DNA of 64,000 nt from an uncultured Clostridium sp. GTDB lineage: Bacteria > Bacillota > Clostridia > TANB77 > CAG-508. The first letter of the stretch is position 1. Each line of letters starts with the position of its first letter. Positions 1 through 64,000 of the stretch are shown here, one piece after another. A program made the position numbers and the translations under genes. The DNA is taken from NCBI GenBank assembly GCA_945946655.1, contig CAMEWM010000001.1:192365-256364 (forward strand), read 5' to 3'. Below the pieces are notes generated by a model. The model ran no database searches. It saw only the letters and a list, made by a program, of their open reading frames with translations, and was not told the DNA's origin.

Positions 1-142
1 ATTTTGCATCTTGTGCTTTTGTTATTATTCCATTGTTGCCTAATACTAGATTTAAACTAACTCCTGCTAGTATTAAAAGTACAACTATGGTTACAACCAA
101 TGCAATTAATGTAATACCTTCATTATTGCTATCTTTTCTCAT
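1..142 (-). CDS. prepilin-like protein, N-terminus (gene cut by window edge)
   Basis: The first 47 codons of a minus-strand gene are visible, starting at an ATG (140-142) with an AAGGAGG ribosome site at 148-154. The product starts with a short polar leader (MRKDSNNEG) followed directly by the hydrophobic helix ITLIALVVTIVVLLILAGVS and then LGNNGIITKAQDAK. This is the type IV prepilin N-terminal layout: a cleavable leader ending in Gly, then a hydrophobic assembly helix. Such N-termini are common on many surface proteins of uncultured gut Clostridia, often with large unrelated ectodomains. Which ectodomain this one carries cannot be seen. A prepilin peptidase would be needed for processing, and none is in the window. 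Confidence 0.75.
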   Translation of the reverse strand, partial: MRKDSNNEGITLIALVVTIVVLLILAGVSLNLVLGNNGIITKAQDAK

Positions 143-223
143 GTTATCCTCCTTATTCTTATGTTTATTTTAGTCTTTTTATTTATCCTATGATAATATT
201 CGGATATTACCGACTATACTTAT

Positions 224-252
224 ATTTTACTATTTACATTTTTTGTTGTCAA
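224..252 (-). promoter_or_regulatory. sigma-A promoter of the prepilin-like gene
   Basis: Minus strand: -35 TTGACA (247-252), 17-base spacer, -10 TAAAAT (224-229). It faces the prepilin-like gene that starts at 142, giving a leader of about 75 bases. Confidence 0.65.
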
Positions 253-301
253 TAATTCAAGTTTATTGTCTAGATATTTCCAGCTATCATTTGATAAAAT
301 A

Positions 302-1261
302 TTAAATGCTTTCAAAATAATCTTTTAAGCATTCAACTACTTTTGACTTAGTGTCTAGTGTATTTATTTTACTTCTAAAGCTACTAGAGTCTTTTAAGCT
401 CTTTGTATATGCTGAAATGTATTTTCTCATTTCCTTTATAGCAACATCTTCTCCCTTTTCTTCCACCTCCATATTCAAATGATTTAATATTGTTTCTAAT
501 TTTTCCTTATTGCTAGGTCTAGAAATACATTGACCATTTTTTAAATACTCAATTATTTCTCTAAATATCCACGGATTTCCAAAAGCAGCTCTTCCAATCA
601 TTATTGCATCTACATTGCTATATTCTAAAGCAATTTTTGCATCTTGACCACTTTGTATATCTCCATTTCCTATTACCGGAATTTTTACACTTTCTTTTAC
701 TTTTTTTATTATATTCCAATCGGCTTCTCCAGAATAAAATTGACTTCTAGTTCTTCCATGAACTGTTATTGCACTAGCACCAGCTTGTTCTATTATTTTT
801 GCTGCCTCTACAGCCACTATATGCTCTGAATCCCATCCAGTTCTCATTTTTACTGTAACAGGTACCTTTGAATTATTAACAGCTGTCTCAACAATTTGTT
901 TTATTAAATCTAAATCTAATAAAAGTTTGCTACCATCTCCATTTTTTACAACTTTAGGAGCTGGACATCCCATATTGATATCTACTATATCAGCAAATTC
1001 GCTTACATATTTGCTAGCATATGCTATTGCTTCTAGGTCACTACCAAATATTTGTACTGCTAGCGGTTTTTCTTTATCACACGTTTTTAATAATAATTTC
1101 GTTTTTTCATCATTATATAACAGTGCCTTAGCACTTACCATTTCTGTATAAACTAGACCTGCTCCATTTTCTTTACATATTAATCTAAATGGCAGGTCTG
1201 TAATACCTGCCATTGGTGCCAAAAATATATTATTTTCTAGATTCACATTTTCAATTTTCAA
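302..1261 (-). CDS. dusB: tRNA-dihydrouridine synthase (DusB/NifR3 family)
   Basis: A flavoenzyme that reduces specific uridines in the tRNA D-loop to dihydrouridine using FMN and NADPH. The 319 residues match the usual Dus length. Visible motifs are the FMN-barrel start FLAPMAGITDLPFR, the catalytic-cysteine loop NMGCPAPKVVKNGDGS, VKMRTGW, VHGRTR, the phosphate-binding VIGNGDI and IGRAAFGNPWIF. The start is TTG (1259-1261) with AGAGG six bases upstream. It is the last gene of a minD-minE-rodA-dusB run, with a 13-base gap after rodA, so it is probably co-transcribed. dusB at the end of a shape-gene operon is a linkage of convenience, not a functional one. Confidence 0.93.
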   Translation of the reverse strand: MKIENVNLENNIFLAPMAGITDLPFRLICKENGAGLVYTEMVSAKALLYNDEKTKLLLKTCDKEKPLAVQIFGSDLEAIAYASKYVSEFADIVDINMGCPAPKVVKNGDGSKLLLDLDLIKQIVETAVNNSKVPVTVKMRTGWDSEHIVAVEAAKIIEQAGASAITVHGRTRSQFYSGEADWNIIKKVKESVKIPVIGNGDIQSGQDAKIALEYSNVDAIMIGRAAFGNPWIFREIIEYLKNGQCISRPSNKEKLETILNHLNMEVEEKGEDVAIKEMRKYISAYTKSLKDSSSFRSKINTLDTKSKVVECLKDYFESI

Positions 1262-1274
1262 AATATACCTCTTT

Positions 1275-2381
1275 CTAGTCTACAAATATTGCTTTCTGTC
1301 TTCTTCCACTTATATTTAGTAATAATCCTATCATCATTAAATTTGTAAGTAACGAGCTTCCTCCATAACTAACGAATGGTAATGGAACACCTGTTATTGG
1401 TAGTAGTCCCATAGTCATTCCTATATTTTCAGTCATATGAAACAGTAATATTCCCGCTATTCCAATAGCTATATAGGATCCTAAATTATCCTTAGCTGTT
1501 TTTGCTATAAATATTGCTCTTGTTATAAGAACAACATATGTTATTATTACAGTCGCTGCTACAACAAATCCCATTTCTTCTCCGATTACAGCAAATATAA
1601 AGTCTGTAGTTTTTGGATATAAAAAGCCTAATTGAGTTTGATTTCCTTTAAATAAGCCCATACCCCAAAATTCACCTGCTCCTATAGCCAATTTTGATTG
1701 AATAACATTGTATCCAGCTCCTCTTGGATCTAAGTCAGGATTTAAAAACACGTCAATTCTTGTCTTTGCATGTTCCGGCAATACAAAGAAATATAATGTA
1801 GGTAACAATATTGCTACTAGCAGTATACCTATAAATATATATCTCTTTTTTATCCCTGATGCAAATAATATAAAAATCGTTGCTACTATAAATGTTAGAG
1901 CAGTTCCATAATCAGGCTGTTTAATAATTAATAATACTGGAACCGCAACTATAATTAAAGCAAGTAATAGTCTAGTAGGCCTACTAATTTGGTCTTTTCC
2001 ATTCTCTTGTATTCTTGATATATATGTTGCTAAAGCTATAATTACAATAACTTTTGCAAACTCTGCAGGCTGAATTGATACAGCGCCTACATTAAACCAG
2101 CTAGTGGCTCCATTTATACTTTCAGTAAACAAAACTGCAATTAATGCAATAATAATAATAATATATAATATTGGAGAAATTTTTGATATCGTATTATAAT
2201 CAACAAACGTTAGAATAATCATTATCGGGATACTTATGGCTAACCACATAATTTGCTTTTTAAATTCCTCATAGTTTGATCCTTGTGTTGCTGAAAATAA
2301 TCCTACTAGTCCAACTATTAAAAGTATAACTATACAAATGAGAATTCCCCAATCCATATTCTTTAATATTTTCTTTCCCAT
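1275..2381 (-). CDS. rodA: SEDS-family peptidoglycan glycosyltransferase RodA
   Basis: A polytopic membrane glycan polymerase that extends peptidoglycan strands from lipid II, normally with a class B penicillin-binding protein, during cell elongation. It is 368 residues with about ten hydrophobic segments. The SEDS signature is clear: GAGYNVIQSKLAIGAG, then YPKTTDFIFAVIGEE with the essential Asp, and near the C-terminus GLLPITGVPLPFVSYGGSS. RodA rather than FtsW is suggested by its place after minD and minE, which matches clostridial mre-min-rodA clusters, and by the short N-terminus. FtsW cannot be fully excluded by eye. The start ATG has GAGGG eight bases upstream. Confidence 0.88.
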   Translation of the reverse strand: MGKKILKNMDWGILICIVILLIVGLVGLFSATQGSNYEEFKKQIMWLAISIPIMIILTFVDYNTISKISPILYIIIIIALIAVLFTESINGATSWFNVGAVSIQPAEFAKVIVIIALATYISRIQENGKDQISRPTRLLLALIIVAVPVLLIIKQPDYGTALTFIVATIFILFASGIKKRYIFIGILLVAILLPTLYFFVLPEHAKTRIDVFLNPDLDPRGAGYNVIQSKLAIGAGEFWGMGLFKGNQTQLGFLYPKTTDFIFAVIGEEMGFVVAATVIITYVVLITRAIFIAKTAKDNLGSYIAIGIAGILLFHMTENIGMTMGLLPITGVPLPFVSYGGSSLLTNLMMIGLLLNISGRRQKAIFVD

Positions 2382-2395
2382 TGAATAACCCTCAT

Positions 2396-3013
2396 TTATT
2401 TTTCATTTGATTTTTTCTTTTTATTATTTACTTTTTTCTTATTAGCTTCTATTTTCTCTTTATTTTCTTCTATTATTTTTTTCTCTACTTTTTCTTCTGG
2501 TTCTTGTTCTATCTCTTGTACTGTTTCTTCGACGATTTCTTGTTTCTCTGTATCAACAATTTCATTATCTTGATTCTCTTCGTTTTTTTCTATTATATTT
2601 CCTTTTTCTTCACTTTCTTCTGTACAATTATTATTTTCTTCTATTTCTTCTTTTACTTCCTGTGCTTTCTCTTCTTGTTTTTTATCTCTAGTTTCCTTCT
2701 CTTTTTCTTTTTTCATTTCTTCCTTAATTCCCGTGATTGGAATATTAGCATATAATGCTGGTGCTCCCATAGTTCCATCTTCGTTTGTTTTATTAGTTAA
2801 TCTAACATCTATGTCTTTTTCATCCACATCTATATACTTTTTTATTACTTCAATAATTTCTTGTCTCATCATATCTAAAAAATCAGCTGAAACATTAGCT
2901 CTATCTTGCATTAAAACTAAATGTAATCTCTCCTTAGCTGTGTCTTTTGATTTTTCTTCGATCTGATCTTTCTTTCCAATCTTTTTAAAGAAATTAATTA
3001 CGTTCTCAAACAT
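2396..3013 (-). CDS. minE: MinE cell-division topological factor with a long charged C-terminal extension
   Basis: MinE activates the MinD ATPase at the membrane and so drives MinD release and placement of the division site. Residues 1-97 carry the MinE pattern: an amphipathic N-terminus (MFENVINFFKKIG), AKERLHLVLMQDRANVS (the MinD-activating helix), MRQEIIEVIKKYIDVDEKDIDV and the terminal strand. Ordinary MinE is about 90 residues. This one continues for roughly 108 more residues that are almost only Lys, Glu, Asn and Gln, low in complexity and probably disordered or a single charged helix. It directly follows minD (16-base gap) with a GGAGG ribosome site. The extension is unusual and its role is unknown. 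Confidence 0.85.
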   Translation of the reverse strand: MFENVINFFKKIGKKDQIEEKSKDTAKERLHLVLMQDRANVSADFLDMMRQEIIEVIKKYIDVDEKDIDVRLTNKTNEDGTMGAPALYANIPITGIKEEMKKEKEKETRDKKQEEKAQEVKEEIEENNNCTEESEEKGNIIEKNEENQDNEIVDTEKQEIVEETVQEIEQEPEEKVEKKIIEENKEKIEANKKKVNNKKKKSNEK

Positions 3014-3029
3014 TATGTACCTCCAATAG

Positions 3030-3824
3030 TTATTTTTTTCTGAATATGCCTTTTATTTTAGTAAAAAATCCTTCATCTCTTCCAGGAATCGTAACTTCAA
3101 CATTTTCGCCAAGTATTCTTCGTGCTATCTCTAAGTATGCCTTTCCTGATGGAGCTTTCTTGTTTATTACCGCAGGTTCTCCTTTATTTGTTTGAGTAAT
3201 TATAAATTCATCATCTGGTACCACGCCAAGAAGATTTATTGATAATAAGTCAACGATATCGTCAACATCCATCATTTCTCCTTTTTTAACCATATTAGGT
3301 CTTAATCTATTTACAATTAGCTCTGGATTTTTAATCTCAGACGCTTCTAATAATCCTATAATTCTATCTGCATCTCTTATTGAAGATATTTCTGCATTTG
3401 TTACTACTATAGCTCTATCTGCTCCTGCTATTGCATTTTTAAATCCTTGTTCAATTCCTGCTGGGCAATCTATTAAAATATAGTCAAATTCATCTTTTAG
3501 TTTGCTAGTTAGTTCTTTCATTTGTTCTTCATTTATGGCGCTTTTATCTCTCGTTTGGGCAGCTGGTAAAAGGAATAATTGTTCAAATCTCTTATCTTTA
3601 ATAAGAGCTTGTCTTAATTTACATTTTTCTTCAACAACATCTACTATATCATATACTATTCTGTTTTCTAATCCCATTACGACATCAAGGTTTCTTAATC
3701 CAATATCAGTATCTACTAATACTACTTTTTTTCCTTTTAATGCTAGGGCAGAACCAAGATTAGCTGTTGTAGTTGTTTTCCCTACTCCACCTTTTCCTGA
3801 TGTTATTACTATAACTTCTCCCAT
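3030..3824 (-). CDS. minD: septum site-determining ATPase MinD
   Basis: A membrane-associated dimerising ATPase of the ParA/MinD class that positions the division site. It shows the deviant Walker A ITSGKGGVGKTTTTAN, switch I region VLVDTDIGLRNLDVVMG, switch II DYILIDCPAGIE, and the amphipathic C-terminal membrane-targeting helix GFFTKIKGIFRKK. The open frame extends four codons upstream to an ATG at 3836, but that ATG lies inside the GGAGG ribosome site. The real start is therefore the ATG at 3824 (MGEVIVITSGKGG), giving 264 residues. It heads the operon with minE, rodA and dusB. No minC is visible beside it, although clostridial clusters often have one upstream. Confidence 0.95.
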   Translation of the reverse strand: MGEVIVITSGKGGVGKTTTTANLGSALALKGKKVVLVDTDIGLRNLDVVMGLENRIVYDIVDVVEEKCKLRQALIKDKRFEQLFLLPAAQTRDKSAINEEQMKELTSKLKDEFDYILIDCPAGIEQGFKNAIAGADRAIVVTNAEISSIRDADRIIGLLEASEIKNPELIVNRLRPNMVKKGEMMDVDDIVDLLSINLLGVVPDDEFIITQTNKGEPAVINKKAPSGKAYLEIARRILGENVEVTIPGRDEGFFTKIKGIFRKK

Positions 3825-3903
3825 AGAATCCTCCATTTCTTACTAACTTTTACAATTTATCACAAACTTTTATAGATTTTTATATCCATAATTTTCTATT
3901 AAT

Positions 3904-3932
3904 ATATTATACGGAAATAGGCAAAAAGTCAA
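3904..3932 (-). promoter_or_regulatory. probable promoter of the minD-minE-rodA-dusB operon
   Basis: Minus strand: TTGACT (3927-3932). The -10 is either TAATAT (3904-3909, 17-base spacer) or the overlapping TATAAT (3906-3911, 15-base spacer). About 80 bases of leader precede the minD start. Confidence 0.5.
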
Positions 3933-3971
3933 GTTAAATTAGGCATTTTATGAAATATTATATATAAAAAA

Positions 3972-4013
3972 TATTTCAAATACAAAACAATAATTCGTTT
4001 AATATTTGAAATA
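3972..4013. terminator. intrinsic terminator after the lectin-fold protein gene
   Basis: A perfect 11-bp inverted repeat, TATTTCAAATA (3972-3982) and TATTTGAAATA (4003-4013), is flanked by A-runs on the left and T-runs on the right. It can therefore end minus-strand transcription from the gene ending at 4039 and would also work in the other direction. Confidence 0.7.
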
Positions 4014-4038
4014 ATTTTTTGTTTTTATATTAATATTT

Positions 4039-4971
4039 TCACATAAACAATGCGACTCTAAATGAGTTTTCAACGCTTGAAAAATCCGCAAAATTTCCTC
4101 TTGAACCAGATGAATTTATTCCGTAATAGTATCCAAAGCTACCTCCTCTTGTTGTATATGGAGCTGTAATTACTCCATAAGACTCTGTAGTCCATTCAAA
4201 AGTATTTCCTCCCATATCATATATATTACATACTGGAGTTGTTTGTCCAGTTGGTACTAATTTTGCTATCAACTTATTTTTAGTCGCAGGCGCCCCTGTT
4301 ATATCTGTGTAATCAAATGTCGTATTTAAGAAGTTTCCTTCTTCGGAACTGTCTCCATAATCACTATTTGTTTTTTGTATAAAAGCTATCGCTGTATCCC
4401 ATGCATAACTACTGCATAATTTAGTAGTGACCTTATAACCTCTCTCTGTTTTTACTCCTTCGGCTAATCTTTGGGCTTGAGTCTTCGTTACATAATTATA
4501 AGGAGCTTGCCCTTTTTTTACTGTTACTGTATTAGATGTTGATGCTCTATTCTTTCTCATTTTTTGATTTGCTGTACTCTCTTTGTCTCCAGCTTCATAT
4601 CTACCTATATAATATCCATGATATGTCTCTACACTTACTTTTTCATCTTCTGGTAATGCTTCGATAAAATAATTTACATTTGTAATTACATACTTTATTT
4701 TTTCAGAATTTGTTTCATCATCTAATTGCCCTGTTGCATAATTAGTTGAGTATGCTACTCTTTTATAATCTGATATATTATCCACTGGAATCCATACATA
4801 TTGATTACCTTGTAAATCTGTTCCGACTATGGATTCGCCTTTATATTTATTTTCATCATTTTGATTGTCTGATATTACTAATCCACTATTTCTCGTGCCT
4901 CCTACATAGTAAAAGCCATCTGGTATTTTAACTCCATCTACTATCCCGTAATAAAGATTCTCCAATTTCAT
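4039..4971 (-). CDS. formylglycine-enzyme/C-type-lectin-fold surface domain (3' part of an apparently frameshifted gene)
   Basis: 310 residues with the SUMF1/FGE-like fold signature at the C-terminus: VCNIYDMGGNTFEWTTES, then TTRGGSF, GSRGNFADFSSVENSFRVALFM-type ending. The N-terminal half has IPDGFYYVGGTRNSGLVISD and GNQYVWIPVDN, typical of the surface-exposed members found in gut Clostridia rather than true sulfatase-modifying enzymes. The ATG at 4971 has no Shine-Dalgarno, and this frame overlaps the prepilin-like ORF (4928-5158) by 44 bases in the +1 frame. Removing one T from the TTT at 4953-4955 joins the two into one protein reading ESYYGIVDGVKIPDG. The likely whole is a prepilin-type stem with a ligand-binding ectodomain, broken here by a frameshift or a sequence error. 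The ligand is unknown. Confidence 0.7.
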   Translation of the reverse strand: MKLENLYYGIVDGVKIPDGFYYVGGTRNSGLVISDNQNDENKYKGESIVGTDLQGNQYVWIPVDNISDYKRVAYSTNYATGQLDDETNSEKIKYVITNVNYFIEALPEDEKVSVETYHGYYIGRYEAGDKESTANQKMRKNRASTSNTVTVKKGQAPYNYVTKTQAQRLAEGVKTERGYKVTTKLCSSYAWDTAIAFIQKTNSDYGDSSEEGNFLNTTFDYTDITGAPATKNKLIAKLVPTGQTTPVCNIYDMGGNTFEWTTESYGVITAPYTTRGGSFGYYYGINSSGSRGNFADFSSVENSFRVALFM

Positions 4972-5158
4972 CTACATGATCAAAATCTCTTTCATATACT
5001 TCTTTTGCTGCAATCTCACTTTTTAGTTGGCTCTTTCTCAATGTTGCAGTTATCATATATGCAGTTGATAATATCGTTAAGAAAAATAGTACAGTTACTA
5101 GAACAACTGTAGTTATTGCTCCTTTATCACTTCTTAGGTTATTCTCCATCTTTTTCAT
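4928..5158 (-). CDS. prepilin-like membrane stem (5' part of the same apparently frameshifted gene)
   Basis: 76 residues: a polar leader MKKMENNLRSDKG, then the hydrophobic helix AITTVVLVTVLFFLTILSTA and a charged stretch KSQLKSEIAAKEVYERD, as in pilin-like assembly helices. The ATG at 5158 has GAGGG six bases upstream and its own promoter at 5209-5236. It stops at 4928, just after reading out of frame for about 14 codons (LLRDSRWS), while the frame that continues into the lectin-fold domain is +1. Related proteins as I recall them are single chains, so this is best read as the first part of a broken gene. A natural two-gene arrangement is less likely because the second part lacks a ribosome site. 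Confidence 0.65.
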   Translation of the reverse strand: MKKMENNLRSDKGAITTVVLVTVLFFLTILSTAYMITATLRKSQLKSEIAAKEVYERDFDHVDEIGESLLRDSRWS

Positions 5159-5208
5159 TTGAATCCCTCTTTCTTAATATATAATTAAGTCTTTACAATT
5201 AATAATAT

Positions 5209-5236
5209 AATATACTAAAATCAAGCAATAAGTCAA
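5209..5236 (-). promoter_or_regulatory. sigma-A promoter of the prepilin/lectin-fold gene
   Basis: Minus strand: -35 TTGACT (5231-5236), 16-base spacer, -10 TATATT (5209-5214), about 50 bases upstream of the ATG at 5158. A small CTTAAT/ATTAAG stem lies in the leader just before the ribosome site. Confidence 0.6.
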
Positions 5237-5303
5237 TAAATATAAACTAAATTTAAAGCATATAAATTTATAAAATAATTATCAGAATTGTTGGTCACTA
5301 TTC

Positions 5304-5332
5304 TTGACATGTTTGTTAAATAATAATATACT
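5304..5332 (+). promoter_or_regulatory. sigma-A promoter of the por operon
   Basis: TTGACA (5304-5309), 17-base spacer, TATACT (5327-5332), giving a leader of about 90 bases before porC. A second TATAAT near 5388 has no good -35 partner. Confidence 0.75.
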
Positions 5333-5429
5333 GAACTTGTTAATTGTGTACTCTTTTATGATATTTTAATATTTACTTAAAAACCATTATAATTGGTACA
5401 GTTAAACTTTTAGAAAGGAGTTTATTTTA

Positions 5430-6011
5430 ATGGAAAATTTAGTAGAAATTAGATGGCATGGTAGAGGTGGTCAAGGTGCCAAAACAGCTTCACTTTTACT
5501 TGCAGATGCAGCCTTTAATACTGGAAAATATATTCAAGGTTTTCCTGAATATGGTCCAGAAAGAATGGGTGCTCCAATTACTGCTTATAATCGTATTAGC
5601 AACAATCCTATCGTTATCCATAGTAACATCTATGAACCTGATTACGTTGTAGTTGTAGATGATACTCTTCTAGAGAGCGTTGATGTTACAGCAGGATTAA
5701 AAGAGACTGGTGCAATCGTTATAAACACTGTTAAGGATGCGGATTATCTAAAAAAGGTTTTAAATGGATATAATGGAGGAATATATACCATCGATGCTAG
5801 AAAAATATCTGAGGAAGCATTAGGAAAGTATTTTCCTAACACTCCAATGCTTGCAGCTATTGTTAAGGTTGCAAATATAATGGATGAAAAAGATTTCTTA
5901 GAAGATATGAAAGGTTCATTTAAGCATAAATTTGCTAAGAAGCCTGAAGTTATAGATGGAAACATGAAAGCCTTAGAAATGGCTTTAAGTGAGGTAAAAA
6001 AAGTTAATTAA
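5430..6011 (+). CDS. porC: pyruvate:ferredoxin oxidoreductase, gamma subunit
   Basis: The gamma subunit of a four-subunit 2-oxoacid:ferredoxin oxidoreductase, which oxidises pyruvate and CoA to acetyl-CoA and CO2 and passes two electrons to ferredoxin. At 193 residues it has normal length. The family opening is visible: VEIRWHGRGGQGAKTASLLLADAA, followed by FPEYGPERMGAPI, features of the CoA-interacting gamma domain. It is first in a tight plus-strand run porC-porD-porA-porB-ferredoxin with short gaps and GGAG-type ribosome sites, so the operon is clear. Substrate assignment to pyruvate rests on the family resemblance of all four subunits; other 2-oxoacids are possible. Confidence 0.92.
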   Translation: MENLVEIRWHGRGGQGAKTASLLLADAAFNTGKYIQGFPEYGPERMGAPITAYNRISNNPIVIHSNIYEPDYVVVVDDTLLESVDVTAGLKETGAIVINTVKDADYLKKVLNGYNGGIYTIDARKISEEALGKYFPNTPMLAAIVKVANIMDEKDFLEDMKGSFKHKFAKKPEVIDGNMKALEMALSEVKKVN

Positions 6012-6027
6012 GAAAGGTGGAAAAATT

Positions 6028-6336
6028 ATGGCAAAAATGCATATAGATAAAAATACACCAGTAGAGGACTTAACACCTGGTGGTATAATTTATCAAGCAG
6101 GAAATGCTAAAGAATTTAAAACAGGTGATTGGAGAAGTATGTACCCTGTTTGGATTGAAGAAAAGTGTAAACAATGCGGTTTATGTTGGCCAGTATGTCC
6201 AGATGACTCTATTCCTGTTAATAAAGAAACTTGTAAAAGAGAAAACTTTAATTATGATTACTGCAAAGGATGCGGTGTATGCGCAAAAACGTGCCCTTTC
6301 GGTGCAATAGAAATGAAGGAAGGAGTTGGTAAATAA
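6028..6336 (+). CDS. porD: pyruvate:ferredoxin oxidoreductase, delta (ferredoxin-like) subunit
   Basis: 102 residues with two [4Fe-4S] cluster motifs, CKQCGLCWPVCP and CKGCGVCAKTCP, preceded by the delta-subunit N-terminal tail (TPGGIIYQAGNAKEFKTGDW). It relays electrons from the thiamine-diphosphate centre in the beta subunit to the external ferredoxin. The stop codon overlaps the start of porA by one base (TAATG), suggesting translational coupling. Confidence 0.93.
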   Translation: MAKMHIDKNTPVEDLTPGGIIYQAGNAKEFKTGDWRSMYPVWIEEKCKQCGLCWPVCPDDSIPVNKETCKRENFNYDYCKGCGVCAKTCPFGAIEMKEGVGK

Positions 6337-7529
6337 TGAGTATTAGAGAACGTTTAAGTGGAAATGAAGCATCAGCTGTTGCTATGCGTCAAATTAATCC
6401 AGATGTTGTTGCAGCATTCCCTATTACACCATCAACAGAAATCCCTCAATATTTTTCAACATTTGTAAGTAATGGGCAAGTAGATACAGAGTTCGTAGCA
6501 GTTGAAAGTGAGCATAGTGCAATGAGTGCTTGTATAGGTGCTGAGTCTGCAGGAGCAAGAGCTATGACAGCCACATCAGCAAACGGATTGTCTTTCATGT
6601 GGGAAATGTTATACATAGCATCAGGTTCAAGACTTCCTATCGTTATGTCTTTAGTTAACAGAGCCGTTTCTGGTCCATTAAATATACATAACGATCATTC
6701 AGATGCAATGGGCGTTAGAGATGCTGGATGGATAATGCTATTTTCAGAAAATAATCAAGAGGCTTATGATAACTTAATAATGGCTCATCAAATAGCTGAA
6801 AATAAAGACGTTATGCTACCTTTAATGGTATGCCAAGACGGATTTATAACATCTCATTCTATAGAGAATATAGAACTAATAGAAGATGATAAAGTAAAAG
6901 AATTTGTTGGTAAATATCAACCTGAGCATTATTTATTAAATCATGCTGAACCTGTTGCAATGGGTCCTATGGACTTACAATCTTATCTATTTGAGCATAA
7001 ATATCAACAAGCAGAAGCTATGAGAAACGCAAAAAAAGTTATATTAGACGTAGCAGATAGATTTGAAAAAATGACTGGAAGAAAGTATGGATTCTTTGAA
7101 GAATATAGGTTAGATGATGCAGAAATTGCAATAGTTTGTATGAACTCAACAGCAGGAACAGCAAAAGCTGTAGTAGATGAATTAAGAGAACAAGGAGTTA
7201 AAGCAGGATTATTAAAGATTCGTGTTTATAGACCTTTCCCTGTAGAAGAAGTAGCACAGGCACTTTCTCATTTAAAAGCTGTAGCCGTGCTAGATAAAGA
7301 TGATAGTGTAAATGCCGCAGGTGGTCCTTTATTTACAGATGTAACATCTGCAATGTATGCTAAGAGCGACGAACATGTACCAATCGTAAACTATATCTAT
7401 GGTATCGGTGGAAGAGATACAACTACAAAAGATATCTCTGGAGTATTTATGGATCTTCAAGAGATTGCAAAAACTGGAAATGTTGAAAATCCATTCAGAT
7501 ATTTCGGATTAAGAAAAGGAGGTAAATAA
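6336..7529 (+). CDS. porA: pyruvate:ferredoxin oxidoreductase, alpha subunit
   Basis: 397 residues, the usual length of a free-standing alpha subunit. It carries the pyrimidine-binding fold of the thiamine-diphosphate enzyme: VVAAFPITPSTEIPQYF, VAVESEHSAMSACIGAESAGARAMTATSANGL-type region, and the later transketolase-C-like domain (LLKIRVYRPFPVEE, AVLDKDDSVNAAGGPL). It pairs with PorB to form the active site where pyruvate is decarboxylated. Translation is probably coupled to porD by the one-base overlap, and porB follows after three bases. Confidence 0.93.
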   Translation: MSIRERLSGNEASAVAMRQINPDVVAAFPITPSTEIPQYFSTFVSNGQVDTEFVAVESEHSAMSACIGAESAGARAMTATSANGLSFMWEMLYIASGSRLPIVMSLVNRAVSGPLNIHNDHSDAMGVRDAGWIMLFSENNQEAYDNLIMAHQIAENKDVMLPLMVCQDGFITSHSIENIELIEDDKVKEFVGKYQPEHYLLNHAEPVAMGPMDLQSYLFEHKYQQAEAMRNAKKVILDVADRFEKMTGRKYGFFEEYRLDDAEIAIVCMNSTAGTAKAVVDELREQGVKAGLLKIRVYRPFPVEEVAQALSHLKAVAVLDKDDSVNAAGGPLFTDVTSAMYAKSDEHVPIVNYIYGIGGRDTTTKDISGVFMDLQEIAKTGNVENPFRYFGLRKGGK

Positions 7530-7532
7530 GCT

Positions 7533-8489
7533 ATGGCATATAATTTAAAAGAAGTAGTGGCTAATAAGCCTTCGAGATTTACAGCTGGTCACAGAATGTG
7601 CGCTGGTTGTGGTGCTCCACCAGTAGCAAGAATGGTCATGAGATCATTGCATGAAGGTGATCATGCTGTTGTAGCTAATGCAACTGGTTGTATGGAAGTT
7701 TCAACTTGTATATATCCATATTCAGCTTGGACAGATTCTTACATACATACAGCATTTGAATGTGCAGGAGCAACCTGTTCTGGAGTAGAGGCTGCATATA
7801 AATCACTATTAAGACAAGGTAAATTAATTGAAAAAGATGGAGAGAAAACAAAATTTATCGCATTCGGTGGCGATGGAGGAACTTATGATATCGGCATTCA
7901 ATCACTTTCTGGAGCAATGGAAAGAGGTCATGATATGACTTATGTATGTTATGATAATGGTGCATACATGAATACAGGTATTCAACGTTCATCTGCAACA
8001 CCAAGATTCGCAGATACAACAACATCTCCAGCAGGTAGTGTTATTCCTGGAAAAATGCAATCAAGAAAAGATTTGACACAAATAATGGTATCTCATCACT
8101 TACCATATGTTGCTCAAACCATTGCAATGAACAACTTTAAAGATTTATATGAGAAAGCTGAGAAAGCGATATATACAGAAGGTCCAACATTTCTAAATGT
8201 GCTTGCTCCTTGCCCACGTGGTTGGGGCTATCCAACAGAAGATCTTATGAAAATAAATAAATTAGCAGCAGATACATGCTATTGGCCTTTATTTGAAGTA
8301 GTTGATGGTGTATATCATATTACTTACAAACCTGCTAAAAAATTACCAATAGAAGAATTCTTACGTCCTCAAAAACGTTTCAAACATATCTTTAAACCAG
8401 GAAATGAATGGATGATTGAAGAATTCCAAAAAGAAGTCGACAAACGTTGGCAAGAACTTCTAGATCTAGAAGAAATGACTAATAAATAA
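7533..8489 (+). CDS. porB: pyruvate:ferredoxin oxidoreductase, beta subunit
   Basis: 318 residues containing the thiamine-diphosphate binding motif (FGGDGGTYDIGIQSLSGAME, then DNGAYMNTGIQRS) and cysteines that hold the proximal [4Fe-4S] cluster (MCAGCGAPP, ATGCMEVSTC, and a later CPRGW). The beta subunit carries out pyruvate decarboxylation together with alpha. Length and motifs are complete, with no sign of damage. Confidence 0.94.
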   Translation: MAYNLKEVVANKPSRFTAGHRMCAGCGAPPVARMVMRSLHEGDHAVVANATGCMEVSTCIYPYSAWTDSYIHTAFECAGATCSGVEAAYKSLLRQGKLIEKDGEKTKFIAFGGDGGTYDIGIQSLSGAMERGHDMTYVCYDNGAYMNTGIQRSSATPRFADTTTSPAGSVIPGKMQSRKDLTQIMVSHHLPYVAQTIAMNNFKDLYEKAEKAIYTEGPTFLNVLAPCPRGWGYPTEDLMKINKLAADTCYWPLFEVVDGVYHITYKPAKKLPIEEFLRPQKRFKHIFKPGNEWMIEEFQKEVDKRWQELLDLEEMTNK

Positions 8490-8508
8490 AGCAAAGGTGG
8501 TGAATTAG

Positions 8509-8679
8509 ATGGCTTATAAAATTACTGATAAATGTATAGCTTGTGGAGCTTGTGCAGCTAACTGCCCTGTTTCTTGTATAGCTGATAAAGGAAGCAAATA
8601 TGAAATAGATCCTGAACAATGCATTAGCTGTGGCACATGCGCTAGCGTATGTCCAGTTGAAGCCCCTGTTGAGGAATAA
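8509..8679 (+). CDS. small 2[4Fe-4S] ferredoxin
   Basis: A 56-residue ferredoxin too short for common length cut-offs. ATG at 8509 with an AAAGGTGGTG ribosome site at 8493-8502. It has two complete [4Fe-4S] motifs, CIACGACAANCP and CISCGTCASVCP, with the pseudo-twofold symmetry and length of clostridial ferredoxins. As the last gene of the por operon, it is the likely soluble electron acceptor of the oxidoreductase, passing electrons on to hydrogenases or other partners. The operon ends right after it in a strong terminator. Confidence 0.95.
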   Translation: MAYKITDKCIACGACAANCPVSCIADKGSKYEIDPEQCISCGTCASVCPVEAPVEE

Positions 8680-8690
8680 TAGAAAAATTT

Positions 8691-8723
8691 AAAACGTAGA
8701 GAATTTTATTTTCTCTACGTTTT
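8691..8723. terminator. bidirectional intrinsic terminator between por operon and ricT
   Basis: A perfect 13-bp stem, AAAACGTAGAGAA (8691-8703) with TTCTCTACGTTTT (8711-8723), 7-base loop. It serves the converging por operon (plus) and ricT (minus, ending at 8749). Confidence 0.85.
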
Positions 8724-8748
8724 ATTAATTATATATACACTTCAGTTA

Positions 8749-9681
8749 TTAATATTCATCTTCCTGATTATTTTCATTTTTCTTATCTTCCTTTGATAGT
8801 TCTTCTAGTTTTCTTAACTCTTCTATATTCTCAATTTCTTCATTGTCAATATCTGTCTCATCTGTTGAAGAATTCTTAATAACTTTTACATCTGAAGCCT
8901 TATAATTTTTATATGTTGTTATATCGTCGTTCTTGAATTGAACTCTTAGTACTTCCTTTAAAACTTCTACTGAGGTAACTACTCCTTCTCCTTCTTCTGT
9001 TTTCACTATAGAGCCAACTTTGGGTAATCGTTTAATTTTATCTTCATAAACTTCTTGTTCATATTTTAAACAACACATTAATCTTCCACAGTTTCCAGAT
9101 ATTTTAGAAGGATTTAATGATGTACTTTGTTCTTTGGCCATTTTTATCGATACTATATCAAAATTATTTAAGAATGAACAACAGCAAAGCTCTCTGCCAC
9201 AAACTCCATTACCTCCTATTTTTCTTACTTCATCTCTAACACCAATCTGCCTTAATTCTATTCTTGTTTTGTAAATTGCAGCTAAGTCTTTTACAAGTTC
9301 TCTGAAATCCACCCTACCATCTGCTGTGAAATAAAAAATTATTTTGCTATTATCAAATTTATATTCCACATCTACTAAGTTCATTTCTAGCTTGTGTTTT
9401 TTTATTTTCTCTTTACATGTTTGCAAAGCTTTTTTCTCTTTAGCTTTGTTTTCTTCCAATTTCTTCAGATCCTTATTTGTTGCAAGTCTTACAACTTTTT
9501 TTAACTCTGTAGTAAATTTATCATCTGGAATTTCTCTCTTATTTATGACTACTTCTCCTATATCTTCTCCCATAGATGTCTCTACAACCACTTTATCTTT
9601 TAAATTTAATTGTATATAGCCTGGATCAAAAAAATACACTTTTCCTGGCTTTCTAAATCTAACTCCTACTATAGTTTTCAT
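8749..9681 (-). CDS. ricT: PSP1-domain protein RicT (YaaT)
   Basis: In Bacillus subtilis RicT is part of the RicA/F/T complex that binds iron-sulfur clusters and assists RNase Y in mRNA maturation, affecting sporulation, competence and biofilm. The 310-residue protein has the PSP1 core with its cysteine set: GGNGVCGRELCCCSFLNNFD and GNCGRLMCCLKYEQEVYE. The C-terminus is an acidic, Lys/Glu-rich tail of about 35 residues. ATG at 9681 lies inside the 3' end of holB (23-base overlap) and has a GGAGG site, so the two are translationally linked, the usual holB-ricT order in Bacillota. Confidence 0.93.
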   Translation of the reverse strand: MKTIVGVRFRKPGKVYFFDPGYIQLNLKDKVVVETSMGEDIGEVVINKREIPDDKFTTELKKVVRLATNKDLKKLEENKAKEKKALQTCKEKIKKHKLEMNLVDVEYKFDNSKIIFYFTADGRVDFRELVKDLAAIYKTRIELRQIGVRDEVRKIGGNGVCGRELCCCSFLNNFDIVSIKMAKEQSTSLNPSKISGNCGRLMCCLKYEQEVYEDKIKRLPKVGSIVKTEEGEGVVTSVEVLKEVLRVQFKNDDITTYKNYKASDVKVIKNSSTDETDIDNEEIENIEELRKLEELSKEDKKNENNQEDEY

Positions 9682-10591
9682 TGATCTCCTCCCATATTTT
9701 TAGTAATAAGTCATCTATACACATATCATAATTAGTGTTTGACATTAATTTTAATTTTGTATTTTCTATTATTGATATTAAATCTAAAAATTTTCCTCTA
9801 TAGTCTTTATTTTTATTAATATATTCATAGATTATCACTATCATATAATCTAATAAATCTAAGACAATATCTTTTGATTTATATAATATTTCAAAATTAT
9901 TAAGCATTTTTACAACATTCAAAATTCTACCATTAATTAGATCATTGGTATTTTTCTCTATTTCGTTATATTCTAAAAGATTTTGATTAATTTTTATTAG
10001 CTTTCCAATACTACCATTGCACATAGATAATAAACTATCACTTGGCTCTGACATAATTTGTTCTCTAGATATATAATCAATTATTTCTTTCGTTGTTATA
10101 TTATTAAAATTAATTTTTAAACATCTAGATCTGATTGTATTTAATAATTTATTTTCATTTGAAGTAATTAATATAATTGTAATATATTCTGGTGGTTCTT
10201 CCAATGTTTTTAACAAACTATTTTGTGCTTCCTCTGTCATTTTATCACTATCATCTATAATGAATAGCTTCTTATTTGATACAATCGGCTTTTTATATAC
10301 ATTATCTTGCATATCTCTAATCTGAGATATTTTTATAGAATTTCCATCTGGCTTAATTATTACAAAATCAGGATTATTGTCAGAATTAAATTTTATACAT
10401 GAACTGCATTTATCACACGCGTTATTATCATCTAAACATAATTCCATTTTTGCAAACTCTTTTGCAAATAACTTTTTACCAATTCCATCTTGTCCTATAA
10501 ATAAATAGCTATGAGATACGGTATTATTTCTTATATTTTCTTCTAATTCCTGTTTTATTTTATCATTTCCTATAATGTTTTCAAAACTCAA
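9659..10591 (-). CDS. holB: DNA polymerase III delta' subunit
   Basis: Clamp-loader subunit of the replicative polymerase. 310 residues with a degenerate P-loop (SYLFIGQDGIGKKLFAKEFA), zinc-binding cysteines near CDKCSSC, the Walker-B-like region KLFIIDDSDKMTEEAQN, LLKTLEEPPEYI, and the SRC motif (NTIRSRCLKINF). Start is TTG (10589-10591) with AGGAG nine bases upstream. It sits between lepB and ricT in a long minus-strand operon headed by walR. The C-terminal third is very AT-rich and poorly conserved, as is normal. Confidence 0.9.
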   Translation of the reverse strand: MSFENIIGNDKIKQELEENIRNNTVSHSYLFIGQDGIGKKLFAKEFAKMELCLDDNNACDKCSSCIKFNSDNNPDFVIIKPDGNSIKISQIRDMQDNVYKKPIVSNKKLFIIDDSDKMTEEAQNSLLKTLEEPPEYITIILITSNENKLLNTIRSRCLKINFNNITTKEIIDYISREQIMSEPSDSLLSMCNGSIGKLIKINQNLLEYNEIEKNTNDLINGRILNVVKMLNNFEILYKSKDIVLDLLDYMIVIIYEYINKNKDYRGKFLDLISIIENTKLKLMSNTNYDMCIDDLLLKIWEEINENYSRS

Positions 10592-10604
10592 ATCTAATCT
10601 ACTC

Positions 10605-11255
10605 CTATTCAGCTTTTCCTACAGTTCCAAATTTATTAAGTGGCCAAAATCTTATAGCTACTTTTCCTTCTATTTTCTCCATTGGTATACATCCGAATCT
10701 TCTACAATCAGCAGATTTAGTTCTATTATCTCCCATTGCAAATACATATCCTTCTGGAACGATTATATCTGTAAATACTCCTCCATAACCATCTGTATAT
10801 ACATCATCACTTAAATATTCTGATTCATCCAGTTCTTCACCATTAATATATACTTTTCCATTTGCTATTTGAACATGTTCACCTGGTAATCCTATTACTC
10901 TTTTTATATAACTTGTTTTTCCCCATTCTAAAACATAGTATTTAAACTTAGAAAGAATATTAGTAGGTTCATTATCATACACAGCTACAGGATTTTCTAA
11001 ATCAGCTTCCTCAGGGCTAATATATGTATCACTAGGTTGTTCAAAAGTTATAATGTCACCTCTTTCTGGAATCTTCTTCATTGTTCTAGACCATCTGTTT
11101 AATATTAGTCTTTGATTTTGTTCTAATGTTGGACACATTGATTCCATCTGCACAACAGTGGGAGTTCCAATAAAATATCTTATTAGTAAAGCTAGTATTA
11201 TGGCTATTACTATGCATTCTATCCATTCTAATATATTTTTAGTTTTTTCGTTCAT
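10605..11255 (-). CDS. lepB: type I signal peptidase
   Basis: Membrane-anchored serine protease that cleaves signal peptides from secreted proteins. 216 residues: one N-terminal membrane helix (IECIVIAIILALLIRYFIG), the catalytic serine in VVQMESMCPTLEQ, the lysine general base in SYIKRVIGLPGEHV, and the box E sequence GDNRTKSADCRRFG. An insertion of about 20 residues before the lysine box is unremarkable. It is located between walK and holB in the same orientation with small gaps, so probably part of the WalRK operon. It is the expected processing enzyme for the signal peptides of the surface proteins in this window. Confidence 0.93.
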   Translation of the reverse strand: MNEKTKNILEWIECIVIAIILALLIRYFIGTPTVVQMESMCPTLEQNQRLILNRWSRTMKKIPERGDIITFEQPSDTYISPEEADLENPVAVYDNEPTNILSKFKYYVLEWGKTSYIKRVIGLPGEHVQIANGKVYINGEELDESEYLSDDVYTDGYGGVFTDIIVPEGYVFAMGDNRTKSADCRRFGCIPMEKIEGKVAIRFWPLNKFGTVGKAE

Positions 11256-11287
11256 ATTTTTTCCTTTCTACAACTTGTTTTCTTTAG

Positions 11288-12748
11288 TTATGACTTTTTG
11301 GTAGCAGGAATTCTAATTACTACCTCTGTCCCCTTACCATATTCACTTTTTATGTCTATGCTTCCCTTATTTTGTTCTATTATTTCCTTAGCTATAGATA
11401 AGCCAAGCCCTGTTCCTCCCATTTCTCTGGAGCGCGCTTTATCAACTCTGTAAAATCTTTCAAATATTCTTGATAAGTCTTCCTTTGGAATTCCTATGCC
11501 ATTATCTATTACTTTTATATATGCATCATTATATACAAAACCTACGTATATCTTAATATTTCCTTGCTCCTGGGTATATTTTATTGCATTTGATAGTACG
11601 TTTAATATTACTCTTTCTATTCCATTTTTATCAGCTTTGATTGGTGGGACATCCGCCGTGACGTAACATTCAACATTTTGTTTTTTCTTTTCTATTTCTA
11701 TTTCTAGCTTTTCTTGGCACTTTTTGGTAAGTTCTCCTAAATCAAATTCAGTAACTTCTCTTGTCATTTTCTTTGTATCGTACCTAGATAGAGTTAATAA
11801 ATCACTGACCAAATTTGCCATTCTTCTTCCTTCAGATGATATCACCGATAAAAATTTTTGCTGCGTCTCTTTATCATAATCTCCATCTTGTAATGTATCT
11901 GCATATCCAATTATAGATGTTATTGGGGTTTTTAATTCATGCGATACATCTGCTACAAATTCTTTTCTCATATTATCTAATTTAACATGCTCAGTAATAT
12001 CTTGAATAACTGCAATTATACCTGATGACAAATCATTTTCATCTTTATAAGAAGCAAAGCATACATTTACGGTCTTTTCTCCTATACTTATTTTTTGTTC
12101 ATCCCAGTTATCAAGGTACATTATAGCTTCCATATTTATATTTGTATTAAATTTTTTAAAAATTTCGTCAAAAGTTTTTTCTGTCTCTATATTTAGTAAA
12201 GCCTTCGCTGCAGGATTTATATGCATAACATTGCCTTTTTCATCAAAGGCTAGAACACCATCATTCATGTGTAATAAAATTGCTTCTATTTCTCTTTTTT
12301 GTCTGTTTACATCATTTAATTTCTGTTTCATTTCTCCCGTCATTAAACTTATAATATTAGTAATGGAATCAATCTCTGTTTTTTTCTTTTTTCTCTTTCT
12401 GGCTTTAGATGTATTTACTTCTACTAATTCTACGCTTTCACCACTTGCTATTTTTTGAGCATTATTTATCATTTTATTTATTGGCTTTACTACAACTTCT
12501 GAAATAAATATTCCTATTACAAATACAATGCAAGAAAATACTAATATTGTTCCTAATATTAGTATTTTTGTTTGATTAATTTGTGCATTTATAACATGAT
12601 GTAATTCTTGTGATGTAACATGTTCTGAAGAGCCTATAAATATATTAGATTGATTTATTATATATCCAAAGAAAGCTCCCATACCAAGTATTATAATTAT
12701 TCCTATTAAAAAGAATATTAGTAATATTTCGTTCTGTAATTCTTTCAT
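11288..12748 (-). CDS. walK: WalK-type sensor histidine kinase
   Basis: 486 residues: two transmembrane helices around a short (about 35-residue) external loop, a HAMP-like linker (VVVKPINKMINNAQKIASG), a Lys-rich stretch (KARKRKKKKTE), a PAS domain (ILLHMNDGVLAFDEKGNVMHIN), the H-box (FVADVSHELKTPITSIIGYA), the N-box (VILNVLSNAIKYT) and ATP-lid motifs (DNGIGIPKED, GGTGLGLSIAKEI). It forms the wall-stress two-component system with the regulator just upstream. The external loop is much shorter than the extracytoplasmic PAS domain of Bacillus WalK, and the usual partner genes yycH and yycI are not visible, so its signal may be sensed differently. Confidence 0.85.
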   Translation of the reverse strand: MKELQNEILLIFFLIGIIIILGMGAFFGYIINQSNIFIGSSEHVTSQELHHVINAQINQTKILILGTILVFSCIVFVIGIFISEVVVKPINKMINNAQKIASGESVELVEVNTSKARKRKKKKTEIDSITNIISLMTGEMKQKLNDVNRQKREIEAILLHMNDGVLAFDEKGNVMHINPAAKALLNIETEKTFDEIFKKFNTNINMEAIMYLDNWDEQKISIGEKTVNVCFASYKDENDLSSGIIAVIQDITEHVKLDNMRKEFVADVSHELKTPITSIIGYADTLQDGDYDKETQQKFLSVISSEGRRMANLVSDLLTLSRYDTKKMTREVTEFDLGELTKKCQEKLEIEIEKKKQNVECYVTADVPPIKADKNGIERVILNVLSNAIKYTQEQGNIKIYVGFVYNDAYIKVIDNGIGIPKEDLSRIFERFYRVDKARSREMGGTGLGLSIAKEIIEQNKGSIDIKSEYGKGTEVVIRIPATKKS

Positions 12749-12759
12749 TTTTTTTCCTT

Positions 12760-13488
12760 CTATTTAGATGCTAAATAATATCCTATACCTCTTTTATTAA
12801 TAATTATTTTTGAATTCTTCGTACTGTCTCCAAGTTTTTCTCTGATTCTACAAACAGTAACATCTACTGTTCTTATGTCTCCGTAGTACTCATAATTCCA
12901 TACTTTTTCTAACAATACTTCTCTTGTAACAGGTACTCCTGGTTGCATTGCTAAGTATTTCACTAATTCAAACTCTTTTGGAGTTAAAGACTTAACTTCA
13001 CCTTTTACTTTTACTTCTACTTTTTCTAGATCTAGTTCTAAGTCTCCTACGACAATTTTATTATTCTTTTTACCTTCATCTTTTTCTTTTTGCTCTTTCT
13101 CATCTTCAACTTTTCTTAAATTCGCTTTTACTCTTGCCATCAATTCTCTTACACTAAATGGCTTTGTAATATAATCATCTGCACCTAATTCCAAGCCTAC
13201 AATTTTGTCAATTTCTTCATCTTTAGCGGAAATCATCAAAATAGGTACATTATAAGATTGTTTAATTCTCTTGCATACTGTCAATCCGTCCATTTTAGGT
13301 AACATTACATCAAGCAATATTAGATCTGGTTTTTCTTCTAGTGCTACATTCAATCCCATCTCGCCATCAGTAGCTTCTAAAGTATTATATCCTTCCTTTT
13401 TTAGGTTATATACTAGAATATCTATTATTGGTTTTTCATCATCGACAACTAATATTGTTTTTTTATTTGGATCTAATTCCTCTTTCAT
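12760..13488 (-). CDS. walR: WalR-type OmpR-family response regulator
   Basis: A phosphorylation-controlled transcription regulator. The receiver domain holds the acidic pocket VVDDE, the phospho-acceptor LILLDVMLPKMDG, and KPFSVRELMARVKANLR. A Lys/Glu-rich linker of about 20 residues follows, then the winged helix (LTPKEFELVKYLA, YYGDIRTVDVTVCRIREKLG, RGIGYYL). The RTVDVTV recognition helix is the WalR/YycF type, and walK follows directly. The open frame starts seven codons earlier at 13509, but the AAGGAG site at 13497-13502 places the start at the ATG of MKEELDPNKK (13488), giving 242 residues. Confidence 0.88.
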   Translation of the reverse strand: MKEELDPNKKTILVVDDEKPIIDILVYNLKKEGYNTLEATDGEMGLNVALEEKPDLILLDVMLPKMDGLTVCKRIKQSYNVPILMISAKDEEIDKIVGLELGADDYITKPFSVRELMARVKANLRKVEDEKEQKEKDEGKKNNKIVVGDLELDLEKVEVKVKGEVKSLTPKEFELVKYLAMQPGVPVTREVLLEKVWNYEYYGDIRTVDVTVCRIREKLGDSTKNSKIIINKRGIGYYLASK

Positions 13489-13514
13489 AGAAGTACTCTC
13501 CTTTATCAAATTAT

Positions 13515-14393
13515 TTATTTTTCAGCTTCCTCAACTTTAATACTCTTAGTTTGTTCTAATTTTACAGTCCTTAAATTTCCATCTTTATCTAATGAAATTT
13601 TATAATTTTTCTCAAATTTTTTAGCTTCTTCAAAGGTTTGAATAATATCATCAACTGGTAAATCTTTTATTTGAGCATTTTCAGAAAATCCTCGTTCATC
13701 AAGTAATGCTCTCGCTTTAATTATATTCTCCGCTAAAGTTGAGTCCATTCCTTTGTTTGGATTAAATAAATAATCCTTTACTATATATGTTCCATCCGGC
13801 ATTGATATATTAGGATTATGTTCGGGTCCATCAGTTGATGAGCAGTGAATAGGGTCTTGTATTTTTATTTTAGCTATTTCTGCTGGATCAGTAATTCCAT
13901 AGGCTTCAGCTACTTTTGCTTTTATTGTATCTGTATATAGATTTATAACTAATGTTTTAGATTCACATATTGTTCTGCATGCTTCCATATATCTTTGCTC
14001 TTCACCATATGTTCTACCCTGCTTATATTTTAATTCTTTATAATCATTTATTGCTAATTTTAAATCTTCTATTTTAGTAATATTTTCTGCAGAAATAGCT
14101 AACTGCAACGCAACATTTGATTTTATACTTTGTAAGTAATCATCTGTTGATACCGCCATTTCTATTGCTTGCTTAGTACTATTTGTATTGTTTACGTCTC
14201 TGGCTATATGAGTAATCAATGGCATTGACATAGCTGCCAATCCTATTCCAAAAGCTAAACCTAAAGAACACATGCGCCTTTGCCACTTTTGTATTGCTTT
14301 TTCAAAATCTCTTTTACTCGCAGTGTAACTCTTTCCATTACTATCATTCGTTATGGTTATACTTACGTTATTTCTTATAGCTTTTCTTCCCAT
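13515..14393 (-). CDS. unknown single-pass membrane protein heading the walRK operon
   Basis: I do not recognise a family. The 292 residues begin with a basic cytoplasmic part (MGRKAIRNNVSITITNDSNG), then one hydrophobic segment (SLGLAFGIGLAAMSMPLI) around residues 45-62, and a mostly helical external part with Lys/Glu-rich sequences; a segment near the middle holds CSSTDGPEHNPNISMPDG. The strong promoter at 14427-14455 drives it first, and walR follows after six bases of untranslated sequence plus its ribosome site. In Bacillota the genes around walRK are usually yycHIJ and htrA. An extra single-pass protein in this position could be a sensor accessory, which is only an inference from position. 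Confidence 0.75.
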   Translation of the reverse strand: MGRKAIRNNVSITITNDSNGKSYTASKRDFEKAIQKWQRRMCSLGLAFGIGLAAMSMPLITHIARDVNNTNSTKQAIEMAVSTDDYLQSIKSNVALQLAISAENITKIEDLKLAINDYKELKYKQGRTYGEEQRYMEACRTICESKTLVINLYTDTIKAKVAEAYGITDPAEIAKIKIQDPIHCSSTDGPEHNPNISMPDGTYIVKDYLFNPNKGMDSTLAENIIKARALLDERGFSENAQIKDLPVDDIIQTFEEAKKFEKNYKISLDKDGNLRTVKLEQTKSIKVEEAEK

Positions 14394-14426
14394 ATATATT
14401 CCCTCTCTTGTACATTCATTGCCATT

Positions 14427-14455
14427 ATTATACCTCTACTATTAATACTTGTCAA
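14427..14455 (-). promoter_or_regulatory. strong sigma-A promoter of the walRK-lepB-holB-ricT operon
   Basis: Minus strand: TTGACA (14450-14455), 17-base spacer, TATAAT (14427-14432), consensus at both boxes. It lies about 35 bases upstream of the ATG at 14393. Confidence 0.85.
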
Positions 14456-14538
14456 AGCTTTTTTTCAATATTATTACTATATTGTTACATTTAAATTTCA
14501 CCATATATTTACCTAAATTATTTTCACTTTTATTTTCG

Positions 14539-14575
14539 AAAAAAGGAAAAGAGAAATAATCACTTTTCCTTTTTT
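14539..14575. terminator. intrinsic terminator after the glucan synthase gene
   Basis: A 13-bp stem, AAAAAAGGAAAAG (14539-14551) with CTTTTCCTTTTTT (14563-14575), just past the stop at 14581. Placed to end the minus-strand glucan synthase transcript. Confidence 0.7.
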
Positions 14576-14580
14576 CTTTT

Positions 14581-17500
14581 TTAGATAAACACTTCTATAT
14601 TGTAAATTTTTCCATTACTATCAAGTTTAACTTTATCGTCAGATATTTCCTCTCCATTGCATTTCAATTTAACATTTCTATTTATATTTTTTTCATTATT
14701 CTCTCCATTATTTATAACTTTAATATTATACATACTATTTCCATACTTATATTTTATTTCATAGCCTTTCCAATTAGATGGAATGTGTGGCTCTATTTTT
14801 AGATATCCTCGTTCTATATTCAAGCCAAGAATATATTTTATTCCTGCTATATACATCCAACTACTTGAGCCTGTATACCACGTCCATCCTCCACGTCCAG
14901 CTAGATTTCCTTGACCATATACATCTGCTGCGATAACATATGGTTCTACTTTATACTTACTGCATTCATCTTTAGTCCTTGCATGTTCTATTGGATTTAT
15001 CATTCTGAAGTTTTCATATGCTTTATCATTAAAATTTAATATAGCTTGTGCTATTATTGTCCAAGTTGCAGCATGTGTATATTGACCACCATTCTCTCTT
15101 GTTCCCGGCAAATACGATTTTATATAACCAGGTTCTAATTTACTTTTTTCAAATGGTGGATCTAATAATTTTATTATTCCAACATCTCTATCTATTAAAT
15201 GATTCTCTAAACTCTCCATTGCAATATATTTTTTATCATTATCTCCTGCACCTGATATAATTGACCAACTCTGAGATATACTATCGATTTTGCACTCTTC
15301 GTTTTGTAGACTACCTAGAATATCTCCTTCATCAGTAAAAGCTCTTTTATACCATCTACTATCCCATGCATCGTTATTTAGATTTTTTTTCAAAGTCTCT
15401 GTAATTTGCTTATACTTTTCTGCATGCAAATTGTCATTTTTATATTCACAAATCGGAATAAACTTATCCAATACTGCATACATAAAGAATCCTAGCCATA
15501 CACTTTCTCCTTTTCCTTGTATTCCAACATTATTAAATCCATCATTCCAGTCACCTGTACCTATTTTAGGAAGTCCATGCTCACCAAAGTTTAAAGATTT
15601 TTCTATAGCCTTTATACAGTGATTATATAAACTTTCTTCAAAATCTGAATCTCCATAGAAATCATATCTTTCATTTTGCTTATCTTCCAAAGGCGCACCT
15701 ATTTTGTAGGTTGTCTCTTCCTCCAATATACTATAATCTTCAGTAAAATTCACATAATCTGCTGTTACAAACGGTAACCATAAAAGATCATCCGATATTT
15801 TCGTTCGAATTCCTTTCTCTGTTTCTTCATGCCACCAGTGTTCCACATCGCCCTCTATAAATTGATGTCTACTACTCCTTAGTATTTGTTCCTTTGTCAT
15901 TTCTGGTACCATATATTTTGTTAACATACTATCCTGCAATTGATCTCTAAAACCATATGCACCTCCTGATTGGTAAAATCCTGTCTTAGCATATAGTCTT
16001 GAAGTAATAGTTTGATAAACAAGCCATCCATTCAATAGAATATTTGTTGATTCCATAGGAGTATTAACTTGTAAAGTGTTAATTATATCTTCCCAATATT
16101 TTTTTACATTTACATACTCTTTTCTGCAGTTACTTATATTGGAATATTTATAAGCAATATCCTGGCACTCTTCTTTATTTGAAGCATCACCTAAAGTTAG
16201 AATTACCTCTTTTGTTGAAAAAGCTTCGATAGTTATATTTATCGATATTGCAATTATACCATCTTCGCCAAAAGCATTCTCTCTATTTAGTTGCAATTGA
16301 TCGATTCCTGCTGGATTTTCTAAAGTTGAATCTTTAAGAAAAGAGGCTTTACTTCCTGTATAAGAATTTATTTTTTCACTACACCCTATAAATATTTGGT
16401 TGTTTTTTTGTTCATATCCTAAATTTTTCACAAGCATAATATTGGATGAATCATCAAATTCAAGCTGTAGGTACGAGTTAGTTTTTATTTCATCTTCACC
16501 TAATACGGGTTTAATATAATAAATTAATCTTAAGTTCTTTTTTTGAGGATTTTTATTCTCTAATGTTATCATATTTATTTTTACATTATCGTCTTTTGGT
16601 ACAAACACATCTACTGTTTGCTTTATTTTTGATGAACAATGAATGTATTTTGCATATCCGAAACCATATATTACATAATAGTTATTATCATCATGCATTG
16701 GATTAAATCCTAATGACCACTTTCTTCCTGTATCCATATCTTTTATATATATTATTTCTGATGGTGTATCACTAATTTGGTCATTTGACCAGGCAGTAAG
16801 TCTATCTAGTCTACTATTTTTATACCAAGTGTATCCTCCCATATTTTCTGTAGTAAGTGTTCCAAAATTTTTATTTGCAATTATATGACTCCAAACCGTA
16901 GGTAATTTATTATTTGTATTTACTTTTATATAATACTCTCTTCCATCTTTTGAGAATCCTCCATATTCATTAAAATATTTCAGGTTATTTATATCTATTA
17001 GTTCTTCTTTCTCCTCTATAACATCTAATATCATATTTTGTTTTGAATCACAAACAGTCTCTTTAATATTATCCATAGTCCTACTTTCAATATCTTCCAT
17101 TTGCAGTGCCAAAGAGCTATAATTTGCATTAATTACTAAATTTGCTCTTGTCTCTAATAACTTTTTATCTTGTTTTTCAACATTTTCTAAGCAGAATATC
17201 CCTCCCGGAATATTTAATAAATAAGCAATATTTCTATTCAGTATAGCTAACTGTATTGCATCTTTCACATAATTTTCATACGATTCGCTCTCTTCATTTA
17301 ATATTACTAAATCTACTTTTATATTTTTCACTCTAAAAAATTCATATGCACTTAATACTTCTTTTATAATATCTATATCATTTATATCTTTTATCTTTAC
17401 TAGTAATATAGGAAGGTCTCCTGATATTCCGTATTTCCAAAGTGCTGATACTGGAAAATTTTTATCTTTTATAGGACATTTCATTGAAACTTTTGGAGTA

Positions 17501-20500
17501 AATAGCAAATATGATAACATGTTTTGATAAATATCTATATCCTTACCTTTGATTCCTAGATATCTATTTTCGGCTTCACTTTTTGCTTTTAATAGTTCGA
17601 AAGTTCGTCTTATATTTTCATTATTCATAAACTTCACTAAATTTCTTACTACGATATCTTTTCCTTCACCAACAGAAATTATTAGATCTAGGAAAGCTGT
17701 TTCTTCAGGCTTAATGCTAATCGTTTTCTTGAGTGCTATAATTGGATCGATTGTATACCCTATTTTTTTACTAAATGGGATTGAATTTTCTACTTCTTTT
17801 GGCAATTTATAGTTACATCTTCCCCAAAACTTTTCTTTATCAATCTCAAATTCTAATTCTCCGAGTTCATTTGCTTGGGTATATAGACTTACTGCCATAT
17901 ACATATCTGTTTCTTCATTTGTATGAGCTTTTCTTTTTATCAATATAGCGTTAATCGCATCCATATACTCATATGACAAGAATAGATTATTAAAAGCTTT
18001 ATGAGCATAATCCTGCATTTTATTTGATAATATTGGTTCAAAAAATCCTGTAATTTCTAATATTTCATTTGTCGTTCCATTATTTTTCAATTCTAATCTG
18101 CGTATTTCGACTGCTTCATCAGTATCTACTATTGTTTTTGTGATAGTTTGTATATTCTCATCATTCCTTACTATTTTATCTACTTCTGGAGCAAAAACAA
18201 TATTATATTTATCTGGCTTACGTAAATTCTTGGCATACGTATTTGTCCATATATTTTTATTGCGTATATTTTTTATATAGAATTTTATACCTTGCTCTGC
18301 TTCATCTGTTTCTTTATATCTATTTATTTGAATATCCTTATATTTACTATATCCATTTCCATATTGATCCATAACAACAGTATATTTGTCATTTGCTATA
18401 ACATTTGAAACATTCATATAGTCATTTATCTTGGTATATGTTCTTTGAGTATAATCTTCATAATCTTGATATTTAATTTTTTCTATTTTTTCTTTTTCTT
18501 CTTTCGTAGTTATCATATTCTCCGGCATTTTTTCTTGCATAAGAATATCTACTGCTTCAATTTCCGGATTTTGTTTAAATCTTTTTTGTATTATATTATT
18601 GTTCATTAAATTATCTATTGATAGTAAAATTAGTCCTTGATGATGTGCCATATATGTCTTTACTGGAGCATAGCCATTCTTTGTCCTACCTGGTGTAAAA
18701 TCTATTGATTCATAAAATCCATACTTATCATACATACCTTCTGATTCCAAGATTTTTAAATTTTCTATCACTAGTTTTGGTTCTTGATTTATCGCTAAGA
18801 TGGATCCATATGATGATGTGACAATTTCATCTGATAAACCTCTTTTTAATCCTAACCATGGTATGCCAAAAGCTTTATATTGATAATTGTTATTTAAATC
18901 TTTTAAGTTAAATGCCGCTTCTGATATTCCCCATGGAATTCCTAATTTCTTACTATACTCCAGTTGACTCATTATCATAAACTTACAAGATTCATCTAAT
19001 ATACTTCCTGGGTATTGCTCTATATTTATGGTTGGCATTAAATATTCAAAAGATGTACCAGCCCAAGAAGCTAGTCCTTTATAATTATTAAGTGTCGTAA
19101 GGGTTCTGCTCAAATTATACCAGTGTTTCTCACTTACATCTTTTTTTGCGATTGCTATCAAACTTGTTTGTCTAGCTTCTGAAGCAAGCAAGTCATAATA
19201 TGAATCTGTTAATTTATTTTCTTCTATATTAAAACCAATAGAAAATAATCTATTCCCTGTATCATATAATTTTGAAAAATCCGTATTATTTATTATATTT
19301 ATAATTGATTCAATCATAAATTCTAACTTATTAATGATATCATCATTCTTCGAAACTATATCACTGTTATTTTTATCTTCACTTTTCAAATTTCTATATA
19401 TTTCATTATTTTCTGAATTACCATCTATTTCACATTGCTGGATTTCTTCTTTCTTTTTTATTAAAAATTGTTTTAATACATATAGGTACCCAATAAAATT
19501 TCCACTATCAACTGATGAAACATATCTAGGATTTAGTGGTTCTAAAGTTTCTATATTATACCAATTATATAAATGACCATTCCATTTTGGTAAATTATTA
19601 ATTGTATTGACCATTTTATATAATAAACAAATTGTATTATTAAAGTTCTCGTAGTTTAAATCATAACTTGCCATGACAGCAAGCAATGCCAGTCCTATAT
19701 TAGTTGATGATGTCCTCATTACTAATTTCGGTTTTCTATCTTCTTGATAATTATCGGGCGGTAAAAAATTATCTTTTGCAGTAAGATTTTCTTTAAAATA
19801 TAGCCATGTCTTATATCCTATGTTTAATAAATATTTTTTTTCATCTGCATTTATTTTATCTAGTGCATTCTCTATTTTATTCTTCTTACTAATTTTGCAC
19901 ATTATTATTGGAGCACATAACCAAGCTGCACTTATAGCTAATAATATTATTAGTATATTATTGCTTTTTAGTTGAACAAATTTATTAAATAGTGCAAATA
20001 ATATTCCTATTAATCCAACTATAGTGTTCGCCGACATATTTTTGTAATACGATATTATATCTGTTTTAGCAGCTTTTTCTGCTTCTTCCGAGGTCATCCA
20101 TTCTAATAAATGTTTTTTACTTTTTGTCATTCTATATATTGTTTTTATTTCTGCTTTTAACGTTATATACATTTTATCAGGTATCAATAATAAATCTAGT
20201 ATTGCTCTTAGAAAACTTGCCTTTATTCCATCAATAGTTTTTACGAACCTTTTAGTTTTTATATTTCCTTCTTTTCTTGTAATTATATTATTTACAACAT
20301 CTAAAATTGTTGGTATTATCACAGATACTATAGCAATTATAAATACCTCCCAGGGAATAAACGAAGTAGCAATACTTATAATCGTAAAAAATAATAATAA
20401 TGCAAATACTGCAACCTCTTGTTTACTTCTTACTATGTTACTAAATATCTTATATTTACTTAATAGCTTTAATGGATTCTTCTTTATTTCTCCTTTTCTA

Positions 20501-22851
20501 TTTTCTATTGTACTTTTCATCCAAGGTAGGATTTGATAATCTCCTCTAATCCATCTATATAGCCTTGTTCTAAAACTCATATAATTGCTTGGATACCCAT
20601 CCATTAATAATATATCAGAAGCTAGACCACATCTTAAATAATTGCCTTCCAACAAATCATGGCTTAAAACTGTATTTTCTTTAATTTCGTCATTAAGTAC
20701 TTTTGAAAATATATTTAAATCATATATTCCTTTTCCTGTAAAAATTCCCTCATCAAAATTATCTTGGTATAAATTTGAGATTACATTTGTATATGAATCT
20801 GTTCCTCCTTCTCCTGCATATATTTGCGTAAACACACTCTTTCTACTTTCTAATAATCCTATTCCAACTCTAGGTTGCATTAGCGCATGACCTGATATTA
20901 CTAAATCACCCTTTTCATTTAGTATCGGAGTATTTAATATATGTGCCATGGCTCCAACTAATTCAAGTCCAGATTTTAGCGTTAAATCAGTGTCTGAATC
21001 TAGTGTAATAATATATCTAATTTTATTAATTTCTATATCTTCTATTGTATTTATTCTAAATGGATTCTCTATATGTCCTAATATATATTCATTAAATTGA
21101 TTTAGTAGACCTCTTTTTCTTTCCCATCCCATATAGCATTCTTCATTTTCATTCCAAGTTCTTTTTCTATATATGAAATTAAATATATTACCATATTCCT
21201 CATTTAATTTTTTTGTTCTGCCAATTCCTTCTTTTATTATCTCTTCATCAAAATCTTCAACTTCTTTGCTTCCAGACGTGCAGTCTCCCAATAAGGTAAA
21301 ATATAAATTTTCACTCTTATTCGCAATATAATAAACTTCTAATTTTCTCATTAGTTCTCTTACTTTATCTTTACTCTTTAATATTGTCGGTATAACAATC
21401 ATTGTAGAGTACTCTTCTGGGATTCCATTTTGAAAATCTATCTTTGGAATCAATTTGGGCTTTACTGTTTTGCTTAAAATATATTGCACTATTTTCGATA
21501 CTATATTCTCCAATGGCAATAATGAGATTACAAATAATATTATCGCCATAATAACATTTACCCAAATTTGAATATTAACCTTTGCTATTGAGTAATAAAA
21601 ATTTATACATGTAACAGTACTAAGTATTAAAGATATACTCCATATTATTTCAATATAATATTTAACTTTCTCTTCATTTGACTTTATAGTAACTTTTCTA
21701 TCTAATAAACTATTAAGCAATTCCTCTTTTCCATCTGAAATTAGGTAGTATCCTATATGTTCTTTTTTTATATTACTAATTTCTCCATTTTGAATTTTTT
21801 CATATGAACATTTGCTTAACTCTAAACATTTCTTTGCAATATATATTTCTGATATTTTAGTTTTCTTTGATATTTCTTGTATAGTATTTCTATAATAAGA
21901 TTTTGTATCACTATCCATAATCTCATATTGCTTAGCTGGATCTCGTTTTAGAATATCTTCTACTCTATTAATCTTTTCAAAAATTTCTAAGAAGTTTACT
22001 CTTGACATATTCTTCAATGTCATTATACTGTTACCAATAGAGACTTTCTTTACCGCTATATCAAAGTGCTCCTTTTTTATAACTTCAGAAATATTATTTC
22101 CCGTTTTGGCAACTTCTTCCTCTAATACATTTAGATACGCATAGGCTTTGCTTCCATATTTTTTCAATCTATATGACATATATTCAATAAAAGCATTTTT
22201 CATTTGATTCGTTTCTATTAAAGTTATTTTATTTGATGGAAATACTTTTTTCTTCTTTTCTTCTCCAAAAAATCTACTTATAATATCCTCTACTTTATAT
22301 TTTTGCATTTGGGACATATATATTGTCTCGCATATCTCTCTTATATTCTCAATTAACGCTATTTGTATAAATATTCCTATGCTCCATATTTCATTCATGC
22401 TAAGAGTCTTTTTAGTCTGATAAGCTTGTAACATATTTTCTAAGTTCTCTGAATTTATTTTTCCATCAGTATAAGCTACCATCTCAGTCGCTAATACATA
22501 TACTCTTGCAAATCCTTTATATCTACCATTTGCTAATCCTAAGAATTCAGTATATTTTTTTAGTGTAAGCTCTTTACTTATATTTTTTACAATTTCCTCT
22601 ATTACATATAGATTATCTAATATCCACTCTCCAGCAGGATGAATAGGTATACCTTGCTTTATTTGGTCATTTAATAACCTGTATATTTCTTTTATTATCA
22701 AAAAGTTTTCTTTCAACCTCGGAATAGGATACGTGTCCTTATCCGATTTTTCAGTTAATATATGGTCAGAAGCAATTTTCTCCAAATAACTTTCTAATTG
22801 ATTCTTATCTAAAATTGCTCCTTTTATATTTAATTTTCTTTTTTCTTTCAA
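14581..22851 (-). CDS. cyclic beta-1,2-glucan synthase-like enzyme (GT84-GH144-like-GH94)
   Basis: 2756 residues, the size of NdvB/ChvB-type synthases. Order of parts: an N-terminal soluble region, two membrane helices (about 404-455), a GT84-type glycosyltransferase region with DSDTDLTLKSG near 620 and RLYRWIRGDYQ near 764, further membrane helices (about 807-850 and 937-977), a glycoamylase-like (GH144-like) domain near 1240-1405 (NYKGLASWAGTSFEYLMPTI, YGFYESIDFTPGR), and a GH94 phosphorylase-like end from about 1900 with GAYGFRDQLQD, EHWWHEETEKGIR and the catalytic-Asp motif GTGDWNDGFNN near 2436. In proteobacteria such enzymes initiate, extend, cut to size and close beta-1,2-glucan rings on the enzyme itself. 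The start is TTG (22849-22851); no in-frame Met lies near. The Shine-Dalgarno is inside a hairpin (see 22858-22902). I infer a linear or cyclic beta-1,2-glucan product; the product has not been shown. Confidence 0.88.
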   Translation of the reverse strand: MKEKRKLNIKGAILDKNQLESYLEKIASDHILTEKSDKDTYPIPRLKENFLIIKEIYRLLNDQIKQGIPIHPAGEWILDNLYVIEEIVKNISKELTLKKYTEFLGLANGRYKGFARVYVLATEMVAYTDGKINSENLENMLQAYQTKKTLSMNEIWSIGIFIQIALIENIREICETIYMSQMQKYKVEDIISRFFGEEKKKKVFPSNKITLIETNQMKNAFIEYMSYRLKKYGSKAYAYLNVLEEEVAKTGNNISEVIKKEHFDIAVKKVSIGNSIMTLKNMSRVNFLEIFEKINRVEDILKRDPAKQYEIMDSDTKSYYRNTIQEISKKTKISEIYIAKKCLELSKCSYEKIQNGEISNIKKEHIGYYLISDGKEELLNSLLDRKVTIKSNEEKVKYYIEIIWSISLILSTVTCINFYYSIAKVNIQIWVNVIMAIILFVISLLPLENIVSKIVQYILSKTVKPKLIPKIDFQNGIPEEYSTMIVIPTILKSKDKVRELMRKLEVYYIANKSENLYFTLLGDCTSGSKEVEDFDEEIIKEGIGRTKKLNEEYGNIFNFIYRKRTWNENEECYMGWERKRGLLNQFNEYILGHIENPFRINTIEDIEINKIRYIITLDSDTDLTLKSGLELVGAMAHILNTPILNEKGDLVISGHALMQPRVGIGLLESRKSVFTQIYAGEGGTDSYTNVISNLYQDNFDEGIFTGKGIYDLNIFSKVLNDEIKENTVLSHDLLEGNYLRCGLASDILLMDGYPSNYMSFRTRLYRWIRGDYQILPWMKSTIENRKGEIKKNPLKLLSKYKIFSNIVRSKQEVAVFALLLFFTIISIATSFIPWEVFIIAIVSVIIPTILDVVNNIITRKEGNIKTKRFVKTIDGIKASFLRAILDLLLIPDKMYITLKAEIKTIYRMTKSKKHLLEWMTSEEAEKAAKTDIISYYKNMSANTIVGLIGILFALFNKFVQLKSNNILIILLAISAAWLCAPIIMCKISKKNKIENALDKINADEKKYLLNIGYKTWLYFKENLTAKDNFLPPDNYQEDRKPKLVMRTSSTNIGLALLAVMASYDLNYENFNNTICLLYKMVNTINNLPKWNGHLYNWYNIETLEPLNPRYVSSVDSGNFIGYLYVLKQFLIKKKEEIQQCEIDGNSENNEIYRNLKSEDKNNSDIVSKNDDIINKLEFMIESIINIINNTDFSKLYDTGNRLFSIGFNIEENKLTDSYYDLLASEARQTSLIAIAKKDVSEKHWYNLSRTLTTLNNYKGLASWAGTSFEYLMPTINIEQYPGSILDESCKFMIMSQLEYSKKLGIPWGISEAAFNLKDLNNNYQYKAFGIPWLGLKRGLSDEIVTSSYGSILAINQEPKLVIENLKILESEGMYDKYGFYESIDFTPGRTKNGYAPVKTYMAHHQGLILLSIDNLMNNNIIQKRFKQNPEIEAVDILMQEKMPENMITTKEEKEKIEKIKYQDYEDYTQRTYTKINDYMNVSNVIANDKYTVVMDQYGNGYSKYKDIQINRYKETDEAEQGIKFYIKNIRNKNIWTNTYAKNLRKPDKYNIVFAPEVDKIVRNDENIQTITKTIVDTDEAVEIRRLELKNNGTTNEILEITGFFEPILSNKMQDYAHKAFNNLFLSYEYMDAINAILIKRKAHTNEETDMYMAVSLYTQANELGELEFEIDKEKFWGRCNYKLPKEVENSIPFSKKIGYTIDPIIALKKTISIKPEETAFLDLIISVGEGKDIVVRNLVKFMNNENIRRTFELLKAKSEAENRYLGIKGKDIDIYQNMLSYLLFTPKVSMKCPIKDKNFPVSALWKYGISGDLPILLVKIKDINDIDIIKEVLSAYEFFRVKNIKVDLVILNEESESYENYVKDAIQLAILNRNIAYLLNIPGGIFCLENVEKQDKKLLETRANLVINANYSSLALQMEDIESRTMDNIKETVCDSKQNMILDVIEEKEELIDINNLKYFNEYGGFSKDGREYYIKVNTNNKLPTVWSHIIANKNFGTLTTENMGGYTWYKNSRLDRLTAWSNDQISDTPSEIIYIKDMDTGRKWSLGFNPMHDDNNYYVIYGFGYAKYIHCSSKIKQTVDVFVPKDDNVKINMITLENKNPQKKNLRLIYYIKPVLGEDEIKTNSYLQLEFDDSSNIMLVKNLGYEQKNNQIFIGCSEKINSYTGSKASFLKDSTLENPAGIDQLQLNRENAFGEDGIIAISINITIEAFSTKEVILTLGDASNKEECQDIAYKYSNISNCRKEYVNVKKYWEDIINTLQVNTPMESTNILLNGWLVYQTITSRLYAKTGFYQSGGAYGFRDQLQDSMLTKYMVPEMTKEQILRSSRHQFIEGDVEHWWHEETEKGIRTKISDDLLWLPFVTADYVNFTEDYSILEEETTYKIGAPLEDKQNERYDFYGDSDFEESLYNHCIKAIEKSLNFGEHGLPKIGTGDWNDGFNNVGIQGKGESVWLGFFMYAVLDKFIPICEYKNDNLHAEKYKQITETLKKNLNNDAWDSRWYKRAFTDEGDILGSLQNEECKIDSISQSWSIISGAGDNDKKYIAMESLENHLIDRDVGIIKLLDPPFEKSKLEPGYIKSYLPGTRENGGQYTHAATWTIIAQAILNFNDKAYENFRMINPIEHARTKDECSKYKVEPYVIAADVYGQGNLAGRGGWTWYTGSSSWMYIAGIKYILGLNIERGYLKIEPHIPSNWKGYEIKYKYGNSMYNIKVINNGENNEKNINRNVKLKCNGEEISDDKVKLDSNGKIYNIEVFI

Positions 22852-22857
22852 AAAAAT

Positions 22858-22902
22858 CCACTCCTTGGAATATGTTATTCACATATTTTCTCCAAGAAGT
22901 GG
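22858..22902 (-). promoter_or_regulatory. hairpin with the glucan synthase Shine-Dalgarno in its 3' arm
   Basis: On the minus strand CCACTTCTTGGA (22891-22902) pairs with TCCAAGGAGTGG (22858-22869), 12 positions with one mismatch, extended by ATATG/CATAT inside (70-74 with 82-86). The 3' arm contains the AAGGAG ribosome site (22861-22866) and is followed by seven U's that run straight into the TTG start. The element has the look of an intrinsic terminator fused to the initiation region; it could both stop transcription and hide the ribosome site. Confidence 0.6.
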
Positions 22903-22942
22903 AAAAGTTATGCATATTGTAGCACATTGTGCTATTGATTTT

Positions 22943-23392
22943 TTAAATATTTGTATCTGTTGGATTTGTTGTTCCTGTTCCTACATATTGTGCAGAACCA
23001 AAACCTAAAATCATTTCAAATATTGGTGTTAAGAATATTAGTCCAATTATAAATCCTGTTGATTTTCCAAAAGCTTGTCCTAATTTTACCATAGGTAGAA
23101 TTGCCAATACTATTGATATTATCCATCCTACAACAGGAATCCATAATAATAAATACAATAGCAATAACCATGGTGATAATCCTACTATCTTAAATAATAT
23201 AACTAGATTATAAATAGGAATTAACGATTTCCATCCTTTTTCTCCTGCTTTTGTAAATATTCTCCATTGAGCTATAATTATCAATACATAGATAGCTATA
23301 AATACTATACTATATGTAGCCAATAAAGACACTAATGTAGCTATTGATGCAATTGAGCCAGTAGTTGGTGCACTATAAGATAAATACTCCAT
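22943..23392 (-). CDS. DUF5684 small membrane protein
   Basis: 149 residues with about four membrane helices. The family pattern is present: IIAQWRIFTKAGEKGWKSLIPIYNLVILFKIVG, then WLLLLYLLLWIPVVGWI and LGQAFGKSTGFIIGLIFLTPIF. Members are often mislabelled signal peptidase I, but no catalytic Ser/Lys pair is present here. The function of the family is unknown. ATG at 23392 has a GGAAGGGGG ribosome site. It lies between cwlD and the glucan synthase gene in the same direction. Confidence 0.75.
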   Translation of the reverse strand: MEYLSYSAPTTGSIASIATLVSLLATYSIVFIAIYVLIIIAQWRIFTKAGEKGWKSLIPIYNLVILFKIVGLSPWLLLLYLLLWIPVVGWIISIVLAILPMVKLGQAFGKSTGFIIGLIFLTPIFEMILGFGSAQYVGTGTTNPTDTNI

Positions 23393-23424
23393 TTTTTATC
23401 CCCCTTCCTTTGTTTTCTAAAATT

Positions 23425-23453
23425 AGAATATCATAATACTAATTTTTTTTCAA
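23425..23453 (-). promoter_or_regulatory. possible promoter of the DUF5684 gene
   Basis: Minus strand: TTGAAA (23448-23453), 17-base spacer, TATTCT (23425-23430). The same stretch contains a weak AAAATTAG/CTAATTTT stem (23419-23446) that might instead end the cwlD transcript. Confidence 0.4.
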
Positions 23454-23473
23454 CTTCTTTACAAAATTTGATT

Positions 23474-24196
23474 TTATTCTACAAAATAATCCATTACTCC
23501 ATTATATATCCCCCAAGCCAATTTATTCTGATAACTATTATCCTCAAGCTGTTCTCTTTCTTCAGGATTAGATAAAAATCCACATTCTACTATTGATATA
23601 GGGATTTCTACATGCTTTATTATATATACATTGTTGATTTTTAGTGGGACTCTCTTATTCTCCTTTTGGATCGCTTCATTTAAATTATTTTGAATACATG
23701 TGGCTAGTCTCTTACCTTCTTCGCTACCATCTTTAAAGAATGTTTGCCAACCATAATATTCACTCTGAGGAATTTTATTTAAATGTATACTTACAAAAAT
23801 ATCTGCCGATGAATTATTTCCAATTTTTACTCTATTTTTTATATCTGAATTTTTTTTATCTCTCAAAGTTTTTTTGTCTAAATTATATATGGCATTTTCA
23901 TCAGACCTTGTTAAAATGACTGTTGCTCCGCTTTGTTCTAATAAGTTCTGAAGTTTTAATGCAATTTTTAAATTGATATCCGCTTCCATAACACCATCAC
24001 TTGCTACTGCTCCACCATCCTCACCCCCATGACCTGCATCCACTACAATAGTTTTAGAAGTAGCTGGAGTAGCCATTGTAGCTATTATGTTATTATTTTT
24101 TAAATTATTATTAGCAGTTCTTATAGTGAACATTCCAACAGGTAAAAGAATAGCCATCAATATAAATATTATTCTTTTTTTATTAAAAATAAGCAT
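23474..24196 (-). CDS. cwlD: N-acetylmuramoyl-L-alanine amidase, CwlD type
   Basis: A zinc amidase that cuts the bond between muramic acid and L-Ala. In Bacillus CwlD works with PdaA to make muramic-delta-lactam in the spore cortex. 240 residues: an N-terminal signal-anchor (IIFILMAILLPVGMFTI), then the amidase_3 domain with zinc ligands in VVDAGHGGEDGGAV, an acidic EADINLKIA, the histidine of FVSIHLNKIP, and the catalytic glutamate in ISIVECGFLSNPEE. The length and single-domain layout match CwlD rather than repeat-bearing autolysins. It has its own promoter and a hairpin covering the ribosome site. Confidence 0.85.
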   Translation of the reverse strand: MLIFNKKRIIFILMAILLPVGMFTIRTANNNLKNNNIIATMATPATSKTIVVDAGHGGEDGGAVASDGVMEADINLKIALKLQNLLEQSGATVILTRSDENAIYNLDKKTLRDKKNSDIKNRVKIGNNSSADIFVSIHLNKIPQSEYYGWQTFFKDGSEEGKRLATCIQNNLNEAIQKENKRVPLKINNVYIIKHVEIPISIVECGFLSNPEEREQLEDNSYQNKLAWGIYNGVMDYFVE

Positions 24197-24203
24197 AAAA
24201 ATC

Positions 24204-24226
24204 CTCCCATATTATTTATATGGGAG
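24204..24226 (-). promoter_or_regulatory. hairpin with the cwlD Shine-Dalgarno in its 3' arm
   Basis: Minus strand: CTCCCATA (24219-24226) pairs with TATGGGAG (24204-24211), 8 bp, 7-base loop. The 3' arm holds the GGGAGGA ribosome site and is followed by TTTTT and the ATG at 24196, so it resembles an intrinsic terminator overlapping the initiation region. There is no plus-strand gene here that would need a terminator, so the element belongs to the cwlD leader. Confidence 0.6.
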
Positions 24227-24319
24227 ACTTTTATTTATATTCCATATTTTCATTAATCTTCTTCTATGTCATTTTATATATGCCTTGAGTTCATTAGAAA
24301 TAGCAAAATATATAATTTT

Positions 24320-24347
24320 ATTATATCAAAATGTTGGTATTCGTCAA
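24320..24347 (-). promoter_or_regulatory. sigma-A type promoter of cwlD
   Basis: Minus strand: TTGACG (24342-24347), 16-base spacer, TATAAT (24320-24325), giving a leader of about 115 bases. A sigma-A type promoter is notable, because in Bacillus cwlD is transcribed by forespore or mother-cell factors. Confidence 0.65.
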
Positions 24348-24402
24348 GTAGTTATATTTAGTATAAAATATAACTTTCGATATTACTATTTTAATAAAGT
24401 TA

Positions 24403-24435
24403 CCCCAGAGCTAAATATTAACATTAGCTCTGGGG
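24403..24435. terminator. intrinsic terminator of rpoBC
   Basis: A perfect 12-bp stem, CCCCAGAGCTAA (24403-24414) and TTAGCTCTGGGG (24424-24435), 9-base loop, the most GC-rich stem of the window. It follows the rpoC stop at 24444 on the minus strand. The U-run on that side is interrupted, while a run CTCTATTTTTAT follows on the plus side. Confidence 0.8.
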
Positions 24436-24443
24436 CTCTATTT

Positions 24444-27400
24444 TTATTCAGTTACTGTTTCAGCACTTTCATTTACCTCTGATTCTTTCTCAGCTTTTTC
24501 TTGTTGTTCTGTATTAATTTTTATTTGCTTATATCTCTTCATTCCAGTTCCTGCTGGGATTAACTTACCAATAATAACATTTTCTTTTAATCCTATTAAC
24601 TCATCAGTCTTTCCTTTAATAGCAGCTTCTGTTAATACTCTTGTAGTCTCTTGGAATGATGCTGCTGATAAGAAGCTATCTGTTGCAAGTGATGCTTTTG
24701 TGATTCCAAGTAATACACGTTTACCTGTTGCAGGTCTTAATCCTTTCTCTTCAGCCTCTTTATTCTTATCTTCGAATTCATACATATCAACAAGTGATCC
24801 CGCAAATAAATCTGTATCTCCATTATCTTCAACTCTTACTTTCTTTAGCATTTGTCTTGCGATAAGCTCTATATGTTTGTCATTTATATCAACACCTTGG
24901 TTTCTATAAACTTTTTGAACTTCTTGTATAATGTATTCAAATACTCCTTGTGGTCCATTGATAGCTAATACTTCTGCTGGGTTCTTAGAACCTTCTGTAA
25001 TTTGATCTCCTGCTTCTAAGATGTCACCATCTTTAACTTTTAATTTAGAACCAAATGGTATAACATAAGTCTTGCTATCATCTTTAGATGTAACAATAAC
25101 CTCTTTTCTCTTCTTTTCATCTTTTATTGATACTTTTCCTGCTATCTCTGTAATAATAGCAACACCCTTTGGTTTACGAGCTTCGAAAAGTTCCTCAACT
25201 CTAGGAAGACCTTGTGTAATATCAGCAACACCAGCAACACCACCAGAGTGTATAGTTCTCATTGTAAGCTGTGTACCAGGCTCACCTATAGATTGTGCAG
25301 CAATTATTCCAACAGTATCTCCTATATCAACTTCTTTTCTACTTGCTAATCCCATACCATAGCATTTTGCACAAACACCATGTTTTATTCTACAACCATA
25401 TACACTACGAACTTCTACACGGTCGATTCCTGCAGCAACAATTTTATCTGCTAAATCTTCTGTAATAATAGTATTTGTATCAACTATAATTTCTTTAGTG
25501 TTTGGATCTACTATATCATGTAATGGATATCTACCAAGTAATCTTTCTTGTATTTTTTCTATAACTTGATTTCCGTCTTTAATGTCATATACTTCAAGAC
25601 CCTCTGTTGATCCACAATCATCTTCTCTTACTATTATATCTTGTGAAACATCAACCAATCTTCTTGTTAAATATCCAGAATCTGCTGTTCTTAAAGCTGT
25701 ATCTGAAAGTCCTTTACGTGCACCGTGTGCAGAAATAAAGTACTCTAAGGCGTCTAATCCCTCTCTGAATGATGATTTAATTGGTATCTCAACTGTTTTA
25801 CCAGTTGTACTAGCCATAAGTCCACGCATACCAGCAATTTGTTTTAATTGGTCTAAGTTACCTCTAGCTCCAGAATCAGACATCATGAACATTGGATTTT
25901 CTTTGCTAAAGTTATTCTTCATTGCTTCTTTAACATCGTCTGTAGCTTTCTCCCATACTTTTATTACTTGATTATATCTTTCATCATCAGTAATCAAACC
26001 ACGTTTATATTGTTTTAATATGTTATCAACATCATCTTGCGCTTTAGCTATTATTGTTTTCTTCTCTGGTGGGACTTTAACATCATCAATTGATACTGTT
26101 ACAGCTCCTAATGTTGAATATTTATAACCTGTTGCCTTAATATAATCTAGAAGTTCAGCTGTTCTACTTAATCCATGTACAGATATACATTTACCTATTA
26201 TTTTCCCTAAATTCTTCTTTGATACAACTCCATTGATTTCATATTCGAACTCATTCTCAGGCTTGCTTCTATCAACAAATCCTAAATCCTGAGGGATTCC
26301 TGAGTTAAATATAATTTTACCTGGTGTCGTTGCAACTTTTGCATGTCTTTCTACACCATCAACAACTTTTGATCTTCTAACCCATATCTTTGAGTGCATT
26401 GTTACATCGTTATTTGCTAACGACATAATTGCTTCTTCTGGAGATGAGAAGTATGTACCTTCACCTTTTTCTCCATCAACATCCATTGTTAAGAAATAAC
26501 TTCCTAGAATCATATCCTGTGTAGGAGTCGTTACTGGTTTACCATCTTGTGGTTTTAATAAGTTGTTTTCAGAAAGCATTAAATATCTTGCTTCTGCCTG
26601 AGCTTCTGGTGATAATGGTAGGTGAATAGCCATCTGATCACCATCAAAGTCAGCATTAAATGCTGTACAAACTAATGGGTGTAATTTTATCGCTCTTCCT
26701 TCAACTAAAACCGGTTCGAATGCTTGGATACCTAGTCTATGTAGTGTAGGAGCACGGTTTAGAAGTACAGGGTGGTCTTTTATAACATCTTCTAATATAT
26801 CCCATACTTCTGGACGTAATCTTTCTACCATTCTCTTTGCATTCTTTATGTTGTGTGCTATTCCACGGCTAACTAATTCTTTCATAACAAATGGCTTAAA
26901 CAATTCCACTGCCATTTCTTTTGGAACTCCACATTGGTAAATCTTAAGTTCTGGTCCAACAACTATAACTGAACGTCCTGAATAATCAACACGTTTTCCT
27001 AATAAATTTTGTCTAAATCTTCCTTGTTTACCTTTTAACATATCTGATAATGATTTAAGTGGTCTATTTCCAGCTCCTGTAACAGGTCTTCCACGTCTTC
27101 CATTATCTATTAGAGCATCTACTGATTCTTGAAGCATTCTTTTTTCATTTCTAACTATAATTTCTGGAGCTCCGAGTTCAAGTAATCTTTTTAATCTGTT
27201 ATTTCTATTTATAACTCTTCTATATAAATCATTTAAATCAGATGTAGCAAATCTTCCACCATCTAATTGAACCATAGGTCTTAAATCTGGTGGTATAACT
27301 GGTACAACTTGCATGATCATCCACTCAGGTCTATTTTCAGACAATCTAAATGATTCTACTGTGTCCAATCTTTTTACTAGTTTTGCTTTCTTTTGCTCAC

Positions 27401-27998
27401 TAGCCTTTTCTAGTTCTTTCTTTAATTTTGCTGATAATTTTTCTACATCTATTTCAGATAATAAAGTCCTAATTGGCTCTGCTCCCATTTCAGCCTTAAA
27501 TGAATCTTTTCCAAACTTTTCCTGAGCCTCAACATATTCTTTCTCAGATAATATTTGGGCTTTTGATAAAGTTGTAGATCCCTTATCTGTTACTATGTAT
27601 GATGCAAAATATATAACTTTCTCTAAAGCTTTTGGAGATACATCTAACATTAATGCTATTCTACTTGGTATTCCCTTAAAATACCAAATATGAGCTACTG
27701 GGGCAGCAAGCTCTATGTGCCCCATTCTCTCTCTTCTTACTTTAGATTTTGTAACTTCAACACCACATCTATCGCAAACTATACCTTTATATCTTACTCT
27801 TTTGTATTTACCACAATGGCATTCCCAGTCTTTTGTTGGTCCAAAAATTCTTTCACAGAATAGACCATCTTTCTCTGGTTTTAATGTTCTATAATTAATA
27901 GTCTCTGGTTTCTTTACTTCTCCATGTGACCATTCTCTTATTTTCTCATCAGATGCTATGCCAATTTTCATTTTATCAAAGTTTTCTAACTCATCCAC
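24444..27998 (-). CDS. rpoC: DNA-directed RNA polymerase beta' subunit
   Basis: 1184 residues, normal for Bacillota. The N-terminal zinc ribbon [19 protein letters not shown], the catalytic magnesium loop [15 protein letters not shown] near residue 451, the bridge helix/trigger loop region ([30 protein letters not shown]) and the second zinc site ([11 protein letters not shown]) are all intact. The start is GTG (27996-27998), read [13 protein letters not shown], with an AAGGGGG ribosome site. It follows rpoB by 33 bases in the usual order. The last 25 residues are a polar Glu/Lys tail. Confidence 0.98.
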
Positions 27999-28031
27999 TA
28001 TTTTTTGCCCCCTTGGATTATATTTTTTTGA

Positions 28032-31000
28032 TTATTCATCATCGTCATCATTAAAATCTTCATCTTCTAAGATGTTTGAATCATCATCTAGTATGATATC
28101 ATCGTCTTCATCATCTAGGTCTTCAAATAATTTATCGTCTCCATCTTCAGAATCTTCGTCATCTGATGATTCTTCTGTATATCCATCTGATAATTCGTTT
28201 TCATCTATAACACTATCTTCATTAAATGATTTATTCTCTATATTACTAAAGCTTGTAGAGTCTTCAATATCTTCTTTTAATTCTATTTCCTTGTCATCAT
28301 GAGTATACAATCTAATGTCTAATCCTAATGCCTCTAATTCTTTTACTAGAACTTTAAATCCTTCTGGCACACCTGGTTCTGGAATATTTTCACCTTTAAC
28401 AATAGCTTCATATGTCTTAACACGTCCTACAACATCATCTGATTTAACAGTTAACATTTCTTGTAGTGAATATGCTGCGCCATATGCTTCTAGTGCCCAA
28501 ACTTCCATTTCACCAAAACGTTGTCCACCAAATTGTGCTTTACCACCTAGTGGTTGTTGTGTAACTAATGAGTATGGTCCTGTTGAACGAGCATGTATTT
28601 TATCATCAACCAAGTGATGTAATTTCATCATATACATAACACCAACTGTTATTGGCTTAATAAATTTTTCTCCAGTTCTACCGTCATACAAATCAGTTTT
28701 ACCATCTCTACGTAATCCTGCTTCTTCTAATAAGTCTTCTATTTCGTAGTCTTTTGCACCATCAAATACTGGTGTTGCAACTTTCCATCCTAATGCACGA
28801 GCAGCCATTCCTAAATGAACTTCAAGAACCTGTCCTAAGTTCATACGAGAAGGAATACCCATTGGGTTTAGTACTATATCTACTGGAGTACCATCTGGTA
28901 AGAATGGCATATCTTCTTCTGGTAATATTCTTGAAATAACACCTTTGTTACCATGACGTCCAGCCATTTTATCACCAACTGATATTTTTCTCTTTGTAGC
29001 TATATAGCATCTAATTACTTGGTTTACTCCAGGAGCTAATTCTTCTGAATTTTCTCTAGTAAATATTTTTATATCTACTATTGTTCCAGCTTCTCCATGA
29101 GGTACACGAAGTGAAGTATCTCTTACTTCTCTTGATTTTTCTCCAAATATAGCACGAAGTAGTCTTTCTTCTGCTGTTAGCTCTGTTTCTCCTTTTGGAG
29201 TAACCTTACCAACTAATATATCTCCAGGTCTTACTTCTGCACCAATTCTTATGATACCATTTTCATCAAGATCTTTTAATACATCATCACCAACATTTGG
29301 TATATCTCTTGTAATTTCCTCTGGTCCTAATTTTGTATCACGACATTCACAATCATATTCTTCAATATGAATTGATGTATATACATCTTCTTTTACTAGT
29401 CTTTCACTAATTAAAACAGCATCTTCATAGTTGTAACCTTCCCATGTAGAAAATGCAATAAGTACGTTTTTACCTAGTGCCATTTCACCATTTTGAGTAG
29501 AAGGTCCATCAGCTAAAATATCTCCTGCTTTAACAACTTCTCCTCTTTGAACAACAGGTCTTTGGTTAATACATGTTCCACCATTTGTTCTCTTAAATTT
29601 GCGTAGTTTATATACATCTACTTCATTCTTTTTATTTCTTACTTTAATCTCGTCTGCTGTTACTTTCTCTACGATTCCATCATTATTTGCTGTTACTGTA
29701 ATTTCAGAATCACGAGCAGCTTTGTATTCCATACCTGTTCCAACTATTGGAGCTTCTGGAATTAAAAGTGGAACAGCTTGTCTTTGCATGTTAGATCCCA
29801 TTAGAGAACGCTTAACGTCATCATGCTCCAAGAAAGGAATCATGGCAGCGGCAACAGAAACTAATTGTTTTGGAGATACATCTACGTAGTCTACTTGACT
29901 TGCAGGCACCTCTGTAATTTCTTCTTTATGCCTAACTTTTATTGTTTTATTTATAAATTTGCCATCTTTATCCACTGGCTCTGAAGCTTGCGCTATTATG
30001 TATTTGTCTTCTTCATCTGCTGGCATATATTCTACTATGTCTGTTAGCTTTCCTGTCTCTTTATCTACTTTTCTGTATGGAGTTTCTACAAATCCATATT
30101 CATCTATCATTGCAAATGATGAAAGTGCAGATATAAGTCCTATGTTTGGTCCTTCTGGAGATTCAACTGGGCAAAGTCTTCCATAGTGAGTATAGTGAAT
30201 ATCACGAACTTCAAATCCAGCTCTTTCTCTTGAAAGTCCTCCAGGTCCTAATGCTGAAATTCTTCTTTTATGAGTAAGCTCTGATAATGGATTTGTTTGA
30301 TCCATAAATTGTGATAATTGAGAGCTTCCAAAAAATTCTCTTATTGAAGATGTTATAGGCTTTGTATTTATTAATGTTTGTGGAGTTACAGAATCTAAGT
30401 CTTGAATTGTCATTCTTTCACGAACAACTCTTTCTAATCTTGTTAAGCCAATTCTAAATTGATTTTGTAACAGTTCTCCAACACATCTAATACGTCTATT
30501 TCCTAGATGATCTATGTCATCTACATTTCCAATACCATAATCTAAGTTTAACAAATAACTTATTGATGCTACCATATCCTCCGTTGTTATCGTTAAAGGT
30601 ACTAGCTCATCATGTCTTTCTTTTAATACATCATGTAATTTTTCATCAGGTGTAGTATCCATTATAGATTTTAATACATTATAATTTACACCTTCTTTAA
30701 AATGTAAGTCACTTAAATCCACATTTGGTAACATTTTGTGGATATTTACAACTCCATTTCCTATTATTCTTACTTTTGTATCATTTACATTTACATCAAC
30801 AATATTTATTCCAGAATCTTGAATAGCTTCTGCCATTTCTTCTGTAATTTTAGCACCTTTCTCGGCTAAAACTTCTCCTGTTGATGGATCTATTATATCA
30901 TCATATGCAACTTGTCCCGTAATTCTTGTTGCAAGCTTTAATTTTTTGTTAAATTTATATCTTCCCACTTTAGCTAAGTCATATCTTCTGTTATCGAAGA

Positions 31001-31775
31001 ATAAACCATCGAATAAGTTTCTAGCAGCATCTGCTGTAGGAAGTTCCCCTGGTCTTAATTTCTTATATATTTCTATTATTGCTTCATCTTGTGTCTTTAT
31101 TGGATCTTTATCAAGTGTTGCTTTAATCTTTGGATCATTTGCAAATAAGTCTAATATTTGATCATCTGTTGTGAATCCAATACTTCTTAATAATGACGTA
31201 ACTGGCAACTTTCTTGTTCTATCTACTCTTACATAGAAAATATCATTACCATCTGTTTCATATTCTAGCCATGCACCTCTTATTGGCATAACAGTAGATG
31301 TATAGATTCTCTTACCTGTCTTATCGTAGTCTTGTGCATAATAACAAGATGGAGAACGAACTAATTGACTTACAATTACTCTTTCTGCTCCATTAATAAT
31401 AAATGTTGCACTATCTGTCATTACAGGAAAATCTCCTAAATAAATTTCTTGCTCCTTAATTTCTCCTGTTTCTTTGTTAATTAATCTTACTTTTACGTGT
31501 AGTCTTGTAGAATAAGTTGCGTCTCTTTCTTTAGCTTCTTCCATTGTGTACTTTGTCTTATCTTCCATGTGATAATCCAAGAATTCTAACACTAGATTTC
31601 CAGAGTAATCAACTATAGGCGAAATATCCCTTAATACTTCACCTAAACCTTCCTCTATAAACCAATTGTAGGAATCTTTTTGCACTTGGATTAAGTTAGG
31701 CATTTCTATAAAATCGCCTATCTTAGAAAAAGTTTTTCTTGTGCATTTTTCGTGTTTTACTTCCTTTAGATTCAA
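28032..31775 (-). CDS. rpoB: DNA-directed RNA polymerase beta subunit with a long acidic C-terminal tail
   Basis: 1247 residues. The rifampicin-binding region ([33 protein letters not shown]) near residue 491 has sensitive-type residues; [24 protein letters not shown] and the C-terminal [17 protein letters not shown] are intact. After the normal end (around [15 protein letters not shown]) the protein runs on for about 80 residues (28032-28274), very rich in Asp and Glu (for example [13 protein letters not shown] and [12 protein letters not shown]). Bacillus RpoB has a shorter acidic tail at this site. The start is TTG (31773-31775) with GAGGTGAG upstream. The ribosomal genes rplJ and rplL, commonly placed just upstream, are not there. 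Confidence 0.98.
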
Positions 31776-31844
31776 AGTTACTCACCTCATATAAAAAATT
31801 AAAGCAGAATTAAATATATAACGATTTCAAAAAAGTCCCTCTTG

Positions 31845-31913
31845 CTATTGGCTTCTTTTCGGATACTTAGAATTCACTGCTCCTTTAATTCTTTTTTCCG
31901 TAAGTGTAACCAA
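31845..31913 (-). CDS. putative 22-residue leader peptide in the rpoB leader
   Basis: TTG start at 31911-31913 with GAGG (31921-31924) seven bases upstream; stop TAG at 31845-31847. The peptide would read MVTLTEKRIKGAVNSKYPKRSQ in two pieces: MVTLTEKRIKG and AVNSKYPKRSQ, basic and without a membrane helix. It lies between the leader terminator and the rpoB ribosome site. I do not recognise it. Support is only the ribosome site and the spacing, and a chance ORF within structured RNA remains possible. Confidence 0.3.
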   Translation of the reverse strand: MVTLTEKRIKGAVNSKYPKRSQ

Positions 31914-31960
31914 AACAATTCCTCTTTTTTGATAATTTACATAGCATAAAAAAGACAACA

Positions 31961-31995
31961 AAAAAGCTATTGGCAACTTTCTTTTGTTTTGCCAA
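31961..31995 (-). terminator. terminator-like hairpin inside the rpoBC leader
   Basis: Minus strand: TTGGCAA (31989-31995) pairs with TTGCCAA (31970-31976), 12-base loop, followed by TAGCTTTTTTG. It lies about 125-160 bases after the predicted transcription start, so full-length rpoBC mRNA must read through it. Confidence 0.65.
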
Positions 31996-32125
31996 TTAGA
32001 TTAATTGTGTTTTATTTGGTATAATTTTTACTTAACTTTTTTATATTAACCACCCTTACTATCTCCTGGAGATTAATAAATTTCATTTTTGTTGATATTA
32101 ATCCATAATATCAAATAGTATATTT

Positions 32126-32155
32126 ATTATACAATTTTTATATTAATTATGTCAA
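32126..32155 (-). promoter_or_regulatory. sigma-A promoter of rpoBC
   Basis: Minus strand: TTGACA (32150-32155), 18-base spacer, TATAAT (32126-32131), both boxes at consensus. Transcription would start near 32119. Confidence 0.8.
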
Positions 32156-32193
32156 TAGATTTTTTTAATTTTTTAATGATAATTTATAAAAAA

Positions 32194-32223
32194 GTGAGAG
32201 CATTAAAATATTACGGCTCTCAC
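32194..32223. terminator. intrinsic terminator after the 629-residue membrane protein gene
   Basis: Perfect 8-bp stem GTGAGAGC (32194-32201) with GCTCTCAC (32216-32223); on the minus strand it is followed by TTTTTTATAA. It separates this gene from the rpoBC promoter. Confidence 0.75.
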
Positions 32224-32231
32224 ATATTTTT

Positions 32232-34121
32232 TTATTTATTAGCAACTGTTAATTTTAAGTCTTTCTCATCTAATTTTAGTAAAATGCCAGCCCATTTATA
32301 ATTAGTCTGATCTTCTCCAACTATCTTGTCAAGGGCTTCCAATGCTTTATTATCTAAAAGTTCACCATATTGACTTAAAAATTCATTATCAACAGACATT
32401 ATATATACATAATCATATGATTCATTTATCAATTTTTCCATATACTCATCTTTAGTTATTTTATATTGATAATATTTATATTCATCACTATTGATTACCC
32501 CCCATTCATATAATAAATTAGTTTTTATCGGACTTATTGAATATCTTAATTGCATAAATCCGTAACCGCCGTCTAAGCTCTTATCTACTATATAAATTTT
32601 TTCATCTTCTTCTACAAAATTTAATATTTGGTTTGTTGCCTTTTCAATATTACCCTCTATATGCGCTCTTCTTAATTCATATGAGTCAAATACAGATTTA
32701 TCTATATTAATTCCACACATTATGGTTATTATTGTTACAAGAATAATAGATTCATAATCACTATCATCTAATATAAAATACACTAGGTCCAAATTCATTG
32801 CGATTAAGTATATTGCTATATATCTTTCAAAGCCCATAAGTGTAATGCCTTGATAATCATTAAAGGTAAACATAAATATAAATAGTATTGATAATAAATA
32901 AAGTCCAAATCCTAAATTTGTCGCAAATATATAGATAAACTTCCTAGCTTTTTCTTTATTTGTTATCATATAGATTGCATAGATTATATTTGATATTATC
33001 AGTATTTCTACAGTTGTATTCATATTTCTTATTCCGATTATTTCCTTATGGAATAACCCGTAGACAAAGCTATCTCGTATTATAATATGTTTATTGTTCT
33101 CTTTTTCATTTCCAGCCATCACTTTTATAAAATTTATAAAGCTATCTTTTTCTAAAAAATACTGGTCATGTACGGCATCCATCTCTTTACCATTAATTTG
33201 GCAGTATAAGCTCCACGAAAAATACGCAATTACAACAGCACACAACATATATAGTATCGGCAAATATTGTTTTAAAATTGCTTTCTTATTACTTTCTCTT
33301 TTGTTTTCATAAACTACTTTTAATGATACTTCTAATATCACAATGCCAGCGAATAATATTCCATTCGTTTTTATCAAAGTCATGGATATTAAAATCATAA
33401 TCAATATAACATATTCTTTTTTACTTTTTATTTTATAGGCATATATCATTGCAATTGCAAATATTATTGCTTGTAAGCAATCTGTATTTAGATTTGCAAC
33501 ATCCATTCCAAATAGTGAAATCAATATATATGAAAAAGCATACGTTAATATAATTTTTAAGACAGATTTAAGGCTATATTTTTCATCTTTTAATATTAAT
33601 AGAGGAAACGTAGCAATTAATCCAATTAATGCAAAATAGCATGTTCCTTCATCAAAGCCTCCATGTATTTTACATAACATATATTCAAACACTGCTGTAA
33701 ATGGCGGATAAACAATATGCACACCATCCTGCATTTTATCTGCCCATAACGTATTTTTATAAAACATTGCTTTTGCATTAGTTCCCCAGAACATAAATTC
33801 ATCATAATGAGTAAAAGCTACATTTTTAAAGAAATAATATATAAAAGTTAATATTCCTATATAAAAAAGTGTTGGCAAAGTAAAAATTTCTTTTATTTGT
33901 ATTCTTTGTCTATTTTCAATTAAATATTTGAAAGCAATTATAAATGTTACAATTAGTGCAAAAACAAATAAATACATAAAGCTTAATAGTCCCAATATAT
34001 ATGTCATCAAAATTATGGCTATTATAATTGATACAATTGCTTCTTCCATTCTTATATTAAATTTCATTTTCACAGCAGCACTGCATACTAATACAAATAT
34101 CAAAAATATTAATAATGTCAT
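32232..34121 (-). CDS. polytopic membrane protein, possible GT-C type glycosyltransferase
   Basis: 629 residues with around a dozen hydrophobic helices and a soluble C-terminal part of about 130 residues. An acidic external loop after the third or fourth helix reads THYDEFMFWGTNAKAMFY, followed by IVYPPFTAVFEYMLCKIHGGFDEG. An aspartate-bearing first external loop followed by many helices is typical of GT-C glycosyltransferases that use lipid-linked sugars, but no precise family can be named by eye. The ATG at 34121 has an AAGGGAAGAG site. It stands alone between the surface-protein operon and rpoBC. Confidence 0.6.
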   Translation of the reverse strand: MTLLIFLIFVLVCSAAVKMKFNIRMEEAIVSIIIAIILMTYILGLLSFMYLFVFALIVTFIIAFKYLIENRQRIQIKEIFTLPTLFYIGILTFIYYFFKNVAFTHYDEFMFWGTNAKAMFYKNTLWADKMQDGVHIVYPPFTAVFEYMLCKIHGGFDEGTCYFALIGLIATFPLLILKDEKYSLKSVLKIILTYAFSYILISLFGMDVANLNTDCLQAIIFAIAMIYAYKIKSKKEYVILIMILISMTLIKTNGILFAGIVILEVSLKVVYENKRESNKKAILKQYLPILYMLCAVVIAYFSWSLYCQINGKEMDAVHDQYFLEKDSFINFIKVMAGNEKENNKHIIIRDSFVYGLFHKEIIGIRNMNTTVEILIISNIIYAIYMITNKEKARKFIYIFATNLGFGLYLLSILFIFMFTFNDYQGITLMGFERYIAIYLIAMNLDLVYFILDDSDYESIILVTIITIMCGINIDKSVFDSYELRRAHIEGNIEKATNQILNFVEEDEKIYIVDKSLDGGYGFMQLRYSISPIKTNLLYEWGVINSDEYKYYQYKITKDEYMEKLINESYDYVYIMSVDNEFLSQYGELLDNKALEALDKIVGEDQTNYKWAGILLKLDEKDLKLTVANK

Positions 34122-34308
34122 GTCTCTTCCCTTATAATTTTCAAGTATTGCTTATATAAAAAATATATATTTATCACTGAATAAGTTTTTATGTTATTTC
34201 ATAAATATATTCTTTCATTTTTACTTATAATATAATACATTCTCTTGAAAATCAACACAGTTTATTCTTTGTTATATAATCTATATACTCAACTTTTTCA
34301 AAAAGAAA

Positions 34309-34339
34309 ATAACCACAAGGTTTTATCCCTTATGGTTAT
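34309..34339 (-). terminator. terminator of the surface-protein operon
   Basis: ATAACCACAAGG (34309-34320) with CCTTATGGTTAT (34328-34339), 12 positions with one mismatch; the minus strand continues with TTTTCTTTTTG. It follows the stop at 34354. Confidence 0.7.
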
Positions 34340-34353
34340 TCTTATTTATGATA

Positions 34354-37300
34354 CTATTTTCTCTTTTTTAGTACCACTATTGTTATAATAATACCTGCTA
34401 TTAAGATTACTGCAACTGCAGTTCCTAGTATGTAGTAAATATATTGTTGTCCAAATGGTGGTAGTATTACAACTTCTTGTGAATCGTCTGCATCAATTTC
34501 TTGAGGCTCTATTGTTGGATCTTGGTTTCCAACTACTGAGTATGACATTCTTCTACCAACATCATTCTTTGTCGTTACAAGCTCTGTCATGTTGTTATAT
34601 ATTCTGTCATCACTATCACTATCTTGAGTAATCATTTGAGATAATATTAATTGTACTCCACTAACACTGTTTGTGTTGTTTACTACCTCTAGAGCATGTA
34701 ATGGGTCATCATTAAATGCATTTTTGATTGTATTTTCTACTTTTGCTTGGTCTGCAATAATTGGGATTAATCCTTTTGATGCTTTATCTGTTATAACAAT
34801 GTGACCATCAGTGTACTTTTCAACATTTGCTTGTAATTTGTTATTTAATAAACTTCTATTTAATAATTCGGTGCTAGAGATTACTGACCAGTCTGGATTT
34901 TGTTGTTGATTAAATTGTAGATTGTTTCTAGTAGCTGTCTTATCATCATTTGATGTGTAGTCATGTACTTGAGTTCCAACATAATCCACTAACATTCTTG
35001 GGTCTGTTTTTACTATCGTACTAGCATCCCCAACTTTTCCTGTATAGTAGAATTTATTTTCATTGTAATCTACTTCTCCAACATTTGCTACAGTTATAGC
35101 ATATGTTATTTGAATTGTTGAACCATGCATTAACTCCTCATCCATTGTAAGTTGTACTTTACCTTTATTGGTAGATTGTTGTCTTACTATTGGATTTTTC
35201 ATCATACTGTTGTCATAATTATTGTTTGTTTTATAAGTATTTTGTGTATCCTGTCCATGTGCTGTATGTGGTATCCATAGAACATTTGTAGCTTTATTTG
35301 ATGCGTCAAATAATACGCTACCATTTGCAAGAGTTAATTTTACGTTAGTAATTTGTTTTGTTACTTTTAATTGAGCTTTTGGTCTTTGTTCTAGCCCTAA
35401 ATCTAGATCTTTTAATACATAGTATCCACACATTTCGTAGTTTGAAGAACCTATATTATCATGTCCGCTATCGCTTGTATTAGTATAGTTGTCTTCTGCA
35501 CCAGTTCTGTTATACTCAAAGTTTACATCTATAGTTCCTGACTCAGAAATCATATATGTATTCTTCATAAATTGATCTAGTAGGTTTTTCATTTCTGTTG
35601 CATTATATTTTGTATAGTTGTATTCAGGTATATGTTCATATGAGGATAATATTTCAGCTTTACTGTTTATCTCGTCTCCATTTGAATATTCTTCAACTTG
35701 TTTTCTAGAATTTGCACAATCAACTAAGTATTCTGCTTTTGGTGCAATATTGATTACATTATCACTCTTCTTATTCATTATATCCTTAGCATCTGAATAT
35801 AATCCTCCATCTGCTGCGCTAAAGTTATAAGTATATGAAGTTGTTGAGTTATTTTCATATGCACCTGTTCCATTATCTATACCAACTTGGTATGATGTAG
35901 ATTTATAATCTTGACCATTATATGAATTCTTATTTAATCCAATATTTTCATTAGTAGCAGAGTATCCATTGTCTCCAGATCTCTTCTTGTATCCGCTTAC
36001 ATCTGAGTCATATAGATCTGTTACTGGATTTGGATCTTCATTTCCGTTATTATAGTTTGTATATGTTGTTCCTAATACTGAGCTTTCTCCTGATCCATAT
36101 ATAAATCTTATGATGTAATTACCCGGTGCGAAAGATGCAAATTTATATTTACCATTAGCATTGCTTGTGTCTATTGTATAGTTTTCTATTATTCCACTAT
36201 TATTTATTATTGGCGAAATAGAATCCGTATTTCCTGAATAAACTTCTTTCCATATGTACTCGTATTTATTTCCATCTTTGCCATCTCTTATTTCTACTAA
36301 TTGTACTCTTACTCCATTTATTCCTGTTTCACTATCTCTTAATCCGTTACCAACTTTTGCAAATTGTTCATCTTCTGTTCTTGAATCTTCCCATACAGTT
36401 CCTTCCACTGTTCTTAAATTATCTCTATTTAAAATAATTCTAATGTTTGGTGCTTTATCTGTATCATTTTCAAAGTTATCATAATTAATCTTGCCATCTT
36501 TTGGTACATCATTTGGATTCAAGTTACCAGGCGTAGAGTTTGTATCAGCTATACCTGCTATATCTCCAGTAGCATATTCTTGTTGTGTTTGTGAATTCCC
36601 TGTATTTGGAGCATGTGCTTTTGTTCCATAATATGATTTGTAACCATTGATTTCTGCTATATTCTCTTTACCAACTCCATCAGGAGTAGCATTTGCTACA
36701 TTTTCATCTAGTATGTTATTTCTATTTCCATCTTTATTTACTATAAATGTTACATAGAAGTATACATCTTTATTACTATCTGGGTCTGATAATGGTAATT
36801 CTCCTCCATTTGTTCCAGTTATATAAAGATTATTGTATCCACTGATAGATGTCTCTGTAGAATCGTTGTACTTACTAGAACCAGTTCCTTTGATTTCTCC
36901 TATCTTGTTTCCACCAGCATCACCTAAGTATGAACGTTCTGGTACAAATGTATAATCTTTATCATAGTAGTCAACAATTTCTGTTACTTTTGCAGCAATT
37001 CCTTCTGATCTATTACGTATTGTATATTTATACGTTACATATATCTTCAATTCTGAGTCTGGTGTTAATCCAAGATTGTCTAATGTTGTTTGAGGATCTC
37101 CTTCCATCACATAGTTATCAATCTTGTAATCATAGTCTTCTCTATATAACTCTCTTGAATACTCATAGTTATAATATCCGTCAGAAATTCTCGTTTGAAT
37201 TTCCCAATAAGAGTTACCATTCGCGTCTGTTTCCAAGCCTTCTCTCTTATTATATTTATAAACTTGTGTCTTACCATTTATTTCTAGTGTTGCTTTATAA

Positions 37301-39816
37301 ACATCTTTTCTTAAGGCTAAATCTACTAATTCTCTTAGTACATATCCTTGATTAATATGATGCATATAATCTGGATTTCCATATAAAATCTCTACCACTT
37401 TAGATTCTATAAATGTTAAAACTTGTTGAGTATTAGTAAGATTGTTTAAATAGTCATCAAGTACAAATACTTTAAATCCTGGATATAAATCTTTTGTACT
37501 TGTTCCATTACATGTATATGAATCCATCATACTGTAATTTACATAAGCATCTGAAGATTTTCTATCTCCATTTGAATCAAGTCCTCCTGGAATATTACCG
37601 AATTCATCTATTAATCCAGCATCTTGAAGTTCTTGTCTTGTATGCATTTCACTAGCAGGTGTAAAGCCTACTGTATTTTCTTTAGCTGAGCCAATTTCTT
37701 CAAATCTCGCATTGAAGTCATCTCTATCTTTAAGTATATCTAATCCTTTTGATGTATTAGCCCAGTTAGGATCGTCTCTATTTACATTGTATATTGTTGG
37801 TTGATAGTATTGTCCATTATATGTAAATTTTACATAGTATTGGTACATTGCATTTTGTTCTTTAAATAGATATTCTCCATTTGCATCAGTTGTCATAGCT
37901 CCAATGAATTTACCATTTAAGTTTCCATTTAAATCATCTACTTGATATAAAGAAACTTTTACATTAGGCATAGGTGTATCTGTTGCAGTATTGAATATCC
38001 CATCATATGCATTTTCCTTACCTGCTGTGCCATCTACCCATACTTTTCCTCCTAATTCAAATGTTAAGTCTAATGGTCCGCCATTTCCTGAAGTTGTATA
38101 TATAGAATAAGTTCTACTTCCATTCAAAGCAACTCTTTGTGGCTGAGCTCTAACATTGTCTACTGGATATTTGCTCATTTGCACCATTGGTTGAAGAATC
38201 AATACACCTTTTTCTGAACAATTACTTTCAGTTATTCTTACTGTCTTTGACTCATCTGACCAAGTATGATAGTGCCCTCTTTTTTTCGAATAATGACAAT
38301 GTCTCTTTTCGTAAGTATATTTAACTGAACCTATTCCCCATGCCATTCTCATTTGATGCTCTCCATCACCTGTTACATAACCAATATATTGATATATATC
38401 AGCGTGAGATGCAAGGTCGTTATAATTTATAGTCGTCTTCTTTAAATATTCAAAATCACTATATATGTTTACTGATTTTGGATAATTGGTTTTTTCTGCT
38501 GAGAATTTTATATAGAATTGAGTGTTTGGTGCAGGATATTTTTTTGTTAATCCGTTAGAACCTGATTTTATCTCTCCTGTACATTCTATAGAAAAGTCAT
38601 CATGTGATTCATCATATATAAGTGTCTTTTCGTTTCCTGTTCCCTCATCTGTTTTAATATACATAGCCTTCATATATGATATATCATCATAATAAGGATA
38701 TGATATAGAAAGAGGTCCTATTATATAATTTTTAGTTTCTTGATTTACTATTACTTGTGCTTGAGAAGTATCTATAGTAGCAGTATAAGAAGCTCCACTT
38801 GCATAAGTATTTACGAACTCTTGATACTTAATTGCTTGATCGAAAAGTTTTAATCCGTTTTCAGTTAAATGAGTTGATATTCCATCATGGTCAACTTCTT
38901 TCCAGTGTGCTGTTTGTATATCAGATAGACTATACTTAGTATGTATTGAGGTATTATATGCATTTTCCATAGCGGTCAATATAAATGCTAATCTATTATT
39001 TGTTGCTGTATATGATCCAACTTTTTTATATCCATCCTCTAGATTATCTGCCGTTTGCATAACGCAAACTTCTGGTCCAAATTCAACATCACCATTCCAA
39101 TCTTCTCTTGGCACGTCTGGATTTACTGACGTATCTTCGTTATCTGTAGGTTTATCCCATTCTCCTAATCCATCAAATATCTTTCCTACAAGTTCTCCAG
39201 ATAATTTCATCGCCCACTGGTATCTAGCAGCATCTTCGTCTCCTGGTCTTACCATTGGAATAAGAGCTTCATCTTCTCTTATTGCATATCTCTCAGGATA
39301 ATCTTGTGGACCTGCGAATTGAACATAACTTATACTATAACTACTTGTGTCAATTGAAAAATTTCGAGTTGTTCCACTAAGATTGTTATAGCTTTCTTTT
39401 GCTAAATCATTTAAACATCTCTTCATTCTTTCTTCAAATGCCGGATATCCCCAAGCATCAGGGTCTCCATAGCCTACTTCGTCCATATAATGTTCTTCTT
39501 TATCTATCTTTCCAAATCTAACTGCTGTTCCAGAGTTAGCACAGAATACAGTTCCAGCACTAATATTTGTCGTCCATTCTGTATATGGAAACTGTGTATC
39601 AGCACTTCCTGTAAACTGTCTGGTTTTTAATATTTGTGGCATTAATCCTGTTGGTGATGTACCTCCACGTTGAGGCATTCCACCATTTTCGTCACCTTGC
39701 CAAACTCCATAAGCCCAAGATACGTTATTAATAAAGAGAATACTCATAACTAGCATAAATGCAGTTATTATTGCTATTTTTAAACTCTTACTAATCTTTT
39801 CTTTTTTCTTCATCAT
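34354..39816 (-). CDS. large cell-surface protein with SdrD-type B domains and LPPFG-type anchor
   Basis: 1820 residues. N-terminal signal sequence (ISKSLKIAIITAFMLVMSILF, ending near SWAYG), a large N-terminal region of unknown fold (His/Cys-bearing stretch RHCHYSKKRGHYHTW near 500), SdrD-type B folds at about 589-690 (GGKVWVDGTAGKENAYDGIF, TDANGEYLF) and 1135-1240 (VEGTVWEDSRTEDE, GKYKFASFAPGNYIIRF), several DUF11-like beta domains, and at the end LPPFG, a 24-residue membrane helix and KKRK. This is a sortase-substrate layout with a non-standard motif. It is probably a wall-attached adhesin or scaffold. Of the two adjacent ATGs the second (39813) has the better spacing to AAAGGAGG. It follows the 1701-residue surface gene by 13 bases. 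Confidence 0.75.
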   Translation of the reverse strand: MMKKKEKISKSLKIAIITAFMLVMSILFINNVSWAYGVWQGDENGGMPQRGGTSPTGLMPQILKTRQFTGSADTQFPYTEWTTNISAGTVFCANSGTAVRFGKIDKEEHYMDEVGYGDPDAWGYPAFEERMKRCLNDLAKESYNNLSGTTRNFSIDTSSYSISYVQFAGPQDYPERYAIREDEALIPMVRPGDEDAARYQWAMKLSGELVGKIFDGLGEWDKPTDNEDTSVNPDVPREDWNGDVEFGPEVCVMQTADNLEDGYKKVGSYTATNNRLAFILTAMENAYNTSIHTKYSLSDIQTAHWKEVDHDGISTHLTENGLKLFDQAIKYQEFVNTYASGASYTATIDTSQAQVIVNQETKNYIIGPLSISYPYYDDISYMKAMYIKTDEGTGNEKTLIYDESHDDFSIECTGEIKSGSNGLTKKYPAPNTQFYIKFSAEKTNYPKSVNIYSDFEYLKKTTINYNDLASHADIYQYIGYVTGDGEHQMRMAWGIGSVKYTYEKRHCHYSKKRGHYHTWSDESKTVRITESNCSEKGVLILQPMVQMSKYPVDNVRAQPQRVALNGSRTYSIYTTSGNGGPLDLTFELGGKVWVDGTAGKENAYDGIFNTATDTPMPNVKVSLYQVDDLNGNLNGKFIGAMTTDANGEYLFKEQNAMYQYYVKFTYNGQYYQPTIYNVNRDDPNWANTSKGLDILKDRDDFNARFEEIGSAKENTVGFTPASEMHTRQELQDAGLIDEFGNIPGGLDSNGDRKSSDAYVNYSMMDSYTCNGTSTKDLYPGFKVFVLDDYLNNLTNTQQVLTFIESKVVEILYGNPDYMHHINQGYVLRELVDLALRKDVYKATLEINGKTQVYKYNKREGLETDANGNSYWEIQTRISDGYYNYEYSRELYREDYDYKIDNYVMEGDPQTTLDNLGLTPDSELKIYVTYKYTIRNRSEGIAAKVTEIVDYYDKDYTFVPERSYLGDAGGNKIGEIKGTGSSKYNDSTETSISGYNNLYITGTNGGELPLSDPDSNKDVYFYVTFIVNKDGNRNNILDENVANATPDGVGKENIAEINGYKSYYGTKAHAPNTGNSQTQQEYATGDIAGIADTNSTPGNLNPNDVPKDGKINYDNFENDTDKAPNIRIILNRDNLRTVEGTVWEDSRTEDEQFAKVGNGLRDSETGINGVRVQLVEIRDGKDGNKYEYIWKEVYSGNTDSISPIINNSGIIENYTIDTSNANGKYKFASFAPGNYIIRFIYGSGESSVLGTTYTNYNNGNEDPNPVTDLYDSDVSGYKKRSGDNGYSATNENIGLNKNSYNGQDYKSTSYQVGIDNGTGAYENNSTTSYTYNFSAADGGLYSDAKDIMNKKSDNVINIAPKAEYLVDCANSRKQVEEYSNGDEINSKAEILSSYEHIPEYNYTKYNATEMKNLLDQFMKNTYMISESGTIDVNFEYNRTGAEDNYTNTSDSGHDNIGSSNYEMCGYYVLKDLDLGLEQRPKAQLKVTKQITNVKLTLANGSVLFDASNKATNVLWIPHTAHGQDTQNTYKTNNNYDNSMMKNPIVRQQSTNKGKVQLTMDEELMHGSTIQITYAITVANVGEVDYNENKFYYTGKVGDASTIVKTDPRMLVDYVGTQVHDYTSNDDKTATRNNLQFNQQQNPDWSVISSTELLNRSLLNNKLQANVEKYTDGHIVITDKASKGLIPIIADQAKVENTIKNAFNDDPLHALEVVNNTNSVSGVQLILSQMITQDSDSDDRIYNNMTELVTTKNDVGRRMSYSVVGNQDPTIEPQEIDADDSQEVVILPPFGQQYIYYILGTAVAVILIAGIIITIVVLKKRK

Positions 39817-39829
39817 ATCTACCTCCTTT

Positions 39830-42800
39830 CTATTTCAAAACTTTCTTTTTTATCATATATAATCCTACTCCAACAATGGCTATTACTGTCAAAGTTAAAG
39901 TAGTATAAACAATTATTCCACCTGTCTTTATTGATGTTAACACGTTTGCTGTAGAATAATCATCTTCACTTGTTGACTTATTTCCTGGAGTTGAATCTAC
40001 ATCCAAAGCTCCATAGTCATTTGATGTTTCATATATTTCTGCAGAGTTATTAATTAGTCCAAAATCTTCACTATTCATATTTTTAGTTAATATTAATGTT
40101 ACTTCCTTACTTTCTCCTGGATTAATAACCGTATTTGCTAATGAATTATTATATATTACTCCATCTTTTCCTTCATACCAGTCATTATTTAATTCAGAAT
40201 TAAACTTCAATTCTGCTGGTAGATAATCAGCTAATTTCTTTACATATCCTGGTATTCCACCTTCATTTGTGATTGTAAATTTGTATTCTACAACCATTGA
40301 AGAAGATGCTGCATATTTTGATTCAAAATCAATCTTTGCAAGTTTACTATTATACTCATGTTCTGTTGTTGTCTTTGTATTGTTAACTGTTATAGATTTA
40401 ACTACTTTATCAAGTTTCAAATCAAATTTAGGATCTTCTACTATACCTAAATCAATGTTGTATCTATTTGAATCTGATACAACTATTTCTTCTGTAACAG
40501 CTGCTATTTGTGTCTTTCCTTCATATATTACAGTTTTATCAATTGCATCTGAGTTCTGACTATCATCAACACCATCTTTCTTGTACTCTGTAGGACTATA
40601 GTTTGAAGAATCATATAAGAATATTACACTATATTTGCCTGGCATTATATTATTAAACATATAAGCTCCATCTTTACTTGTTTTGGTAATACATTCATTG
40701 TTATTTGCATCAAGGGCTATATTGCCTGTTGAGTTGTCCAATAATAGTACTTTAACGTCTGCAACTTTTTGCTCGCTTGCATCTTTAATTCCATCTTTAT
40801 TTTCATCAATCCATATAGTACCTATAATCTTTTTAGTTTGTTTATTGTTATTGTTTCCTGATTCAGATCCAGAGCCTATGTTCATGTCATCTTTATTGAA
40901 CATTTTTATGACATGTGATATTGAATTTGTTTCAAACTCAGAAACTAATTCATGGCTAATTTTTGCTTTATTAGATATTTCTGTATCTTTATCTAATGAT
41001 TTAGCTAAGACATTTATATTGATAATTACCTTATCTTTACTATTTATATGTAGAGTTGTCTCTACACTCTTATCATCATTTGTTTTTACTGAGGTGTTCG
41101 TTGTACCATCTGAGTATACTACTTCTAATGATTTGAATTGAACTTCTTCTGGTAAGTAATCTACAAATTTTACATCTTCTAGTCTTATTGCTGAAAGATT
41201 CTCTAACGTAAATGAATATGCAAAATCTTCTGCTGAAGAAATTGTTGTACCTTCTGGAATATTACATGTTTGCGTTGCTTTGATTCCAGCTTTATTTATT
41301 GTCTCTATAGCATCTTCTATATTCTCTACTGCAGTATTATCTGCTTGTATTGTAGCTTTTGTTACTATATCTTTTGTATATACTCCATCTGCTAATGTTT
41401 TTACTTTTAAATTTAATGTTAAAGTTTTTCCTCTTCCACTATCAAGATCTCCAATATTAATAGTAACAACATTTTCTTTTGCGGTAACACTTGCAGAAGA
41501 AGAAATATCTTCGTTACCTACTAAATCAGCGTTATACTTCTCTAATACAATAGAATCATACTCTAACTCTTCTGGTAACGTAACTGTTACAATAGTGTTT
41601 TGTACACTTATATTTTCATATCCTGCTTTTGTAGCCTTTAATGATAATTTATATGTATACATATCCCCTTCTTTTATATATGTATATTCATTAGTAGTCT
41701 TAATTACTTTTGCATTAAAATATACTTTTGTTAATATGTTACTTACAGTATTGGTTTCTATAGCACCATCATTTCCATAATTTACTGTAGCTTTCATCTG
41801 TACAGTTATTTCTTCTTGTGCTGTTGATATCGTTTTAAATACTAAATTTTTAGTAACAGAAGAATGCGGATCTATATCTTTTAATTTTATTATCAATAAT
41901 GTTTTACCTTCGATGACTGTAGTATCATATTCAGGAACCTCTTGTGTACTATCCTCGTCATGTTCTGTTTCATCTTCGTCTATTCCATCTGGCTTTATTG
42001 GTATTTCTGGAAATACTGGTTCAATATACTTTATCTCATAATCTTCGCCATCTTCCGGAGAATATGTTAATCCATCTGGCATTTCAATTGTTATAGTAAC
42101 ATTATCTGCTTTTAATGAGCCCGTATTATTTATTGTTAATTCATACTCTAAATTATCACCACTTTTTACTCTAGCTCCATCCCCAGCTTTTGAAGTTAAT
42201 TTAGCATCTAGTTTTGCTATACTGCCTGTAGTCACACCTATTTTCGTAGCTGACACTTTATCGCTAATTGTTCCTGAAGATTGATTATTATTAAAGTATA
42301 TTGCATAATTTTCATATGCTGCTTTGTCATAGTCTAAATTTGCTTGTATCATTGCTTTATATGAAAATGTAAATGATGCTCCTGTATTCATTGTATAATT
42401 ATTCAATGTTATCATGTATGATTTCACTTTTGAATAATCAGATACATCTGTTTTCCATTCATTTGAAGCATTTGTTACATCTGATGTAGCTTCTCCATTT
42501 TCTGAATAATATATTGTAATATTTGATGAGTCTATTCCACTAACCGTTATTCCAGTTGTTAAAGGCATATCCATAGTTGAGCCTAAATTTTGAGATGTTA
42601 TTACATCCTTATTTCCTGCAAAAGGTGTTCTTCCTAAAATAACTACATTATCTAACGTATTTTCATAATTATTTATTACGTTCATAGTAAATGTAACTTC
42701 TTTTTGATCTGCTTTTGTAGCAATAAGAGCTTCTTTTGCTTCTCCATTTATAGCCTCTAATGTTTCTTCTCCATTATATCCAGTCATTGTATTAGTTGCT

Positions 42801-44935
42801 ACAACTCCCGTTGGTGCTACATATTTTACATCTGTTTGATTTGTTGCAACGGTATTATCAGTATCTCCATTCACTGCTGTAGCCTCAACAGTAGTATTAG
42901 TTGTAGGAGTCAATTTATTTAATGTTATATCAGATGTAAATACTATTGTAGCTCCTTGTACTGCTGGATTGTTATATTTTGTTTGAGTTCCTTCTAAGCT
43001 TGCTATTATACTTTTTGTGCCATTATCATTATCAACTACATTTACATTTTTTATTGTCAATTCATCATCAAAGAATAATTGTGCTGTTTTTACATCCAAA
43101 GTTTCTATATTAGATGGTAAATCCACTTTAACAGTTGGATTTGTGTACATCATGTCATCAGCACTATCATTTTCTAGTGTTACTTTTAATTCTACATTTT
43201 CATTCTTTACTATTGTTGATAATCTGTTATTACTTGTTGTAACTCCAACTTTTTGACTTGGTTCTTCTAATGATATGTTATTTTCCTTTAAAACTTCCAC
43301 AATATTTGTATCAGCATTTTTTACATTTCCTATCATCGATGTTTTTAGGGCTACAAATCCTTTTATTTGATTTGTACTGTAATCTATATTTTTAGCTAAT
43401 GCTTTTATTATTTCAAATGTAATGTTTCCTTCTTTTTGTGGTTTTGATGTCTGTATTGTTATATTGTTGATATTAAATTTTGATAAATCTATAACAATCG
43501 AACCGTTATCGACATAGGTATCTTTATTTATAGTCTCTAATATTTCACCTGCATTATTTAATATATTTATTTGTCCTTCTTCTCCAAACACCTTATCAAA
43601 TTCTTGTTTTGATATCTTTAATATTTTGTTATATGCATAATTAGTATCTGCTATCGTAGTTGCTTGCTCTTGTCCTTGATCTGTAACAAACTGATCAATT
43701 TCTTGTCTCAATATTAGAGAATCAATTATATCAGCATATGAAATATTAGCAGTATATTTAGTGGTGTATTCTGTTTCTTTTTTGTTCTCATCTGTTGCAT
43801 TTTTGTTATTGTATAAAAACCCTTTATTTAACGATGCTATTGCTTCTGTTGTAAATTCAACTATCTCTCCTAGCTTATCCGTTTGATCTTGATACCCATC
43901 AACTGCGGCACTTATTTCTGTTACTCCATTACCATATAAATTCAATCTTGAACTTACATTATATGTAAGTCTTACAGAAGAGTCTTTAACAGCATCATAT
44001 ACATCTGATGAATATATATATGTAACAATATATTGATCAGCTGTATCTTTTACCCATTTTATTTTTCCATCTATAGCGTCATTTTTTACGTTGATTATTA
44101 TTTTACCTGTCGCATTATCATATGTCCAATTATCTGTTGTAAATTTTTCTCCATTTAAATCTCCATTAGTAGCATTTGTTGTACTAGGAACAACAGTAAC
44201 TTCTTCTGGATATTGATTATTTATCATTGGAGCAATAATTTCTATATTTGTTTCTTTTATTGGTAATACACTATTTTCAACATATGATGTAACTTTTCCC
44301 TGTGTAATTAATTTGCTTACACCATTTGTTGCATAAGGAATATATTTAGTTATTTCATATTGTAAATTTGCTTTGGCCTCTTGAGCATTCCAATCTGTAT
44401 GTATTACTATTCCTTTTTCTATAGCAATTTCCTCAGCCTTTGCGTTTACATATGTTGCAGTTAATTTTATAACATTATCTTTGCTAAACATATCTTGATT
44501 TATCTCATCTTTTTTATCTGCGGCTATATTTATGGTCTCTAAAGCATTTACTCCATTATTAATTTGATTAAATACTACTTTTTTACTAGCTGCATCAAAA
44601 GATTGTATGTATTCAGATTCTTCTGTTTGAGCTATTGTAAAGTTTGTATCAGAAAAATCAACAACTGCATCTTTTAAATATCCAGCTTTCTTTACATTAA
44701 TTGCAATATTTAATTTCGTATCTGTTGCATTAATATCTGCTGTTGCAGAATGTTTTCCTCCATCATAATAAACATCAAACTCTACATTCTCACTCTTAGT
44801 TGATGTTCCCTGGTTTTCGATTTCTTTTTCACTTAAAAAATTGTCTGCCGCATAGCTTATTACAGCTGATGAATTGGCATACAATATCGCTGTTACTAGT
44901 ATCACCGATATTACCTTAATTAATTTTTGTTGCAT
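39830..44935 (-). CDS. large cell-surface protein with DUF11-like repeats, SdrD-type B domain and membrane anchor
   Basis: 1701 residues. Signal peptide (LIKVISVILVTAILYANSSA, cut near SYAADN), then a chain of beta-sandwich repeats of DUF11/isopeptide type (for example VKSGDNLEYELTINNTGSLK near 915, YIKEGDMYTYKLSLKATK, and SAEDFAYSFTLENLSAIRL), an SdrD-type B fold at about 1368-1470 (IIGTIWIDENKDGIKDASEQ, SKDGAYMFNNIMPGKYSV), another DUF11-like domain, and the end SIKTGG, one membrane helix and KKK. SIKTGG sits where LPxTG is expected, so it may be a degenerate sorting signal or the helix may simply anchor the protein. It is first in an operon with the 1820-residue protein; both carry the same kind of domains and are likely to work together at the surface. 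Confidence 0.75.
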   Translation of the reverse strand: MQQKLIKVISVILVTAILYANSSAVISYAADNFLSEKEIENQGTSTKSENVEFDVYYDGGKHSATADINATDTKLNIAINVKKAGYLKDAVVDFSDTNFTIAQTEESEYIQSFDAASKKVVFNQINNGVNALETINIAADKKDEINQDMFSKDNVIKLTATYVNAKAEEIAIEKGIVIHTDWNAQEAKANLQYEITKYIPYATNGVSKLITQGKVTSYVENSVLPIKETNIEIIAPMINNQYPEEVTVVPSTTNATNGDLNGEKFTTDNWTYDNATGKIIINVKNDAIDGKIKWVKDTADQYIVTYIYSSDVYDAVKDSSVRLTYNVSSRLNLYGNGVTEISAAVDGYQDQTDKLGEIVEFTTEAIASLNKGFLYNNKNATDENKKETEYTTKYTANISYADIIDSLILRQEIDQFVTDQGQEQATTIADTNYAYNKILKISKQEFDKVFGEEGQINILNNAGEILETINKDTYVDNGSIVIDLSKFNINNITIQTSKPQKEGNITFEIIKALAKNIDYSTNQIKGFVALKTSMIGNVKNADTNIVEVLKENNISLEEPSQKVGVTTSNNRLSTIVKNENVELKVTLENDSADDMMYTNPTVKVDLPSNIETLDVKTAQLFFDDELTIKNVNVVDNDNGTKSIIASLEGTQTKYNNPAVQGATIVFTSDITLNKLTPTTNTTVEATAVNGDTDNTVATNQTDVKYVAPTGVVATNTMTGYNGEETLEAINGEAKEALIATKADQKEVTFTMNVINNYENTLDNVVILGRTPFAGNKDVITSQNLGSTMDMPLTTGITVSGIDSSNITIYYSENGEATSDVTNASNEWKTDVSDYSKVKSYMITLNNYTMNTGASFTFSYKAMIQANLDYDKAAYENYAIYFNNNQSSGTISDKVSATKIGVTTGSIAKLDAKLTSKAGDGARVKSGDNLEYELTINNTGSLKADNVTITIEMPDGLTYSPEDGEDYEIKYIEPVFPEIPIKPDGIDEDETEHDEDSTQEVPEYDTTVIEGKTLLIIKLKDIDPHSSVTKNLVFKTISTAQEEITVQMKATVNYGNDGAIETNTVSNILTKVYFNAKVIKTTNEYTYIKEGDMYTYKLSLKATKAGYENISVQNTIVTVTLPEELEYDSIVLEKYNADLVGNEDISSSASVTAKENVVTINIGDLDSGRGKTLTLNLKVKTLADGVYTKDIVTKATIQADNTAVENIEDAIETINKAGIKATQTCNIPEGTTISSAEDFAYSFTLENLSAIRLEDVKFVDYLPEEVQFKSLEVVYSDGTTNTSVKTNDDKSVETTLHINSKDKVIININVLAKSLDKDTEISNKAKISHELVSEFETNSISHVIKMFNKDDMNIGSGSESGNNNNKQTKKIIGTIWIDENKDGIKDASEQKVADVKVLLLDNSTGNIALDANNNECITKTSKDGAYMFNNIMPGKYSVIFLYDSSNYSPTEYKKDGVDDSQNSDAIDKTVIYEGKTQIAAVTEEIVVSDSNRYNIDLGIVEDPKFDLKLDKVVKSITVNNTKTTTEHEYNSKLAKIDFESKYAASSSMVVEYKFTITNEGGIPGYVKKLADYLPAELKFNSELNNDWYEGKDGVIYNNSLANTVINPGESKEVTLILTKNMNSEDFGLINNSAEIYETSNDYGALDVDSTPGNKSTSEDDYSTANVLTSIKTGGIIVYTTLTLTVIAIVGVGLYMIKKKVLK

Positions 44936-45371
44936 TTTTGCTCCTCCTTAAAATTTCGCTATAATTAATTATACGCTATTTTCAAGCATTTTTCAATGTT
45001 TTTTTAAAATTATGTAACTCTTTTTTTCTATATTGTATTATTACATTCTTTAATTTATTTTTCAATGTATATTTTTCTTTCACAAAATTAACTTCTCAAA
45101 TTGGCTTGCGGAAGGCGTTAGTATACATTTTATTAAATTTTTATTACATTTTTTGCTGAGGCTATTATTTTTTTATTTATTTTTCTTGCTTTGCACCATC
45201 TTTTTTGTCGATTTTTGGGCGTTTTTCTCACTTTGTCATAATTATGTAAATTTATATGTATTCTATTAATTGCTTTGTTCCCTAGTACTTTTCGTACAAA
45301 GGTAATATTTTAACTATCATAATAATCCCTAAACTTGCATATTATAAAATATATAAAATTCATAAAATGTA
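44936..45371. other. 436-base non-coding spacer between surface operon and tRNA-fMet
   Basis: No supported gene. It holds the operon promoter (44968-44996), a less AT-rich island (around 45100-45122, TTGGCTTGCGGAAGGCGTTA), and a small stem CTTTGT/ACAAAG enclosing GTAC repeats (45273-45301). I compared it with c-di-GMP I and II riboswitch patterns and saw no match. The rest is T-rich on the plus strand. Confidence 0.5.
44968..44996 (-). promoter_or_regulatory. sigma-A promoter of the surface-protein operon
   Basis: Minus strand: TTGAAA (44991-44996), 17-base spacer, TATAAT (44968-44973), only about 30 bases upstream of the ATG at 44935, leaving room for the AAGGAGGAG ribosome site. Confidence 0.75.
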
Positions 45372-45400
45372 TTGACAACCTATATGATAGGATGTATAAT
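45372..45400 (+). promoter_or_regulatory. consensus promoter of the initiator tRNA
   Basis: TTGACA (45372-45377), 17-base spacer, TATAAT (45395-45400), 15 bases before the tRNA. Perfect boxes fit a stable-RNA gene. Confidence 0.85.
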
Positions 45401-45415
45401 AATAATGTTACATAT

Positions 45416-45491
45416 CGCGGGGTGGAGCAGTTGGCAGCTCGTTGGGCTCATAACCCAAAGGTCGGTAGTTCGAGTCTATCCCCCGCAACCA
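45416..45491 (+). tRNA. initiator tRNA-fMet (CAU)
   Basis: 76 bases with encoded CCA. The acceptor stem pairs positions 2-7 (GCGGGG with CCCCGC) while position 1 is C opposite A, the C1/A72 mismatch that marks bacterial initiators. The anticodon arm has three G-C pairs (GGG CTCATAA CCC) with anticodon CAU, the second initiator mark. T-arm TTCGAGT and D-arm are regular. It stands as a single-gene unit with its own promoter and terminator. Confidence 0.95.
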
Positions 45492-45497
45492 AATTTA

Positions 45498-45531
45498 ATT
45501 ACTTAATCTTTACAGATTAAGTAATTTTTTT
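45498..45531 (+). terminator. terminator of tRNA-fMet
   Basis: 11-bp stem ATTACTTAATC (45498-45508) and GATTAAGTAAT (45515-45525) followed by a T-run. Confidence 0.8.
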
Positions 45532-45545
45532 AAAACCCCAAAAAA

Positions 45546-45575
45546 CTGAGACCTCTTTATCATATGAGGTCTCAG
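45546..45575 (-). terminator. terminator of comEA
   Basis: 10-bp stem CTGAGACCTC (45546-45555) with GAGGTCTCAG (45566-45575); the minus strand continues TTTTTTGGGG. It lies about 55 bases past the comEA stop at 45632. Confidence 0.75.
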
Positions 45576-45631
45576 AAACGTTGTAATGCAAATTAATTCT
45601 TATTTATAGTTACAAAAGATTAGGAAGTTTA

Positions 45632-46243
45632 CTATTTTACTCTTATTTTATCTTTTATGGTTTCAAATTTGTTGTTGCCGATACCAGCAACATTCTTTAA
45701 TTCTTCTATAGTTTTAAATTTTCCATTCTGTTTACGATATTCAACTATCTTAGTAGCTGTTGCCTCACCTATCCCAGGTAATTTTATCAATTCCTCTATC
45801 GATGCAGTATTAATATTAATGGTAGCTTGTTTATTATTTTCCGATTCGTCCTCCAATATCATTTCCTCAGTATTTATATCATTTTTATTAGGGACATATA
45901 CTTTATCCCCATCATTTAATATACGAGCTAAATTTAGCTTATCAAGATCAGCTTCTTCCGTTTCTCCTCCTGCAGCCTCTATTGCATCTACTATTCTTGC
46001 TCCATTTTCCAATACTACTACCCCTGGATAGTTTACATCTCCTGTTATATGTATTGTTATTCTATCATCTTTTCTCTCAACATTCTCATAGACATTTACT
46101 TCATCTTCAAAATCGATATTCTCGTAATACAAAAAAGAATTTTCTTCTTTTGATTGTTTATAGATATACATTCCAATAGTTATTACAGCTATTATAATCA
46201 TGGCAATAATAACTATCTTAGTCATTAAATTTGTTCTTGTCAT
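45632..46243 (-). CDS. comEA: competence DNA-binding protein ComEA
   Basis: A membrane-anchored receptor that binds double-stranded DNA outside the cell and pulls it towards the ComEC channel. 203 residues: one N-terminal membrane helix (KIVIIAMIIIAVITIGMYIY), an SLBB domain (IHITGDVNYPGVVVLENGAR, KVYVPNK) and two helix-hairpin-helix motifs (KLPGIGEATATKIVEYRK and NVAGIGNNKFETIKDKIR). The linker ININTASIEELIKL is the family hallmark. ATG with GGAGG site. comEB and comEC are not next to it. Together with prepilin-like genes it suggests, but does not prove, DNA uptake. Confidence 0.92.
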   Translation of the reverse strand: MTRTNLMTKIVIIAMIIIAVITIGMYIYKQSKEENSFLYYENIDFEDEVNVYENVERKDDRITIHITGDVNYPGVVVLENGARIVDAIEAAGGETEEADLDKLNLARILNDGDKVYVPNKNDINTEEMILEDESENNKQATININTASIEELIKLPGIGEATATKIVEYRKQNGKFKTIEELKNVAGIGNNKFETIKDKIRVK

Positions 46244-46277
46244 TTTACCTCCATCAATATATTTTTCTTATTCTACA

Positions 46278-46306
46278 TTGAATTTTTATATATTTTAATA
46301 TATTAT
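46278..46306 (+). promoter_or_regulatory. promoter of the DacF-type carboxypeptidase gene
   Basis: TTGAAT (46278-46283), 17-base spacer, TATTAT (46301-46306), about 28 bases before the ATG and its AAAGGAG site. Confidence 0.6.
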
Positions 46307-46334
46307 ATATATACATTTTATAAAGGAGTTTCCC

Positions 46335-47675
46335 ATGAGAACTTTTATTAAAATAAAAAAATTATTATTATTACTTATAATATTGCTATTAACATTAAAT
46401 ATTTTTTGTATGAATTCATTTGCAGAAACTTCTCTTCCCAGCGTTTATTCTCCAGCATGCATTTTGATAGACGCTGATTCAGGAAAGATTTTGTATAGCA
46501 AAAATGCTAATACTAAAATGTATCCTGCAAGCACTACTAAGATTATGACTGCAATTCTAACTTTAGAAAATTGTAAACTTGATGATGTCGCTATTGCCAG
46601 TCATAATGCTGTTTATTCTATCCCTTATGGATATTCAGTAGCAACAATACAAGAAGGTGAAGAATTAACTATAGAGCAATTGTTAAATGTTTTATTAATT
46701 CCTTCAGCAAACGATGCGGCAGTTGTTTTAGCAGAACATATAGCAGGTTCTGTAGAAGCTTTTTCTGATATGATGAATTCTAAAGCAGTTGAACTTGGTT
46801 GCAAAAACACCCATTTTGTCAATCCAAATGGCATACATGATGAAGAACATTATTCTACAGCTTACGATCTGGCCTTGATAGGTAAATATGCAATGCAATT
46901 TGATACTTTTAGGACTATTGTTCAAAAAACTTCATATTCTCTTCCTAAAACTAATAAATATGACAAGGAAGATCGTTTATTTAATACTACAAATGATTTA
47001 ATAAAAAAGAATTATAGTTCATCTCCAACAAATTATTATTACCAATATGCAACTGGAGCCAAAACGGGCTATACAGATGCAGCCAAAAGTTGTATTGTAG
47101 CAACTGCAACTAAAGATGATATATCTCTTATTGCAGTAGTTCTACACAGCGGAACAACAGCTGAAGGATTAAGTCAAAGAGCCCTTGATTGTAAAACATT
47201 ATTTGAATATGGTTTTAATAATTATTCAATAAAGTCTATAGCCGAAAAAGACTCTGTTGCAGAACAAATATCCGTAAAAAATTCAACTAAAGAAACAGAA
47301 TCTCTTGATCTATTATATTCTGATGATTTATCTGGATTAGTACCTGATGATGTTGATATTTCAACTATAGCTCCTAATATCAAACTTACAGAAAATCTAT
47401 CAGCTCCAATACTGGAAGGAACAAATCTTGGGACTATCACTTATACTATTGATGGTTTCGATTATTCTTGTAATCTAATTGCATCTCATACTGTATATAA
47501 GTCTAATTTTACAAAAACATTATTAGAACTTATATTATTAATATTTTTCTTATTTTTATTTGCAAAATTTTTACACTTTAAAAATAAGAAAAATTCTAAA
47601 AATAGAAAGTCATCTAATAGAAAAAAAAATAATCGCAATTATGTTAATAATTTTTACCCAACATATAAATATTAA
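46335..47675 (+). CDS. D-alanyl-D-alanine carboxypeptidase (DacF/PBP5 type)
   Basis: A low-molecular-weight penicillin-binding protein that trims the terminal D-Ala from wall peptides. 446 residues: signal peptide (LLLLLIILLLTLNIFCMNSFA), peptidase S11 domain with the catalytic SxxK in PASTTKIMTA near 66, SAN in IPSANDAAVV near 126, and KTG in TGAKTGYTD near 243. A C-terminal PBP5-like domain follows, then a hydrophobic helix (LLELILLIFFLFLFAKFL) and a basic Asn/Lys tail. The C-terminal anchor is a full membrane helix rather than the usual amphipathic one. A dacB-like role is also possible. Confidence 0.88.
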   Translation: MRTFIKIKKLLLLLIILLLTLNIFCMNSFAETSLPSVYSPACILIDADSGKILYSKNANTKMYPASTTKIMTAILTLENCKLDDVAIASHNAVYSIPYGYSVATIQEGEELTIEQLLNVLLIPSANDAAVVLAEHIAGSVEAFSDMMNSKAVELGCKNTHFVNPNGIHDEEHYSTAYDLALIGKYAMQFDTFRTIVQKTSYSLPKTNKYDKEDRLFNTTNDLIKKNYSSSPTNYYYQYATGAKTGYTDAAKSCIVATATKDDISLIAVVLHSGTTAEGLSQRALDCKTLFEYGFNNYSIKSIAEKDSVAEQISVKNSTKETESLDLLYSDDLSGLVPDDVDISTIAPNIKLTENLSAPILEGTNLGTITYTIDGFDYSCNLIASHTVYKSNFTKTLLELILLIFFLFLFAKFLHFKNKKNSKNRKSSNRKKNNRNYVNNFYPTYKY

Positions 47676-47683
47676 GATATACA

Positions 47684-47720
47684 AAAATAGGGATTAATTC
47701 CATAAATTAATCCCTATTTT
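47684..47720. terminator. bidirectional terminator between the carboxypeptidase and LCP genes
   Basis: Perfect 16-bp stem AAAATAGGGATTAATT (47684-47699) with AATTAATCCCTATTTT (47705-47720), 5-base loop. Serves the two converging genes. Confidence 0.85.
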
Positions 47721-47731
47721 ATCGTTTTTTA

Positions 47732-48886
47732 TCATCTTTTTGATGTATTAGTATATTCTACATTACTTTCAGTATTATTCTCCTCATCATTTGTTAGAAA
47801 TAATTCAGAAACAAGTTCTTCTGTTTTTTTACTATTAGCAATATATAAAGATACTCCATTACACATTTCTACATCACCAGGAACAACTCCTGTTTTTATG
47901 TTTTCTGTATTAAAGTTTACAGCATATGGTACATATGCTTTTATATTTGATATATCCATATTTGTAGTCACATCTTCAGACATTATATCTATTATTTGCT
48001 TTATTTTGAATATGTTTTGTGGCTTTAAGGTTTGTTTTAAGGTTGCAATTATAAATTCTCTCTGAGTTCTCATTCTTCCTAAATCTTGTTGACCATATGA
48101 ACTTGGATATGTAGTTCCATCATCATTATGTCTAAAACGCAATAATTGTTCGGCTTTAGGACCATCAATTAATTGTTCTCCTGCTTTTAAATGTATATAC
48201 AAATCCTGAGAAGAATCTTCATAATCCATATCTATTGGTACATTAAACGTAACTCCTCCTATAGCATCTACCAATTTAATTAGTGCATCTGTATCTATTA
48301 TTACATAGTTTTCCAAGCTTAAACCTGTTAAATCATTTATTCTCTCTATAGCTTCAGGTATATTAGTACCGCTTCTGAAAACCGTGTTTATTTTATAACT
48401 TGCCAAATAGTTCTGCGATGCTGTTTTTCTATTTTTCTTTCCTACATATGTGTCTCTTGGTATAGACATAATAGAAGCTTCTTGAGTTTTTGGATTATAT
48501 GATGCAATCATTATTGAATCCGCTAATTTATATTCATCAACTCCACTTTCTCCCATTATTAATACTTGTATTGGTTCTAAGTTCTCTAAATTTTCTGTAT
48601 TCTCTCCAAGTAGTGCTGCAAGAGTTCCTGTTAATCCTCCACCATTTTTGTATATTTTATATCCAAATAAACTTCCCGCACCAATCATTGATAATAGCAA
48701 TAGTGTAACTACTATTCTTTTAACTTTTCTAACTGTTTTTATTTTTTTCTTATTTTTATCTACTTTATTATTTTTTTTATCTGTTTTATTTTCTATATTC
48801 TTTTTATTAGATATTTTTTTAGTTTTTTCTTCTTCTTTTGCATGTCTACCACGAGGCTTATCATCTGTTCTTTGATTTCTACTCAA
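47732..48886 (-). CDS. LytR-CpsA-Psr (LCP) family glycopolymer transferase
   Basis: LCP enzymes move undecaprenyl-linked teichoic acids or capsule onto peptidoglycan. 384 residues: a Lys-rich cytoplasmic N-terminus, one membrane helix (RIVVTLLLLSMIGAGSLFGY), then the LCP domain with LADSIMIASYNP, ASIMSIPRDTYV near 150, INTVFRSGTN, ITGLSLENYV-like and LLRFRHNDDG, the Arg and Asp residues that hold the lipid pyrophosphate. Start TTG (48884-48886) with GGGAGTGA upstream. A Ser/Asn-rich tail follows the domain. Confidence 0.9.
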   Translation of the reverse strand: MSRNQRTDDKPRGRHAKEEEKTKKISNKKNIENKTDKKNNKVDKNKKKIKTVRKVKRIVVTLLLLSMIGAGSLFGYKIYKNGGGLTGTLAALLGENTENLENLEPIQVLIMGESGVDEYKLADSIMIASYNPKTQEASIMSIPRDTYVGKKNRKTASQNYLASYKINTVFRSGTNIPEAIERINDLTGLSLENYVIIDTDALIKLVDAIGGVTFNVPIDMDYEDSSQDLYIHLKAGEQLIDGPKAEQLLRFRHNDDGTTYPSSYGQQDLGRMRTQREFIIATLKQTLKPQNIFKIKQIIDIMSEDVTTNMDISNIKAYVPYAVNFNTENIKTGVVPGDVEMCNGVSLYIANSKKTEELVSELFLTNDEENNTESNVEYTNTSKR

Positions 48887-48919
48887 TTATTATCACTCCC
48901 ATATAACTTTATGATTTAC

Positions 48920-48948
48920 AGTATAGCAAACATCGCTTAAAATATCAA
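48920..48948 (-). promoter_or_regulatory. sigma-A promoter of the LCP gene
   Basis: Minus strand: TTGATA (48943-48948), 17-base spacer, TATACT (48920-48925), about 30 bases before the TTG start. Confidence 0.7.
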
Positions 48949-48977
48949 TAGAATTTAGATATTTCATATTTTTTACG

Positions 48978-49012
48978 AAAAACACTATTGAATTAAATCC
49001 AATAGTGTTTTT
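48978..49012. terminator. terminator after cvpA
   Basis: 13-bp stem AAAAACACTATTG (48978-48990) and CAATAGTGTTTTT (49000-49012), directly after the cvpA stop at 49016. Confidence 0.8.
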
Positions 49013-49015
49013 ATA

Positions 49016-49657
49016 TTATTTAAATAATATTTTCAATATTATATTGTTATTATAAAGCATTCCTCCTAATGCAGATTTATTAACAGCAGTTACCACTATA
49101 TTATTATTCCAAATAACACTTGTTAGGGAAATTATACTTAATATTATGTAGATAATAACGATTCCCTCTATCAATCCATATACAATTCCGCCAATTTCAT
49201 CTGCTTGTTTTATTATTGGCAATTTTGTAATTTGATCCACAAATAAACTAACAATAATTAGCAGTATTCTTACTATTAAAAATATTACTATAGCTGATGC
49301 GACTCTTATTATCGTAATAGTAGTCCCCTCTATTACTTCTGTTTTTGCCTCTTCAGTAGCATTTTTTATACCTTTATTAATGCTTTCTACCATTGTCGAA
49401 GGCATATTCTTATCTTCATTATCTTCAGAATCTTTTTCTTGCTTAAATGTTTCTGTCATCGTTGCTTTTATATTATCATCTATTTGTGTATTTTCTATTA
49501 CTATATTAGCTAAAGGCTTGTAAAAAACAAATGCTAAGACTATGGCTATAATAAAAGATAGTAATTTTATTAAACTACCTGTTAAGCCTTTTTTGTATCC
49601 CAAGAATACAAATAACAATACTATCGCTATTATTATTAAATCTACAATAATTCCCAT
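49016..49657 (-). CDS. CvpA family membrane protein
   Basis: 213 residues with four hydrophobic helices: VDLIIIAIVLLFVFLGYKKGLTGSLI at the start is the family signature, and KLPIIKQADEIGGIVYGLIEGIVI carries the conserved GxxxG region. In proteobacteria CvpA affects envelope homeostasis and colicin V export; in Bacillota the homologue (YshB) is little studied. An internal loop of about 50 charged residues (DNIKATMTETFKQEKDSEDN) is inserted after the second helix. It follows the DUF5711 gene by 10 bases. Confidence 0.75.
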   Translation of the reverse strand: MGIIVDLIIIAIVLLFVFLGYKKGLTGSLIKLLSFIIAIVLAFVFYKPLANIVIENTQIDDNIKATMTETFKQEKDSEDNEDKNMPSTMVESINKGIKNATEEAKTEVIEGTTITIIRVASAIVIFLIVRILLIIVSLFVDQITKLPIIKQADEIGGIVYGLIEGIVIIYIILSIISLTSVIWNNNIVVTAVNKSALGGMLYNNNIILKILFK

Positions 49658-49667
49658 TTTTATCTCC

Positions 49668-50897
49668 TTAAAATTTAACTATTTCAATTTTATTCCTATA
49701 AACAATTCCCGCAATTTCATCAGTTATAACTATCTTTCTTATTTCTTTGCCTGATGTATATTTTTTTATTAACCAGCCATTTGTATCAATAAAGTGAACT
49801 TCTGAGCCTAAATTTAATGCAATTTTGTTGTCACTACAGTATAATTCTTTTATTACTCCTTCAAATTTATATTCATTTTCTTTCTGAGATATAGAATTGA
49901 TTATTTTTACAATTGTAGTAGTATTAAGTAGCCCAGAATTTTCTTCTATGTTTTTCACTATGTGGTTATTTAATTCTATACTTGAAAATGTTACCTTTTC
50001 CAATTTTGTATCTATATCTGCAATTTTAGTATCTTTATTATCTTTTATCACATGAATTCCATCATCATATTCACATACTAATCTTGTCTTATTTTGATAT
50101 TTTATATTTAATATCAAACTATTGGATGGTGCATTATATGTATATACTATAGCCTGAGAAGGTTCTTCTTTAGCTTTTTCTACAGATATCACCTTTATGT
50201 TAGATTGTATTAATGTACCACTAGTATTTACTTCTGCTATACTTAAATATTTGTTATCTGCTGATATACTTGTGTCTACTGCAATAGTACTAGACAAATA
50301 TGTTCTAAATAGCTCATTGCCTGAATCATCAAACAATATTACAACCGACTTGTAAGCTGTTCCAGATAATATTATTGCTGAATATCCATTTACATTAACA
50401 GTTATCCTTGTTATATTTCCTTCTAAGTCATTAGTCCATTTAATAGTGTTATCCGCAATTAAATATACCTTGGATGAATTTTGCTCTGCAATCATTAGAT
50501 ATTTGCCATTACTATATGTAATTGGATTACTTATTTCTACTTTATTCTCAGATTCTTGCTTACCAGAAGAATTATATGTAACTAAACTGTTATCTTTTAA
50601 TATAGCAATATATTTCGAATATGCAAATATATTTGATTTGTCATAATCTGCTATTTCAATTGATTTTAGATTATTTTCTTCTATATCTTTGTTCAGAATG
50701 TTTGCATCAAGATATGACCTAAATTTTTCATTAGTAGCATATACTGCATATAAAATCACAATTGTTACAATTAATACTGCGAGAATTATCAATCCGATTA
50801 TCTTTCCTTTATTAATTGTTTTATTTTCATTTTTATCAAAATATAATAAGTTAATATCTTTATCATTTTTCTTTTGCTTTTTTACTTTAGGCTTCAT
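49668..50897 (-). CDS. DUF5711 family membrane-anchored propeller-like protein
   Basis: 409 residues from the preferred start. A basic N-terminus, one membrane helix (IIGLIILAVLIVTIVILYAVY) and a large external domain made of repeated beta-strand units (FAYSKYIAILKDNSLVTYNS, KYLMIAEQNSSKVYLIADNT, DGIHVIKDNKDTKIADIDT), the PQQ/WD-propeller look of DUF5711. The function of the family is unknown. The open frame starts at 50930, but the AGGGAG site at 50904-50909 points to the ATG of MKPKVKKQKK at 50897. Confidence 0.7.
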   Translation of the reverse strand: MKPKVKKQKKNDKDINLLYFDKNENKTINKGKIIGLIILAVLIVTIVILYAVYATNEKFRSYLDANILNKDIEENNLKSIEIADYDKSNIFAYSKYIAILKDNSLVTYNSSGKQESENKVEISNPITYSNGKYLMIAEQNSSKVYLIADNTIKWTNDLEGNITRITVNVNGYSAIILSGTAYKSVVILFDDSGNELFRTYLSSTIAVDTSISADNKYLSIAEVNTSGTLIQSNIKVISVEKAKEEPSQAIVYTYNAPSNSLILNIKYQNKTRLVCEYDDGIHVIKDNKDTKIADIDTKLEKVTFSSIELNNHIVKNIEENSGLLNTTTIVKIINSISQKENEYKFEGVIKELYCSDNKIALNLGSEVHFIDTNGWLIKKYTSGKEIRKIVITDEIAGIVYRNKIEIVKF

Positions 50898-50961
50898 TTT
50901 CTTCTCCCTACCTAATTTAAAATTTGTCATGATTTACAAATTTTTTCTTATATAATTTATA

Positions 50962-52011
50962 TCAGTTTTTACTATTTTTTGCAATACTATTGGCTTTTTT
51001 TAGAATACTTACAATCTGAATTATTCCAATTATGCCGAATGCTGGATATAATACACTCACTAAATTTCCAAAGCCTACATATGAAATAGGAATTTCCAAT
51101 ATACAAATAATTAACGCTATTTTTTTATATTTACTTTTATCTTTAATATTTTCTAGTACTCCATATCCAGATGAGATAGCAGAAGTTAAAATTGCAGTAA
51201 TTATTGCAATAGAATACATAATCTTTTCTATAGGATGGCATTCGTTTAATATCTCCAAAATTGGCATCTCTATATTACTCACATTTATTGTACATAATGT
51301 AAGCATTTGGTATATTGCTATAATAAGAACAAGGATAACACATCCAGATACTATTGTTATAATCTTTAAAGATTTTTTATTATCTATATTTAAAGCAAGT
51401 GATATAAGTATTGGAATTAATGTTATACTATTGTAACTTGTATATAAAATAGAATCTAATATAGCTTTTCCTGCATTTCTCGTACTTGTATTAATGTTAC
51501 TATTTAATATATTTGTCATCGGGTAATTTTTAATACTTATAATAACTATTATCACAATCATTATTGGCACTACTATCAAATTCAATTTAACTATTCCATC
51601 AATATTTTTTATAAGTAAAAAATATATGATAGCTGCATTAATTATAGCTGTAGCAATGATTGGTACTTTAAATTCTTGTTTAAAAAAAGTACAAAAACCT
51701 GCACACATTATTAAAAAAGAAACTATTAAGAATATATTTATAATATTTTTTAATAATATCGTAATTTTCTGATTATTTGTTATTTGTTCTACAAATTCAT
51801 TATTATTTGTTACTTTGTATTTTTTCACTATTAATATAGTACTATATATAATACTGGCTGTTAGCACTGATGAAATAATAGCGCCTAATAAACCGTTCTT
51901 TCCATACTGTGCAAAAAAAATGTAAATTTCTTTTCCAGAAGCAAATCCCGCTCCTATTAAGGTACCAATAATAACTGCTATTATTTTTATAATATTTGAT
52001 ATAAACTTCAT
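50962..52011 (-). CDS. YkvI-like amino-acid permease family protein
   Basis: 349 residues with about ten membrane helices. The first reads IIGTLIGAGFASGKEIYIFF, the glycine-rich unwound-helix signature of APC/LeuT-fold transporters, in the form seen in YkvI and BrnQ relatives. The substrate is unknown; a small neutral or branched amino acid is only a guess from the family. The ATG (52009-52011) sits directly against a long hairpin that hides the ribosome site, so expression may be controlled. Confidence 0.75.
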   Translation of the reverse strand: MKFISNIIKIIAVIIGTLIGAGFASGKEIYIFFAQYGKNGLLGAIISSVLTASIIYSTILIVKKYKVTNNNEFVEQITNNQKITILLKNIINIFLIVSFLIMCAGFCTFFKQEFKVPIIATAIINAAIIYFLLIKNIDGIVKLNLIVVPIMIVIIVIISIKNYPMTNILNSNINTSTRNAGKAILDSILYTSYNSITLIPILISLALNIDNKKSLKIITIVSGCVILVLIIAIYQMLTLCTINVSNIEMPILEILNECHPIEKIMYSIAIITAILTSAISSGYGVLENIKDKSKYKKIALIICILEIPISYVGFGNLVSVLYPAFGIIGIIQIVSILKKANSIAKNSKN

Positions 52012-52044
52012 AAAGCCCCCTCATAATATTTATGAGAGAGCTTT
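52012..52044 (-). promoter_or_regulatory. 15-bp hairpin covering the ykvI-like gene's Shine-Dalgarno
   Basis: Minus strand: AAAGCTCTCTCATAA (52030-52044) pairs with TTATGAGGGGGCTTT (52012-52026) over all 15 positions with two G-U pairs and a 3-base loop, ending one base before the ATG. The GAGGGGG ribosome site is in the 3' arm. It lies 13 bases after the gldG-like stop, so it may also act as that operon's terminator, although its U-run is only CTTT. Confidence 0.65.
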
Positions 52045-52056
52045 AATTTTAATTAC

Positions 52057-53532
52057 TTATTTTTTCCTTCTTCTTACTTGCCATACAACAATTCCTGCTA
52101 AAATAATTATAACAGGTATAACAGTTATTATTGTCCTAATTATGGTATCTTCTTTAGCTGTAGCTATATATGTAGCTACTCCAGTATCTTTTCTAATAAC
52201 AACATTATCTTTTCTATTCGTTAAGTATGATATAGAATTAATCATAAAATCTCTATTATTATAGAAATTTATTGCTATTGCTTGGCTACTAGTACTTGAG
52301 GTAGAAGAATTTAAGCTTACTGTAATGTCACTAACAAATAAGCTATTTGCACACAAAACAAGTTTTGAATTTTTTCCTTCTGATATATTCTTAGTTAATA
52401 TTGTTGCAATAGTTTCGCCTGATGCTTCTTGATCAGATTCAGATAAATCGACATTTGTTAGAGTCGTATCCGTTCTTAAGAATGTTGTATTAGTAGTTGT
52501 TATCAAATCTTCTGCAGTTACTCCAAGACCTTCAAGTTCATCACTTGATTTAAAGTTTATAATGCCTGAGTTTAATACTGCTAATCTTCCGTCCGATGAG
52601 ATGTATTTTGTAATATCAGAGTATCGATTTACATCTGGAATTATAATGTTAGTATATCCATTAATCATTTTGCTTGTATTTTGTTCATATATAATACCAT
52701 TTGATATTGATACGCCATATAAGTCTAATATAGATTGAAAGTTTGTTAAATCTATGTTGGTTGTATTTGGGTCTGCTAGGATCATCATGTTTCCACCATT
52801 ATTTATATATGATAATATAATATCTTTTTCATATTCTGAAAAGTCTTCTTCTAGAGTTGTTAAAACTAATACATTACAATCTTCAGGTACTTTAGCTTCA
52901 ACTAATAAATCTAGGTCTTTAACGTCATTGGCTTCATTTTTCAAAAGTTCTTTAGCTACTTGATAATAATCTGCATTTTGCACATGATTTGTAACAAAAT
53001 ATATTTTTGGATTCTGTTCTAAATTTACATCTAGGATAGCATTGGTTAACAATTGTTCCGTTACATCATATTGTTCACTTGTTGTATAATCATATGTGTA
53101 GAAATCGCTAGCAGATAAAATTTTACTTCTCTCTTCTGCCTCTATAATTACTACTCCACCAGTTATCGATGTACCTAGTCCGTATTTTTGTTGTAATTCT
53201 GGTCTTGTAGTAGCATCATCTAATTCTTCATATGTTATATTAGCATTTTCTTTATTATATAATTTAGCATAGTCTAAGACTTCTGGATAATCACTCATTC
53301 CATACAAAGTTATTTTAGTCTCTTTTGTTACATTACTAACTTTCCCTCTTGATTCTTCTGATAATGAGTATAATTTCTCTTTGGTCAAATCTATATCAGA
53401 AATATTTTGCTTTTCTACAAAAACATTTAAAGCTATAACTATTGCTACTACTATAGCTATTAATAATATTGTAAGCAATGTATTTCCTAACCATTTGCCT
53501 CTTTTTATTATATTTACAAAATTTTCTTTCAC
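52057..53532 (-). CDS. GldG-like ABC transporter auxiliary protein
   Basis: 491 residues: an N-terminal membrane helix (LLTILLIAIVVAIVIALNVF), a large external domain with the GldG pattern (YSLSEESRGKVSNVTKETKI near 50, ILSYINNGGNMMILADP near 240), and a C-terminal helix (TIITVIPVIIILAGIVVWQVR) followed by RRRKK. In Bacteroidota GldA/F/G work in gliding and secretion, while in Bacillota such triads are uncharacterised exporters. Start is GTG (53530-53532) with AAGGAGG eight bases upstream. Third gene of the ABC operon. Confidence 0.8.
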   Translation of the reverse strand: MKENFVNIIKRGKWLGNTLLTILLIAIVVAIVIALNVFVEKQNISDIDLTKEKLYSLSEESRGKVSNVTKETKITLYGMSDYPEVLDYAKLYNKENANITYEELDDATTRPELQQKYGLGTSITGGVVIIEAEERSKILSASDFYTYDYTTSEQYDVTEQLLTNAILDVNLEQNPKIYFVTNHVQNADYYQVAKELLKNEANDVKDLDLLVEAKVPEDCNVLVLTTLEEDFSEYEKDIILSYINNGGNMMILADPNTTNIDLTNFQSILDLYGVSISNGIIYEQNTSKMINGYTNIIIPDVNRYSDITKYISSDGRLAVLNSGIINFKSSDELEGLGVTAEDLITTTNTTFLRTDTTLTNVDLSESDQEASGETIATILTKNISEGKNSKLVLCANSLFVSDITVSLNSSTSSTSSQAIAINFYNNRDFMINSISYLTNRKDNVVIRKDTGVATYIATAKEDTIIRTIITVIPVIIILAGIVVWQVRRRKK

Positions 53533-53545
53533 AACAAATTCCTCC

Positions 53546-54229
53546 TTACTTTACAAGTTTTCTTCTTTTCATAACAATCATTGTTAAAACTACAAACATA
53601 ACTGTTATTGATAATAAACTAATTGTCTCTGTTATTGGGAATACTCCTGTTGCAAAAGGATAAAATTTATCAATTAATGATATTGCCATCAAATTAGATG
53701 ATATATTTGGAGCTAACCATGTTAAAACGAATATTGCTATAGTAGATATACCAGCTATTATTTGATTTTCTGTAAGACTTGATATAAACATTCCTAAACT
53801 TATATAAGCCATTGACAATATTAAGAATCCAAACATTGTTGTAAACACTGTAGGTATATCGGGAGTCTTAAAGTAGCATATTATTGCAAAATATATTAAT
53901 GTTAGTATCTCTGTTATAACTATTACTACCATAGCTGCTAAGAATTTTCCTAAAGTAATTGCCACCATACTTCTAGGTGAAGTAATTAGCAGCTGTTCTG
54001 TTCCAGTTTTTCTTTCTTCAGAAAACATCCTCATTGTTAAAAGAGGAATAATAAACACTACAATGTACATTACAGAATAGAAAAATACATATTGATATGT
54101 TATTGCACCCTGATATACTGTCGTTATATAAAAAATTATACTAAACATTGCTAAAAATAAACCTATAAATACATATCCTATTGGTGAAAGAAAATATGTT
54201 TTCAACTCTTTTTTCATTACTGTCCACAT
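53546..54229 (-). CDS. ABC-2 type permease (GldF-like)
   Basis: 227 residues with six membrane helices. It carries MWTVMKKELKTYFLSPIGY at the start, the ABC-2 permease hallmark, and TMRMFSEERKTGTEQLLITS, the conserved region after the second helix. It pairs with the ATPase just upstream. Its ATG overlaps the ATPase stop by one base (TAATG), so translation is coupled. Confidence 0.85.
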   Translation of the reverse strand: MWTVMKKELKTYFLSPIGYVFIGLFLAMFSIIFYITTVYQGAITYQYVFFYSVMYIVVFIIPLLTMRMFSEERKTGTEQLLITSPRSMVAITLGKFLAAMVVIVITEILTLIYFAIICYFKTPDIPTVFTTMFGFLILSMAYISLGMFISSLTENQIIAGISTIAIFVLTWLAPNISSNLMAISLIDKFYPFATGVFPITETISLLSITVMFVVLTMIVMKRRKLVK

Positions 54230-55332
54230 TATTTTTTTCCTCCTTTTTGTTTTTTCTCTTTGGTCTTTGTTTTCTTCTCTTTCTCTGTTTTAATTTCTTT
54301 TTCTTCTCTCTTTTGATTATCTTTATCAGCTTTCTTCTCTTCTTTTTCCTCTTGTTTTTTTAGATTATCAGCTTTTTCTTTTTCTTCTCTTTCTTTTGTA
54401 TTTGTATCTATCAAAGTAATAAAAGCATCTTCTAAAGATTTTTCTGCATTTTTTAGTTCAAATATTGTAATATCTTTTTTTGGTAATATTTCAAACATTT
54501 TTTTACGCAAATCGAATTCTATGTTTGACTTTATCATATATTGTTTTGTTCCATCATTATTATCTTTAATAAGTTTGCACTCTGACATTTCAGGAATATC
54601 TTCTTTTAGATTATTCATATTATTTTTTTTGTCTTCAACAGTTAATAATATAACATTCTGATTTTCTGTTTTCTTTTCTAGGTTGTCTGGAGTATCTACT
54701 GCTATGATTTTTCCTTTATTAATTATTATAACTTTTTCGCATATTTGGCTTACTTCCGACAAAATATGTGAACTTAATATTACAGTATGCTTCTTTCCAA
54801 GTCTTTTTATCAATTGTCTTATCTCTGTTATTTGTTTTGGATCCAATCCTACTGTTGGCTCATCTAAAATAATAACTTCTGGATTACCTATTAGAGCTCC
54901 TGCTAAGCTTACTCTTTGTCTATATCCTCTTGATAGATTTCTTATAAGCTTGTTTGCTACATCTTCAATTCCTGTCTCATAAAGTATTTTTGATATTTGA
55001 TCTTTTCTTTCTTTCCTTGGAACTTTTTTTAGTTCAGCCATATATTCTACAAATTCTTTTACCGTTAATTCACTATATAACGGAACACCTTCTGGCATAT
55101 AGCCGATCTGTTTTTTTGCCTTTGCTGGTTGACTTAAAACATCATAACCATTTACTTTTATAGTTCCTTCTGTAGGCTCTATAAAACCTGTTATCATGTT
55201 CATAGTTGTACTTTTACCAGCTCCATTTGGTCCTAAAAGTCCAACAACTTCTCCATCATTTACAGTAAAGCTAATGTTATCTACTGCAACAAAGTTTCCA
55301 TACTTTTTGGTGACATTTTTAACTTCTATCAC
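54229..55332 (-). CDS. ABC transporter ATP-binding protein (GldA-like) with charged C-terminal tail
   Basis: Walker A LLGPNGAGKSTTMN, Q-loop GYMPEGVPLYSELT, signature LSRGYRQRVSLAGAL, Walker B VIILDEPTVGLDP, and H-loop VILSSHILSE are complete. After the usual C-terminal domain, the last 54 residues are nearly all Lys and Glu (for example KEKADNLKKQEEKEEKKADK). The frame opens at a TTG at 55347 that overlaps the GGAGG site; the site points to GTG at 55332 (MIEVKNVTKKYG), giving 367 residues. First gene of a three-gene operon with permease and GldG-like partner. Confidence 0.9.
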   Translation of the reverse strand: MIEVKNVTKKYGNFVAVDNISFTVNDGEVVGLLGPNGAGKSTTMNMITGFIEPTEGTIKVNGYDVLSQPAKAKKQIGYMPEGVPLYSELTVKEFVEYMAELKKVPRKERKDQISKILYETGIEDVANKLIRNLSRGYRQRVSLAGALIGNPEVIILDEPTVGLDPKQITEIRQLIKRLGKKHTVILSSHILSEVSQICEKVIIINKGKIIAVDTPDNLEKKTENQNVILLTVEDKKNNMNNLKEDIPEMSECKLIKDNNDGTKQYMIKSNIEFDLRKKMFEILPKKDITIFELKNAEKSLEDAFITLIDTNTKEREEKEKADNLKKQEEKEEKKADKDNQKREEKEIKTEKEKKTKTKEKKQKGGKK

Positions 55333-55377
55333 TTGTTTTTCCTCCAATCTATTATTTCCCTAAGTTTATACGAAATA

Positions 55378-55406
55378 ATATTACCACTAGAAGATTTTAC
55401 ATGCAA
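55378..55406 (-). promoter_or_regulatory. promoter of the Gld-like ABC operon
   Basis: Minus strand: TTGCAT (55401-55406), 17-base spacer, TAATAT (55378-55383), about 40 bases before the GTG start. Confidence 0.5.
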
Positions 55407-55478
55407 TATATTTTTTGTAATTCACATAGAATTCACAAATTTATGTTAATTTTATTATTTTTATTTTCTATCTAAATA

Positions 55479-55507
55479 TTGTATTCATATAAAAAATCTG
55501 ATATTAT
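55479..55507 (+). promoter_or_regulatory. promoter of yhbY
   Basis: TTGTAT (55479-55484), 17-base spacer, TATTAT (55502-55507), about 27 bases before the ATG at 55541. Confidence 0.55.
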
Positions 55508-55540
55508 ATATGTACTAAATTTACGATTGGAGATATTTAT

Positions 55541-55831
55541 ATGAACAGTAAACAACGTGCTTATTTAAGAGGGCTAGCAAATAACTTAACCTCTATTTTT
55601 CAGATTGGTAAAAATGGTATTTCTGATAACTTAATTAAACAAATAGATGACGCTTTAGAAGCTAGAGAATTAATTAAATTAAATGTACTCGATACATCTC
55701 CTGATGAAGCAATTAATATTGCAAATTCTCTAGCACATAATACTAATTCGGAGTTAGTTCAAATTGTTGGAAATAAAATTACTCTATTTAGACAAAAAAA
55801 GAAAGACTCAAAAATTAATTTACCTAAATAA
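55541..55831 (+). CDS. yhbY: YhbY-family CRM-domain RNA-binding protein
   Basis: A 96-residue CRM (chloroplast RNA splicing and ribosome maturation) domain protein linked to assembly of the large ribosomal subunit. Recognisable features are KQRAYLRGLANNL at the start, FQIGKNGISDNLIKQIDDAL with the GxxG-type loop GKNG, and LVQIVGNKITLFRQKK near the end. Normal length, monocistronic, ATG with GGAG site. Confidence 0.9.
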   Translation: MNSKQRAYLRGLANNLTSIFQIGKNGISDNLIKQIDDALEARELIKLNVLDTSPDEAINIANSLAHNTNSELVQIVGNKITLFRQKKKDSKINLPK

Positions 55832-55866
55832 ATATAAATGGATAGTCCTTACTATCCATTTATATT
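55831..55866. terminator. bidirectional terminator overlapping the 3' end of the CmpB-type gene
   Basis: Perfect 15-bp stem AATATAAATGGATAG (55831-55845) with CTATCCATTTATATT (55852-55866), 6-base loop. The right arm contains the last codons and TAG stop of the minus-strand gene ending at 55852; the left arm starts at the yhbY stop. Confidence 0.8.
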
Positions 55867-56616
55867 TTTTATTAGAATCCAATTACCTTCATTATTTATA
55901 ATTTCCATCTCTGAAAATATATTTTCCATTATTTCGTTTGAAAAAGCCGTATTTTGAAATTTTTCAATTATGTTATTATTACTTGTATAATTCTTACCAT
56001 TCATCACTTCTCTAGCCCTTACTGAATATGTAATTGTTCCCCATATTGTTAACATAATTATAGTTAGTAAAAGTATTGTCACTATTATGTCTACTACAAT
56101 TCTTTTCTTTCCTTGTATTTTTTCAACTAACAAATCTATATATTTTCTAATAACACCTACTGTTAAAACAACTAATACTCCACACAATATAGCATGTTCA
56201 AGGCATACTCTTCCATTTATATTAAACTTTGCCCATGAGCAATCCCATAATCGAGCTCCTAAAGTAGCTTCTAGGATAAAGCTCATTGCATATTCTATCA
56301 TTGCACATAGGATAGAACCTAATATAAATAGTTTAATTTTATGCTCTTTAAATCTATCTAAGCAAATTATTACTATAATTGCTCCCAATCCGTAAATTAT
56401 ACATAATGGTCCTAATATCAAACCAGGAACTTTATTAAATACCTTTTCCATTATTAAACAAGCTATAACTTCTAAAAATAATCCTATTATGCTAAATATG
56501 ATTAGATACCATAAATATTTATGATATTTATTACCATGATTCTTATTATAAGAATCATCAATCTTTTTGTTTGATTTTTCTTTTATTGATTCTTTCTTTT
56601 GCTTTTCTTTTTTCAT
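55852..56616 (-). CDS. CmpB-type (PF06541-like) integral membrane protein
   Basis: 254 residues: a Lys/Glu-rich cytoplasmic start, then about five membrane helices with the family patterns GLILGPLCIIYGLGAI and SFILEATLGARLWDCSWAKFNINGR-type segment (the Trp-Asp after an LxxxGxxLW). The family is annotated putative ABC transporter type IV, though no ATPase is adjacent, so the role is unknown. The C-terminal part is a soluble tail of about 60 residues. Confidence 0.7.
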   Translation of the reverse strand: MKKEKQKKESIKEKSNKKIDDSYNKNHGNKYHKYLWYLIIFSIIGLFLEVIACLIMEKVFNKVPGLILGPLCIIYGLGAIIVIICLDRFKEHKIKLFILGSILCAMIEYAMSFILEATLGARLWDCSWAKFNINGRVCLEHAILCGVLVVLTVGVIRKYIDLLVEKIQGKKRIVVDIIVTILLLTIIMLTIWGTITYSVRAREVMNGKNYTSNNNIIEKFQNTAFSNEIMENIFSEMEIINNEGNWILIKNING

Positions 56617-56716
56617 ATAATAGTCTCCTAATAATATTTATTTGATATAATATATCAATATTCTATAACAAATATTATATTTTTTCCATATTTTTTTGCA
56701 TATTTTTAATTTTTGA

Positions 56717-56745
56717 TTGACAAATCCCAAAATTAGCATTATAAT
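56717..56745 (+). promoter_or_regulatory. consensus promoter of tRNA-Arg
   Basis: TTGACA (56717-56722), 17-base spacer, TATAAT (56740-56745), 19 bases before the tRNA. Confidence 0.85.
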
Positions 56746-56764
56746 AATTATTGCATTTACAAAT

Positions 56765-56841
56765 GGGTCAGTAGCTCAGTTGGATAGAGCATTGGCCTTC
56801 TAAGCCAAGGGTCGGGGGTTCGAATCCCTCCTGGCTCACCA
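56765..56841 (+). tRNA. tRNA-Arg (UCU)
   Basis: 77 bases with encoded CCA. Acceptor GGGTCAG pairs with CTGGCTC with two wobble pairs; anticodon stem TTGGC/GCCAA encloses CTTCTAA with anticodon UCU, reading AGA and AGG, the dominant Arg codons in this AT-rich genome. T-loop TTCGAAT is standard. Single-gene unit. Confidence 0.94.
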
Positions 56842-56846
56842 TTAAT

Positions 56847-56878
56847 AAAAGTACTTACTTTGTATAGTAAGTACTTTT
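56847..56878 (+). terminator. terminator of tRNA-Arg
   Basis: 13-bp stem AAAAGTACTTACT (56847-56859) with AGTAAGTACTTTT (56866-56878), followed by ACTTTTTTC. Confidence 0.8.
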
Positions 56879-56910
56879 ACTTTTTTCTATGAAGTTATAA
56901 TCATAACCTT

Positions 56911-56940
56911 AAAGTGAGGCTACTTATATAGCCTCACTTT
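56911..56940. terminator. terminator next to the aminopeptidase gene
   Basis: 12-bp stem AAAGTGAGGCTA (56911-56922) with TAGCCTCACTTT (56929-56940), right after the minus-strand stop at 56945. The T-run is better on the plus side, so it may also back up the tRNA terminator. Confidence 0.75.
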
Positions 56941-56944
56941 TTTA

Positions 56945-58357
56945 TTAATATTTTAAGAACGCTTCATATCCTCTATATGCTTCATACACATCAAATTTAC
57001 TTGTTACCTCATATGGTGAATGCATCGATAGTACTGGTACTCCACAATCTAATACATCTACACCTTTATTAGCCAAAATATAGGCAATTGTTCCTCCACC
57101 GCCTAGATCAACTCTTCCAAGCTCTGCTATTTGGTATGATACCTTATTAGATTCAAATATATTACGAACATATGCAACAAATTCAGCATTTGCGTCAGAC
57201 CCATTCGCTTTTCCAGCAACGCCTGTATACTTACTTATTCCAATACCTTTATTTAAGAATGATGCATTGTGTGGCTCTGATACAGATGCATAAATAGGGT
57301 CAAAACCAGCATCTACATCTGCAGATAGCATCTTTGAATTACAGAACATTTTATCTAATAAATTTGGTTTGTTAACATTTAATTTATTCAATATTTCTGA
57401 CATGAAAGTACTAAAAACATTAGATTCCATTCCTGTATTTCCCATGCTACCGATTTCTTCTTTGTCTACAAACAAACATGCTGCCGTTTTTTCTGGATTC
57501 TCTACATTCAATATTGCTGTTAATGATGTATAAACAGAAACTTTATCATCTTGTCCATATCCTGCTATTAGGCTCTCATCAAATCCCATACTTCTACATT
57601 TTAAAGCTGGAACTAATTCAAGTTCTGCACTTAAGAAATCCTTCTCTACTATCCCATATTTTTTGTTTAATATATTTAATATATTTAATTTTATTTTTTC
57701 AGATACTTTTTCATCATTATATGGAATACTTCCTATTAATAAATTTAAGTTTTCTCCTTCTATTCCATCTTTTAGCTTCTTTTGCATTTGTTCCTGTGCC
57801 AAATGTGGTAATAAATCTGTAATTGTAAATATTGGCTCATCATCCTTTTCTCCAATATTAACTTCTATTTTTTCCCCATTTGTTTTAACAATAACTCCAT
57901 GTATTGAAAGAGGTATTGTAGTCCATTGGTATTTTTTTATTCCACCATAATAATGTGTTTTAAAATATGCAAATCCTTTATCTTCATATATAGGATTAGG
58001 CTTTAAATCTAATCTTGGTGAATCTGCATGTGAACCTATTATATTGATTCCATTCTCAATATTTTCTTTTCCTATTACAACTAAAAAAAGATTTTTATCC
58101 CTATTTACATAGTAGACCTTATCTCCAGGCTTTAGGCTTTCATATTCATTTATAGATTTAAATCCTTTATTTATCGCCATTTGAGTAGCATTCTTTACAA
58201 TTTCTCGCTCAGTTTTTGATTTATTTAAGAAATCAATGTATCCGTCACAATATTGAAAAATTCTACTCCCTTCTTCTTCTGATATATTCTCCCATCCACT
58301 TTTTTTGCAGTTAAAAAGTTTTTCCTTTAACTCTTCTCCTTGTGTTTTTTCTGGCAT
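56945..58357 (-). CDS. M18 family aminopeptidase
   Basis: A two-zinc aminopeptidase that releases N-terminal residues, preferring acidic ones in characterised relatives. 470 residues: zinc ligands in IIGSHADSPRLDLKP, GYGQDDKVSVYTSL, FVDKEEIGSMGNTGMES, and PVLSMHSPYEVTSKFD. The frame extends 14 codons upstream to 58399, but AAAGGA at about 58365-58370 supports the ATG of MPEKTQGEELKEKL at 58357. Intact and of normal size. Confidence 0.9.
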   Translation of the reverse strand: MPEKTQGEELKEKLFNCKKSGWENISEEEGSRIFQYCDGYIDFLNKSKTEREIVKNATQMAINKGFKSINEYESLKPGDKVYYVNRDKNLFLVVIGKENIENGINIIGSHADSPRLDLKPNPIYEDKGFAYFKTHYYGGIKKYQWTTIPLSIHGVIVKTNGEKIEVNIGEKDDEPIFTITDLLPHLAQEQMQKKLKDGIEGENLNLLIGSIPYNDEKVSEKIKLNILNILNKKYGIVEKDFLSAELELVPALKCRSMGFDESLIAGYGQDDKVSVYTSLTAILNVENPEKTAACLFVDKEEIGSMGNTGMESNVFSTFMSEILNKLNVNKPNLLDKMFCNSKMLSADVDAGFDPIYASVSEPHNASFLNKGIGISKYTGVAGKANGSDANAEFVAYVRNIFESNKVSYQIAELGRVDLGGGGTIAYILANKGVDVLDCGVPVLSMHSPYEVTSKFDVYEAYRGYEAFLKY

Positions 58358-58603
58358 ATTTATCAATCCTTTCTCTCTTAGTTTTCCATAGTATATCATT
58401 ATATATTATTTTTTTCTAGTTATTATTAGCAATTTAATAATATTTATGTACTAATATCTTCTATATAATATTTATATGTGATATAATTAGATTATTATAG
58501 AGAAATTTTTTATTACTTTATTTTGATAATATTTTTCTATAATTTTGAATATTCTTTATCAAACTATTTTTATAGTTTAATATATTTTATGGAGACTACA
58601 CTA

Positions 58604-60268
58604 ATGAACAAAGTAAACATTTCTAATACAAACGAAAGATCACAAGACGAAAGTGACGCACTAACTATACTACAAGATGCTGAAAATATAATCTTAGCTT
58701 CCAATGAAGAAAAGCGAAAAAAAATAAAAAAAACATATTTATGTTGCATTATTACAATATTAGTTTTAATAATTTTATTGCTATTATTCTCCACAATTTT
58801 TGCACTTATTAACATTAATAATACAAAAATTATACGAGGAGTTTCAATTCAGGGTGTTGATATATCTAATTTAACAAAAGATGAAGTGAATCAGAAAATT
58901 TCTTCCATGGTTAATGAACATCTTTCTAAGCAAATATTAGTAAAGCATTTAGATTTTGAAGGAGTTTTTCTTCCAGAGCAATTTGAAGTGAATTTAGATA
59001 TAACTTCTGCAATAGATGAAGCTTATTCTTTAGGAAGATCTGGAAATATTTTCGAAAATAACTATACAATATTAAATACAATGTTTAAGACTAAAAATTT
59101 TTCTATTAACATGTCATATGATGAGACTTTATTAGTTTCTATTATTAATGAGTTAAATACTTTATTACCAGATAGAATAGTTAATCCAGATTACTACATT
59201 AATGATGATAATTTTCTAATTATTACTTCTGGCAAAGATGGTACCATAATTGACGAAATATCCTTTAAAACTGAAATTGAATCTTTAATAAATGATATTG
59301 AAAATAATGAACCTACCATGGAAATTCCTGTTACAAATGTAAAAGCTGATAATATTGATATAGATACTATATATAAAAAAATATATAAAGATCCTGTTGA
59401 TGCTTATTACACAACAGATCCATATGTAGTTTACCCTTCGGCAAATGGACTTGATTTTGCTATATCAATAGATGAGGCTAAAAACCTAATTGTTAATTAC
59501 GAAGAAGAATATTCTATACCTCTAAAGACACTATACCCAAATGTAACAACTAATCAAATTGGTAATGAGGCTTTTCCTGATCAGCTTTCTAAATTTTCTA
59601 CATCATTCTCTAGCAGTGGCTCTAGTAGGTCAACTAATATTTCTCTTGCAGCTCAAAAACTAGATGGGGTCGTAATAATGCCTGGAGAAACATTTTCATA
59701 TAATCAAACTGTCGGGCAACGTACTAAAGATGCAGGCTTTAAAGAAGCTACTGCATATTCAAATGGTCAAGTGGTACAAGAAGTTGGCGGTGGAATTTGT
59801 CAAGTCTCTTCAACCCTATATAATGCAGTACTATATGCAAATCTAGAAATAGTAGAAAGATCTAATCACGGATTTAAGCCTTCTTATGTAAAGCCTGGAT
59901 TGGATGCCACTGTTTCTTGGGGAGGTCCAGATTTCAAATTTAAAAATAATCGTAATTATCCTGTACGTATAAAAACAGATACTTCAGGAAAGGTTTTAAG
60001 GATTTACATTTATGGGTTAAAAACAGATAATGATTATACTGTCACTCTTGATGCTCAATATGTTTCAAATGTACCTTATAAAACAGTCTATCAGAAAGAT
60101 TCTTCTTTATCAAGCGGTGAATCTAGAGTTATACAAAGTGGCTCTAATGGTTGTAAGACAGCAACCTACAAATATCTATATGATACAAATGGCACATTAG
60201 TATCATCAGAATGCATTTCTAGAGATACATATAATCCACACAATAAGATAGTAGCAGTTGGATATTAA
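58604..60268 (+). CDS. VanW family membrane-anchored protein with PG_binding_4 domain
   Basis: 554 residues from the preferred start. A charged cytoplasmic N-terminus, one membrane helix (CIITILVLIILLLLFSTIFALI), PG_binding_4-type repeats (VNPDYYINDDNFLIITSGKDG) and the VanW domain (PGETFSYNQTVGQRTKDAGF, GGGICQVSSTLYNAVLYANL, RNYPVRIKTDT). VanW proteins are widespread in Clostridia and thought to act on or bind the wall; the biochemistry is unsettled. The frame opens at 58523, but the GGAG at 58591 overlaps the earlier ATG at 58589 and points to the ATG at 58604. No vancomycin-resistance genes are nearby. Confidence 0.85.
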   Translation: MNKVNISNTNERSQDESDALTILQDAENIILASNEEKRKKIKKTYLCCIITILVLIILLLLFSTIFALININNTKIIRGVSIQGVDISNLTKDEVNQKISSMVNEHLSKQILVKHLDFEGVFLPEQFEVNLDITSAIDEAYSLGRSGNIFENNYTILNTMFKTKNFSINMSYDETLLVSIINELNTLLPDRIVNPDYYINDDNFLIITSGKDGTIIDEISFKTEIESLINDIENNEPTMEIPVTNVKADNIDIDTIYKKIYKDPVDAYYTTDPYVVYPSANGLDFAISIDEAKNLIVNYEEEYSIPLKTLYPNVTTNQIGNEAFPDQLSKFSTSFSSSGSSRSTNISLAAQKLDGVVIMPGETFSYNQTVGQRTKDAGFKEATAYSNGQVVQEVGGGICQVSSTLYNAVLYANLEIVERSNHGFKPSYVKPGLDATVSWGGPDFKFKNNRNYPVRIKTDTSGKVLRIYIYGLKTDNDYTVTLDAQYVSNVPYKTVYQKDSSLSSGESRVIQSGSNGCKTATYKYLYDTNGTLVSSECISRDTYNPHNKIVAVGY

Positions 60269-60280
60269 TTCCAACTGCTA
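60252..60280. terminator. bidirectional terminator spanning the VanW stop codon
   Basis: Perfect 11-bp stem TAGCAGTTGGA (60252-60262) with TCCAACTGCTA (60270-60280); the VanW stop lies in the loop, and the converging gene ends at 60286. Confidence 0.7.
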
Positions 60281-60285
60281 TTATT

Positions 60286-61638
60286 TTACTCTTCTACATT
60301 AAAAGATATTTCAAAATTTGTATTCTCTAATAACTGCATAACAAATGCTATATTGTTACCTTCATTTAATTCCTCATTTTTATTTTTTATTTTTACCTTT
60401 ATGTCATATATATTTTCTTGTCCTTCTATACTCTGATATTCGAATATGTTATCCTCAAAAAATCTTGACTTAAAGTTCTTTAAAAATTTATCATAATTCT
60501 TAAAATTATTATTTTTAAATGTTTCATTCAATTTGCTATATACATATTCGTAATTATTATCATTGATTGCTTGTTTTATTTTATCCATATTTAGTGCTAC
60601 TTTATTCTTATTATCTGCATTTTCGTACTTAGCTTTAAATTCTGGCAAATCAATTGTATAAGTATCTAATATAAGTGTATAATTCATTGGTCCATATTCT
60701 TTTATTATTGTATAATCTCCCTTATTATCTAAACATACATATTGCACATATTCCTCATAATCTTCTTTTTGGAATTTAGTTACATTCATTGTCACAATTT
60801 TTCTTATTTTTGTTGATACATATTCCTTAAATGATTCTAAATCCTTAAATCTTTTTTCTTTATAATCAGTATCAAGTTTGTTATATACTTCCTCTGAATT
60901 GAACATTATGTCATTTTTATATGCATTAATTATATCTGTTACATATGTAGAGTCGGATATTGCCTTATATTCAACAATATTATACTTATTTGCTTCTATT
61001 TTATCGGATATATTTATTTGTACCGTTTCTCCTATTTGTATATTGTTATACTTTTCATTTACATAATCTTGCAGTAAAACTTTAAATGCTCTGTTTCGCA
61101 TATCTATTTTGACGATCATAGAGAATTTAGATATATTTGATGTTTTTTGGTCTCTTATATTTCCATATACGAAATATACATACATATTTTCATCTTTTTG
61201 TAATTCATACATTTCTGTAACGCTTACATATAATGGATCAATTTTCGATATTTTAGACGTCAAATTATCTAGCGTTATATTCTTATAATCTATATAAGTA
61301 TCATCTAACATACTATAGACCGCATTTTTGTTTTCCTCTTTTTGTTTATCCAAACTCTTTTGTGCTTCCTCATCTATGATTATTGAATCACCTTGCGAAT
61401 TATAAAGAGATTCATAATATGCATAAAATTTATCCACGCAACTTTTTACCATATAAAAATTATTTCTTTTTGATACTCTCTGTAACGTGTTATCTATCTC
61501 GACTGGATCTGTTGGCATTGCAGGAGTCGCTTGTTTTTCGTCGGTCTTGCCTCTATGCCATAGTAAAATTGCTACAGTTGTTAAGCTCACTATTAAAATA
61601 ATTATTAGTATTACTATAATCGTCTTTTTTGAATCCAT
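60286..61638 (-). CDS. single-pass membrane protein of unknown function, possibly VirB8/TcpC-like
   Basis: 450 residues: one N-terminal membrane helix (IIVILIIILIVSLTTVAILLW), a Pro-rich linker (QATPAMPTDPVE), then an external part that appears to consist of two similar alpha/beta domains of about 130 residues: helical starts (NNFYMVKSCVDKFYAYYESL; NMDKIKQAINDNNYEYVYSKL) followed by strands. NTF2-like domains after a single helix are the layout of TcpC/Orf13 (VirB8-type) conjugation proteins, but no sequence match can be claimed by eye. The gene follows the wall hydrolase by 16 bases, and lysozyme-NlpC then VirB8-like is the order in Tn916-type modules (orf14, orf13). Confidence 0.55.
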   Translation of the reverse strand: MDSKKTIIVILIIILIVSLTTVAILLWHRGKTDEKQATPAMPTDPVEIDNTLQRVSKRNNFYMVKSCVDKFYAYYESLYNSQGDSIIIDEEAQKSLDKQKEENKNAVYSMLDDTYIDYKNITLDNLTSKISKIDPLYVSVTEMYELQKDENMYVYFVYGNIRDQKTSNISKFSMIVKIDMRNRAFKVLLQDYVNEKYNNIQIGETVQINISDKIEANKYNIVEYKAISDSTYVTDIINAYKNDIMFNSEEVYNKLDTDYKEKRFKDLESFKEYVSTKIRKIVTMNVTKFQKEDYEEYVQYVCLDNKGDYTIIKEYGPMNYTLILDTYTIDLPEFKAKYENADNKNKVALNMDKIKQAINDNNYEYVYSKLNETFKNNNFKNYDKFLKNFKSRFFEDNIFEYQSIEGQENIYDIKVKIKNKNEELNEGNNIAFVMQLLENTNFEISFNVEE

Positions 61639-61654
61639 ATCTTTAGCTCCTCTC

Positions 61655-64000
61655 TTAAATAATCGGTTCTGGTCTTAATGCAACAAAAAAGTTTGATCTT
61701 GCCCATGTTCCTTGACTATACGGACTTGCTCTTTGTATTGCGTCCGTTGATCCAGCATTATACCAAGTGTCGTCTCCTGCATATATTTGCACATGATCAT
61801 ATGCACTCCCGCCATCATAGTAATTCATAAATACAATATCTCCACCTTCCAAATCATCATATGAATTTACAACTTTCCAGCCTTTACCAGAAAAGTAATC
61901 ATATACATCCGAACAAAGATTATAGTTAATGCTATTTAACTGTTCTGCTGAAGCATATCCTGCTCTATATATAACACATGAGACATATGTTGCACAGCAT
62001 GTTGCTTTTGTCGAATTATTGATAGATGCATCTATATTATTCCAATATAAGTTTCCTCCTTGCGTATAGTAAACCCAGTCCATTTCTTCTCTATGAACCT
62101 CATCTGCTGCTGCTAAGAAACTTTCCGCACTTGCAGAAGTATGCCATTTATCTAGTACATCATAATATCCTGTTTGGAATAATGTCCACTCAGATTTTCT
62201 TCTTCGCTCTAGTCCTGCCATATATGTACCATCTGACGTTACTGGCTTTGACATATATTGAGTATATAAACTATGATTGAAATCTGCCTTATTATCTTTA
62301 TCTTCAAATTTATCATCTCGTTCTTGCTTCCAATAATTTTGGAATGATGATAAAAAGTTCAAACTAGGAGATCCTCTTTGTGTATCAATAGCTCCACCAA
62401 CACCACAATTGTATGCTCTAGATACTAATGCATTAATTTGATATCCTGTAAGGTTCAAGCCTGAAGTTTTACTTTTTACTTGTTCTATACTATTTGAAAT
62501 TATTTCGTCTTCTATAGAATCAACAAATTCTTTATCAACTTCTCCTCCCACATTAGTTGGATATCCTGCATTTATAAACACTTGCTTATAACCACTATTT
62601 TCAATATCCACTCCATAGCCAACTGTTGGATGCCCATTTCCATCAGTTTCTATTATATATTTAGTTCCGTCTGCATTAGTTGGAGGTGGTGTTGAATGTT
62701 CCCAAGTATGTATATATTCTTTTAAAAGGCTTAGTGAAGATACACCACCTGATATATTTTCAAATTTACTTAAATCAAATATCGAAGTATCAAATGTTGT
62801 TACTCCATAGTCTTCTCCAGTAGCCTTATATAATAAATATTTTACTATATCTACCATATTAGCTGTTTTGGGGCCTTCTTCTAACATTTCAAAAAGCCAT
62901 TCAGTTGCACTTAATATATTTGGTTTTGCTTTATCTGATTTAACAAATAATGTAACGAAATTATCTTCTGTTGAGTTTTTATCAGTTTTCTCTGTTACAC
63001 TTTGAGTTCCACTAGTATACATATTAGATGATGTCGTAATTTTTGCATTCTTTTTTCTATCTATAATTCTTTCATATTTCTTATATGAAATAACGCCTAT
63101 TGTTCCAGAAACTCTATTTTTAGAAAGTAATTCTTTATACTTCTTTTCTCCTCCACATTTTTCTACCTCAAAATTATGTAATTCTGTAGAAATTTCTGAA
63201 TCTGATTTTAAATTTCCTTGTTCTTTTAAAACATACTCTGTGTTAGGTTCTGTTGATGTATTTTCGTTCACACTATCGCTAGGAATAACATTTGTATATA
63301 CATTTTCATATTTTGCAATCCATGTATCTGCATATGTAATTTGTAAATTAGTCCTACAATTTTCTGTTTTTATAGTACTCTCTGTTTTATATTGTACTGG
63401 ATCTTCTTCTTTTTGTTTTTCTATATCTTTAGAATAACTTGAGCCATTTACATTTGCTGTTATTTTGGCTGACTTTTCTGTTTTAGTTTGAATGTTATAT
63501 TCTTCTATATCTTCTGTTATCACTGTATTTAAATTGTCTTGTACTGTTATAATAATTTTACTATTTAACGCCAATTGAGCAACTTTATAAGAAAATTCTT
63601 CATCGTCTCCCATGACTGTTAATGCCCATAAAAAGTCAAATGGCATTGAGTATCGTTGTAATAGCGGCTTATAGTTAATTGAATTGGTCGTTAATGTATA
63701 TTCTACTCTGTCTGATATATTTTCTACTCCTGGTATGTTGGATTTTACATTGGTTGTTACTCTTGTCCATCCTGCAACTACTAAATTTTCATTCTCATCT
63801 AGTGTAAAGTGTTGCGTTGCTTTACTATCCCCATTAGCTACATATGAAGAAAAGATTTCATAATCTACATATGTTAATAATTGGGTCTCTCCATTTGTAG
63901 AATCTGACAATGCTCTGTGTATCTGAATACATCCTTGTACTTCACCATCTTCAACTGGCGTTCCTATTTTATCAGCATTTCTTAAGTCTGGATATTGAGT
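61655..64000 (-). CDS. large bifunctional wall hydrolase: lysozyme-like plus NlpC/P60-like (5' end cut by window)
   Basis: The frame stays open to the right edge, so the apparent TTG start at 63910 is not a start; 30 further codons (TQYPDLRNADKIG onward) are in frame and the N-terminus is missing. Of at least 781 visible residues, the first 430 are unrecognised and beta-rich. Residues about 430-615 resemble GH24 lysozyme: EYIHTWEHSTPPP with the catalytic Glu, GNGHPTVGYGVDI, NALVSRAYNCG, and GLERRRKSEWTLF. Residues about 640-780 look like an NlpC/P60 or CHAP amidase with Cys near 667 (KATCCATYVSCV) and His near 735 (YDHVQIYAGD). Such paired hydrolases open the wall for conjugation machines (CwlT) or act as endolysins. 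No prophage genes are visible. Confidence 0.75.
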   Translation of the reverse strand, partial: TQYPDLRNADKIGTPVEDGEVQGCIQIHRALSDSTNGETQLLTYVDYEIFSSYVANGDSKATQHFTLDENENLVVAGWTRVTTNVKSNIPGVENISDRVEYTLTTNSINYKPLLQRYSMPFDFLWALTVMGDDEEFSYKVAQLALNSKIIITVQDNLNTVITEDIEEYNIQTKTEKSAKITANVNGSSYSKDIEKQKEEDPVQYKTESTIKTENCRTNLQITYADTWIAKYENVYTNVIPSDSVNENTSTEPNTEYVLKEQGNLKSDSEISTELHNFEVEKCGGEKKYKELLSKNRVSGTIGVISYKKYERIIDRKKNAKITTSSNMYTSGTQSVTEKTDKNSTEDNFVTLFVKSDKAKPNILSATEWLFEMLEEGPKTANMVDIVKYLLYKATGEDYGVTTFDTSIFDLSKFENISGGVSSLSLLKEYIHTWEHSTPPPTNADGTKYIIETDGNGHPTVGYGVDIENSGYKQVFINAGYPTNVGGEVDKEFVDSIEDEIISNSIEQVKSKTSGLNLTGYQINALVSRAYNCGVGGAIDTQRGSPSLNFLSSFQNYWKQERDDKFEDKDNKADFNHSLYTQYMSKPVTSDGTYMAGLERRRKSEWTLFQTGYYDVLDKWHTSASAESFLAAADEVHREEMDWVYYTQGGNLYWNNIDASINNSTKATCCATYVSCVIYRAGYASAEQLNSINYNLCSDVYDYFSGKGWKVVNSYDDLEGGDIVFMNYYDGGSAYDHVQIYAGDDTWYNAGSTDAIQRASPYSQGTWARSNFFVALRPEPII

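Follow-up and report, generated by a model that had tools for sequence, protein, structure and literature searches.

Why should the ribosome-binding site of a gene be built into the arm of a terminator-like hairpin? This question is raised by a 64,000-nucleotide stretch of DNA from an uncultured Clostridium sp. (here called the window), in which the hairpin before a giant glucan synthase gene contains the gene's Shine-Dalgarno (SD) sequence and is followed by a run of U's reaching into the TTG start codon. We consider it likely that the element is an insulator, that is, a sporulation promoter nested inside an SD-hiding, terminator-like hairpin, with RNA made from the gene's own promoter being spared.

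The features discussed here are collected in Table 1. The 12-position stem of the glucan synthase leader, with the SD in its 3' arm, the seven U's, and the TTG start, was found as given in the initial annotation; the inner extension of the stem also exists, but it comprises 6 bp rather than 5 and carries a one-sided 4-nt bulge. This leader folds at −25.0 kcal/mol (z = −5.8), and none of 200 shuffled sequences was equally stable. The same was true of the leaders of cwlD (−17.8 kcal/mol, z = −4.7; 0/200 shuffles) and of a YkvI-like gene (−20.1 kcal/mol, z = −6.4; 0/200 shuffles), for which the same architecture had been claimed. The SD-burying stem is indeed present at both genes, each of which is in the genome's top nine (see below), but the U-tail is not shared by the YkvI-like leader: its U-run is only 3 nt long (CUUUAUG), which would make it a poor terminator. 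A stable stem with a U-run immediately after it was found at the glucan synthase and cwlD hairpins.

Table 1. Positions of the hairpins, promoter elements, and genes considered in this analysis (window numbering, or contig:position elsewhere in the genome)
Feature	Position	Strand	Details
Glucan synthase hairpin	22858..22902	−	5' arm 22902-22891, inner stem, 3' arm 22869-22858; expected only in RNA begun upstream of the promoter
SD (AAGGAG) of glucan synthase gene	22861..22866	−	In hairpin 3' arm, 9 nt before TTG start; from sequence
Seven-U run, terminator-like tail into glucan synthase start codon	22850..22856	−	From sequence, plus U-run association over 230 leaders
Glucan synthase gene, GH94/glucoamylase-type	14581..22851	−	2756 aa, TTG start; Pfam PF17167, PF06165, PF10091
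Glucan synthase predicted −35, GCATA	22909..22913	−	Sigma F/G-type; spacing peak in ortholog leaders
Glucan synthase promoter spacer	22894..22908	−	15 nt; contains most of anti-SD arm (CCACTTCTT, 22902-22894)
Glucan synthase predicted −10, GGAGAAAATA	22884..22893	−	Position-specific matrix from 23 ortholog leaders
DUF5684 gene	22943..23392	−	PF18936; co-directional, upstream of glucan synthase; presumed read-through source
cwlD hairpin	24203..24227	−	SD GGAGG in 3' arm, then AUUUUU-AUG; z −4.7
cwlD, spore cortex amidase	23474..24196	−	TIGR02883, 238.9 bits (cut-off 221.55)
cwlD predicted −35, GAATA	24238..24242	−	GNATA-N15/16-CAT[AT] in 13/28 cwlD leaders (~0.1 expected)
cwlD predicted −10, CATATAAAT	24214..24222	−	Within hairpin 5' arm and loop
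YkvI-like gene hairpin	52016..52041	−	SD GAGGGGG in 3' arm; predicted −10 CATAAATAT (52034-52026) in 5' arm
YkvI-like membrane protein gene	50962..52011	−	Name from the initial annotation; no Pfam or NCBIfam match
gpr	C3:78588		TIGR01441, 372 bits; among strong SD-hiding cases
spoVT	C25:10118		TIGR02851; among strong SD-hiding cases
sleB	C4:6977		TIGR02869; just under 10 kcal/mol group
M23 peptidase, weakly SpoIIQ-like	C12:17325		Just under 10 kcal/mol group
sigG	C21:17381		TTG start, frameshifted in assembly; just under 10 kcal/mol group

Promoter motifs were found inside these hairpins. The predicted glucan synthase promoter in the window is GCATA-N15-GGAGAAAATA, of the sigma F/G type, and the SD pairs with its spacer with a probability of 1.00 (leader L094). 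Among same-family orthologs, GNATA-N14/15-GG..A occurred in 44 of 58 glucan synthase leaders (about 0.5 expected) and in 14 of 21 sleB leaders, and GNATA-N15/16-CAT[AT] occurred in 13/28 cwlD leaders and 6/19 YkvI-like leaders. Spacing peaked sharply at 14 to 15 for the GG type and at 15 to 16 for the CATA type, and a strict GG-type motif was present in 33/58 glucan synthase leaders compared to 4 of 1,160 shuffled sequences. Sigma F and sigma G promoters carry G.ATA and GG..A.A.T, and sigma E promoters carry ATA and CATA. By sequence, the motifs of glucan synthase and sleB resemble sigma F/G promoters, and those of cwlD and the YkvI-like gene resemble sigma E promoters; no clear −35 was seen upstream of the YkvI-like gene in the window copy. 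The glucan synthase promoter had the top score of its own genome (25.8), with this leader belonging to the training set of the matrix. The GG-type matrix was too unspecific to find a regulon by itself, giving 39 matches at score 9 in the genome and 38 in shuffled sequence. A 7-bp palindrome (GTAGCACATTGTGCTAT) lies directly upstream of the glucan synthase −35 box (22919-22935), with T's after it on the plus strand.

The pairing between SD and spacer was assessed by the SD-opening cost, the free energy required to free the SD. Of the 37 leaders in which a promoter was detected and the opening cost reached 6 kcal/mol or more, 36 had the −35/−10 spacer as the main partner of the SD, and the promoter call in the lone exception (L143) is probably spurious. 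Shuffling the bases of the spacer alone lowered the opening cost (Wilcoxon P = 2.4 × 10^−9 for 75 leaders; P = 2.5 × 10^−5 for glucan synthase). Since a conserved sporulation-type promoter lies within the 5' half of the hairpin, RNA begun there should lack the anti-SD arm. When native RNA was modeled as starting 6 nt past the −10 box, the opening cost fell from ∼11 to ∼1 to 2 kcal/mol, and moving the start 3 nt in either direction made little difference. The predicted start site of glucan synthase is at ∼22876 to 22878, inside the hairpin loop. The SD of the window copy is buried in upstream-derived RNA, with an opening cost of 13.7 kcal/mol in the read-through RNA versus a predicted 1.6 kcal/mol in the native RNA, and, judged from the promoter motif and predicted start site, its own-promoter RNA would be without the 5' arm. 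That native RNA, as predicted, does not fold significantly (−5.8 kcal/mol, z = −1.0), compared to z = −6.1 for the longer RNA. For cwlD, the opening cost was 13.7 kcal/mol in read-through RNA and ∼2 kcal/mol in predicted native RNA.

The insulator would work as follows. The anti-SD arm appears to be encoded mostly in the −35/−10 spacer, so that polymerase arriving from the upstream gene would copy the spacer, the RNA would fold, and the U-run would favor termination. Read-through RNA that escaped termination would have its ribosome site buried and would be silenced. RNA from the gene's own promoter (predicted to be of the sigma F/G type for glucan synthase and of the CATA type, probably sigma E, for cwlD and the YkvI-like gene) would begin past the anti-SD arm, and its SD would be free for translation. 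The earlier suggestion was that one element could end incoming transcription, hide the ribosome site, or switch between the two. For read-through RNA, the combination of both effects fits the data; a switch within the gene's own mRNA is not supported, the promoter being inside the 5' half.

U-runs and neighboring genes were examined next to the hairpins. Among 230 leaders, at least four consecutive U's were found between SD and start in 78 of the 86 with a hairpin and in 44 of the remaining 144 (odds ratio, 22; P = 2 × 10^−20), an association that may partly reflect U's adding pairs with A-rich upstream sequence. Hairpins were stronger close downstream of a co-directional gene (pooled P = 0.015; cwlD, P = 0.02), an effect that was not significant for the other genes tested singly. 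A shorter intergenic gap went with a stronger hairpin (Spearman −0.35, P = 1 × 10^−4), and this correlation was found again when a larger collection of gpr loci, taken from named uncultured gut Clostridia, was analyzed (Spearman −0.43, P = 3 × 10^−4), with some genomes common to both sets. In the window, rpoB, rpoC, cwlD, the DUF5684 gene, and the glucan synthase gene form a co-directional run (14581-31775); the glucan synthase gene has cwlD as its neighbor in several further genera as well, an arrangement suggestive of involvement of the giant enzyme in sporulation.

The U-run, co-directional, and gap effects fit insulation from read-through and also plain termination of the upstream gene. 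If the hairpins were simply intrinsic terminators of upstream genes, the overlap with the SD would be a by-product of short intergenic gaps; the U-runs after the stems, the greater strength of hairpins with an upstream stop codon within 120 nt, and the small, gene-dense genome are all in keeping with this. However, overlap caused by compaction would be expected at genes of every kind, yet sporulation genes are numerous among the strongest cases. Plain termination also leaves unaccounted for the location of the 5' arm in a promoter spacer in 36/37 detected cases, as well as the YkvI-like element, which combines a strong stem with a U3 tail only. We regard this explanation as unlikely. More doubtful still is a regulatory switch carried by the native mRNA itself (a riboswitch, a thermometer, or a protein-bound leader), with the SD exposed in response to a signal. 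Stable conserved stems do cover the SD, and a smaller hairpin in native Bacillus subtilis sigG mRNA cuts translation 2- to 4-fold (PMC5942855), but with the promoter within the 5' half, the native RNA could not form the stem (−5.8 kcal/mol, z = −1.0). In addition, no Rfam family reached threshold at the element (within the window, matches at the gathering threshold comprised two tRNAs only and no known riboswitch class), and the stem sequence follows the SD type while the promoter boxes stay constant. A switch of this kind is therefore very improbable.

The extent of the insulator-like architecture was assessed over the whole genome (1.33 Mb, 38 contigs, 27% G+C), of which ∼1.26 Mb was readable; a 65-kb contig (C5) reads only N and was left out. 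Two of the three window elements were missed by a basic stem search in which the choice of start was fixed, and the SD-opening cost, computed for 947 starts, was used instead. The SD was buried by at least 10 kcal/mol at 9 of 947 starts compared to 0 of 2,841 shuffled sequences, and the nine include the glucan synthase, cwlD, and YkvI-like leaders as well as those of gpr and spoVT. Together with the 0/200 shuffles for each window leader, this count bears out the initial argument against chance. The description of the three as unrelated genes was wrong, in that both cwlD and ykvI belong to the sporulation genes of B. subtilis, and gpr, sleB, and sigG share the device. B. subtilis cwlD is sigma E controlled, and ykvI, located close to a SpoIIID-bound site, shows differential expression in SpoIIID experiments (PMC517825). 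The device of sigG is less clean than those of gpr and sleB, with the hairpin overlapping the −10. Of the genome's nine strongest hairpins, four had neither a detected promoter nor a spore-specific annotation, and high scorers without a spore role were a TIGR04086 membrane protein, an RsiV/PdaC-like protein, a short peroxiredoxin fragment, and a 119-aa orphan. Genes of the sigE and sigK types scored above NCBIfam cut-offs, and a sigF-like protein matched SigF models best but below their cut-offs.

Several individual loci in the genome are described here in their own right. In this assembly, the sigG gene is split by a frameshift (C21:17381-17704; L065). The strong SD-hiding fold before spoVT (L069) is without a U-run, and its 5' arm seems to precede any promoter, so that a different mode of action is possible. 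A near-symmetrical hairpin at C18:2732-2782 (L062) presents an SD plus ATG on both strands, and one stem could serve two divergent genes.

Conservation of the hairpins was examined in relatives. The YkvI-like hairpin had an opening cost of at least 8 kcal/mol in 15 of 19 ortholog leaders. The glucan synthase hairpin is not universal (at least 8 kcal/mol in only 16 of 58 leaders), and many forespore-type promoters are without a hairpin. In a swap test, the SD half of each leader was joined to the upstream halves of orthologs (203 leaders dereplicated at 70% identity, which are not fully independent). Swapping the upstream half lowered pairing (pooled P = 3 × 10^−6; cwlD, P = 0.002; YkvI-like, P = 0.002; sleB, P = 0.02), and the test was not significant for glucan synthase (P = 0.16) or gpr (P = 0.06 to 0.09) alone. 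In a 12-row glucan synthase alignment, 86.7% of cells paired, compared to 50 to 56% in slid versions. Only three pairs had changed on both sides in these 12 leaders, a count reached by 85 of 500 shuffles; pair counting on the MAFFT alignment is weak because the 5' arms of some rows were shifted, and the swap and spacer-shuffle tests were used in its place. Thus, for the covariation that the initial annotation had named as a check, the pooled evidence is strong and that for the window's own element only modest. An example of compensating change is CCACT/AGTGG in the window versus CCTCT/AGAGG in L099. The many genera without a hairpin might suggest that the pairing arose by chance in an AT-rich genome or as a consequence of promoter sequence, as might the absence of hairpins from 29 gpr leaders of other orders, but the shuffle counts (9/947 versus 0/2,841) and the spacer-shuffle and swap tests contradict this, and we give it almost no credence.

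In eight glucan synthase leaders (L101, L105, L111, L114, L117, L123, L190, and L200), the SD is mostly free. The same eight leaders contain CTAATTTCAA, which overlaps and extends just past the −10 box and is complementary to the start codon region TTGAAATTAG. The CTAATTTCAA partner is mostly upstream of the predicted start site and may therefore be a second route to the same lock.

For gpr, opening costs of at least 8 kcal/mol were found in 12/30 leaders in the family, 21/74 in named uncultured gut Clostridia, and 5/16 in other families of the order. None of the 29 gpr leaders from other orders of the class had a hairpin (mean opening cost, 2.3 kcal/mol, versus 2.5 in shuffles). As far as this one gene shows, the device looks confined to, or much enriched in, one order. 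Start sites were not found for most cwlD leaders in other families of the order. We lean toward a wider reading, held with less assurance than the insulator itself, in which anti-SD sequence in sporulation-promoter spacers is a general and repeatedly evolved rule in one order of uncultured gut Clostridia, making translation of both forespore- and mother-cell-type genes depend on where the RNA starts.

Promoter spacers are usually regarded as sequence of little meaning. If the insulator reading is correct, promoter, terminator, and translational lock share one stretch of DNA, and gene-dense spore formers could in this way silence the cell-wall-cutting enzymes CwlD and SleB and the GPR protease in growing cells despite read-through, the source of which would be the rpoBC operon in the case of cwlD. 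It would also provide a sequence signature by which to find sporulation genes in genomes without a cultured member, and it would suggest that the giant glucan synthase gene is a forespore gene.

The principle is known already. What appears new is that a set of sporulation genes uses it, that the anti-SD sits within the promoter spacer, and that the hairpin is joined to a terminator-like tail; the comparison covers openly licensed literature only, so that an earlier description of the wider pattern may have been missed. For B. subtilis sigG (spoIIIG), a large hairpin was proposed to block translation of RNA reading through from the spoIIG promoter, and this hairpin cannot form in RNA from the sigG promoter (Masuda 1988 and Sun 1991, as described in PMC5942855). 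As here, a sporulation gene lies downstream of a co-directional gene, and the hairpin is possible only in read-through RNA. That account describes one gene, whereas here cwlD, the glucan synthase gene, the YkvI-like gene, gpr, and sleB are also involved, the anti-SD is mostly in the −35/−10 spacer, and the U-run extends to the start codon. In phage T4, the long early RNAs of gene e and I-TevI hide the ribosome site, and RNA from the late promoter is without the 5' strand of the stem and is well translated (PMC3014915). The likeness to gene e is that the ribosome site is hidden in read-through RNA and free in own-promoter RNA; the differences are that the promoters are phage late promoters rather than sporulation ones and that the account given in PMC3014915 describes no terminator-like U-run. 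The uup RNA (RF03060) also has a short leader hairpin with an SD-like 3' arm. It matched one relative's leader (L116) over its full length, scoring 25.0 bits against a gathering threshold of 36.8, and it had no match in the window copy. Finally, the elements are like intrinsic (Rho-independent) terminators in having a stem and then a U-run just past a gene; unlike in such terminators, the 3' arm here doubles as the SD of the next gene, and the 5' arm overlaps its promoter.
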